A stretch of DNA of 41,018 nt, taken from an uncultured Bacteroidota bacterium (GTDB lineage Bacteria > Bacteroidota > Bacteroidia > Flavobacteriales > Flavobacteriaceae). The stretch spans positions 1 through 41,018 of the forward strand of contig CABYFY010000012.1 of NCBI GenBank assembly GCA_902518355.1, read 5' to 3'. The position numbers were made by a program, and so were the translations under genes. The notes below the pieces were generated by a model. That model saw only the letters and a program-made list of their open reading frames with translations. It was not told where the DNA came from and ran no database searches. Shown here piece after piece: positions 1 through 41,018 of the stretch (position 1 is the first letter of the stretch; every line of letters begins with the position of its first letter).

Positions 1-5
1 AAAAT

Positions 6-1151
6 ATGTCTAGAATATTAATTATAGAAGATGAGCCGGCTATTAGAAGGGTTCTTGTAAAAATCCTCTCTGAAGAAGATAAATCTCATGAAATTGATGA
101 AGCTGAGAATGGAATTGAAGCTATTAATCACATCAAAATTATTTCTGATATTAAGATGCCGAAGGTAGACGGAATGGAAGTTTTAGATTTTTCTAAAAAA
201 AACACACCAGAAACTCCAATTATCATGATTTCTGGACATGGAGATTTAGAATTGGCTGTGGACTCAATGAAAAAAGGGGCATTTGACTATATTTCTAAAC
301 CACCCGATTTAAATAGGTTATTAACTACGGTCAGAAACGCTTTGGATAGAAAACAACTTGTCGTTGAAAATAAGCTGCTTAGAAAAAAAATCAGTAAGAA
401 TTTTGAAATGATTGGTAAAAGTAAAGCAATTAATGAAATCAAAAATCTCATTGATAAAGTAGCAGAAACAGACGCAAAAATATTAGTAAACGGGCCTAAT
501 GGTTCAGGAAAGGAACTTGTCGCAAAATCAATTCATAATTTAAGTAAAAGAGCCCATCAACCTTTGATTGAGGTAAATTGTGCTGCAATTCCAAGCGAAT
601 TGATAGAAAGCGAATTATTTGGACATGTGAAGGGGTCCTTTACCGGGGCAGTAAAAGATAAAGTTGGAAAATTTGAGGCAGCGCATAACGGTACAATTTT
701 TCTTGACGAAATTGGTGATATGAGTTTATCTGCACAAGCTAAAGTTTTAAGAGTTCTACAGAATAACTGTATCCAAAAAGTTGGAGGCGGAAAAGATATT
801 AAAATAGATGTTAGAGTAATTGCTGCTACAAATAAAGATTTAAAAAAGGAAATTGAAGATGGTAAATTTAGAGAAGATCTATATCACAGGTTGGCTGTTA
901 TAATTATTGATGTACCACCTTTGAATTCTAGAAAGGATGATATTCCTCTATTAATTGAGCACTTCAGTAAAAATATTGCTGACTCTCAAGGCTCTGAAGT
1001 AAAGAAATTTTCTGCAAAAGCAATTGATTTGATGAAAAAATATGATTGGTCAGGAAACGTAAGGGAACTTAGAAACGTGATTGAGAGGTTGATTATTCTT
1101 GGTGATAAAGAAATATCTCCTAAAAATGTAAAAGATTTTATAAAGATTTAA
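6..1151 (+). CDS. Sigma-54-dependent NtrC-type response regulator, shortened receiver domain
   Basis: Cytoplasmic two-component regulator that would activate sigma-54 RNA polymerase by ATP hydrolysis. An N-terminal receiver domain (about 1-110) has acidic E8/D9, phospho-acceptor D48 in DIKMP, and a K in the SKPPDL segment near 98. The AAA+ domain follows (about 135-365) with Walker A GPNGSGKE at 163-170, the sigma-54 contact loop GSFTGA at 210-215 and Walker B IFLDEIGD at 231-238. The protein ends at 381 residues just after the AAA+ lid, with no Fis-type helix-turn-helix; from memory the common flavobacterial members of this family also lack one. Compared with those relatives, about six residues are missing between the helix ending in HIK and DIKMP, removing much of the strand that carries the phospho-Asp. 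The M28 peptidase gene starts one base after the stop, so the two are probably co-transcribed. No ribosome-binding site is visible in the five bases upstream. Confidence 0.93.
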   Translation: MSRILIIEDEPAIRRVLVKILSEEDKSHEIDEAENGIEAINHIKIISDIKMPKVDGMEVLDFSKKNTPETPIIMISGHGDLELAVDSMKKGAFDYISKPPDLNRLLTTVRNALDRKQLVVENKLLRKKISKNFEMIGKSKAINEIKNLIDKVAETDAKILVNGPNGSGKELVAKSIHNLSKRAHQPLIEVNCAAIPSELIESELFGHVKGSFTGAVKDKVGKFEAAHNGTIFLDEIGDMSLSAQAKVLRVLQNNCIQKVGGGKDIKIDVRVIAATNKDLKKEIEDGKFREDLYHRLAVIIIDVPPLNSRKDDIPLLIEHFSKNIADSQGSEVKKFSAKAIDLMKKYDWSGNVRELRNVIERLIILGDKEISPKNVKDFIKI

Positions 1152-1152
1152 G

Positions 1153-2532
1153 ATGAGATACTTATTAGTTTTACTTATTTCAATTTCAACTTTTGCACAA
1201 ACCGATGAAAAAGTTTTTAGGGACATATATTCAAATTCTTTAACTCAGGGAAAAAGTTATGAGTGGTTAGACTACCTATCAAATCAAATTGGAGGAAGGT
1301 TGTCTGGTTCTCTTAATGCTGAAAGAGCTGTAAATTGGACTAAATCAGAATTGGAGCTACTAGGTTTGGATAAAGTATGGTTACAGCCTGTAATGGTTCC
1401 TAAGTGGGTTAGAGGTGCTCCTGAATTTGCATATATTGAAACTGCGCCTGGAAAAACAACTCAGGTCAATATTTGTGCATTGGGTGGTTCAATTTCAACC
1501 CCTGTGACCGGGCTTAAGGCAAATTTAATAGAAGTTAAAAGTTTTGAAGAACTAGAGAGTTTAGGAAAGGATAAAATTCAAGGTAAAATTGTTTTCTATA
1601 ATAGACCTATGGACCCCACATTAATTGACACTTTTAAGGCATATGGTGGGTGTGTAAACCAAAGATATGAAGGAGCAGTTCATGCAATTGAATACGGAGC
1701 GGTTGGTGTAATAGTTAGATCAATGAATTTAAAAATTGATGATTTACCTCACACTGGAAGTATGACTTATGGAGATATTGCTGTTAAAGATAGAATTCCT
1801 TCAGCAGCTATAAGTACTCAGCACGCGGATTTACTAAGTTCAATGTTAAAGATGGATGATGATATTCAATTCTACTTTAAACAAAATTGTAAACAAATGG
1901 ATGATGTGCTATCTCACAATGTAATTGGTGAGATAACTGGTTCTGAATTTCCAGACGAGTACATACTTGTTGGTGGACATCTGGATTCATGGGATATTGG
2001 TGATGGTTCTCACGATGATGGAGCTGGATGCGTTCAGTCAATGGATGTTCTTAGACTACTAAAGGTTTCAGGGATAACACCTAAAAGAAGTATAAGAGTA
2101 GTATTATTTATGAACGAAGAGAATGGTCTAAGAGGAGGTAAAAAATACGCAGAGGAAGCTTTCAGAAAGGGTGAAAATCACATTTTTGCACTAGAAAGTG
2201 ATGCAGGTGCATTCACCCCAAGAGGATTTTATTTTGATACTGATGAAAGTAATTATGCTCAAATACTTGGTTGGAAAGAGCTCTTTAAGCCTTATTTAAT
2301 TCATTTTTTTGAACTTGGTGGAAGTGGAGCTGATATAGGGCCCTTAAAAACACCATACAATGTGCTTAGCGGATTAAAACCTGATTCTCAAAGATATTTT
2401 GATCATCATCACTCCGCTAATGATGTATTTGAAACAATTCACAAAAGAGAACTTGAATTAGGTGCAGCAACCATGACTGCACTGGTTTATTTAATAGATA
2501 AATATGGTATCGTCAATAAAATAAAACTCTAA
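1153..2532 (+). CDS. Exported M28-family zinc aminopeptidase/carboxypeptidase (carboxypeptidase Q-like)
   Basis: Secreted metallopeptidase expected to trim peptides outside the cytoplasm. A signal peptide occupies about residues 1-15 (MRYLLVLLISISTFAQ). A PA-like insert lies around 120-240. The M28 di-zinc site is complete: H276 in GGHLDS, D288 in SHDDGAG, catalytic E322 and zinc ligand E323 in NEENGL, D350 in ESDAGA, and a His in FDHHHS at 416-421. The length of 459 residues is normal for the carboxypeptidase Q / aminopeptidase group; exact substrate cannot be read from sequence. It begins one base after the response-regulator gene and its last four bases overlap the convergent kdsA gene, leaving no room for a separate terminator. 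Confidence 0.92.
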   Translation: MRYLLVLLISISTFAQTDEKVFRDIYSNSLTQGKSYEWLDYLSNQIGGRLSGSLNAERAVNWTKSELELLGLDKVWLQPVMVPKWVRGAPEFAYIETAPGKTTQVNICALGGSISTPVTGLKANLIEVKSFEELESLGKDKIQGKIVFYNRPMDPTLIDTFKAYGGCVNQRYEGAVHAIEYGAVGVIVRSMNLKIDDLPHTGSMTYGDIAVKDRIPSAAISTQHADLLSSMLKMDDDIQFYFKQNCKQMDDVLSHNVIGEITGSEFPDEYILVGGHLDSWDIGDGSHDDGAGCVQSMDVLRLLKVSGITPKRSIRVVLFMNEENGLRGGKKYAEEAFRKGENHIFALESDAGAFTPRGFYFDTDESNYAQILGWKELFKPYLIHFFELGGSGADIGPLKTPYNVLSGLKPDSQRYFDHHHSANDVFETIHKRELELGAATMTALVYLIDKYGIVNKIKL

Positions 2533-3353
2533 GAATTAAATGAGTTTATTGTTTTTCTAATGGATACAAGACGTTCCAAAATTTCTTCTAGTTTATCAAT
2601 TGGAAGCATATTTTTTCCGTCACTTAGTGCACTTTTTGGATTATAATGGGTTTCTATAAATAACCCATCTACTCTGTTAACGACACCAGCTCTAGCAATT
2701 GTTTCAATCATACTTGGCAAACCACCTGTGACTCCAGAAGTTTGATTTGGCTTTTGTAATGAGTGAGTTACATCTAGCACAGTGGTTGCATAAGATTTCA
2801 TAGTTGGTATCCCTCTAAAATCAACTATTAAATCCTGGTAGCCAAACATAGTCCCCCTATCGGTTATCATGACATCTTGATTTCCTGATTCAATAATTTT
2901 GTTCACTGCAAATTGCATACTTTCAGGACTCATAAATTGTCCTTTTTTAAGATTTATTACCTTATTTGTCTTTGCTGCAGCTACTAATAAATCCGTCTGT
3001 CTTACTAAAAATGCTGGTATTTGAAGAATATCAACATATTTAGCAGCATTATTAGCATCATTTACATCATGAATATCAGTGATGACAGGTACATTAAAAT
3101 GATCTCCTATTTTTTTTAGGATACTTAATGCTTTTTCATCGCCTATTCCTGTAAAACTATCTATCCTACTTCTGTTTGCTTTTTTGAAACTTCCTTTAAA
3201 TATGTAAGGTATATTGAGTTTGTCAGTAATTTCAATGGTTCTCTCAGCTATTTGTAAAGCCATTTCTTCACTCTCAATTGCACATGGTCCAGCAATCAGA
3301 AAGAAATTATTAGAGTCAAGAAATTTTATATTTGGTATTGCTTTCAAATCCAT
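2529..3353 (-). CDS. kdsA: 3-deoxy-8-phosphooctulonate (KDO-8-P) synthase
   Basis: Condenses phosphoenolpyruvate with arabinose 5-phosphate to KDO-8-phosphate, the first committed step to the KDO of lipopolysaccharide; cytoplasmic. At 274 residues it matches the family. Motifs include IAGPCAIES near 20-28, KGSFKKANRS near 53-62 and ITDIHD near 91-96. The metal-dependent subclass is indicated by C24 in the GPC motif (where the metal-free E. coli type has Asn), together with H197, E234 and D245 (ETHYNP, LSDG), which correspond to the Cys/His/Glu/Asp ligands of the Aquifex enzyme. The gene is convergent with the M28 peptidase and overlaps it by four bases. A TAAATTTG box 15 bases upstream of the ATG is a probable -7 promoter element with a very short leader. 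Confidence 0.96.
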   Translation of the reverse strand: MDLKAIPNIKFLDSNNFFLIAGPCAIESEEMALQIAERTIEITDKLNIPYIFKGSFKKANRSRIDSFTGIGDEKALSILKKIGDHFNVPVITDIHDVNDANNAAKYVDILQIPAFLVRQTDLLVAAAKTNKVINLKKGQFMSPESMQFAVNKIIESGNQDVMITDRGTMFGYQDLIVDFRGIPTMKSYATTVLDVTHSLQKPNQTSGVTGGLPSMIETIARAGVVNRVDGLFIETHYNPKSALSDGKNMLPIDKLEEILERLVSIRKTINSFNS

Positions 3354-3367
3354 AATCTCAATTTTTA

Positions 3368-3375
3368 CAAATTTA
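3368..3375 (-). promoter_or_regulatory. Bacteroidetes -7 box (TAAATTTG) for kdsA
   Basis: Matches TAnnTTTG exactly on the minus strand, ending 14 bases before the kdsA ATG. No clear TTG at the -33 position, so support rests on the -7 match and placement. Confidence 0.5.
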
Positions 3376-3665
3376 TCACATATTATTCTAAATCATTGTA
3401 ATGTTTTTAGTTAATAATTTCTAAAAATCAATTTTTAGAGATAATCAAGTTTGGTATGCCTCTTGTTTTTAAGGTAGAACACAGAAATTATGTTTTTTAT
3501 CAAATTAAAGCTAATATCATCTGACTTTAGAGCCTTTTTTAGAAGTTGGCTAATTTTTATATTTTTCTATTATTCTTCTCTGTTAAATCTTCAATAATTG
3601 ATTTAAATCATTGTAGAATTCTCAATTTTTTAAGAAATTTTTAACAATTTGGCATATATTTTGTG

Positions 3666-3673
3666 TAATTTTG
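3666..3673 (+). promoter_or_regulatory. Bacteroidetes -7 box (TAATTTTG) for proteorhodopsin
   Basis: Matches TAnnTTTG exactly, ending 29 bases before the proteorhodopsin ATG, predicting a leader of roughly 20-25 bases. The nearest TTG (3649-3651) is only 14 bases upstream, shorter than the usual 17-23, so the -33 element is uncertain. Confidence 0.5.
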
Positions 3674-3702
3674 GTGTATAACAAATTAAACACTATATAA
3701 TT

Positions 3703-4425
3703 ATGGAAATGTTAAATTTTATTTTAGCCGGAACAATTGAGCCTGGTGATTTCACTGGATTCACGTTCTTTATCGGCTCTGTTTCTATGTTAGCAGCAAC
3801 TGTGTGGTTTTTAATGCAACACGGTCAAGTTGACAAGAAATTTAAAGATTCAATGCTTGTTGCAGCACTTATTACTGGTATTGCTGCTGTGCATTATTTT
3901 TACATGAGAGAACAATGGACAGCTGGTTTAGGCTCTCCAACTGAATTAAGGTACATCGATTGGATTCTTACTGTACCATTAATGGTAGTTGAATTTGCTC
4001 TCTTAACAGGTGTAGGAATGAGAAAATTATTCTGGGCATCAGTTATAATGTTAGTAACTGGTTACTTCGGTGAATCAGGTGTAACAGGAGTGTTAGACGC
4101 TCAAACTTGGGGTGCTATCTCAGGTCTTGCTTACTTCTGGATGGCATATGAAGTTGGATGTTTATCTATCTTCGGAGGTCCTTCTGGTGCAGTAGGTAAT
4201 GCACTTACTAGTGGTTCTGGAAAAATTCCAGAAGCTGGTAGAATGTTACAATGGTTTGTACTTGTTGGTTGGGCTATTTATCCTATTGGATATATGGCTG
4301 GAACTGAAGGTTGGTACTCTTTCGTAGCTATCGATGAAGGTGCTATGAATATCATTTACAACATAGGTGATGCTATTAACAAAATTGGTTTCGGTATGGC
4401 CGTATGGTATGCTGCTAAGAGCTAA
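3703..4425 (+). CDS. Proteorhodopsin, green-tuned proton pump
   Basis: Retinal-binding seven-helix inner-membrane protein that exports protons in light. At 240 residues it is typical of flavobacterial proteorhodopsins. Key positions are visible: H64 (partner of the acceptor Asp), R83, proton acceptor D86, T90 and proton donor E97 in helix C (a DTE motif, thus H+ rather than Na+ or Cl- pumping), and Schiff-base lysine K227 in DAINKIG of helix G. The spectral tuning site, equivalent to residue 105 of SAR86 proteorhodopsin, is M94; Met or Leu here is known to give green absorption and Gln blue. The start ATG fits the family; a second ATG lies two codons downstream. A strong terminator follows, then blh 84 bases after the stop, giving the common proteorhodopsin-blh pairing. 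Confidence 0.98.
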   Translation: MEMLNFILAGTIEPGDFTGFTFFIGSVSMLAATVWFLMQHGQVDKKFKDSMLVAALITGIAAVHYFYMREQWTAGLGSPTELRYIDWILTVPLMVVEFALLTGVGMRKLFWASVIMLVTGYFGESGVTGVLDAQTWGAISGLAYFWMAYEVGCLSIFGGPSGAVGNALTSGSGKIPEAGRMLQWFVLVGWAIYPIGYMAGTEGWYSFVAIDEGAMNIIYNIGDAINKIGFGMAVWYAAKS

Positions 4426-4450
4426 TTTTAGTTAATTATTAACTAATAAG

Positions 4451-4484
4451 AAAAGGTGAAGATTAATCTTCACCTTTTTTTTTT
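4451..4484 (+). terminator. Strong intrinsic terminator between proteorhodopsin and blh
   Basis: Perfect 12-base-pair inverted repeat: AAAAGGTGAAGA at 4451-4462, TTAA loop, TCTTCACCTTTT at 4467-4478, followed by continuous T to 4484. It ends 25 bases before the blh start codon. No TAnnTTTG box lies between it and blh, so blh would depend on read-through or an unrecognised promoter. Confidence 0.9.
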
Positions 4485-4509
4485 ATATTTATTTTAAATA
4501 AACTAACCA

Positions 4510-5373
4510 ATGGATGTCGTCGTTAAATCAAAACTTGCAGGATTAATTCTTGCTCTCTCAATTATTTTTTTTGGACTAGAGAGTTCCTATTCAATTCTTT
4601 TATTTCTTATTGTTATGTTATCAATTGGAATCCCTCATGGATCGGTTGATCATATAATTGCTTTTATTAATCCTAAAGCAAGAAAATTTGACAGCAAGCT
4701 TATATTTTATACTACCTATCTTTCTTTGATTATTTTTAATATCATTATCTGGGTATTATCACCTTTTCTAGGATTATTAGTTTTTCTAATTATATCCTGT
4801 TATCATTTTGGTGAAACACAGGTGATTGGTTACAATCCAACAGATAATAAGATTTTAAATTTTGTAATTGGTGCAAATATTTTATTGTCTTTATTCCTAA
4901 ATAATATTGTGGAATTACAAGAGATTTTATATATCATTCCACAGTTTGCAACACTTGATTTATCGGCTTTTGATAGTGTTTTCTTCCTACTTATTTCTGT
5001 TGGTATTTTAATGTTATCAATTGTAAATTTTGATATTAAAAGAAAGGTTCCGCTTTACGCAGAAATAACCATACTTTACATGGTCTTTTTCCATACTGAT
5101 TTATTAACCTCTTTTGCTTTATACTTTGGTTTTTGTCATTCATTGCCTATGCTTATGCTAGAGTTTAAGGAATTTAAGACTGAAAATTTCATAAAATTCT
5201 ATTTAAAAACCTTACCATTCACAATACTTTCAATTTTTTTTGGTTTCCTATTATATCAATTTAACAATGATTTACTGACTAGTGATAATTTAATATTATT
5301 TGTTTTTATTGTTATTTCAAGTTTAACCCTTCCTCATGTTTTCATAATGAAGGATTTCGTTAAGGATAAATAA
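4510..5373 (+). CDS. blh: Brp/Blh-family beta-carotene 15,15'-dioxygenase
   Basis: Inner-membrane enzyme that cleaves beta-carotene into two retinals, the chromophore of the neighbouring proteorhodopsin. The 287-residue protein is almost entirely hydrophobic helices (about seven or eight). Conserved His-containing motifs are GIPHGSVDH (H43, H48), CYHFGE (H99), FCHSLP (H210) and LPHVF (H275). The characterised marine 66A03 enzyme uses H21, H78, H188 and H192 as proposed iron ligands; H43, H99 and H210 plausibly match the first three, but the HxxxH pair reads HSLPM here, with Met at position 214. This may be a normal flavobacterial variant. It is separated from proteorhodopsin by a terminator. 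Its start has no visible Shine-Dalgarno. The next gene begins 11 bases after its stop. Confidence 0.93.
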   Translation: MDVVVKSKLAGLILALSIIFFGLESSYSILLFLIVMLSIGIPHGSVDHIIAFINPKARKFDSKLIFYTTYLSLIIFNIIIWVLSPFLGLLVFLIISCYHFGETQVIGYNPTDNKILNFVIGANILLSLFLNNIVELQEILYIIPQFATLDLSAFDSVFFLLISVGILMLSIVNFDIKRKVPLYAEITILYMVFFHTDLLTSFALYFGFCHSLPMLMLEFKEFKTENFIKFYLKTLPFTILSIFFGFLLYQFNNDLLTSDNLILFVFIVISSLTLPHVFIMKDFVKDK

Positions 5374-5384
5374 AAATTCGTTTA

Positions 5385-6356
5385 ATGGTTTCAATCGAAA
5401 CTTATAAAGACAGTTACAAAGCTGATTGGAATAACTTTGTGGATTCCTCTAAAAACTCAACTTTTCTGTTTAATAGAGATTTTATGGACTATCATTCAGA
5501 TAGATTTGAAGACTTTTCTTTGATGGTATATGAAAAATCTGAACTTATTGCTCTCTTACCTTTAAACATTATTGAAAATAAAGTTTACTCTCATCAAGGC
5601 CTTTCTTATGGTGGATTAATTGTAAAGAATAATATTAAATTTCAAAAATTTTTAAAATTGTTTATTCAAATACTTAAATACTTGAATAAGAAATCAGTAG
5701 ATAAGCTTTTTATCAAACAGATTCCTTTGATTTATAATTCAAATTTTAATGGTGAATTAGATTACTTATCGTTTATGACCGGGTGTAATATTTACAGAAG
5801 AGATATTATCTCAGTGATTGACATGCAAAACAGCTTTAAAATTTCTAAGGATAGAATTCAAGGCTATAAGAGAGGTTTAAAAAATAATTTAGAAATTAGA
5901 GAAGTAGATTGTTTTGACGAATTTTGGAATTACATACTAATCCCAACATTGTCTAAAAGACATTCAGTAAAGCCCGTACATAATTTGGATGAAATAAACC
6001 AATTGGGAAGTAATTTCAATAATAATATTAAACAGTTTAATGTGTATCATAAAAATCAAATTGTTGCTGGAGCTACAATTTTTCAAACAAAGAATGTTGC
6101 TCATGTTCAATATATCGGATCAACACCTGAAAAAAACACTCTTGGATCATTAGATTTTCTTTTTCACAAACTGATAAAGGAAATTTATGTAAATCACAGG
6201 TATTTTGACTTTGGAAATTCGCATGAGAATGGAGGGATGCAAATTAATCAAGGATTGAATTATTGGAAAGAAGGTTTTGGAGCGAGATCTTTAACCCATG
6301 ACTTTTATGAAATTGAAACCTCCAATTTCAAAAAATTAGATAGTATTCTTTCATAA
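5385..6356 (+). CDS. FemAB/BioF2-like GNAT-fold acyltransferase, glycan cluster
   Basis: Probable cytoplasmic acyl- or aminoacyl-type transferase of the FemAB/Acetyltransf_6 group, often found in polysaccharide loci of Bacteroidetes. The 323-residue protein shows a first GNAT-like half with FLFNRDFMDYHSDRF near 28-42 and ALLPLN, then a GLSYGGL motif, and a second half with YHKNQIVAGATIF and FDFGNSHENGG near the C-terminus, typical of this group. No signal peptide. It lies 11 bases downstream of blh on the same strand and ends three bases from the convergent flippase gene. The substrate is not identifiable; role in modifying a surface glycan or precursor is inferred from neighbours. Confidence 0.72.
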   Translation: MVSIETYKDSYKADWNNFVDSSKNSTFLFNRDFMDYHSDRFEDFSLMVYEKSELIALLPLNIIENKVYSHQGLSYGGLIVKNNIKFQKFLKLFIQILKYLNKKSVDKLFIKQIPLIYNSNFNGELDYLSFMTGCNIYRRDIISVIDMQNSFKISKDRIQGYKRGLKNNLEIREVDCFDEFWNYILIPTLSKRHSVKPVHNLDEINQLGSNFNNNIKQFNVYHKNQIVAGATIFQTKNVAHVQYIGSTPEKNTLGSLDFLFHKLIKEIYVNHRYFDFGNSHENGGMQINQGLNYWKEGFGARSLTHDFYEIETSNFKKLDSILS

Positions 6357-6359
6357 TCA

Positions 6360-7610
6360 TTAATCTTTCACCCAAAGCAATTTTCTAAAATAAATATTGA
6401 GTAAGCTAAAATGTACTATGTATGTCAAAAAGTATGCAATAGAAACGCCAACAAAACCATATTTTCCAATAAATATATAGGTTAAAATAACAAAGATTGT
6501 TGACCATTCAATTTGAAAAAATATGAAGCTTTTAGTATCTGCTTTTGCAATCATTATATTGCCTAGTACCCAACAATTTATCTTTATAATATCACCCAGA
6601 AGATGAAAGAAAATAATTGAATTTATTAAAATAAATTCTTTAGATAATAATATATTAATTATTAAGTCCTTAGTCAGATAAACACCAAAAGTTATTATTA
6701 TAATAATCGGGATTACGACCTTCCATATTTTAAAAACCTCAAATTTTAATTCATTATCATTTAATTTTGAGAATGTTGGTATTAAATAAAATTTAAAGGT
6801 TGTAATCAAAAACAAGAGATATATTGCGGAAATTCGCCACATGGCCTCCCAAGAACCAGCATAGTCAGAACCAAACTCATCAAATATATAATCTCTTACA
6901 ATAAAAGTTGAAACGATTAAACAAGTTGGCCCTATTACAGCCATAACCGAAAAACTTGAAAGTTTTTTTAAATTTTCTTTTATAAACTTTTTAAATATCC
7001 AATTTATCTCAAAAGGCTTATAGATTACAAAAAATAAAATGTTTATTAATAGAGAAAAAATCTGATTAATCGCAAGAGCATAGAAAGCACCAATAACTTC
7101 CATTTTTAAAACCAAAAAGACAAGTATAATTGCGGAAGCTATATTTGAAAAAATATTAATCCATACGTACAGTTTAATTTTATTAAGTCCATTATATATT
7201 GACAAAAAACATGTATGAATTGAGGCAGATGTAATTGATAATGCTAATATTAAAAAGTAAAAATTTTCACTAAAATTAATTTGAAGAAAATTGCCAATAT
7301 TATTTTTAAAAATTAAAATAAGAGAAGAGAAAATTAGTGCACTGAATAGATTGATCTTAAAACTAGTTCCAATTATATTGCTTAGCTTCAGTTTATCATT
7401 TTCATATTCTGAAACATATTTTACAATACCATTTTCAATTCCAAATGAACCAATAGTGTTTCCGAGTCTTAAAAAATCTTTTAGCTGACCCATTAAAAAC
7501 ATTCCATTTGTACCAAGGTATACTGCAACAATTTTTGTTGAAATTAATCTTGCTAATAAGCTAATTGCTGTACTTATTCCAGATAAAAATGAGGTTTTAA
7601 TAAAGTTCAT
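6360..7610 (-). CDS. Wzx-like O-antigen/polysaccharide flippase
   Basis: Inner-membrane transporter of the polysaccharide (MOP/MVF) superfamily, expected to flip undecaprenyl-linked oligosaccharide to the periplasm. The 416-residue protein has about twelve hydrophobic segments and a start resembling WzxE: a helix 1 with repeated small residues, then KIVAVYLGTNGMFLMGQ and SFGIENGIVKYVSEYEND around 30-75. It is the last gene of the minus-strand run GT4-sulfotransferase-flippase, starting three bases after the sulfotransferase stop. Its convergent neighbour ends three bases away, with no obvious terminator. Base composition is very AT-rich, as in the whole cluster. Confidence 0.88.
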   Translation of the reverse strand: MNFIKTSFLSGISTAISLLARLISTKIVAVYLGTNGMFLMGQLKDFLRLGNTIGSFGIENGIVKYVSEYENDKLKLSNIIGTSFKINLFSALIFSSLILIFKNNIGNFLQINFSENFYFLILALSITSASIHTCFLSIYNGLNKIKLYVWINIFSNIASAIILVFLVLKMEVIGAFYALAINQIFSLLINILFFVIYKPFEINWIFKKFIKENLKKLSSFSVMAVIGPTCLIVSTFIVRDYIFDEFGSDYAGSWEAMWRISAIYLLFLITTFKFYLIPTFSKLNDNELKFEVFKIWKVVIPIIIIITFGVYLTKDLIINILLSKEFILINSIIFFHLLGDIIKINCWVLGNIMIAKADTKSFIFFQIEWSTIFVILTYIFIGKYGFVGVSIAYFLTYIVHFSLLNIYFRKLLWVKD

Positions 7611-7613
7611 GGA

Positions 7614-8531
7614 TTATAATTTAAAGTCTTCCCATTCGGAAAAATCATATTTAAATGTTTCTCTTAATAATTTTACGTCCTCTTGGTAAACGTTACTTAA
7701 TATTTCTCTGTTTTCAAATGTAATTTTATTATTTTTTGATTCAACAGCTATCCAGTTTTGTAATGTATACTTCAATAGACCTTTTATTTTTTCTCTAATT
7801 TTTTTCGGTAATACATATTTTACAATTTTAGTGCATTTTGTCTTTCCCACAGATGATTTTCTTAGAAAATGGTAAATAAATGGAAAAATAATTTTCTTAG
7901 ATTTATTTGATCTTATGAATTTTAAATTATCCACTTTTTCCACACCTAAAAATTCATAGCAACTATTTAATGTTTTTAATCTATCACTAATCAATTGTTC
8001 AAAAGTTATAATTTTAATATTCTTTTTTCCAAAATTTTTTATGAATCTAGTAATCCATTTATTATAGAGTCCAAATTGATAGTATTGTTTTGGGTAATCA
8101 TCATATTCACTAAAATTTGCCCAATCATCCTCATTAATAACTTGATTTACATCTTTTTTCTCTAATCCCAAACCTTTTAACCAATTAACATGTGAAACGT
8201 ATCTGTCAACTGGATTTCTAAGTACAAAAATAAATTTTGGAGAATACTCAAAATTTGCTTTGATATTGCTAATAAAGCTATCATAGTACATATATGAAGT
8301 AGTTGATTCCCCCTTAATTTTTCTGTTTTTTTCAAATAAATTAGCATATCTCGATACCTCAAATAATTTAAATTGACGAAATAATTTATTGTTCCAATAA
8401 ACAGGTTCTTTCTCCTTGGACATCGAAATATCATGATGCGTGCTCAATAAATCATGCAAGGTTGTAGTCCCAGATTTTGCAGCACCTGGGACAAAAAAAT
8501 CCGGCTTGAAGTGTTCTATTTTGTTTTCCAA
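7614..8531 (-). CDS. PAPS-dependent sulfotransferase (heparan-sulfate-type fold)
   Basis: Transfers sulfate from 3'-phosphoadenylyl sulfate to a hydroxyl, probably on a surface glycan. The 305-residue protein has the 5'-phosphosulfate-binding loop GAAKSGTTTL at 16-25 and the 3'-phosphate-binding segment FIFVLRNPVDRYVSH at 101-115, with R105 and S113 in the expected positions. No signal peptide or membrane segment, so cytoplasmic action before export is likely. Its first 16 bases overlap the 3' end of the upstream glycosyltransferase, and the flippase follows directly. The acceptor is unknown; the context suggests the lipid-linked repeat unit or its sugars. Sulfated surface polysaccharides suit a marine organism. 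Confidence 0.88.
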   Translation of the reverse strand: MENKIEHFKPDFFVPGAAKSGTTTLHDLLSTHHDISMSKEKEPVYWNNKLFRQFKLFEVSRYANLFEKNRKIKGESTTSYMYYDSFISNIKANFEYSPKFIFVLRNPVDRYVSHVNWLKGLGLEKKDVNQVINEDDWANFSEYDDYPKQYYQFGLYNKWITRFIKNFGKKNIKIITFEQLISDRLKTLNSCYEFLGVEKVDNLKFIRSNKSKKIIFPFIYHFLRKSSVGKTKCTKIVKYVLPKKIREKIKGLLKYTLQNWIAVESKNNKITFENREILSNVYQEDVKLLRETFKYDFSEWEDFKL

Positions 8532-9658
8532 GTTTTCAGATATTTGTTTGCAATATTTTTGTAATCATGATGCTCTTCAATAAATTTTCTTGCATTTTTT
8601 GAAATACTTTTTAATTGTAAGGGATTCTCTATAAGCCATGATAATTTTTTAACTATTTTAGAAATATCTGGCAAAGCATTTATGGCAACACTATCTTCTT
8701 TTATATTATAAAATTCCACCCACTCTTTCTCTGCTCCAGTAAATACAACCTTTCCAAGAGCCATGGCTTCCAAAGCATTATAGCCTTGATCATATGCATA
8801 CACTTGATCAAGAAGAATATCACATTTATTTACATTAATTATGTGCTCTGAATAAGGCCTGTCAATTGTTTTGACAATTTTTATTTTATTTTTATACTTT
8901 TCTTCAATCAATATCAAAGATTTTTCAAAAAATTCATTACCCTTTTTTATTTTGTTTTTTGAATTAATAGCATGTAAAATGAAAATTTTATTTTTTTTAT
9001 TGATTTCACTTTTTTTTAGTTTATCAATATTTACAGGATTAGGAATCATACCCAAATATTTATTGAAATTTTCATAAGGTATGTGATAATCTAGATCAGA
9101 ACTAATAATTCCCCTAACATTGTCTCTCACATATTCTCCAAGCATTAAATAATTTGAATTTAGATATTTAACAGTGTGCTTGAATTCTCCTTTTAAATTT
9201 TTATTTTTAAAATATGGGCTTAAAATCGAATATCTAAATTTCTTTTCACTTGCGTACTTTATACTAACAGTATCAACCCCACATGCTAACAAAAACACTT
9301 TCTTATTATTTTTAAAAATATATTTTAAAATAGTTTTTTCCAGCTTTGGAGAGGTGCCAAATGCTCTTTCATTAATCAATTGAACAATATCAAATCCTTT
9401 TAGTTTATTAATTTTAAATATTGCTTTTATAAAAATTTCAATTTCATTTAGACTTACCCCGATTAATCGGTCGATTAACTTAGCAATTAACTTTAAAAAT
9501 TTATTCTCAAAAAGCGATGATTTTATAGCGATATCCGAATCAAAATTTTTGAAACCATCACCTGTACTCAATAAAGTAACTTCAAATCCGTTTTTTTGAA
9601 GACCTTGCTTGAGTGAATTGTGAAGGTTGCTGTATTCTCCGATGAGTAAGATTTTCAT
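8516..9658 (-). CDS. GT4-like (GT-B fold) glycosyltransferase
   Basis: Probable cytoplasmic retaining glycosyltransferase. The 380-residue protein starts MKILLIGEYSNLHNSL, an N-terminal GT-B Rossmann start with glycine loop, and its C-terminal half carries the GT4 donor-binding signature: DILLDQVYAYDQGYNALEAM near 280-299 followed by LGKVVFTGA, with the conserved acidic residue at E297, and a closing helix region typical of the family. First gene of a minus-strand run with the sulfotransferase and flippase. A TATATTTG -7 box lies 20 bases upstream of its start in the short divergent region shared with the plus-strand GT2 gene. Donor and acceptor sugars cannot be assigned. Confidence 0.82.
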   Translation of the reverse strand: MKILLIGEYSNLHNSLKQGLQKNGFEVTLLSTGDGFKNFDSDIAIKSSLFENKFLKLIAKLIDRLIGVSLNEIEIFIKAIFKINKLKGFDIVQLINERAFGTSPKLEKTILKYIFKNNKKVFLLACGVDTVSIKYASEKKFRYSILSPYFKNKNLKGEFKHTVKYLNSNYLMLGEYVRDNVRGIISSDLDYHIPYENFNKYLGMIPNPVNIDKLKKSEINKKNKIFILHAINSKNKIKKGNEFFEKSLILIEEKYKNKIKIVKTIDRPYSEHIINVNKCDILLDQVYAYDQGYNALEAMALGKVVFTGAEKEWVEFYNIKEDSVAINALPDISKIVKKLSWLIENPLQLKSISKNARKFIEEHHDYKNIANKYLKTWKTK

Positions 9659-9678
9659 TATATTGTTATCACTTGTTT

Positions 9679-9686
9679 CAAATATA
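9679..9686 (-). promoter_or_regulatory. Bacteroidetes -7 box (TATATTTG) for the GT4-sulfotransferase-flippase run
   Basis: Exact TAnnTTTG match on the minus strand, ending 20 bases before the GT4 start, in the 36-base divergent gap. No matching box was seen for the plus-strand neighbour. Confidence 0.55.
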
Positions 9687-9694
9687 GATTTTTA

Positions 9695-10507
9695 ATGCTG
9701 AACCTCGAAAACAAAAAAAATAATTTAGAAATATTAATTTCTACAACGAAAAAAAACAACTTAGATTTTATTGAAAGAATTTTTTTTGAAAACAATTATG
9801 AAAATTTCCCAATTCTGATTATAAATCAATCTCAAGGTCCCCTAAAAAATAGTACCAAAGAAAATATAAAAATTATAAATTCAGATTCCATAGGAATCTC
9901 TAATAGTAGAAATCTTGCAATAGAACATTCATCTGGAAAATATTGTTTATTTGCTGATGATGATATAGTTTATAAAAAAGGATTTTATGAACTGGTACTA
10001 AAAGAATTTGAGCAAAACAAATATGCTGATGTTATCACATTTATGATGGAGGATGAAAAAGGTAATCTTTTTAAAGATTACACAAATATCAGCAAACACA
10101 ATAAAAAAAGTATAAGAGAAGTTAATTCAGTTGTTATTGCTTTTAGAAGAGAAGTTATTATTAAAAATAATATTCAGTTCGATCCACTTTTTGGGCTAGG
10201 AGGCACCTTTGCAACAGGAGATGAATATATCTTTTTAAGAAATTGTTTAGATAAAAATTTGAATCTAATATTTTGTAGAAAAGTAATATTAAAACACGAT
10301 TTGTTGAGTTCCGGAAAATTAGCATTCAGAGATGAAAATATTTTTGCAAGAGCTGCAATATTTTATAAGTTTTACGGATATTTATCATACATAAAATTAG
10401 TTCATCATATATATTTGCTTTGGAAAAAAAATCTTATAAAATTTAATCAAATATTTGATAAGTTTTTAGCAGGACTTAGGGGAATTAAAAAATTCAAATC
10501 AATATGA
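9695..10507 (+). CDS. GT2-family glycosyltransferase (GT-A fold)
   Basis: Probable inverting, metal-dependent glycosyltransferase, cytoplasmic. The 270-residue protein has the GT2 order: nucleotide-binding ILISTTKKNNLDF near 13-25, GISNSRNLAIEHSSG at 67-81, the metal-binding FADDDI at 86-91 (DDD 88-90), and GLGGTFATGDEYIF in the position of the catalytic-base ED motif. Among the most AT-rich genes in the window, which may mean transfer or relaxed accessory composition. Its last four bases overlap the FdtA-like gene start, so these two are translationally linked. It starts 36 bases from the divergent GT4 gene. Confidence 0.82.
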   Translation: MLNLENKKNNLEILISTTKKNNLDFIERIFFENNYENFPILIINQSQGPLKNSTKENIKIINSDSIGISNSRNLAIEHSSGKYCLFADDDIVYKKGFYELVLKEFEQNKYADVITFMMEDEKGNLFKDYTNISKHNKKSIREVNSVVIAFRREVIIKNNIQFDPLFGLGGTFATGDEYIFLRNCLDKNLNLIFCRKVILKHDLLSSGKLAFRDENIFARAAIFYKFYGYLSYIKLVHHIYLLWKKNLIKFNQIFDKFLAGLRGIKKFKSI

Positions 10508-10920
10508 AAACAAGATTACAAGATGTTCGAATAATTGATATTCCAAAAATTGTTGATCCGAAAGGAAGAGGCAAACTCTCAGTTGTAGAAAAAGACATAA
10601 TTCCTTTTTCCATAAAAAGGGTATATTATTTATATGATGTGCCAAGTGATTCATACAGAGGGGGGCATGCTCACAAAAATTTAATTCAGTTTATGATACC
10701 ACTTAGTGGTAGTTTTGAAGTGCTATTGGATGATGGAATGAATAAGAAGAAAATTATGCTTAATAAGCCAAACAAAGGTTTATTAATTCCCCAAGGTATT
10801 TGGAGGGAAATGGATAATTTTTCATCCGGTGCAATATGCATGGTTTTAGCTTCTGAAAACTATGAAGAATCTGATTATTATAGAGATTATAGTGAATTCC
10901 AAAAATCTAAAATCATTTAA
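10504..10920 (+). CDS. FdtA/QdtA-like dTDP-4-keto-6-deoxyglucose 3,4-ketoisomerase (WxcM-type cupin)
   Basis: Small cytoplasmic cupin that would isomerise dTDP-4-keto-6-deoxyglucose to the 3-keto sugar on the way to amino-deoxysugars such as Fuc3NAc or Qui3NAc. The 138-residue protein opens with IIDIPKIVDPKGRGKLSVVE, typical of the family, and has YRGGHAHK at 51-58 whose two His residues match the catalytic pair of FdtA. The partner genes needed for the sugar (rmlA, rmlB, aminotransferase, acetyltransferase) are not in the window, so substrate supply must come from elsewhere, or the protein is only a family member with altered use. It overlaps the upstream GT2 by four bases and the convergent GT2 by eight. 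Confidence 0.83.
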   Translation: MKTRLQDVRIIDIPKIVDPKGRGKLSVVEKDIIPFSIKRVYYLYDVPSDSYRGGHAHKNLIQFMIPLSGSFEVLLDDGMNKKKIMLNKPNKGLLIPQGIWREMDNFSSGAICMVLASENYEESDYYRDYSEFQKSKII

Positions 10921-11788
10921 TTTTACATATATAACTTAATCTGTAGACATCAAACAAAAATAAATCTGGATTTTTTTTGTATAGATTTTGTTCGATTTTG
11001 TACCTAAAAATATTTGTTAATTTTATAAAAACCCCTTTCATTAAAAGTACCTCTAAAATTCTATATACTTTTAGTAGGGTAATGCTATGCTTTTGTAATT
11101 TACCTTCTTTGTAACATTTTATAACATTGTCTAAAGCCTGGTGTGTTTTACGAATAAAAATTGAGTTTTCTTCAATATTCTCAATCAAAACGGGATTATC
11201 AAAATGAATAATATCAATTCTCTTTCTTTTAAGAATTGAACCAAAAACATAATCGTTTCCGTAGGAAACACTCTCTATTTTAGATAAGGCTTCAACTATT
11301 ACATCCTTTTTACACATAAAATTTCTTGAGGAGACATATTTATATGGATTTTTATTTCTTTGAATTGAATTAATTTCTTCTCTTTTTTTTCCGAACTTAT
11401 ATCTCAAACTACAATTAGGATTTTCAGATTTTTTATAAACACTGCCTCCAAAAAACATCGTTCCTTTATCAATATAGTATAAGTAATTTTTTAAAAAACT
11501 TTCTCCAATTGGATTTGTATCTACATCAATAAATAATAACCAATTATATTGGGAATTTTCTGCTAATAAAAGTCTATTCTTAATTCTACCAAGATTTTTT
11601 TTGGATTCAATAAATCTTGAATTTGTCAATAAATTAATTTTCTGGTTTGTTTCATTCTTTGATGAAAATGATGCATCATCGATACAAATTATTTCAAAAT
11701 TTATGTTAAGTATTAATGCTTGCTTCTCTAATTTACTCACAAGTGGGTATGCATTATAATCGTAGCAAGGAATTAAAATTGAAATCAT
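10913..11788 (-). CDS. GT2-family glycosyltransferase
   Basis: Probable GT-A glycosyltransferase of 291 residues. N-terminal ISILIPCYDYN at 2-12, IICIDDAS at 33-40 and LLFIDVDTNP at 84-93 with DVD at 88-90 give the GT2 nucleotide and metal sites; YVSSRNFMCKKDV and GNDYVFG follow where acceptor-side and catalytic-base motifs lie. The gene begins within the last four bases of the ftsE-like gene, so it is probably expressed with it rather than with the glycan cluster that it faces. It overlaps the convergent FdtA-like gene by eight bases. Substrate unknown. Confidence 0.85.
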   Translation of the reverse strand: MISILIPCYDYNAYPLVSKLEKQALILNINFEIICIDDASFSSKNETNQKINLLTNSRFIESKKNLGRIKNRLLLAENSQYNWLLFIDVDTNPIGESFLKNYLYYIDKGTMFFGGSVYKKSENPNCSLRYKFGKKREEINSIQRNKNPYKYVSSRNFMCKKDVIVEALSKIESVSYGNDYVFGSILKRKRIDIIHFDNPVLIENIEENSIFIRKTHQALDNVIKCYKEGKLQKHSITLLKVYRILEVLLMKGVFIKLTNIFRYKIEQNLYKKNPDLFLFDVYRLSYICKIK

Positions 11789-12489
11789 TGGTATGCAGTT
11801 TCTATATTTAACTCATTTGGCTGTATTTCATCAATTTTTCCGTCTTTACATCTTAATATTCTGCCTTTATATTTTTTTAAAAGAATGAAATCATGTGTTG
11901 CCATCACAATAGTATTTCCATTATGATTTATTTCCTGAAGGACATCCATGATATCAATACTACTTTTAGGATCTAAATTTCCGGTGGGTTCGTCTGCAAT
12001 AATTATTTCAGGTTCGTTCAGTAAAGACCGTGCAATTGCAACCTTTTGTTTCTGGCCTCCTGAAAGTTGACTTGGATATTTGTCAGTTAGATTTGAAATA
12101 TGAACTTTTTCTAAACATGAATTAATTCTTTCTTTAATATTGTTTTTATTACTCCAGCCAGTTGCATTTAAAACAAACTCTAAATTTTTATAAACAGTTC
12201 TATCCTTTAATAGCTGAAAGTCTTGAAATATTATACCGATTTTTCTTCTTAAGTAAGGAATTTCTTTTTCACTAATTATTCTAAGATTTGTATCAGAAAT
12301 TTTGGCTTCACCCTTTATGATTTTATTCTCTGAGTACATTGATTTTAAAATACTTGATTTCCCTGAGCCAGTCTTTCCAATTAAAAAAATAAATTCTCCT
12401 TGATTAATTGTTAATGATAGATCTGATATCTTTAAATCAGAGTCTAATTTTACTTCAACATTATTATATTCTAATATTTTTTTAATCAT
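11785..12489 (-). CDS. ftsE: FtsE-like ABC transporter ATPase
   Basis: ATP-binding subunit that with FtsX would signal to periplasmic peptidoglycan hydrolases during division. The 234-residue protein has Walker A GKTGSGKSS at 38-46, Q-loop Q89 in IIFQDFQLL, signature LSGGQ at 142-146, Walker B IIIADEPTG at 162-170 and switch H199. The segment FQDFQLLKDRTVYKNLEF is characteristic of FtsE over LolD, though LolD or MacB-type ATPases are close relatives, so the name is an inference. FtsX is not adjacent on this strand; the permease across the NamZ gene points the other way and looks like LolE. The NamZ-like gene lies 9 bases upstream and a GT2 overlaps its end. Confidence 0.8.
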   Translation of the reverse strand: MIKKILEYNNVEVKLDSDLKISDLSLTINQGEFIFLIGKTGSGKSSILKSMYSENKIIKGEAKISDTNLRIISEKEIPYLRRKIGIIFQDFQLLKDRTVYKNLEFVLNATGWSNKNNIKERINSCLEKVHISNLTDKYPSQLSGGQKQKVAIARSLLNEPEIIIADEPTGNLDPKSSIDIMDVLQEINHNGNTIVMATHDFILLKKYKGRILRCKDGKIDEIQPNELNIETAYQ

Positions 12490-12498
12490 AATAAGTTT

Positions 12499-13704
12499 CT
12501 AATAAATTAAATATTTCATTCTCATTTCTTTATAAATATCCAGCTTTTTTTTCCAGGATTGAATTATTTTCTTCTCAGAAAGCCCGCTTATAATTTGATT
12601 TTTTAAACTACTGGTTCCAGCAAGTTTATCAAAATAATTATTAAAAAAGTTTTGTTTATCATTTGTATCTGAGTAAGCATTCAATAAGAACGATAAATCA
12701 AACTTGTCTAGTTTTTTATTTTGCGATAAATTTTTACCATAGCATAATAAATTTTCATGTTTTGGATATTTTGAACCACTATTTTTTTTTGGAGTAAATC
12801 TGAAATTATTTTTCTCTTTATTCAAATAAGGGCTGCCGTAAATTTGAAATTGCATTTCAGTCCCTCTTCCTGCACTTACATTGGTTCCCTCAAATAGGCA
12901 TAAAGACGGATATAGATTTATTGATTTTCTGTTAGGTAAATTTGGAGACGGAAGGATGGGTAAATCATAAGTCACTTTTCGATTATAATTTTTTAATTCG
13001 ATAATGGTTAGGTTTGATTTCATATTATTGTTTAACCAACCCTCATTATTAATCATCGTAGCATATTCACCTATAGTTAGACCATAGACAATGGGAACCT
13101 CATGCATCCCCACAAAACTCTGATTTTCCAAATCTAAAACAGGTCCATCTACATAATGAGCATTTGGATTTGGCCTATCCATCACTATCAGTGGGATATT
13201 ATTTCTTGCAGATGCTTCCATTACATAATGTAGTGTAGAAATATGTGTGTAAAATCTAACTCCCACGTCTTGGATATCAAAAATTAAAATATCAATTTCA
13301 TTTAGATCATAATCATCAATCTCACCATACTTTCTGTTTTTTCCATGTAATGAAACGATTGTTAAGCCTGTTTTGATATCAATTTCGTCTTTAATATTGG
13401 CCCCATTAGGTTCAGTACCTCTAAAGCCGTGCTCAGGAGCGAAAATTTTTCTAATATCAAAATCTAATTTAATTAAGGAATCAACCAAATGTGTATACTC
13501 TAGATTTTTCTTAAATATCACTGAGGTGTGATTTGCAACTATTCCAATCCTTTTATTTTTTAATAGATTTTCATATTTCGATATTTGGTTTGCACCAACA
13601 ATAACATTAGATTTAATATTATTAGTTTTACTTATCGGATAGGTTGAAAAAATAAAATAAAGGGATATAAATAAAAAAAGAACTGAATTTTGAATTTTGA
13701 ACAT
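12499..13704 (-). CDS. NamZ-like exo-beta-N-acetylmuramidase (DUF1343, GH171)
   Basis: Exported enzyme expected to release terminal MurNAc from peptidoglycan fragments for cell-wall recycling. A signal peptide spans about 1-25 (hydrophobic NSVLFLFISLYFIFS). The mature protein shows the DUF1343 order: NKRIGIVANHTSV near 50-62, APEHGFRGTE at 89-98 (E91 is a likely catalytic acid, from memory of BsNamZ), IDILIFDIQDVGVRFYT, VMDRPNPN, and EGTNVSAGRGTE. At 401 residues it is full length. Its start codon lies inside the 5' end of the divergent permease gene, the two reading frames overlapping by 15 bases; no later ATG would keep the signal peptide. The ftsE-like gene follows 9 bases downstream. Confidence 0.9.
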   Translation of the reverse strand: MFKIQNSVLFLFISLYFIFSTYPISKTNNIKSNVIVGANQISKYENLLKNKRIGIVANHTSVIFKKNLEYTHLVDSLIKLDFDIRKIFAPEHGFRGTEPNGANIKDEIDIKTGLTIVSLHGKNRKYGEIDDYDLNEIDILIFDIQDVGVRFYTHISTLHYVMEASARNNIPLIVMDRPNPNAHYVDGPVLDLENQSFVGMHEVPIVYGLTIGEYATMINNEGWLNNNMKSNLTIIELKNYNRKVTYDLPILPSPNLPNRKSINLYPSLCLFEGTNVSAGRGTEMQFQIYGSPYLNKEKNNFRFTPKKNSGSKYPKHENLLCYGKNLSQNKKLDKFDLSFLLNAYSDTNDKQNFFNNYFDKLAGTSSLKNQIISGLSEKKIIQSWKKKLDIYKEMRMKYLIY

Positions 13705-14922
13705 TTTTTATCAAAAAGAATTTTAAGTGCTAGGTCTTATAAAAATAGTATTTCAGCTCCAATAATAAAAATTGGGGTTACTGCAATTTCTATTGGTATG
13801 ATTGTAATGATTGTTTCGGTAGGTGTTGGAATAGGAATGCAAAAGGAAATTAAGGATAAGATTTCCGCATTTGAAGGAGATGTTTCAATCCAAAGCTTCA
13901 ATAATACAATTAATGAAAATTCTATTAACCCCATATTACCCTCGCTAGAATTCCTAGAAGATTTAAGAAAATTTCGAGATGTTAAAAATTTTGATAAGAT
14001 AATCTCAAAATTTGGTATAGTTAGAACTTTAAATGATTTTGATGGGCTTTATTTCAAGGGGGTTGAAAAGAGTTATGATTTCAGCAGAATTAAAAGATAT
14101 ATTATTGAGGGAACCTATCCTGTTTATTCTGACGGTTTCTCAAATGATGTTTTAATCTCAAAAACACTTTCAGATAAATTAAATTTAGAATTAGGTGATA
14201 GTTTTCAAATGTTATTTTCAAAATCTGAAAATCCCAAACCATCTATACTGAGATTACAAGTTGTTGGAGTTTTTAACTCAGGGTTTCAAGAGCTTGATTC
14301 AAAATATATTTTTGGAGATATAAATCAAATTAGAAGGATTTTAAAATGGGATAATGATGAAATTAGTTCAATTGAAATTCAATTGAATGAACAATCAAAT
14401 CTGGAATTAATTAGTGAAGAAATATATTTAAATTCTCCATCAGAATTTGATGTGATTACAACAAAGGAAAAATATTTTTCTGTTTATGAATGGATAGATC
14501 TTTTTGATAAAAATATATATGCTATAATATTTATTATGATTGTTGTAGCATCTATAAATATTATTTCTGTTTTAATTGTTTTAATATTAGAAAGAACAAA
14601 TATGATCGGAGTTTTAAAGGCTCTGGGAATCACAAACTTTTCATTACAGAAATTTTTTATATATACATCCTCTTATTTAATTTTTATGGGAATTACTATT
14701 GGGAATATTTTTGGTTTACTGATTCTTTTTATTCAAGAGAAATATAAAATTATTTCTCTCGATCCAAAAATATATTATGTTGATAGCGTTCCAATTCATA
14801 TAGAATTATCCCACATAATCTCTTTAAACTTAATTGCTTTTTTCTTATGTGTTTTGTCGATTTTTATCCCAAGTCTATTGGTCTCAAGAATTAACCCAAA
14901 AGATTCAATTAAATTTAACTAA
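13690..14922 (+). CDS. LolE/FtsX-family ABC transporter permease, TTG start
   Basis: Inner-membrane permease of the LolC/E type, probably extracting lipoproteins toward the outer membrane. The 410-residue protein has a first membrane helix at about 24-48, a long periplasmic MacB-like domain (about 50-265), and three C-terminal helices (about 272-298, 318-345, 375-398) around the FtsX domain, with the conserved coupling segment NMIGVLKALG. I chose TTG at 13690 because the resulting start NFEHFLSKRILSARSYKNSISAPIIKIG matches the conserved N-terminus of flavobacterial homologues; the next in-frame ATG is about 36 codons later and would cut the first helix. The start region overlaps that of the divergent NamZ-like gene by 15 bases. 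The matching ATPase may be elsewhere. Confidence 0.86.
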   Translation: MNFEHFLSKRILSARSYKNSISAPIIKIGVTAISIGMIVMIVSVGVGIGMQKEIKDKISAFEGDVSIQSFNNTINENSINPILPSLEFLEDLRKFRDVKNFDKIISKFGIVRTLNDFDGLYFKGVEKSYDFSRIKRYIIEGTYPVYSDGFSNDVLISKTLSDKLNLELGDSFQMLFSKSENPKPSILRLQVVGVFNSGFQELDSKYIFGDINQIRRILKWDNDEISSIEIQLNEQSNLELISEEIYLNSPSEFDVITTKEKYFSVYEWIDLFDKNIYAIIFIMIVVASINIISVLIVLILERTNMIGVLKALGITNFSLQKFFIYTSSYLIFMGITIGNIFGLLILFIQEKYKIISLDPKIYYVDSVPIHIELSHIISLNLIAFFLCVLSIFIPSLLVSRINPKDSIKFN

Positions 14923-14952
14923 ATAATAGCTTTTATATAGTATACATTAAAT

Positions 14953-14960
14953 TATATTTG
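14953..14960 (+). promoter_or_regulatory. Bacteroidetes -7 box (TATATTTG) for the PLP enzyme gene
   Basis: Exact TAnnTTTG, ending nine bases before the ATG at 14970, so the leader would be only a few bases. This box contains the TTG that could be misread as an upstream start at 14958. Confidence 0.6.
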
Positions 14961-14969
14961 CAACTCAGA

Positions 14970-15947
14970 ATGAGTTACTTCAATAATTTAACCGAATCAA
15001 TAGGGAATACACCCATGGTAATATTAAATAATATTACTAAAAATCTACCATGCAGTGTCTGGGCAAAATATGAAACGTTTAACCCCGGAAATTCAGTAAA
15101 GGATAGGATTGGTTTAAATATGATTATTGAGGCGGAAAATAAAGGCCATCTTAAACCTGGAGGAACTATTATTGAAGGTACATCTGGAAATACAGGTATG
15201 GGACTTGCCATTGCGTCTATCTCTAGAGGTTATAAATGTATTTTTGTTACCAGTGATAAGCAATCTCAAGAAAAAGTAGATATTTTAAGAGCTTTTGGTG
15301 CTGATGTAATAGTCTGTCCAACAGATGTTGAGCCTGATGACCCAAGGTCATATTATTCTGTTTCAAAGAAGTTGTCTAAAGAAACAGAAAATTCTTGGTA
15401 TGTAAACCAATATGACAATTTAAGTAATAGAATGACACATTATGAATCTACTGGTCCTGAAATTTGGGAACAAACTGACGGAAAAGTTACTCATTTTGTT
15501 GTTGGAGTAGGAACCGGGGGTACCATTTCAGGTGTTGGTAAATTCTTAAAAGAAAAAAATCCAAATGTAAAAATTTGGGGTGTCGATGCTTATGGATCAG
15601 TTCTCAAAAAATATCATGAAACAGGTATTTTTGATAAGACAGAAATCTATCCCTACGTAACTGAAGGTATTGGAGAAGATATGATTCCTAAAAATATTGA
15701 TTTTGATATAATCGATGGATTCACCAAAGTTACTGATAAAGATGCAGCTGTCTTTTGTAGAGAGTTGTTAAAACAAGAAGGGATGTTTTTGGGGAATTCA
15801 GCTGGTGCGGCCATAAAAGGGGTATTACAGTTGAAGGACCAGTTTAATCCTGATGATTTAGTAGTAGTTCTCTTTCACGATCATGGTAGTCGTTATTTAA
15901 AAAAAATATACAATGATGATTGGATGCAAGATATGGGTTACATGTAA
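14970..15947 (+). CDS. Cystathionine beta-synthase-type PLP enzyme (no CBS domains)
   Basis: Fold-type II PLP enzyme acting on serine/homocysteine or O-acetylserine/sulfide. The PLP lysine is K44 in NSVKDR; the phosphate and substrate loops TSGNTG near 71-76 and GTGGTISG are present. The segments DDPRSYYSVSKKL and GSRYLKKIYNDDWM near the C-terminus are hallmarks of cystathionine beta-synthase rather than bacterial CysK, although the regulatory CBS-domain pair is absent, as usual in Bacteroidetes. I placed the start at ATG 14970 (325 residues); an in-frame TTG at 14958 lies within the -7 promoter box and cannot be in the transcript if that promoter is used. Start MSYFNNLTESIGNTP fits the family. 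Stands alone between the permease and the symporter. Confidence 0.9.
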   Translation: MSYFNNLTESIGNTPMVILNNITKNLPCSVWAKYETFNPGNSVKDRIGLNMIIEAENKGHLKPGGTIIEGTSGNTGMGLAIASISRGYKCIFVTSDKQSQEKVDILRAFGADVIVCPTDVEPDDPRSYYSVSKKLSKETENSWYVNQYDNLSNRMTHYESTGPEIWEQTDGKVTHFVVGVGTGGTISGVGKFLKEKNPNVKIWGVDAYGSVLKKYHETGIFDKTEIYPYVTEGIGEDMIPKNIDFDIIDGFTKVTDKDAAVFCRELLKQEGMFLGNSAGAAIKGVLQLKDQFNPDDLVVVLFHDHGSRYLKKIYNDDWMQDMGYM

Positions 15948-16006
15948 ATTAATTTTTAAAAATCTATTTTTTTTCCCATATTGTAATCTTCATTCAAAAA
16001 CTTAGC

Positions 16007-17536
16007 ATGAAAAAATATATATTTCTTTTTTTATCACTACTTAGTTCTATAAACCTAAGTGCCCAAGAAAAAGGTTTAGATCAGCGAATTGACGAGGCAT
16101 TTCAACCAATCTCAGATTTCTTTAGTAAATACGTTTTTTACCCAATTGGAGATTATCCATTTGTAATTTATTTACTTGTAGGTAGTGCATTGTTTTTTAC
16201 AATTTATTTTGGATTTCCTAACCTAAAATATTTTTGGACAGCTATTAACGTAGTAAGAGGGAAGTATGATAAACTTGAAAAAAATGATAATGATTCTAAA
16301 GATGGTGAAGTATCACACTTTCAAGCTCTAGCAACAGCTGTCTCGGGAACCGTTGGAAATGGAAATATTGCTGGTGTAGCTTTGGCTATTGCACTTGGAG
16401 GCCCAGGTGCTACATTTTGGATGATTGTTTGTGGATTATTAGGGATGTCTACAAAATTTGTTGAGTGTACACTTGGGGTATACTACAGAGATGTTGATGA
16501 GGATGGGGTAGTTTACGGAGGACCTATGTATTATATAAGTAAAGGACTTAAATCAAAAGGCTTTAAAACTTTAGGCACAATTGCTGCTTCACTATTTGCT
16601 ATTTTTTGCATCGGGGGTTCATTTGGTGGTGGTAACGCTGCTCAGTCAAACCAAGCTACAATAGTTATAAAAAACTTGTTCGGCTATGAATCTACTTTTG
16701 CTGGAGCAATGATAGGAATTGTTTTAGCTACTTTGGTAGGTGTAATTATTATTGGTGGTATCAAAAGAATTGCATCTGTTACTGAAAAAGTAGTTCCATT
16801 TATGGCATTGCTTTATATTTTAGCGTGCATATATATATTAACAATAAACTTTTCATTTATTGATGATGCAATTGCATTAATAATCCGAGAAGCATTTAAT
16901 CCTACAGCTGTTGGAGTTGGGGGAATAATTGGGGTATTAATGGTAGGCTTTCAAAGAGCTGCTTTTTCTAACGAAGCTGGAGCTGGTTCTGCATCAATAG
17001 CTCATTCAGCGGTAAAGACAAAATATGCAGCGTCAGAAGGTTTAGTTGCTTTATTAGAACCGTTTATTGATACTGTAGTAATTTGTACAATGACTGCTTT
17101 AGTAATCATAACCTTCAATTCAACCGGAGCATTTGTTTATGGAGGAGATGGAATGGGAGGAGTAATGATTGATGGCGTTATGTATGAGGGTGCAGGTATA
17201 ACTCAAAAGGCATTTGCTCAGTACATTCCTGGATCTGACATATTTCTTACTATTGCTGTTGTATTGTTCGCTGTTTCTACAATGATTTCATGGTCTTACT
17301 ATGGGCTTCAATCTTGGAAGTTTTTATTTGGAAGAGGAAGAGTTGCAGATTTAACTTATAAAGTACTCTTCTTAATGTTTGTGGTAATTGGTGCTGCAGC
17401 TAGCATGAATTCAATCTGGGCATTTTCAGATGCTATGATTTTTGCGATGGTATTTCCAAACATGATTGGTCTATACTTTTTATTCCCTATTGTTAAGGAA
17501 CAATTAAAAAAATATTTAGAAGCAATAAAAAATTAA
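16007..17536 (+). CDS. AGCS-family sodium:alanine/glycine symporter
   Basis: Inner-membrane Na+-coupled uptake of small neutral amino acids. The 509-residue protein carries an N-terminal export-like signal (KKYIFLFLSLLSSINLSAQ), common in Bacteroidetes members, then about ten to eleven membrane helices. The AGCS signature is clear: ATAVSGTVGNGNIAGVALAI near 105-125, GGPMYYISKGL, and GFQRAAFSNEAGAGSASIAHS near 315-335. An alternative start further in would remove the signal; the ATG given is the only good candidate. Single gene between the PLP enzyme and rpsU; no TAnnTTTG box seen immediately upstream. Confidence 0.95.
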   Translation: MKKYIFLFLSLLSSINLSAQEKGLDQRIDEAFQPISDFFSKYVFYPIGDYPFVIYLLVGSALFFTIYFGFPNLKYFWTAINVVRGKYDKLEKNDNDSKDGEVSHFQALATAVSGTVGNGNIAGVALAIALGGPGATFWMIVCGLLGMSTKFVECTLGVYYRDVDEDGVVYGGPMYYISKGLKSKGFKTLGTIAASLFAIFCIGGSFGGGNAAQSNQATIVIKNLFGYESTFAGAMIGIVLATLVGVIIIGGIKRIASVTEKVVPFMALLYILACIYILTINFSFIDDAIALIIREAFNPTAVGVGGIIGVLMVGFQRAAFSNEAGAGSASIAHSAVKTKYAASEGLVALLEPFIDTVVICTMTALVIITFNSTGAFVYGGDGMGGVMIDGVMYEGAGITQKAFAQYIPGSDIFLTIAVVLFAVSTMISWSYYGLQSWKFLFGRGRVADLTYKVLFLMFVVIGAAASMNSIWAFSDAMIFAMVFPNMIGLYFLFPIVKEQLKKYLEAIKN

Positions 17537-17576
17537 TTTTTTAACGATAAAATCTTTCGTAAGATTAATTTTAGTT

Positions 17577-17584
17577 TATATTTG
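17577..17584 (+). promoter_or_regulatory. Bacteroidetes -7 box (TATATTTG) for rpsU
   Basis: Exact TAnnTTTG, 31 bases before the rpsU ATG. A transcript starting just downstream would include the whole Shine-Dalgarno element. No TTG at the expected -33 distance. Confidence 0.6.
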
Positions 17585-17599
17585 CATCAAATTTTAAAG

Positions 17600-17608
17600 A
17601 AAGGAGGT
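17600..17608 (+). promoter_or_regulatory. Perfect Shine-Dalgarno sequence of rpsU
   Basis: AAAGGAGGT, complementary to the 16S rRNA tail, with the GGAGG core ending eight bases before the ATG at 17616. Virtually no other gene here has such a site. In Flavobacteriia bS21 helps hide the anti-Shine-Dalgarno on the ribosome, and a strong site on rpsU lets ribosomes lacking bS21 translate it preferentially (known for Flavobacterium johnsoniae). Confidence 0.92.
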
Positions 17609-17615
17609 TTGTAAT

Positions 17616-17810
17616 ATGCTAATAATACCCATTAAAGACGGAGAAAATATCGACAGAGCACTAAAGCGTTTCAAGAGAAAGTTTGATAAAACTGGAACAA
17701 AGAAATCATTACAAACTAGAAAAGAATTTGTAAAACCTTCAATTAAAAGGAGAGCTGTAATTCAAAAAGCTCAGCACGTACAAAGACTCAGAGACCAAGA
17801 AGATATTTAA
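17616..17810 (+). CDS. rpsU: 30S ribosomal protein bS21
   Basis: Small-subunit protein of 64 basic residues, starting MLIIPIKDGENIDRALKRFK, with the family's Arg/Lys-rich helices and a C-terminus KAQHVQRLRDQ. In Bacteroidetes it sits near the 3' end of 16S rRNA and contributes to sequestering the anti-Shine-Dalgarno. The gene has its own -7 box and a perfect Shine-Dalgarno, consistent with feedback control by bS21 level. It is followed 62 bases later by the tyrosine recombinase gene, a neighbour pairing common in Flavobacteriia. Confidence 0.97.
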   Translation: MLIIPIKDGENIDRALKRFKRKFDKTGTKKSLQTRKEFVKPSIKRRAVIQKAQHVQRLRDQEDI

Positions 17811-17872
17811 TTTATATCTCCATTGCTAATTCATACTTATTAATAATTTATAAATTTATACTTATTTAAGGT

Positions 17873-18763
17873 ATGGAATTCTCTTCATTTCTTGATTACC
17901 TTCAACTTGAGAAAAAATATTCTCAAAAAACTATTATTGCATATAAGAATGATTTAAAATCTTTTCAGGACTTTAATTACAGTAAATTTGACCAAAAGAA
18001 TATAAAGGGAGTAAATTATTCTCAAATTAGATCTTGGATTGTTTCATTAGTTGGAGATAAAATTTCAAATAATTCAATAAATCGAAAGATTTCTTCACTA
18101 AACAGTTATTATAAGTTTTTATTAAAAATAGGTGATATTAAAATAAATCCCTTGATTGAACACAAGGCCTTAAAAACTAAATCAACTATTCAACTGCCCT
18201 TTTCTGAAACTGAAATTTCAAATGTTTTAAACCCTTTAAACTTTGATAAATCATTTGAAGGTCACAGAGACTATCTTATTCTTGAGCTATTATACACAAC
18301 TGGAATTAGAAGACAAGAGCTAATTGATTTAAAAATTCAAAACATCGATTATTCAAATAAAAGGATTAAGGTTTTAGGAAAAAGAAACAAGGAAAGATAT
18401 ATTCCTTTAATTAGCTCAACAATAGAGTCCATTGATAAATATTTAAAATACAGAGACGAGCTTAAAAATATTAAAAGTAACGATAAGCTTTTTTTGACGT
18501 CCAAGGGTAAAACCATATACGATAATCTAGTCTACCGTATCACTAAAAAGTATTTTGCTGGATTTTCAACTAAATCTAAAAAAAGCCCGCATATTTTAAG
18601 ACATTCATTTGCTACTCATCTTTTAAATAATGGTGCCGATTTAAATTCTGTAAAAGATTTACTTGGTCATACCAGTCTTGCTGCAACGCAAGTTTACACT
18701 AATAGATCAATCGAAGAAATCAAAAAAGTTTTCAAAAAAACACATCCCAGAAATAAGGGTTAA
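17873..18763 (+). CDS. XerC/XerD-type tyrosine recombinase
   Basis: Site-specific recombinase expected to resolve chromosome dimers at dif. The 296-residue protein has the SAM-like core-binding N-domain (about 1-95) and a complete catalytic set: R146 in TGIRRQEL, K170 in GKRNKER, H240 and R243 in HILRHSFATHL, H266 in LLGHTSL and nucleophile Y275 in YTNRS. Length and the location beside rpsU fit the housekeeping recombinase rather than an element integrase; XerC versus XerD cannot be settled from this alone. No recognisable dif site was found nearby. In many relatives an hpf/raiA gene follows; here only 110 bases separate it from the tRNA cluster. Confidence 0.93.
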   Translation: MEFSSFLDYLQLEKKYSQKTIIAYKNDLKSFQDFNYSKFDQKNIKGVNYSQIRSWIVSLVGDKISNNSINRKISSLNSYYKFLLKIGDIKINPLIEHKALKTKSTIQLPFSETEISNVLNPLNFDKSFEGHRDYLILELLYTTGIRRQELIDLKIQNIDYSNKRIKVLGKRNKERYIPLISSTIESIDKYLKYRDELKNIKSNDKLFLTSKGKTIYDNLVYRITKKYFAGFSTKSKKSPHILRHSFATHLLNNGADLNSVKDLLGHTSLAATQVYTNRSIEEIKKVFKKTHPRNKG

Positions 18764-18803
18764 CATAAGTTTGTTTTCTGATTAAAAAAAAATATAATTT
18801 GTT

Positions 18804-18832
18804 TTGTTTGAAAAAATAAATATTTACATTTG
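18804..18832 (+). promoter_or_regulatory. Promoter of the tRNA cluster (TTG-18-TACATTTG)
   Basis: TTG at 18804-18806 and exact -7 box TACATTTG at 18825-18832, 18 bases apart, close to the Bacteroidetes consensus. Expected start of transcription lies around 18837-18840, at the foot of a hairpin. Confidence 0.72.
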
Positions 18833-18836
18833 CAGT

Positions 18837-18859
18837 CCGCTCAAAGCGGGCTTTTTTTT
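18837..18859 (+). terminator. Terminator-like hairpin in the tRNA leader
   Basis: Stem CCGCT / AGCGG with CAA loop (18837-18849), then GC and eight T to 18859, placed immediately after the predicted transcription start and 14 bases before the first tRNA. The short stem could be an attenuator, a 5' protective hairpin or simply a processing signal. Confidence 0.45.
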
Positions 18860-18873
18860 GAAAAAAAGTGTAA

Positions 18874-18947
18874 GCCGATGTAGCTCAGCTGGCTAGAGCA
18901 GCTGATTTGTAATCAGCAGGTCGTGGGTTCGAGTCCCTCCATCGGCT
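18874..18947 (+). tRNA. tRNA-Thr (anticodon UGU)
   Basis: Full cloverleaf: acceptor GCCGATG / CATCGGC, D-arm TAGCTCAGCTGGCTAGAGCA, anticodon stem GCTGA/TCAGC with loop TTTGTAA (anticodon TGT), T-loop GGTTCGAGTCC. The CCA end is not encoded. First of a four-tRNA run conserved upstream of tuf in Bacteroidetes. Confidence 0.97.
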
Positions 18948-18970
18948 CAGTTCTTTAAAATATTTAATTT

Positions 18971-19053
18971 GGGGAGATACTCAAGCGGCCAACGAGGACA
19001 GACTGTAAATCTGTTGGTTTTTACCTTCGCAGGTTCGAATCCTGCTCTCCCCA
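18971..19053 (+). tRNA. tRNA-Tyr (anticodon GUA)
   Basis: Class II tRNA with long variable arm: acceptor GGGGAGA / TCTCCCC, anticodon stem ACAGA/TCTGT with loop CTGTAAA (anticodon GTA), T-arm GCAGGTTCGAATCCTGC. Discriminator A. Confidence 0.97.
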
Positions 19054-19062
19054 CACAATAAT

Positions 19063-19135
19063 GCGGGAGTAGCTCAGTTGGTAGAGCGTCAGCCTTCCAA
19101 GCTGAATGTCGCCGGTTCGAACCCGGTCTCCCGCT
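19063..19135 (+). tRNA. tRNA-Gly (anticodon UCC)
   Basis: Acceptor GCGGGAG / CTCCCGC, anticodon stem TCAGC/GCTGA with loop CTTCCAA (anticodon TCC), T-arm CCGGTTCGAACCCGG. Discriminator T. Confidence 0.97.
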
Positions 19136-19149
19136 CAAAAAAGTCACTA

Positions 19150-19221
19150 GCCGGTGTAGCTCAGTGGTAGAGCGCTTCCTTGGTAAGGAAGAGGTCCCGA
19201 GTTCAATTCTCGGCATTGGCT
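19150..19221 (+). tRNA. tRNA-Thr (anticodon GGU)
   Basis: Acceptor GCCGGTG / CATTGGC with two adjacent G-U wobbles (positions 4-69 and 5-68), anticodon stem CTTCC/GGAAG with loop TTGGTAA (anticodon GGT), T-arm CCGAGTTCAATTCTCGG. A T-rich run at 19224-19234 may end the tRNA transcript. Confidence 0.96.
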
Positions 19222-19232
19222 CAATTCTTTTT

Positions 19233-19421
19233 TTATTCGTTTTTGAATCTTCCCCAATTACCACCACCGTCATAATCATTTTCGTCGGACTGACGAAACC
19301 TTTCATCTCTTTCTCTTCTCCTTCTCTGATCATCATGTGATGATTTAATCATCCATAATAAACCAGACATGTACAAGATAAAAATAACAAACCCAATTAT
19401 AAACATTAACGGACTTAGCAT
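19233..19421 (-). CDS. Small single-helix membrane protein with charged tail, unknown function
   Basis: Not recognised. 62 residues: an N-terminal membrane helix (about 5-27, FIIGFVIFILYMSGLLWMI) followed by a strongly charged Arg/Glu/Asp tail ending in a Gly-rich NDYDGGGNWGRF. Last gene of a tight four-gene minus-strand run, beginning three bases after the stop of the 61-residue protein. It converges on the tRNA cluster, ending 12 bases from tRNA-Thr. The tight spacing and membrane-like composition argue that it is real. Confidence 0.6.
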   Translation of the reverse strand: MLSPLMFIIGFVIFILYMSGLLWMIKSSHDDQRRRRERDERFRQSDENDYDGGGNWGRFKNE

Positions 19422-19424
19422 AAT

Positions 19425-19610
19425 TTATTTTTTTGAGTTATAGTCTTTACGTCTTTGACGAATTGCAATTGCAAATAGTAGAATTGTTCCTGGCCAATGA
19501 GCAGTGTATTGAGCCTCAGCTGTATTACCTAGTAATCCTAAACTTACAGAGTAAACAAGGCATATAAAGGCTAAAATTATAGGGTAGTAAACTTCTAATA
19601 TCTTTTTCAT
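19425..19610 (-). CDS. Small two-helix membrane protein, unknown function
   Basis: Not recognised. 61 residues with two predicted membrane helices (about 9-28 and 41-52) joined by GNTAEAQYTAHWPG, and a basic C-terminal tail RQRRKDYNSKK. Its ATG lies one base after the stop of the DoxX-like gene, and the next small gene starts three bases after its own stop, so it belongs to the same transcript. Possibly an accessory subunit of the DoxX-like protein; inference from position only. Confidence 0.6.
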   Translation of the reverse strand: MKKILEVYYPIILAFICLVYSVSLGLLGNTAEAQYTAHWPGTILLFAIAIRQRRKDYNSKK

Positions 19611-19611
19611 T

Positions 19612-20022
19612 TTAATTTGATTTTAAATAACTCCTACCTATAATAAGAGCAGCAGTTATGATTATTATATTTTTTATTATGTATTGACCTTCGAGAGTTG
19701 GCAACAACGGATTTCCATTTTGAAATGTAATATCTGGTAATATTACCAGAGGAAGGAATGTTCCAGTCATTTGTAAAAACATTAAAATTACCGCGGCTAA
19801 AGTTGTTTTTTTATTTAAAAAACAAATACCTATTGCCATCTCCCAGTATCCGATCACTATTGACCATGTCTTAGCAGATAAAAACGGCATCCAAAAAACT
19901 GTATCAATAATTAGTTCTGTTGCTGGAGACACATCAAGTACCTTTAGTATTCCAAACCAAAAGAAAATGATAAATAGAGGAATCCTAATTAAGTAGTCAT
20001 TTGTGTTAAATCTCTTTAACAT
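19612..20022 (-). CDS. DoxX/YkgB-like integral membrane protein
   Basis: 136-residue inner-membrane protein with four hydrophobic helices, resembling the DoxX-like superfamily: RIPLFIIFFWFGILKVLDVSPA near 13-34, GYWEMAIGICFL near 58-69, a helix around MFLQMTGTFLPLVILP and GQYIIKNIIIITAALII at the end. Family members are linked to quinone/redox and oxidative-stress functions, but no activity can be assigned here. It starts one base after the stop of the flavodoxin-fold reductase, which supports a shared redox role. Confidence 0.75.
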   Translation of the reverse strand: MLKRFNTNDYLIRIPLFIIFFWFGILKVLDVSPATELIIDTVFWMPFLSAKTWSIVIGYWEMAIGICFLNKKTTLAAVILMFLQMTGTFLPLVILPDITFQNGNPLLPTLEGQYIIKNIIIITAALIIGRSYLKSN

Positions 20023-20023
20023 G

Positions 20024-20638
20024 TCAATTATTTTGTAAAGCTGGCTTATGGCTAAAAATATTTTTTGTTCTTAAATCATTTCTGATATCATTAAGAACCA
20101 CTGATAAATATTTTTTTCTTTTTTTATCACTAACAAAAGGCACTGACCAAAATTGTTTTGTTTTAAACCAAAGGGATAATTTCCATCCGAAAACAAAAGA
20201 ATATACACCCATAACTAACCTTAACTTAACCGAATTAAAGTAAAGCGTTTTAACAGGCAGGGCAGGTGCGCCGTGTGTTATGTATGTGCGAACTTTTTTA
20301 TCTTTTAAAAATGGTTTTGGAAATGCATAAGTTTTTGTAACATTAACAAATTTGTAAGCAAATCCAGGGGTAAGTACTTCATCAAAAAAAACTTCCATTC
20401 TTGGCGTTAATCTAAACCACCAAACAGGTGATATAATATATATTCTATCACTCCACAATACTAGATTTTTATACTTTTCAATTAGCTTTGTTCGAGGCCT
20501 AGAAAAACTATCCCTGTATAAGTCAATAACTTCCAACTCTTGATTGGACTTATTAATCTCATTAAAAATCGTTTTGAAGATTCCATTATAGCAAAATGAC
20601 TTTTTGTAAGGGTGTCCGATAATAATTAAGTTTTTCAT
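20024..20638 (-). CDS. Flavodoxin-fold NAD(P)H:quinone oxidoreductase (KefF/MdaB-like)
   Basis: 204-residue flavin reductase expected to carry out two-electron reduction of quinones. The N-terminus KNLIIIGHPYKKSFCYNGIF has the FMN/FAD phosphate-binding start of this family; the middle shows LWSDRIYIISPVWWFRLTPRMEVFFDEVLTPGFAY, the PxWW..P motif that packs on the flavin, and then YITHGAP. Slightly shorter at the C-terminus than KefF/NQO relatives. First gene of the four-gene minus-strand run, divergent from the duplicated-ABM lipoprotein across 134 bases. No clean TAnnTTTG box; GATATTTG at about 20660 is one mismatch away. Confidence 0.85.
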   Translation of the reverse strand: MKNLIIIGHPYKKSFCYNGIFKTIFNEINKSNQELEVIDLYRDSFSRPRTKLIEKYKNLVLWSDRIYIISPVWWFRLTPRMEVFFDEVLTPGFAYKFVNVTKTYAFPKPFLKDKKVRTYITHGAPALPVKTLYFNSVKLRLVMGVYSFVFGWKLSLWFKTKQFWSVPFVSDKKRKKYLSVVLNDIRNDLRTKNIFSHKPALQNN

Positions 20639-20772
20639 TTAAACGTTTTTACATTCAAATATCAAATCATGTGCCACTGTAAAATATTAATACCCCAATT
20701 TTTAACATAGTTTGTTTTTTATTGTTAAATTGTATTAATTATTAACTTATTATAATCCTTAAAACTTAAACA

Positions 20773-21528
20773 ATGAAAAAAATTTTAGTATTAGCTTGTA
20801 TCGTTTCACTATTCAGTTGTAAAAATTCAACCTCTAATGATGAAACTTCGATTTATGCTGACGAGACTGTGTTGATTGTAAACTACCAAATTGAAAATAT
20901 GACTATGGATGAGCATGCTGAATTAGGTAGTGCTGTGGCTCCTAACTTCACCTCTGAAAATGTTACAGGTCTTTTAGGAAAGTCTTTTGTTGGAGATGCA
21001 GATAGAGGTGTTTTTGGAGGAGTTTATTATTTTTCAGATTCTGAATCAGTTAATATTTTTCTAGAATCAGATCTTTGGAAGGGTGTAGTTGCACATCCAA
21101 ATCTTGTCAATTTTAAAACAGATATCTTTAGAACTTTTGACGGTACCGAATTAGCAAATGGAAATCATTCAATGAGAAAGACATCATCAGATGCTTTAGA
21201 TGCCGATGGTTTACATATTTTGGTTGTAAATTATACCAATGAGGTTAATCCATCTGACGAGGAAATGTCCAGTCAGGTAAAGCAATATGCACCTGTATTC
21301 AGTAACGATAATTTTCCAGGTATGATCGGTAAAACTATGATAAATAGCATTGACGGAAATATTTACGGAGGAGTCTACTATTTTACAAGTAGGACTGCCA
21401 TTAATGATTATTTTGGATCAGACCTTTGGACTGGTTTTGAAGGTGATAATAACACTAATGTATACAAAAAAGATATTTATAGTGTTGCTCCAATCTCAGC
21501 AATTTCAAACGGAGTTCCAGTACTTTAA
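20773..21528 (+). CDS. Lipoprotein with two tandem YdhR/ABM-like domains
   Basis: Predicted lipoprotein: signal peptide 1-15 and lipobox LFSC with acylated C16. The rest is two copies of one roughly 88-residue unit: copy A about 33-120 and copy B about 149-237, sharing VNY (36-38, 152-154), G(L/M)(L/I)GK (66-70, 183-187), an identical GGVYYF (82-87, 199-204), an identical SDLW (99-102, 216-219) and a closing KxDI(F/Y). The pattern resembles YdhR-type antibiotic-biosynthesis-monooxygenase (dimeric alpha-beta barrel) proteins, where GG(I/V)Y precedes a final helix; the tandem pair would form an internal dimer. Function unknown. Divergent from a quinone reductase gene, which suggests but does not prove a quinone-related role. 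Confidence 0.72.
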   Translation: MKKILVLACIVSLFSCKNSTSNDETSIYADETVLIVNYQIENMTMDEHAELGSAVAPNFTSENVTGLLGKSFVGDADRGVFGGVYYFSDSESVNIFLESDLWKGVVAHPNLVNFKTDIFRTFDGTELANGNHSMRKTSSDALDADGLHILVVNYTNEVNPSDEEMSSQVKQYAPVFSNDNFPGMIGKTMINSIDGNIYGGVYYFTSRTAINDYFGSDLWTGFEGDNNTNVYKKDIYSVAPISAISNGVPVL

Positions 21529-21582
21529 GTTATTTAATATCAATTCTACTCATAACGGCACAAATATTGTAAGTGTCTGATT

Positions 21583-22443
21583 ATGAATAGGATTGAAAAT
21601 TTACACTCGAATGTTTTTTCTCAAAGAAATGTAGAGTTATTTGAGAAAAATATTATGTTTTTGGCTGTTGGTGGTTTTATAATTCACCTGCTGTTGATAT
21701 TCTTTGAAAATTATTACGGAGTAGACATATTTTCGTCAAAAACTAACTTATCAAGCAATCCTATATCCGCCTTATACACCCCTTTTACTTTTATTCTGGT
21801 ATATGAGGCATTTTTACTTATATATTATCTACCTAGATCTTTTACTACATCAATTGCCAAAGAGTTTGAAATTATTTCATTGGTATTGATTAGAAAAATA
21901 TTTAAAGATATTCCAGAAATTAGCTTAGAGAGTTCAACTATTTTTAATGAAAATAATATGCAGTTACTATATGATTTATTAGCCGTAATAGTGATTTTCT
22001 ATCTGATTTATTTGTTTAAAAAAACATGGGTTAATACCCTAAAGCGCAAAACAAATAAAAACTTAAAAAAGTTCATAAACTACAAAAAACTTATGTCAAT
22101 ACTTTTAGTTCCGACTCTAATAGTTTTATGTTTTATTAATTTTTATGAATGGATAATTCAGGTGTTTATTTCTGAATCCTATACGGAAAATCTTAACGGA
22201 GTTTTCTTTATTGATTTCTTCACGATCTTAATTTTAGTCGATGTTTTTATTCTACTTATCTCTTTCCAATACACCGAAAGGTATTCGCAATTAATAAGAA
22301 ACACTGGCTTCATTATCTCCACAATTTTACTTAGACTTTCCTTTAGCGCAGAAGGTTTATATAGTATTATGTTAACCATTTTGGGTGTTGTTTTTGGGTT
22401 GATAATCCTTATGATATACAAATTGGCTGAAGAAAATTATTAG
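21583..22443 (+). CDS. Polytopic membrane protein, unknown function
   Basis: 286 residues with about seven hydrophobic helices: around 24-42, 65-86, 128-146, 171-189, 210-227, 238-252 and 258-280. A conserved-looking segment EFEIISLVLIRKIFKDI lies at 89-105, reminiscent of unnamed Bacteroidetes membrane proteins; no known catalytic motif is visible. It begins 54 bases after the lipoprotein stop and ends seven bases before the glycosylase gene, so co-transcription with at least the latter is likely. I do not recognise a function. Confidence 0.72.
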   Translation: MNRIENLHSNVFSQRNVELFEKNIMFLAVGGFIIHLLLIFFENYYGVDIFSSKTNLSSNPISALYTPFTFILVYEAFLLIYYLPRSFTTSIAKEFEIISLVLIRKIFKDIPEISLESSTIFNENNMQLLYDLLAVIVIFYLIYLFKKTWVNTLKRKTNKNLKKFINYKKLMSILLVPTLIVLCFINFYEWIIQVFISESYTENLNGVFFIDFFTILILVDVFILLISFQYTERYSQLIRNTGFIISTILLRLSFSAEGLYSIMLTILGVVFGLIILMIYKLAEENY

Positions 22444-22450
22444 AAATTCC

Positions 22451-23068
22451 ATGAAAATAGTTCTTGAAAGGGCATACAAGCATTTGTCCAATGACAAAAT
22501 AATGCATTTCTTAATTAATAAATTTCAGTATAAAATTGATTGGGGTAACAGATATAATGCAAACCATGCTCTATCAATTGCTAATTTAATTATTGAACAG
22601 CAAATTAGCTTCAAGGCAGCCATCACTGTCAAAAAAAGATTTTCAAAATTAACTGACGGAAAAACCTCTGAAGAAATTATTCAAATGACTAATCAAGAAT
22701 TGCAATCAATCGGTATTTCTTACAGAAAAGCTGACTACATAAAAAATGTTTTTAATTTTTTTAGTACTCATGACGCAGATTTTGAATTCATGACCGATAA
22801 TGATGTAATTGATTTCTTATGTTCAATAAAGGGAGTTGGTGAATGGACAGCTCAAATGTTTTTAATTTTCAATTTATTTAGAAATGACATCTTTTCTCCA
22901 AAGGATTTAGCCTTAATAAATAGTATCAAAAAAAACTATTCACTTGATAAAGTAGATAAAAACGAAATACAAAAATTAACATGCAACTGGAGTCCTTATA
23001 ATTCAATTGCATGTCTTTTACTTTGGGAATCTATTGAAAACCAGGTTTTTTTTTCAGATTATAACTAG
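22451..23068 (+). CDS. AlkA-type DNA-3-methyladenine glycosylase II
   Basis: Base-excision repair enzyme removing alkylated bases. The 205-residue HhH-GPD protein has the AlkA start motif NLIIEQQIS near 46-53, a helix-hairpin-helix at about 122-140 (LCSIKGVGEWTAQMFL) and the catalytic aspartate D152 in SPKDLAL, the place of D238 in E. coli AlkA. It lacks the N-terminal TBP-like domain of E. coli AlkA, like many bacterial homologues. Seven bases downstream of the membrane-protein gene; tuf follows 147 bases later with its own promoter. Confidence 0.87.
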   Translation: MKIVLERAYKHLSNDKIMHFLINKFQYKIDWGNRYNANHALSIANLIIEQQISFKAAITVKKRFSKLTDGKTSEEIIQMTNQELQSIGISYRKADYIKNVFNFFSTHDADFEFMTDNDVIDFLCSIKGVGEWTAQMFLIFNLFRNDIFSPKDLALINSIKKNYSLDKVDKNEIQKLTCNWSPYNSIACLLLWESIENQVFFSDYN

Positions 23069-23150
23069 TTGGTTTTTATGTAATTACACATACAAATTAA
23101 CAACGATTTTCTTACTGATTAGGCTCTTCAAAAAAAAATTAACAAATAAA

Positions 23151-23182
23151 TTGGTTAATTAGATATAAAAATTCTATATTTG
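23151..23182 (+). promoter_or_regulatory. tuf promoter (TTG-21-TATATTTG)
   Basis: TTG at 23151-23153 and exact -7 box TATATTTG at 23175-23182. Predicts a leader of about 25-30 bases before the tuf ATG, without a Shine-Dalgarno. This probably drives tuf, tRNA-Trp and the downstream secE-nusG-ribosomal genes. Confidence 0.72.
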
Positions 23183-23215
23183 CGCTCATTTTAAAAGCAA
23201 CTAAAATATTATATT

Positions 23216-24403
23216 ATGGCAAAGGAAAATTTTGATCGTTCGAAACCGCACTTAAATATCGGTACTATCGGACACGTTGATCATGGTAAAACTACGCTTA
23301 CAGCTGCTATTACAACAGTATTAGCTGATGCTGGTTTATCTGAAAAAAGAGATTTTGATACTATTGATAATGCCCCTGAAGAAAAAGAAAGAGGTATTAC
23401 TATCAATACATCACACGTTGAGTATGCAACTGAGAATCGTCATTACGCTCACGTAGACTGTCCAGGTCACGCCGACTATGTTAAGAACATGGTAACTGGT
23501 GCTGCACAGATGGATGGAGCAATACTAGTTGTTGCAGCTACTGATGGGCCAATGCCACAAACTCGTGAGCACATTCTACTTGGAAGACAGGTTGGTATTC
23601 CAAGAATTGTTGTATTCATGAACAAAGTTGACATGGTTGATGATGAAGAATTATTAGAACTTGTTGAAATGGAGATTCGTGAATTATTATCATTCTACGA
23701 ATATGACGGTGATAATAGCCCTGTTATTGCTGGTTCAGCTCTAGGTGCTCTGAATGGTGAGCAAAAGTGGGTTGATACTGTAATGGAGTTAATGAAAAAT
23801 GTTGATTCATGGATTGAATTACCTAAGAGAGATATTGACAAGGATTTCTTGATGCCTATTGAAGACGTATTTTCAATTACAGGTAGAGGAACTGTAGCTA
23901 CAGGAAGAATTGAAACTGGTGTTGCTAATACTGGTGATGCTGTTGATATTATCGGAATGGGTGCAGAAAAATTAACTTCTACTGTAACGGGTGTTGAAAT
24001 GTTCCGTAAAATCTTAGATAGAGGTGAAGCTGGTGACAATGTTGGTATCCTATTAAGAGGTATTGAAAAAACCGACATTAGTAGAGGAATGGTTATTTGT
24101 AAACAAGGATCCGTTACTCCACACAAGAAATTTAAAGCGGAAGTTTATATCCTTAAAAAAGAAGAAGGTGGACGTCACACTCCATTCCACAATAACTATA
24201 GACCTCAATTCTATGTAAGAACAACTGATGTAACTGGAACTATTGAGTTGCCATCTGGAGTTGAAATGGTTATGCCTGGTGATAACTTAACAATCACTGT
24301 TGAGTTAATTCAGCCAATTGCAATGAACGTTGGTTTACGTTTTGCTATCCGTGAAGGTGGTAGAACTGTTGGTGCTGGTCAGGTTACAGAAATTTTAGAC
24401 TAA
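23216..24403 (+). CDS. tuf: Elongation factor Tu
   Basis: GTPase that delivers aminoacyl-tRNA to the ribosome. At 395 residues it is full length, with P-loop GHVDHGKTT at 19-27, switch I RGITI, DCPGH near 80-84 and NKVD near 135-138. Domains 2 and 3 are intact ([31 protein letters not shown]). It has its own promoter upstream and a long hairpin between its stop and tRNA-Trp. Codon usage is visibly more selective than in the glycan cluster, as expected for a highly expressed gene. Confidence 0.99.
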
Positions 24404-24426
24404 ATAAAAACCCATAATATATGTTG

Positions 24427-24458
24427 AGGTATTTTGTTTGTTTTCAAACGAAATACCT
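24427..24458 (+). other. Long hairpin between tuf and tRNA-Trp
   Basis: AGGTATTTTGTTTG (24427-24440), TTTT loop, CAAACGAAATACCT (24445-24458): 14 pairs with one T-G wobble. No T tract follows, so it is unlikely to be an efficient intrinsic terminator. Position just ahead of a tRNA suggests an RNA-processing site or an mRNA 3' stabiliser. Confidence 0.75.
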
Positions 24459-24470
24459 TGACTTATGTTT

Positions 24471-24543
24471 ACGGGTTTAGCTCAGTTGGTAGAGCACTGG
24501 TCTCCAAAACCAGGTGTCGGGAGTTCGAGTCTCTCAACCCGTG
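24471..24543 (+). tRNA. tRNA-Trp (anticodon CCA)
   Basis: Acceptor ACGGGTT / AACCCGT, anticodon stem CTGGT/ACCAG with loop CTCCAAA (anticodon CCA), T-arm GGGAGTTCGAGTCTCTC. Discriminator G, as in bacterial tRNA-Trp. Located between tuf and secE, the usual Bacteroidetes place. Confidence 0.98.
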
Positions 24544-24557
24544 CAAAAAAATATAAT

Positions 24558-24752
24558 ATGACAGGAATTGTTAAATATGTTAAAGAATCTTTTGAAGAAC
24601 TAAAGTCACATGTGAGTTGGCCTGGTTTTAATGAAGGATTAAATTTAACGGTTTTAGTTGCTGTATTTTCAGTGATTTTTTCACTGATTATTTGGGGGTT
24701 AGATTCTATGTTCAGTAGAGTAATTAAAGAATTTTTTAATCTTATAAGTTAA
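24558..24752 (+). CDS. secE: Preprotein translocase subunit SecE
   Basis: 64-residue subunit of the SecYEG channel. Amphipathic N-terminal helix MTGIVKYVKESFEELKSHVSWP with the conserved W-P, followed by one membrane helix (about 32-54). The frame is open upstream through tRNA-Trp, but that portion is tRNA sequence; ATG 24558, 14 bases after the tRNA end, gives the family N-terminus. nusG follows six bases after the stop. Confidence 0.95.
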   Translation: MTGIVKYVKESFEELKSHVSWPGFNEGLNLTVLVAVFSVIFSLIIWGLDSMFSRVIKEFFNLIS

Positions 24753-24758
24753 ATATTT

Positions 24759-25316
24759 ATGTCTGAAAAAAATTCGCTTTTTAAATGGTATGTTGTTAGG
24801 GCTGTAAGTGGTCAAGAAAACAAGATTAAGACATATATTGAAAATGAGATTACCAGAGTTGGTATGGATAGCTTTATTGAGCAAATTCTTGTACCCTCTG
24901 AAAAGGTTGTTCAAATTAGAAATGGTAAAAAAGTTACTAAGGATAAAACATATTTTCCTGGTTACATTATGATTAAGGCTAACTTGACAGGTGAAGTTCC
25001 TCACATTATTAAATCTGTTACTAATGTTATAGGATTTTTAGGTGAGACAAAAGGTGGAGATCCTATTCCATTACGTCAAAGTGAAGTGAACAGAATGCTA
25101 GGTAAAGTTGATGAGTTATCCTTACAGGAAGAGTCTGATATAGTAATTCCTTTCATTCACGGTGAGAATGTTAAAGTTATTGATGGACCATTTAACGGAT
25201 TTGACGGAACAATAGAAAAAATAAACGAAGATAAGAGAAAACTTGAAGTTATGGTTAAAATCTTTGGAAGAAAAACTCCATTAGAACTTAGCTATATGCA
25301 AGTAGAAAAATTATAA
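24759..25316 (+). CDS. nusG: Transcription termination/antitermination factor NusG
   Basis: 185-residue RNA polymerase-associated factor. N-terminal NGN domain starts KWYVVRAVSGQENKIK; the C-terminal KOW domain carries VKVIDGPFNGFDGTIEKINE near 138-157 and ends in LSYMQVEKL. Full length. Sits in the usual secE-nusG-rplK order, overlapping neither gene. Confidence 0.97.
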   Translation: MSEKNSLFKWYVVRAVSGQENKIKTYIENEITRVGMDSFIEQILVPSEKVVQIRNGKKVTKDKTYFPGYIMIKANLTGEVPHIIKSVTNVIGFLGETKGGDPIPLRQSEVNRMLGKVDELSLQEESDIVIPFIHGENVKVIDGPFNGFDGTIEKINEDKRKLEVMVKIFGRKTPLELSYMQVEKL

Positions 25317-25380
25317 ATGTTACATAATATATGATTTTATTGCTTCCAATAATAGAATCATTGAAACTTAAATTAGTAAT

Positions 25381-25821
25381 ATGGCAAAAGAAATAGATAA
25401 AGTTCTCAAGTTACAAGTCAGAGGAGGTGCTGCAAATCCATCACCGCCTGTAGGACCTGCATTAGGTGCTGCTGGTGTGAATATTATGGATTTTTGTAAG
25501 CAGTTCAATGCTAGAACTCAGGACAAACCAGGAAAAGTTTTACCTGTAGTAATAAGTGTTTACAAAGATAAATCATTTGATTTTGTAATTAAGACACCAC
25601 CTGCTGCAGTTCAGCTATTAGAAGCTGCAAGGGTAAAAAAAGGTTCTGGTGAGCCAAATATTAATAAGGTTTCAAAGGTAACGTGGGACCAAGTAAAAGC
25701 AATTGCTGAAGATAAAATGGTAGATTTAAATGCATTTACAGTTGAATCTGCTATGAAAATGGTTGCTGGTACCGCGAGATCTATGGGTATAAATGTTAAG
25801 GGTGGTAAAGCCCCTGAATAA
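25381..25821 (+). CDS. rplK: 50S ribosomal protein uL11
   Basis: 146 residues, binds the GTPase-associated centre of 23S rRNA. Family signatures: [21 protein letters not shown] at 10-30 and the C-terminal rRNA-binding domain with [12 protein letters not shown]. Starts 64 bases after nusG; the gap holds no recognisable promoter or hairpin. rplA follows ten bases after the stop. Confidence 0.98.
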
Positions 25822-25831
25822 TTTAAACAAA

Positions 25832-26518
25832 ATGGGAAAATTAACTAAGAATAGAAAATTATCGGAAGCAAAAATTGATAATACTAAGTTGTATAATTTA
25901 GATGAAGCATGTTCTTTGATAAAAGATATTACTACAACAAAGTTTGACGCATCTGTTGATTTAGCTGTAAGATTAGGAGTAGATCCTAAAAAAGCTAATG
26001 AAATGGTAAGAGGTGTTGTTTCTCTTCCTAACGGAACTGGAAAAGACATGAAAGTTCTTGCATTGGTTTCACCTGATAAAGAGGATGAAGCAAAGAATGC
26101 TGGTGCTGATTACGTTGGACTTGATGAATATGTTGAAAAAATCAAAGGAGGTTGGACTGATGTTGATGTAATTGTAACTATGCCAAGTGTTATGGGTAAA
26201 TTAGGCCCACTAGGAAGAATATTAGGCCCTAGAGGCTTAATGCCAAATCCTAAAACTGGAACTGTTACCATGGATATTGCAAAGGCAGTTTCTGATGTTA
26301 AAGCGGGAAAGATTGACTTCAAGGTTGATAAAGCAGGTATTGTTCATGCTCCAATCGGAATGGTTTCTTTTTCATCTGATAAAATAGCTGGAAATGCAAG
26401 TGAATTAATTCAAACATTAATCAAACTTAAGCCAACAGGGGCTAAGGGAACTTACATTAAAAGCATTTTTATTTCATCAACTATGAGTCCAAGTTTAGCT
26501 ATTGACCCTAAAATATAA
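25832..26518 (+). CDS. rplA: 50S ribosomal protein uL1
   Basis: L1 stalk protein, 228 residues. I chose ATG 25832, giving [15 protein letters not shown]; a longer in-frame start at 25793 would lie inside rplK and add 13 residues not seen in the family. Typical motifs are [36 protein letters not shown] and the C-terminal [11 protein letters not shown]. rplJ starts eight bases after the stop. Confidence 0.97.
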
Positions 26519-26526
26519 TTGTAATC

Positions 26527-27042
26527 ATGACTAGAGAAGAAAAATCAGTAGCGATTAACGAAATTCTTGATGTATTAAAGTCAAATCAAAATATTTATTT
26601 GACCGATATTTCAGGATTAAATGCTCTTGAAACATCAAATCTAAGAAGAATGTGTTTTAAAGCTGGTGTAAAATTATCAGTTGTCAAAAACACTTTGCTT
26701 GAAAAAGCAATGGATGATTCCGAAAAAGATTTTGGTGAATTAAAAGAAACGCTAAAAGGTAACACTTCAGTTATGATTGCTGAAGTAAGCAGTGCACCCG
26801 CTAAGGTCATAAAGAATTTCAGAAAAAAATCTGAAAGACCAATTTTAAAAGGTGCAATGATTGAGGAAGATATTTATATTGGTGATGATCATCTTGAAAC
26901 ATTATTTGCAATCAAATCTAAAGAAGAATTGATTGGAGATATTATCATGTTGTTACAATCACCTGCTAAAAATGTTATTTCTGCACTTTCATCAAGTGGA
27001 GGAAAGCTTTCAGGCATTCTTCATACATTATCAAACAAATAA
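26527..27042 (+). CDS. rplJ: 50S ribosomal protein uL10
   Basis: 171-residue base of the ribosomal stalk. N-terminal MTREEKSVAINEILDVLK, central SVVKNTLLEKAM and GNTSVMIAEV, C-terminal helix binding L12 dimers (IISALSSSGGKLSGILHTL). No room for an L10-binding leader in the eight-base gap before it, so any feedback site would lie upstream in the operon or inside rplA. rplL follows after 27 bases. Confidence 0.97.
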   Translation: MTREEKSVAINEILDVLKSNQNIYLTDISGLNALETSNLRRMCFKAGVKLSVVKNTLLEKAMDDSEKDFGELKETLKGNTSVMIAEVSSAPAKVIKNFRKKSERPILKGAMIEEDIYIGDDHLETLFAIKSKEELIGDIIMLLQSPAKNVISALSSSGGKLSGILHTLSNK

Positions 27043-27069
27043 ATAATAAAGTAATATAAAAATAGAAAA

Positions 27070-27447
27070 ATGGCAGATTTAAAAACTTTCGCAGAGCAGT
27101 TAGTGAACTTATCAGTAAAAGAAGTAAGTGAGTTAGCTGACATTTTAAAAAATGAATATGGTATTGAGCCAGCAGCAGCAGCTGTTGCAGCTCCTGCAGC
27201 AGCAGGTGGTGCGGGTGGTGATGCAGCTGAGGAAAAATCAGAATTTGATGTTGTTCTTACAGCAGCTGGTGGATCAAAACTTGCAGTTGTAAAATTGGTT
27301 AAAGAATTAACAGGTTTGGGTCTTAAGGATGCTAAAGAACTTGTTGATGGAGCACCAAAAACAATCAAAGAAGCAGTAAGTAAAGACGAAGCTGAAGGAT
27401 TTAAAAAATCTTTAGAAGAAGCTGGAGCTGAGGTTGAACTTAAATAA
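27070..27447 (+). CDS. rplL: 50S ribosomal protein bL12 (L7/L12)
   Basis: 125 residues. N-terminal dimerisation domain (about 1-35), Ala/Gly-rich hinge (about 37-55) and factor-binding C-terminal domain with [23 protein letters not shown] near 77-99. Hinge codons are rich in GCA repeats. A 10-base-pair hairpin with a short T run lies 19 bases after its stop, before rpoB. Confidence 0.98.
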
Positions 27448-27466
27448 GTTTAACTTTATTCAAATT

Positions 27467-27506
27467 AAGGCATAGTTATAGATTAGAATTTATTACTATG
27501 CCTTTT
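27467..27506 (+). terminator. Attenuator-like hairpin between rplL and rpoB
   Basis: Perfect stem AAGGCATAGT (27467-27476) / ACTATGCCTT (27495-27504), 18-base loop, then TT. In E. coli a partial terminator at the same place lowers rpoBC relative to ribosomal protein genes; the same job is likely here. The T run is short (four), consistent with partial read-through. Confidence 0.7.
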
Positions 27507-27554
27507 GGTGTACTTAACTGATTTTCATTATTCATTTTTTAAAAACAAAACTAT

Positions 27555-30500
27555 ATGTCGACTAGATTAGCTGAAAGAATTAATTTTTCATCAATAAAGA
27601 ATGCAAGTAAATATCCAGACTTTTTGGATATACAAATCAAATCTTTTAAAGATTTCTTTCAATTAGAAACAAAATCAGATGAACGTGGTGAGGAGGGTTT
27701 ATATAATACTTTTCAGGATAATTTTCCTATTACTGATGCTAGAAATCAGTTTGTTTTAGAGTTCCTGGATTACTTTGTTGATCCACCTAGATATTCAATT
27801 CAAGAGTGTATTGAAAGAGGACTAACCTACAGTGTTCCTTTAAAAGCGAGATTAAAGTTGTATTGTACTGATCCTGAGCACGAAGATTTTGAAACAATTG
27901 TCCAAGATGTATATTTAGGTACTATCCCATATATGACCCCTAGTGGTACGTTTTGTATCAATGGTGCAGAAAGAGTTGTGGTTTCTCAATTACACAGATC
28001 ACCTGGTGTATTTTTTGGTCAATCTTTTCATGCAAACGGAACTAAGTTATATTCTGCCCGTGTTATTCCTTTTAAAGGATCATGGATTGAATTTGCAACT
28101 GACATTAATAGTGTTATGTATGCCTATATTGACAGAAAAAAGAAGTTACCTGTAACAACTTTATTCAGAGCTATTGGATACGAAAGAGATAAAGACATCT
28201 TAGAAATATTTGATTTAGCTGAAGAAATTAAGGTTTCAAAAGCAAATCTTAAAAAATACTATGGAAGAAAACTTGCTGCTCGTGTTTTAAATACATGGCA
28301 TGAAGATTTTGTTGATGAAGACACTGGAGAAGTAGTTTCTATTGAAAGAAATGAAATAGTTCTAGATAGAGATACTGAAATCGATAAAGACAATGTTGAA
28401 GAAATTATTGAAGCAGGTGTCAAAACAGTTCTAATTCACAAAGAAATTACTCAGCAGGGTGAATACGCAATTATTCATAATACATTGCAAAAAGATCCTA
28501 CAAATTCTGAAAAAGAAGCCGTAGAACACATATACAGGCAGTTAAGAAATGCTGAACCGCCAGACGAAGAAACAGCAAGAGGTATCATTGATAAATTATT
28601 TTTTAGCGATCAAAGATATAATCTTGGAGATGTTGGTAGATATAGAATGAATAAAAAACTTGGTTTGGATATTGGAATGGACAAACAAGTTTTAACAACT
28701 GAAGACATAATTACAATTATCAAGTACTTGATTGAACTTATCAATTCTAAAGCTGAAATAGATGATATTGATCATTTATCAAATAGAAGAGTAAGAACAG
28801 TTGGAGAACAGCTTTCATCACAATTTGGTGTAGGTCTTGCACGAATGGCTAGAACTATTAGAGAAAGAATGAATGTTCGTGACAACGAGGTATTTACTCC
28901 AATTGATCTGATTAATGCTAAAACATTATCATCTGTTATTAATTCATTTTTTGGAACAAATCAGCTTTCACAATTCATGGATCAAACGAATCCACTTGCT
29001 GAGATAACACATAAAAGAAGATTATCAGCTTTAGGACCCGGAGGTCTTTCTAGAGAAAGAGCTGGATTTGAAGTTCGAGATGTACATTATACACATTATG
29101 GAAGACTATGCCCTATTGAAACTCCCGAAGGTCCAAATATCGGTTTAATTTCATCTCTTGGTGTATTTGCTAAGATTAATAATATGGGCTTCATCGAAAC
29201 TCCCTACAGAAAAGTAAAAGATGGAGTTGTTGATTTAAAATCAGACCCTATTTATTTAAGTGCTGAGGAAGAGGAAAACAAACTGATAGCTCAATCAAAT
29301 ATAAATGTTGATAAGTTTGGTAAAATACTAGATGATAAGGTAATTGCTAGACAAGAGGGTGATTTCCCGTTAACCGAGCCTACAAATGTTCATTACACTG
29401 ATGTTGCTCCAAATCAAATTGCATCAATTTCTGCATCTTTGATACCATTTTTAGAACATGATGATGCAAACCGTGCACTTATGGGATCTAATATGATGCG
29501 TCAAGCTGTTCCTTTATTATTACCACAATCTCCTATTGTTGGTACTGGATTAGAAAAGCAAGTTGCTTCTGATTCTAGGGTACTTATTAACGCGGAAGCA
29601 GATGGAGTTGTTGAGTATGTTGATGCAGAAGAGATTACAATCAAATATAATAGAAATAAGGCTGAAGTTTTAACAAGTTTTGACTCTGAGACAGTTACAT
29701 ATAAACTTACAAAGTTCAAAAAGACTAATCAAGGTACGTGTGTAAATTTAAAATCTATAGTTTCAAAAGGTGATAAAGTTTCAAAAGGCCAAGTTCTATG
29801 TGAGGGATATGCAACAAACAACGGAGAATTAGCACTTGGAAGAAATATTCAAGTAGCTTTCATGCCATGGAAAGGTTATAATTTTGAAGATGCGATTGTT
29901 ATTTCTGAAAAGGTTGTAAGGGATGATGTATTTACATCAATTCATATTGATGAGTACTCAATAGAGGTTAGAGATACAAAACTTGGAAATGAAGAATTAA
30001 CAAATGATATTCCAAATGTTTCTGAAGAAGCTACTAAAGATCTAGATGAAAATGGAATGATCAGAATTGGAGCTGAAATTAATGCTGGTGATATTTTGAT
30101 TGGAAAAATCACCCCAAAAGGTGAAAGTGATCCAACACCTGAAGAAAAGTTACTTAGGGCCATTTTTGGAGACAAAGCAGGTGATGTTAAAGATGCATCT
30201 TTGAAGGCTCCACCATCTCTAAATGGTATTGTAATTGATAAGAAATTATTTGCAAGATCAGTTAAGGACAAGAGAAAGAGAATCCAAGATAAAGAAGATC
30301 TTAAATTACTTGAAGACTCATATGATGTTAAGTTTTCTGAGCTTAAAAGTATTTTGGTTGAAAAACTTTACAGCGTTTTAAGCGGTAAAACTTCTCAAGG
30401 TGTATTTAATGATCTTGGTGAAGAAGTTTTTCCAAAAGGAAAAAAGTTTACTCAAAAAATGTTGAATTCAGCTGACGATTTTGCCCACCTAGTATCAACT

Positions 30501-31367
30501 AAATGGGTTACAGATAAGTCAACAAATGATACTGTTTCTCAAATTATTCATAATTATAAGATTAAAGAAAATGATCTACAGGGTTCATTAAGACGAGAGA
30601 AATTTACAATCTCAGTTGGTGACGAGTTACCTTCTGGTATTTTAAAGTTAGCTAAAGTATATATAGCAAAGAAGAGAAAACTTAAAGTTGGTGACAAAAT
30701 GGCTGGTAGACATGGTAACAAGGGTATTGTTGCTAAAATTGTAAGAGAAGAGGATATGCCATTTTTGGAAGATGGTAAGCCAGTTGATATAGTATTAAAC
30801 CCACTTGGTGTACCATCAAGGATGAATATCGGACAGATTTACGAGACAGTTCTTGGTTGGGCTGGTTTAAAGCTTGATAAAAAATATGCTACACCTATTT
30901 TCGATGGTGCTTCAATTGATGAAATTAATAAAATTACTGATGAAGCAGGATTACCTAAGTTTGGTCATACTTATCTACATGACGGAGGTACTGGTGAGAA
31001 ATTTGATCAACCCGCTACCGTTGGAGTTATTTACATGCTTAAGCTAGGTCATATGGTTGATGATAAAATGCATTCCAGATCAATAGGACCATATTCATTA
31101 ATCACTCAACAACCATTGGGTGGAAAGGCTCAATTTGGTGGACAAAGATTCGGAGAAATGGAGGTTTGGGCACTTGAAGCTTACGGTGCTTCCAGTACAC
31201 TTAGAGAAATCCTCACTGTAAAATCAGATGATGTAGTAGGAAGAGCTAAAACATATGAGGCTATTGTGAAGGGCGAATCGATGCCTACACCTGGATTACC
31301 AGAGTCATTCAATGTATTAATGCATGAGTTAAAAGGACTTGGACTAGATATAAGATTAGAAGAATAA
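27555..31367 (+). CDS. rpoB: RNA polymerase subunit beta
   Basis: 1270 residues, full length for Bacteroidetes. The rifampicin-pocket segment starts at F465 ([20 protein letters not shown]) with Q473, D476, H486 and S491 equivalent to E. coli Q513, D516, H526 and S531, so no classical resistance substitution; E. coli S522 is A482 here, a common natural state in the phylum. Conserved late motifs are [27 protein letters not shown] and the C-terminal [18 protein letters not shown]. It precedes rpoC by 19 bases and follows an attenuator-like hairpin. Confidence 0.99.
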
Positions 31368-31386
31368 TAAATTTTACACACGAATT

Positions 31387-34300
31387 ATGCGTAGAAAAAA
31401 AGATAATACTGCAATTAAATTTAATAAAATCTCTATTGGTTTGGGTTCCCCGGAATCTATATTATCGGCTTCGAGAGGAGAGGTATTAAAACCTGAAACT
31501 ATTAATTACAGGACTCATAAGCCCGAAAGGGATGGTTTATTCTGTGAAAGAATTTTTGGACCTGTCAGAGATTATGAGTGTGCATGTGGTAAATACAAGA
31601 GAATTAGATACAAAGGGATTGTTTGTGATAGATGTGGGGTTGAAGTAACTGAAAAAAAGGTCAGAAGAGACAGAATAGGACATATTAATTTAGTTGTTCC
31701 TGTTGCACACATATGGTACTTCAGATCATTACCTAACAAAATAGGATACCTTTTAGGTCTTCCTTCCAAAAAACTTGATATGATTATCTACTATGAAAGA
31801 TATGTGGTAATCCAACCAGGTAGCGCTAAAAATATTGAAGGAGAACCATTAAATAAAATGGATTTCCTTACAGAAGAGGAGTATTTAAGTGTTTTAGACT
31901 CTTTACCGCCAGAAAACATGTATTTAGATGACAGTGATCCTGAAAAATTTATCGCTAAAATGGGTGCTGAATGTTTAATTGAGTTATTATCTAGAATTGA
32001 CCTAGATGGACTCTCTTATGAGCTTAGAGATAAAGCTAATAATGAAACTTCAAAACAACGTAAAACTGAGGCGTTGAAAAGATTACAAGTTGTCGAGTCA
32101 TTTAGAGAGGGTAACTTAAATCGAGAAAATTTACCTGAGTGGATGATTATGAAGGCTATACCGGTAATTCCACCCGAATTAAGGCCTTTAGTTCCACTTG
32201 ATGGTGGTAGATTTGCGACATCAGATTTAAATGATCTATACAGAAGAGTTATTATCAGAAACAATAGGCTTAAGAGACTAATTGAAATTAAAGCACCTGA
32301 GGTTATTTTAAGAAATGAAAAAAGGATGTTACAAGAATCAGTTGATTCTTTATTTGACAATACAAGAAAGTCGTCTGCTGTAAAAACAGAGTCTAACAGA
32401 CCGTTAAAATCTCTGTCCGATTCTCTGAAAGGTAAGCAGGGTAGGTTTAGACAAAATTTATTAGGAAAAAGAGTTGACTATTCAGCAAGATCTGTTATCG
32501 TTGTAGGTCCTGATTTAAAGCTATTTGAATGCGGTCTTCCAAAAAATATGGCAGCTGAATTATACAAGCCTTTTATTATCAGAAAATTGATGGAAAGAGG
32601 GATTGTTAAAACTGTTAAATCTGCAAGAAAAATCATTGACAAAAGAGATCCTGTAGTTTGGGATATTCTAGAAAATGTTTTAAGAGGTCATCCTGTTTTA
32701 TTAAACAGAGCACCTACACTTCACAGATTAGGAATTCAAGCATTTCAGCCAAAATTAATCGAAGGTAAAGCGATACAATTACATCCGCTGGTATGTACTG
32801 CATTTAATGCAGATTTTGATGGTGATCAGATGGCAGTTCATTTACCACTTGGTCCAGAAGCTATATTGGAGGCTCAACTTCTTATGTTAGCTTCACATAA
32901 CATTTTAAACCCTGCAAATGGATCACCTATTACTGTTCCTTCTCAGGACATGGTACTTGGTCTATACTATATGACTAAACAAAAATTATCAACTGATGAT
33001 GTTAAAGTAATTGGTGAAGGCCTTACATTCTACTCTCCTGAAGAGGTCGTAATTGCATACAATGAAAATAAAGTCGATTTAAACGCAACCATCAAGGTAA
33101 AAACAAAGGATTTAGATTCTAATAATGAATTAGTAGATAAAATAATTGACACAACTGTTGGTAGAGTTCTATTTAATGAAAAAGTTCCAGAAAGAGCTGG
33201 TTTTATAAATGAGGTACTTACAAAAAAATCCTTAAGAGATATAATTGGAGATATTTTAAAGATTACTAGTGTTCCTGAAACAGCTGAATTTCTTGATGAA
33301 ATAAAAACTCTAGGTTATAAGTTTGCTTTCCAAGGAGGCTTATCATTTAGTCTTGGAGATATAATTATTCCTAACGAGAAATTTGAAATGATAAACTCTG
33401 CAAATAAGCAGGTAGATGCTATTAGGTCAAATTATAATATGGGTCTAATTACTAACAATGAAAGATACAATCAGGTAATTGATATTTGGACTTCCACTAA
33501 CGCAGAATTGACAGAATTATCAATGAAAAGGATTAGGGAAGATCAACAAGGATTCAATTCTGTTTATATGATGTTAGATTCTGGTGCAAGAGGTTCTAAA
33601 GAACAAATTAGACAGCTTACCGGAATGAGAGGTCTAATGGCAAAACCAAAAAAATCTACTGCTGGAGGTGGAGAAATTATCGAGAATCCAATTCTTTCGA
33701 ATTTTAAAGAAGGTCTTTCAATTTTAGAATATTTTATATCAACCCACGGAGCAAGAAAAGGTCTAGCAGATACAGCATTGAAAACCGCTGATGCTGGTTA
33801 TTTAACAAGAAGATTGGTTGATGTTTCTCAAGATGTTATTATAACCGAGGATGATTGCGGAACTTTAAGAGGAATAAATGTCTCGGCTTTAAAGAAAAAT
33901 GAAGAAGTTGTTGAGAAACTCGGAGATAGAATAGTTGGTAGAACATCACTACAAGATGTATATGATCCTATAACTGGTGAATTACTTGTAAAATCAGGGG
34001 AACTAATCAACGAGTTGATTGCTGATAAAATTGAGAACTCATCGGTTGAAACAGTTGAGGTTAGGTCTGCTTTAACATGTGAATCTAAGAGAGGAATATG
34101 TGCAAAATGTTATGGGAGAAATCTTGCAACAGGAAAAGATGTTCAAATGGGGGAAGCAGTCGGAGTAGTTGCGGCTCAATCTATTGGTGAGCCTGGTACA
34201 CAGTTAACACTTAGAACATTCCATGTGGGTGGTATTGCAGGGAATATTTCTGAAGAAAATAGCGTTATTTCTAAATTTGACGGTAATATTGAAATAGAAG

Positions 34301-35694
34301 ATTTAAAGACTGTTAAAGGTAAGAATAATGAAGGTGAAGAGGTTGAGATTGTAATTTCTAGAACTTCTGAAATCAAAATTTCTGATCCTAATACAGGATT
34401 AACCTTAAGTAATAATAATATTCCTTATGGATCTTTTCTCTATGTGAAAAATAAGAAAAAGATCAAAAAGGGAACGCTTGTTTGTGAATGGGATCCATAT
34501 AATGGAGTTATTATTTCAGATTACGCTGGAAAAATTAGTTATGAAAACATAGAACAAGGACTGACTTATGAAGTTGAAATTGACGAGCAAACTGGTTTTC
34601 AGGAAAAAGTAATAATCGAATCTAGAAATAAAAAGCTAATCCCTACATTACACGTTAAAAATTCTAAGAATGAAATTATAAGATCATATAACCTTCCGGT
34701 AGGTGCACACCTAGTTGTTAACGATGGTGACAAAATTGACTTAGGAAAAATATTGGTTAAAATTCCAAGAAAGTCAGCAAAAACAGGTGATATAACTGGT
34801 GGATTACCCAGAGTTACCGAATTATTTGAAGCTAGAAATCCATCCAATCCAGCAATTGTAAGTGAGATTGATGGTGTGGTCTCTTTTGGAAAAATCAAAA
34901 GAGGTAATAGGGAAATTATAATTGAAGCTAAAACTGGTGAGGTAAGAAAATATTTAATAAAACTTTCAAATCAAATATTGGTACAAGAAAATGATTTTGT
35001 AAAGGCTGGAACTCCAATGTCTGAAGGTTCAATAACTCCTAATGATATATTAAATATTAAAGGTCCTTCCGCTGTACAGCAATATTTGGTCAATGAGGTC
35101 CAAGAAGTATACAGGTTACAAGGTGTGAAAATAAATGATAAGCACTTTGAAGTTGTTGTTAGACAAATGATGAGAAAAGTAAAAATTCAAGATTCGGGAG
35201 ATACTATTTTCCTACAAGATCAATTAGTTCATAAATCAGATTTTATTGATGAGAATGACAGTATATATGGAAAGAAAATAGTTGAAGATGCAGGCGATTC
35301 AGAAACATTCAAGGTTGGTCAAATAATTTCCTCTAGAGATTTCAGAGACGAAAATTCAATCTTAAAAAGAGAGGATAAGAATTTGGTTGTTGCTAGAGAT
35401 GCTAGACCGGCTACAGCGACTCCGATTTTACAGGGAATTACAAAAGCCTCTTTACAAACTAAATCATTTATTTCTGCTGCTTCATTCCAGGAAACAACTA
35501 AGGTTCTTAATGAATCTGCTGTGAATGCAAGAGTTGACTATCTTGATGGTTTAAAAGAAAATGTAATTGTCGGACATAGAATTCCTGCTGGTACTGGACT
35601 TAGGAGGTATGATGATATTCTAGTCGGTTCAAAGGAAAGCTATGATGAACTGATGGATACTTCTATGCCGGATCAGGAAATGAATACTAATTAA
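31387..35694 (+). CDS. rpoC: RNA polymerase subunit beta'
   Basis: 1435 residues, full length. N-terminal zinc site [20 protein letters not shown] (about 65-84), catalytic Mg2+ loop NADFDGDQ at 474-481, bridge-helix region with [19 protein letters not shown], second zinc site [15 protein letters not shown], and the trigger-loop flank [22 protein letters not shown]-terminal [16 protein letters not shown]. The DUF3467 gene starts seven bases after the stop. Confidence 0.99.
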
Positions 35695-35701
35695 TTTTTT
35701 G

Positions 35702-36013
35702 ATGGAAAAAAATAAAGATTCTAAGGGTAAGATTAATATTGAGCTTGATGAAAAAGTCGCTGAAGGTATTTATTCAAATTTGGCTATTATTAATCATTCG
35801 GTTTCTGAGTTTGTAATAGATTTTGTTTCTATAATGCCAGGATCTCCAAAAAATAAAGTAAAGTCAAGAATTATCATAACTCCTCAGCATGCAAAAAAAT
35901 TAGCTAAGGCCTTAAACGATAATATTAGTAGATTTGAGGATAATTTTGGATCTATTAAAGACTATGATAACCCAAAGTTTCAATTAAATTTTGGTCCAAC
36001 AGGCAAAGCTTAA
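35702..36013 (+). CDS. DUF3467 protein
   Basis: Function unknown; 103 residues. Residues about 15-90 match the DUF3467 pattern common in Bacteroidetes: an opening INIELDEKVAEGIYSNLAIINHS, EFVIDFVSIMPG near 38-49, then SRIIITPQHAKKLAKALNDNI near 57-77. The start is ATG 35702; a TTG directly before it adds only one residue. It sits seven bases after rpoC and probably rides on the rpoBC transcript, a neighbourhood often seen in Flavobacteriia. No membrane or export signal. Confidence 0.9.
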   Translation: MEKNKDSKGKINIELDEKVAEGIYSNLAIINHSVSEFVIDFVSIMPGSPKNKVKSRIIITPQHAKKLAKALNDNISRFEDNFGSIKDYDNPKFQLNFGPTGKA

Positions 36014-36041
36014 TTTATTAGGTTTATTGAATTTACCTTTT

Positions 36042-36049
36042 TACTTTTG
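36042..36049 (+). promoter_or_regulatory. Candidate -7 box (TACTTTTG) for idi
   Basis: Exact TAnnTTTG ending four bases before the idi ATG, so a transcript from it would be leaderless or nearly so. No TTG at the right distance; AT-rich chance matches are possible. Confidence 0.4.
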
Positions 36050-36053
36050 AAGT

Positions 36054-36584
36054 ATGCAGGAGGAAAAAGTTGTTTTAGTTGATAAATTTGATAATCAAGT
36101 AGGATTAATGCCAAAAATGGAAGCTCACCTGAAAGGATTACTTCACAGAGCTTTTTCTGTAATTATTTTTGATGGTAGAGGAAGAATATTACTTCAAAAA
36201 AGGGCTTCAACTAAATACCATACCCCTAATCTTTGGTCTAATACTTGCTGTAGTCATCAGAGGGAAGGAGAGGATAATATTAGTGCAGGAAAAAGACGTC
36301 TAAAAGAGGAGATGGGTTTTGTTACAGACCTATATAATTTTGACTCCTTTATATATAAGGTTGAGTTCTCAAATGGCCTAATCGAACATGAAAAAGATCA
36401 TATTTTATTAGGAGTTTTCCATGGTAATCCTGTCCCCAACAAAGATGAAGTAGATGAATGGAAATGGATAGATATTGACGAATTAATCATAGATTTCAGA
36501 AAAAACCCTGAAATATATACAGCTTGGTTTAGAATTATTTTAGATAAATACTCAAAAACTTTAAAACAATGGAAATTACAGTAA
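36054..36584 (+). CDS. idi: Isopentenyl-diphosphate delta-isomerase, type 1
   Basis: Interconverts IPP and DMAPP, supplying isoprenoids including the carotenoids from which retinal is made. The 176-residue Nudix-fold protein has metal ligands H25, H31 and H68, catalytic C66 in NTCCSH, the Nudix-like AGKRRLKEEMG near 78-88, and E111/E113 in IEHEKD matching E114/E116 of E. coli. The last 16 bases overlap the QueD/PTPS gene. Forms a run with QueD and a cupin; there is no evident functional link among the three. Confidence 0.96.
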   Translation: MQEEKVVLVDKFDNQVGLMPKMEAHLKGLLHRAFSVIIFDGRGRILLQKRASTKYHTPNLWSNTCCSHQREGEDNISAGKRRLKEEMGFVTDLYNFDSFIYKVEFSNGLIEHEKDHILLGVFHGNPVPNKDEVDEWKWIDIDELIIDFRKNPEIYTAWFRIILDKYSKTLKQWKLQ

Positions 36585-36976
36585 GTAGAAAAGCTCATTT
36601 CAATGCGGCCCACAGGCTACACAACAAAAATTGGTCTGATGAAAAAAACCAAAAGATTTTTGGTAAATGTAATTATCAAAATTATCATGGACATAATTAT
36701 GAATTAATTGTAAGTGTAACAGGAAAAATTAATCCTGAAACTGGTTATGTAATAGATATGGGTGAACTAAAAAAAATAATAAAAAATGAAGTTGAAGAGA
36801 GATTAGATCACAAAAATTTAAACCTAGATGTTCCACATTTTTCAAATACTATACCCTCTGCAGAAAATATATGTATTTTTATTTACGATATTTTAAGAGA
36901 TAATATTGATTCTCAATTGAAATTATCAGTAAGATTATATGAAACTCCTCGAAACTTTGTTGAATATTCTGTATAA
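36569..36976 (+). CDS. queD: 6-carboxytetrahydropterin / 6-pyruvoyltetrahydropterin synthase family protein
   Basis: Acts on dihydroneopterin triphosphate, either for queuosine (QueD) or pterin synthesis. 135 residues; zinc ligands H15, H40 and H42 (HGHNY), catalytic C34, and D80/H81 in LDHKNLN with E125 near the end. The spacing CNYQNYHGH (Cys to first His six residues) resembles eukaryotic PTPS more than E. coli QueD (C to H five or fewer), as in other Bacteroidetes, so the exact product is uncertain. The gene starts inside idi, and its stop shares one base with the start of the cupin gene (TAATG). Confidence 0.88.
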   Translation: MEITVSRKAHFNAAHRLHNKNWSDEKNQKIFGKCNYQNYHGHNYELIVSVTGKINPETGYVIDMGELKKIIKNEVEERLDHKNLNLDVPHFSNTIPSAENICIFIYDILRDNIDSQLKLSVRLYETPRNFVEYSV

Positions 36977-37455
36977 TGAACGATCTATTTTTAGATACAA
37001 AAAAACAAATAGAGCGCCTGGGCTTTAACATTATTGGTCATGATTTTAATAGACCATGGGGTGGTTTTTTATTGATTGATGAATCACAGTCAAAAGAATT
37101 TATCAGTAAGTTTATTTCAAACGAAGACTTAAAAATTGAAAACAAAGTAAGTCCTAAAATTTTGATTGTAAAACCAAATTCAAGATTATCATGGCAATAT
37201 CATTATAGAAGAAAAGAAATTTGGAAAGTATTTAAAAATAAAGTTGGAGTTATAAAGTCAACCGATAATAATGAAACAGAGATGAAGATTTTCAATGTAG
37301 GTGATCTTATTGAGTTACAGAAAGGTGATAGACATCGATTGATTGGTTTATCAGATTTTGGAATAGTTGCAGAAATATGGATCCACACTGACCCAGCGAA
37401 TCCGTCAGATGAAAATGATATAGTCAGGTTGCAGGATGATTACGCTAGAGATTAG
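36976..37455 (+). CDS. Cupin sugar-phosphate isomerase-like protein (mannose-6-phosphate isomerase type II-like)
   Basis: 159-residue single cupin, often labelled phosphoheptose or mannose-6-phosphate isomerase in Bacteroidetes. Visible: NRPWGGFLLIDES near 25-37, SPKILIVKPNSRLSWQYHYRRKEIWKV at 59-85 with metal-binding H76 and E81, GDRHRLIGL, and EIWIHTDPANPSDENDIVRLQDDY at the end. Real substrate is unproven. Translationally coupled to the QueD gene by a TAATG overlap. Its last 11 bases overlap the frame-restored end of the convergent lipoprotein gene. Confidence 0.82.
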   Translation: MNDLFLDTKKQIERLGFNIIGHDFNRPWGGFLLIDESQSKEFISKFISNEDLKIENKVSPKILIVKPNSRLSWQYHYRRKEIWKVFKNKVGVIKSTDNNETEMKIFNVGDLIELQKGDRHRLIGLSDFGIVAEIWIHTDPANPSDENDIVRLQDDYARD

Positions 37456-38111
37456 AAATTAATTTTTTTCCATAATATGAACTCTTAAGTTCGTCAGAAA
37501 AATTTTCGTATACTTTTGTAATATAGTTTTTGTTAATACTTTCTTTGTATTTATGAATTATGAAAGCAGATACCGGGCTAGAATTATTATTTAAAGAGTA
37601 ATTTACTAGAAATAATATTTTTTTTTGATTTATTTTAATCCTTTCTACGTTAATGGAGTCATACTTTTTTTGATCACCCCCCCCTAACAGATAATTCTAT
37701 TTGTTCAGCTAATAGCTCTAAATCTTTCTCATTAAATTTACCTATCTGATTTTCTATATTTTTAAACTCTGTAAATAATTTAGAGTTCTGTATTTGCGCA
37801 TTAAATATGAATTTTTCCTTTGAGCTTCTAAATAATATACTTGAAGGCTCAGAAAAAAAATTGAATTTTTCACCTGAGATTTTTTCTTTTAGAATTAAAC
37901 TCATCTCTATTGGTTCATTAATGTATGTTTTTAAAGTAAACTTACCATAAATCACATTTGCTGAATCAATAATTTTCCATTCATCAACCATAGCCAAATA
38001 AATTTTTGAGTTTTTTAAATCAATAATTTGACCTTCAATAATCATATTATCTTTATCTATTTCACATGCAGAAATAAAAATAAACAAAATAAATACTAGA
38101 AGCTTTTTCAT
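37445..38111 (-). pseudogene. DUF4369-like lipoprotein gene interrupted by a G8-tract frameshift
   Basis: As written the protein stops at 37674 after 145 residues: signal peptide and lipobox FISAC (MKKLLVFILFIFISAC), then a DUF4369-like beta domain. On the coding strand a run of eight G (37677-37684) ends in an immediate TGA. With seven G the frame runs another 76 codons without a stop to TAG at 37445-37447, through a segment with SPVSAFIIHKYKESI and VYENF, typical of what follows DUF4369 in these proteins. So it is a frameshifted gene, a phase-variable gene, or a base-call error. Start at ATG 38111 shares a base with the stop of the DUF5916 gene (TAATG). No thioredoxin domain follows, unlike the long family members. 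Confidence 0.8.
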
Positions 38112-40333
38112 TATATATCTAACCAATAAGTCAATTTAAGGTTAATAGATCTGTTCTTTACTCGTGGAATAAATATGCTATTATATCGATCTTCGGTGTA
38201 ATAATTATCATTATATACAAGAAATAAATCAGAAAGAGGAGCAAATCTCCACTGTAGCCTAGAATTAAAACTTAAATTATCATTTTGATTACTGTATTGA
38301 ATTAATGATGACCAGTAAATGTTTTTTGTAAATGTGAACTCAAATTTAGGTGCAATTAAAAATATATTTGCACTGTTATATAATTCTGGTAAAGACACCT
38401 TATCATAATTGAATTTAATTGATCCCCTAAACCTAGGTTCAATTCTATAACCTAAATCTATTTGTGATGAAGTTTTATGGCCATTATAAAACTCCCCAAA
38501 ATTTTGTTCGACTCTATAAGTAAACTTTTCTGATGAAAAATAATTATTAAATTCGATTTCATAATTTGTATAATAATACTCACTATTGGCAGGTAATGGT
38601 TTCCCGTTATTAATTCCCGTTGGATCAAAAGTCTCAAAAAGATAAGTGTATTGATTTCTAACAGAAATATTAAAGTTAGCACCACTTTTAAAATTAGCAT
38701 CCCATTTAGTAAAAATGAAATAGTCAGATAACTGGTTATTCATATTAGACACCCATGTAATGAAAGGTGCAATTTCAAACCCATGATTATTTATTTTTTT
38801 ATTTTCGGGCCAGAAAGTATATCCTATTCTTGGATCTATTTTATAGATTCCTTTTCTCTTTATGTAACCTAAATCTGAATTAAAATTTTCACCAATATAC
38901 AAGCCACCAACTTTGAAATTTATTTTTTTAGAGTTAAAATTTGTGCTAAATCCAGCTGATATATCTTTATCGCTAACATTGGGCGAAATAGATTTGTGAT
39001 AATAATATTTACCAACCCATTTGTTGTCTTCAGATGCTAAATTATAATCAATTCCAAAAACTCTATTAAATATTTCTTCATCAGATTGAAAATCATAATC
39101 TTTTATTGACTCTCTATTTATAAACAGAAAACTAATATTAGACCTGCTAAAAACTTTATGTTGTAAAGCCAAAATAGTATTATTATTTGATGCAATTTGA
39201 TTTTCAACATCTTCATCAGTAAGCATATTAAGTACTCCTATTCTAAGATTATTATTTATTTTTCCACTTAGTCTAAGTCCAGCAATAATTTTATTTTGAA
39301 TATTATTACCATTTAAATCTTTTGCTATACCAATCCTTCTAGAAAAAAAAGGATTTGAGTCACCTCTATCTCCAAAACTGGAAAAAAGATCACTATTTTC
39401 GATAAAAAACTGTCTCTTCTCAGGAAGTGATATTTCAAATCTTGTTAGGTTTGTGATTTGATCATCAACCTCCACTTGAGAAAAATCAGGATTTACGGTT
39501 AAGTCTAGAGTTAGAGAATTATCAATCACAAATTTTGCATCACCTCCAAATTCAAAATCATTATTATTTTTTTTGTTTTCAAAATCATTAATAGCAATGC
39601 TATTAATGTAAGGAATAAAAGATTTTTTTGATTTAGATTTTTTTAATGGTTTTTCAAAAAACATATCACCCAAGAATGCTAAGTTTGAAAACTCTTGATC
39701 TTGTGGTACTTTATGCCACATGTACCAGGCGTTATTTTTTACGTCCCTTTGATATGAGCCTAATCTCCATTTTGTTTCACCTTCTCTGTACCTGAACGCT
39801 GAAAGTGGTATTTTCCATTCAGTTGTGTAAAAATCTTCGTAAATTTTAGATTCAGAAAACCATTTAATATCCCATGACATATCATAAGATCTTCCCTGAG
39901 GACTACCCCCGTTAAAGATTAATAAGTCTCTTTGAATTGCCATATGATTACTGCCAATTGCAAATGCATTTGTAGCATCGTTAAATGTATCAAAAACTAA
40001 TGCAATAAAGTCTGAAACAGTAGCATCAAAATCTCTTTTTAAAGAACCTGTTTTCTGATCATTTTTATTTACTTCTATTTTAATTCCAACATACAAAAAC
40101 CGGTCATCATTTAATATTTTGATAGTAGCAGGACTTTTAGGTTTATCATCATATTCTGGTCTGTATTCATAAAAATCATTTACACCTGTCGCTAAATCCC
40201 AATCATTTTCATTAAGTATTCCATCAATTCTAATTTCATTAGTTGTGTATTTCACAAACAGTTCTTTCTTTAGATTTTGTGAAATAAGCGAGATAGACGT
40301 AATAAAAAGAAAAATAAAGAGGAATTTTTTCAA
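38111..40333 (-). CDS. DUF5916 outer-membrane protein with CBM9-like N-terminal domain
   Basis: 740 residues. Signal peptide at 1-19 (KKFLFIFLFITSISLISQ). The N-terminal CBM9-like domain begins IRIDGILNENDWDLATGVNDF near 33-53 and includes DDRFLYVGIKI and EWKIPLSAFR. The DUF5916 part follows: LTVNPDFSQVEVDDQITNLTRFE, LPEKRQFFIENSDLF, then alternating hydrophobic strands to the C-terminus LKLTYWLDI, as in an outer-membrane beta-barrel. Role unknown; carbohydrate or polymer binding at the surface is plausible from the domain names only. Coupled to the lipoprotein gene downstream by TAATG. A TATTTTTG box lies 14 bases upstream. Confidence 0.88.
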   Translation of the reverse strand: MKKFLFIFLFITSISLISQNLKKELFVKYTTNEIRIDGILNENDWDLATGVNDFYEYRPEYDDKPKSPATIKILNDDRFLYVGIKIEVNKNDQKTGSLKRDFDATVSDFIALVFDTFNDATNAFAIGSNHMAIQRDLLIFNGGSPQGRSYDMSWDIKWFSESKIYEDFYTTEWKIPLSAFRYREGETKWRLGSYQRDVKNNAWYMWHKVPQDQEFSNLAFLGDMFFEKPLKKSKSKKSFIPYINSIAINDFENKKNNNDFEFGGDAKFVIDNSLTLDLTVNPDFSQVEVDDQITNLTRFEISLPEKRQFFIENSDLFSSFGDRGDSNPFFSRRIGIAKDLNGNNIQNKIIAGLRLSGKINNNLRIGVLNMLTDEDVENQIASNNNTILALQHKVFSRSNISFLFINRESIKDYDFQSDEEIFNRVFGIDYNLASEDNKWVGKYYYHKSISPNVSDKDISAGFSTNFNSKKINFKVGGLYIGENFNSDLGYIKRKGIYKIDPRIGYTFWPENKKINNHGFEIAPFITWVSNMNNQLSDYFIFTKWDANFKSGANFNISVRNQYTYLFETFDPTGINNGKPLPANSEYYYTNYEIEFNNYFSSEKFTYRVEQNFGEFYNGHKTSSQIDLGYRIEPRFRGSIKFNYDKVSLPELYNSANIFLIAPKFEFTFTKNIYWSSLIQYSNQNDNLSFNSRLQWRFAPLSDLFLVYNDNYYTEDRYNSIFIPRVKNRSINLKLTYWLDI

Positions 40334-40347
40334 GATTTTATTTTTGA

Positions 40348-40355
40348 CAAAAATA
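40348..40355 (-). promoter_or_regulatory. Candidate -7 box (TATTTTTG) for the DUF5916 gene
   Basis: Exact TAnnTTTG on the minus strand, ending 14 bases before the DUF5916 ATG within the 64-base divergent gap. No TTG at the usual -33 distance. Confidence 0.4.
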
Positions 40356-40397
40356 TATAATAAATTTATACATATTTATTCTTTAACAAAACTTTAT

Positions 40398-41018
40398 ATG
40401 AGGCTATTTATAATTATACTTCTTGTATTTTCTTCCGCTTTTTTTAATTATAATTTAGAAGACGGATTTGTTTATTTAAAGGATATCGATGACAGCATTA
40501 TTGTTGATTTAAAGTATTATTCCTCTAAAAATTTTACTGGTCGATTAGTGGAAGGTTATCATTCAAATAATGCTATTTTAACAAATGAGGCAGCCATAGC
40601 TTTATCTAAAGTGCAAGAGGATTTAAATAAACTAGGTTATTCTTTGATATTATATGACGCCTACAGACCTCAATCAGCGGTTGATTTTTTTGTAGAATGG
40701 TCTACTGATATTAATGACACTATTTCTAAAGATATTTATTATCCCAATATCAATAAATCAGAATTATTTGAATTGGGTTATATTGCCTATAAATCTGGTC
40801 ATTCGCGAGGAAGTACAGTTGATGTGTCAATTGTTGAAATATCTACTAATAAAGAACTTGATATGGGTACCATTTTTGACTATTTCGGAGTTGAGTCTCA
40901 TACTTTTTTTGATGAACTTTCAGAGGATCAAAAGGCAAATAGATTGCTTCTTTATAAAATCATGTCTAATAATGGATTTAAAAACTATCAAAAGGAATGG
41001 TGGCATTATACCCTAAAA
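40398..41018 (+). CDS. VanX/DdpX-type D-alanyl-D-alanine dipeptidase, cut off by the window end
   Basis: Open from ATG 40398 to the last base (207 codons, no stop). A hydrophobic start (about 1-16, RLFIIILLVFSSAFF) suggests export. The zinc dipeptidase (M15D) site is complete: transition-state R90 in YDAYRPQ, H135 and D142 in SGHSRGSTVD, catalytic E200 and ligand H203 in EWWH; the spacings 45, 7, 65 and 3 match VanX R71, H116, D123, E181 and H184. An exported enzyme would act on periplasmic dipeptides from wall turnover rather than confer vancomycin resistance, which needs VanH/VanA-type partners not seen here. Only a few C-terminal residues are probably missing. Confidence 0.93.
   Translation, partial: MRLFIIILLVFSSAFFNYNLEDGFVYLKDIDDSIIVDLKYYSSKNFTGRLVEGYHSNNAILTNEAAIALSKVQEDLNKLGYSLILYDAYRPQSAVDFFVEWSTDINDTISKDIYYPNINKSELFELGYIAYKSGHSRGSTVDVSIVEISTNKELDMGTIFDYFGVESHTFFDELSEDQKANRLLLYKIMSNNGFKNYQKEWWHYTLK

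Follow-up and report, generated by a model that had tools for sequence, protein, structure and literature searches.

In this uncultured member of the Flavobacteriaceae, ribosomal protein bS21 very probably controls the translation of its own gene, rpsU, by feedback exerted through an extended Shine-Dalgarno sequence that stands alone among the gene starts sampled from its genome. The window, i.e., the whole 41,018-nucleotide stretch of DNA that was analyzed, carries rpsU on the forward strand at positions 17616 to 17810; the gene encodes 64 residues (PF01165, E = 1.3e-15), of which residues 1 to 61 align with the bS21 of structure entry 7JIL (E = 5.4e-24), which we take to be the Flavobacterium johnsoniae ribosome. 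Upstream on the same strand, positions 17598 to 17608 (AGAAAGGAGGT) form 11 contiguous Watson-Crick pairs with positions 1534 to 1544 of the 16S rRNA (tail segment 1532 to 1544), and the duplex with the 16S tail of the same genome, ACACCUCCUUUCU, was computed at -17.5 kcal/mol (ViennaRNA duplexfold). The original prediction had placed a perfect Shine-Dalgarno sequence before rpsU; this was borne out and even understated, as the complementarity is longer (11 bp) than the core AAAGGAGGT, located at 17600 to 17608 and 7 nt 5' of the ATG at 17616. The rpsU pairing lies below the published cutoff of -13 (PMC9976891), with energies calculated by ViennaRNA here and by free_scan in that work, and its -17.5 over 11 bp compares with a published rpsU range of -14 to -21 over 9 to 13 bp (PMC9976891). 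A tyrosine recombinase gene of the XerC-like type follows downstream of rpsU on the forward strand (17873 to 18763) and is mentioned as context, outside the putative switch.

The 16S rRNA gene of this genome lies on contig C8, ends in ...GGCTGGAACACCTCCTTTCTAGAG, and keeps the canonical anti-Shine-Dalgarno motif CCUCC (GGAACACCTCCTTTCT). CCTCC is present in all eight 16S genes read from the genus, including this one, and was found by pattern match in two further members (G055 and G160). Its retention at the 3' end, for which a check had been proposed, leaves the autoregulation reading standing; the lack of CCUCC in Flavobacteriia has already been tabulated (PMC10783764). The genus set comprises 21 genomes, all of them incomplete, of which 17 (this one included) gave rpsU and 4 gave none. 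All 17 leaders pair at -17.0 or stronger, and the site differs from that of the window by one base in three of them, always A to G opposite U. At positions 17577 to 17584 of the forward strand, starting 39 nt before the ATG, the promoter-like sequence TATATTTG fits the -7 element of Bacteroidota promoters, whose consensus is TAnnTTTG, and TAnnTTTG recurs 39 to 41 nt 5' of the ATG at 17 of 17 genus loci, the window's own included. From this distance, a leader of roughly 25 to 28 nt is predicted; the native rpsU leader of F. johnsoniae measures 25 nt (PMC9976891). Special folding of the leader was not detected (z = +0.94), and control by a stem-loop is unsupported.

The standing of the rpsU site within the assembly, which spans 1.42 Mb and is about 80% complete, was assessed in a sample made up of the window plus 20 segments of 20 kb each, together 441 kb of the 1.42 Mb, in which crude open reading frame (ORF) calls yielded 385 ORFs of 60 amino acids or more, each scored at one chosen start. 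Among these starts rpsU is the clear winner: at -17.5 it is the sole one at or below -12, the next best reaching -11.5, or -13.1 if each ORF may use any in-frame start codon close to its 5' end. Judged by an exponential fit to the weak scores, chance alone would yield a strongest start of about -12.5, and it would produce the 11-mer about 2e-4 times in the sample. This ranking is among 385 sampled ORFs, whereas the criterion of PMC9976891 ranks ribosomal protein genes. Sites at or below -6 numbered 19 at starts versus 35 in a mock region 25 to 45 nt upstream, where one hit fell at or below -13 and none at -14; strong sites are thus rarer at starts, in agreement with the avoidance reported for Flavobacteriales (PMC9976891). 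The starts of neighboring genes scored -0.1 (tuf), -2.4 (rplL), +1.6 (rpoB), and -0.9 (rpoC), and the strongest of 23 other window genes checked were two at -4.4, so that the original prediction was right in describing tuf, rplL, and rpoB as devoid of a strong site.

Equally strong sites elsewhere, which the same prediction had proposed to scan for, were absent from the 385-ORF sample, and a genome-wide pattern scan yielded no other clear gene start. The pattern AAGGAGG N3-12 ATG (exact motif, ATG only) gave 21 matches at 17 sites, showing no enrichment as a bare count (21 versus 31), and the 16 sites other than rpsU all fall inside longer open frames, on either strand. One of these matches (contig C4, position 94351) opens 319 codons; because the same frame stays open for 136 codons further upstream, we take it as internal and not as a gene start, an assignment that is not beyond doubt. 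The shorter pattern GGAGG N3-10 ATG is uninformative by itself, since its 185 matches compare with 152 for the reversed control.

A feedback model credited to Jha et al. in 2021 and shown experimentally in F. johnsoniae by McNutt et al. in 2023 (PMC9976891) would account for this arrangement. In replete 30S subunits, the 16S tail with its anti-Shine-Dalgarno would sit in a pocket built by bS21, bS18, and bS6, and with the tail sequestered, ordinary mRNAs would initiate without the anti-Shine-Dalgarno. In 30S subunits devoid of bS21, the tail would be free to pair over 11 bp with the rpsU leader, and such subunits would prefer rpsU mRNA; bS21 would then be made until the subunits were replete and sequestration was restored. 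The sequences themselves show the gene, its 11-bp match to the 16S tail of the same genome, its outlier rank, its conservation, and substitutions that preserve pairing. We infer the existence of the pocket, the choice of rpsU mRNA by ribosomes lacking bS21, and the feedback loop, and with them the regulation itself in this organism, from F. johnsoniae, in which depletion or mutation of bS21 raises an rpsU'-gfp reporter 3- to 4-fold and leaves reporters lacking a Shine-Dalgarno sequence nearly unchanged (PMC9976891). Autoregulation by bS21 as originally predicted, which is the same model as shown in F. johnsoniae, is in this sense supported for the present genome. Both the mechanism and its spread are already in print, the feedback being predicted for about 80% of Flavobacteriales in a set of 200 (PMC9976891), and this genome is a further case; it is a clean one, in which the composition of the ribosome may decide which mRNA is read.

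The likeness to F. johnsoniae extends to a single-gene extended site, a canonical 16S tail, a short predicted leader, and the lack of a strong site on rplL and on the rpsR (bS18) of relatives. Such a site was found in none of the 15 rpsR loci of the genus (-0.7 to -2.0), which came from 15 of the 21 genomes, the window's own being among the six that gave none. The bS18 protein was not found in this incomplete assembly (about 80%) and was found in relatives, that of G162 aligning end to end with the bS18 of 7JIL (E = 5.3e-51). Two differences stand against this likeness: residue 54 of bS21 is His instead of Tyr in the window, and the genome is small, in a family whose small genomes are often without the full site.

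The family sample comprised one genome per genus and two for the window's genus. Of the 144 family genomes with bS21, 134 were examined and 112 gave a canonical copy; the other 22 gave the second paralogue only (17 genomes), the paralogue plus a copy of unclear type (2 genomes), or unclear copies only (3 genomes). Loci of unclear bS21 type (7 of 151) were excluded, 3 with a strong site and 4 without, among the latter those of G035 and G022. Scored against the 16S tail of the window, the canonical rpsU site reaches -13 or below in 105 of the 112 genomes, namely in 93 of 93 larger than 2.35 Mb versus 12 of 19 at or below 2.35 Mb (Fisher P = 1.4e-6, relatedness ignored). The seven that fall short of -13 include two partial sites (-9.9 and -11.4), one weak site (-6.3), and four with none (-1.3 to -2.2); some small-genome relatives therefore appear, from their leaders, to have lost the site, a term that fits only these last four. 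With 7 of 112 canonical copies short of the threshold, some relatives seem able to do without the circuit. In the window's genus, the site persists despite the small genome.

Residue 54 is encoded by CAC (His) at positions 17775 to 17777 of the forward strand and aligns with Tyr54 of F. johnsoniae; that tyrosine stacks on A1534 of the 16S rRNA, and its replacement alone (Y54A) raises rpsU'-gfp 3-fold in that organism (PMC9976891). Histidine is not tyrosine, yet it still offers a ring that could stack on A1534. The effect of Y54A in F. johnsoniae together with His54 here suggests that sequestration might be weaker in this organism, and a variant of the feedback explanation, not exclusive with it, would hold that His54 grips the 16S tail less than Tyr54 does, so that the switch is retuned toward higher basal translation of rpsU. 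We regard such retuning as possible but somewhat doubtful. It would fit the distribution of residue 54 in the genus, His in 13 of 17 loci (the window's own included) and Tyr in 4 of 17, with at least three changes between the two on a tree of 25 rpsU-xerC loci, 21 of which are different, several probably being the same genome under two names. It would also fit the family sample, in which the only copies without Tyr54 outside the genus, among 112 canonical ones, belong to three small genomes, all without the site. Sites short of -13 accompany 3 of the 5 non-Tyr54 copies versus 4 of the other 107 (Fisher P = 0.0015, with few rows and relatedness ignored), the remaining two non-Tyr54 rows being the window's genus, where the site is kept; this association may serve as a lead only. 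On the other hand, the site is equally strong in the genus with His as with Tyr, and Chen et al., who had already noted a few His54 cases, regard the ring as conserved for stacking (PMC9723584).

A strong ribosome-binding site could also boost rpsU constitutively, with no feedback at all, which we consider improbable. Sequence alone cannot separate feedback from strength, and with His54 the 16S tail could be more accessible in every ribosome, which would suit a constitutive role; however, tuf, rplL, and rpoB, whose products are presumably needed in large amounts, have no such site. Moreover, a strong site added to tuf somewhat lowered its expression in wild-type F. johnsoniae, and compared with this level, the modified tuf gave more output when bS21 was mutated or depleted (PMC9976891), a behavior that speaks against a constitutive role.

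Translational feedback through the 16S tail is also favored by the pattern of substitutions in the site. We scored 179 distinct leaders from named relatives and further family and genus members against the 16S tail of the window, because most of their own tails are unread. At positions 2 to 10 of the 11-mer, 102 of 103 substitutions put G in place of A opposite U and so retain a G-U pair, and the remaining one, in a small genome, is a G-to-A change that breaks a pair. These substitutions are counted per leader, and most of them trace to a single change at position 4 that 85 leaders have in common; per distinct 11-mer, the figures are 14 versus 1. The end positions, excluded from the count, vary more freely and do take nonpairing bases, with C or U at position 1 in 29 of 179 leaders and G or A at position 11 in 3 of 179. 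A further 7 of 186 leaders were skipped since their register scores were too low, one with a run of N and six from small genomes without the full site, a procedure that by design removes leaders that have lost the site. One-sided interior changes of this kind are predicted by pairing with 16S rRNA and not by a DNA-binding site. Conservation of the purine block for a reason at the DNA level, as a promoter or operator, is hence barely credible even though the block adjoins the conserved promoter-like element, as its interior changes nearly all keep pairing, compensatory changes are cited for Chryseobacterium-type organisms with another anti-Shine-Dalgarno (PMC9976891, PMC8710568), and TAnnTTTG is still present in 8 of 8 small-genome leaders without the full site.

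These eight small genomes are the seven of the 112 together with G035, a draft genome of 1.6 Mb (L314 / L322) in which rpsU lies beside an xerC-like gene and has no site (+0.7), and whose bS21 has an altered C terminus. The full-length 16S match of G035 ends in GGAATATATCTTTTCT, and comparison of its tail AUAUAUCUUUUCU with that of the window, ACACCUCCUUUCU, makes its anti-Shine-Dalgarno look eroded; scored against this tail of its own, the leader does not pair (+0.7). The 16S and rpsU genes of G035 are on different contigs, and wrong binning is possible. With the 16S tail readable in 1 of the 8 genomes, any connection of site loss with erosion of the tail amounts to one case and sets one draft genome against three, the small family genomes with both a site and a readable tail being canonical in 3 of 3 cases (G064, G099, and G060), besides the window's genus.

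Feedback by bS21 might, tentatively, be viewed in a wider frame, in which the switch mainly keeps the anti-Shine-Dalgarno in place and genome streamlining dismantles it: Tyr54 would give way, the rpsU site would then decay, and the 16S tail would finally erode. In the same speculative scheme, taken as a whole, the window's genus would represent an early stage or a retuned balance and G035 the end. A search of titles and abstracts, with supplements and subscription papers outside its scope, returned none on loss of the site with streamlining. The family survey makes it testable why bacteria that ignore Shine-Dalgarno sequences keep an anti-Shine-Dalgarno, as small-genome relatives in which the full site is missing, including one whose 16S tail looks eroded, would be natural knock-outs for this question; the side observation on site loss in small genomes could grow.

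Many larger Flavobacteriaceae have a second bS21 (L172-L289, e.g., L325), mostly of the MLKII..KHRNxKVMQNLR type. None of its 32 loci reaches -13, the best scoring -10.2, and in the 13 genomes from which both copies were obtained, only the canonical one of the two carries the strong site. Judged by these leaders, the second bS21 could feed ribosomes outside the loop. It was not found in the incomplete genome of the window, which gave one bS21 match. PMC9976891 names bacteria with extra bS21 copies, none of them Bacteroidota, and the search of titles and abstracts, again apart from supplements and subscription papers, returned none on a site-less second bS21 of Flavobacteriaceae. In G071 (L325), a sigma-70 gene ends 37 nt 5' of the second paralogue; a conserved palindrome-like block before the paralogue was considered as an operator and rejected, being in G071 the coding end of the sigma-70 gene. 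Pattern counts of the sigma-70 neighborhood over the 32 loci were 0, which missed even G071, and 2, which was too strict, and they provide no frequency.

The bS21 genes of Bacteroidota phages (PMC9723584) share the protein family with the rpsU of the window and differ in that, by their leader scores, they seem to stand outside the host's loop. Our viral set contains eight genes from five of six matched phage records, and against the 16S tail of the window, which may not be that of the hosts, seven of the eight leaders scored +2.0 to -5.1. Unlike these seven, the gene at L329 (LR756501.1, a phage record of 735 kb) is preceded by a Shine-Dalgarno sequence of moderate strength (-12.1). Position 54 of phage bS21 is Tyr in 54 of 61 sequences and another ring residue in the other 7 (Chen et al. 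2022, PMC9723584).

Several family members (e.g., G010, G142, and G143) carry the hibernation factor gene hpf (PF02482) shortly downstream of rpsU. None of the 21 incomplete genomes of the genus gave a match to hpf (the corresponding region of the window is 18763 to 18874), versus 134 of 149 genomes in the family sample; hpf was also unmatched in 13 other sampled genomes, 9 of them of 2.3 Mb or smaller. Elsewhere in the window, positions 3703 to 5373 hold a gene resembling bacteriorhodopsin (PF01036) and, after it, one resembling beta-carotene dioxygenase (PF15461). This pair agrees with the earlier remark that this lineage bears proteorhodopsin; the claim that the sequence extends the feedback model to such a lineage holds in a modest sense, because PMC9976891 already predicts the circuit for some 80% of Flavobacteriales. 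Between the tRNA cluster and tuf (19425 to 23068), the window carries flavodoxin-like, ydhR-like, and HhH-GPD DNA-repair-like genes.
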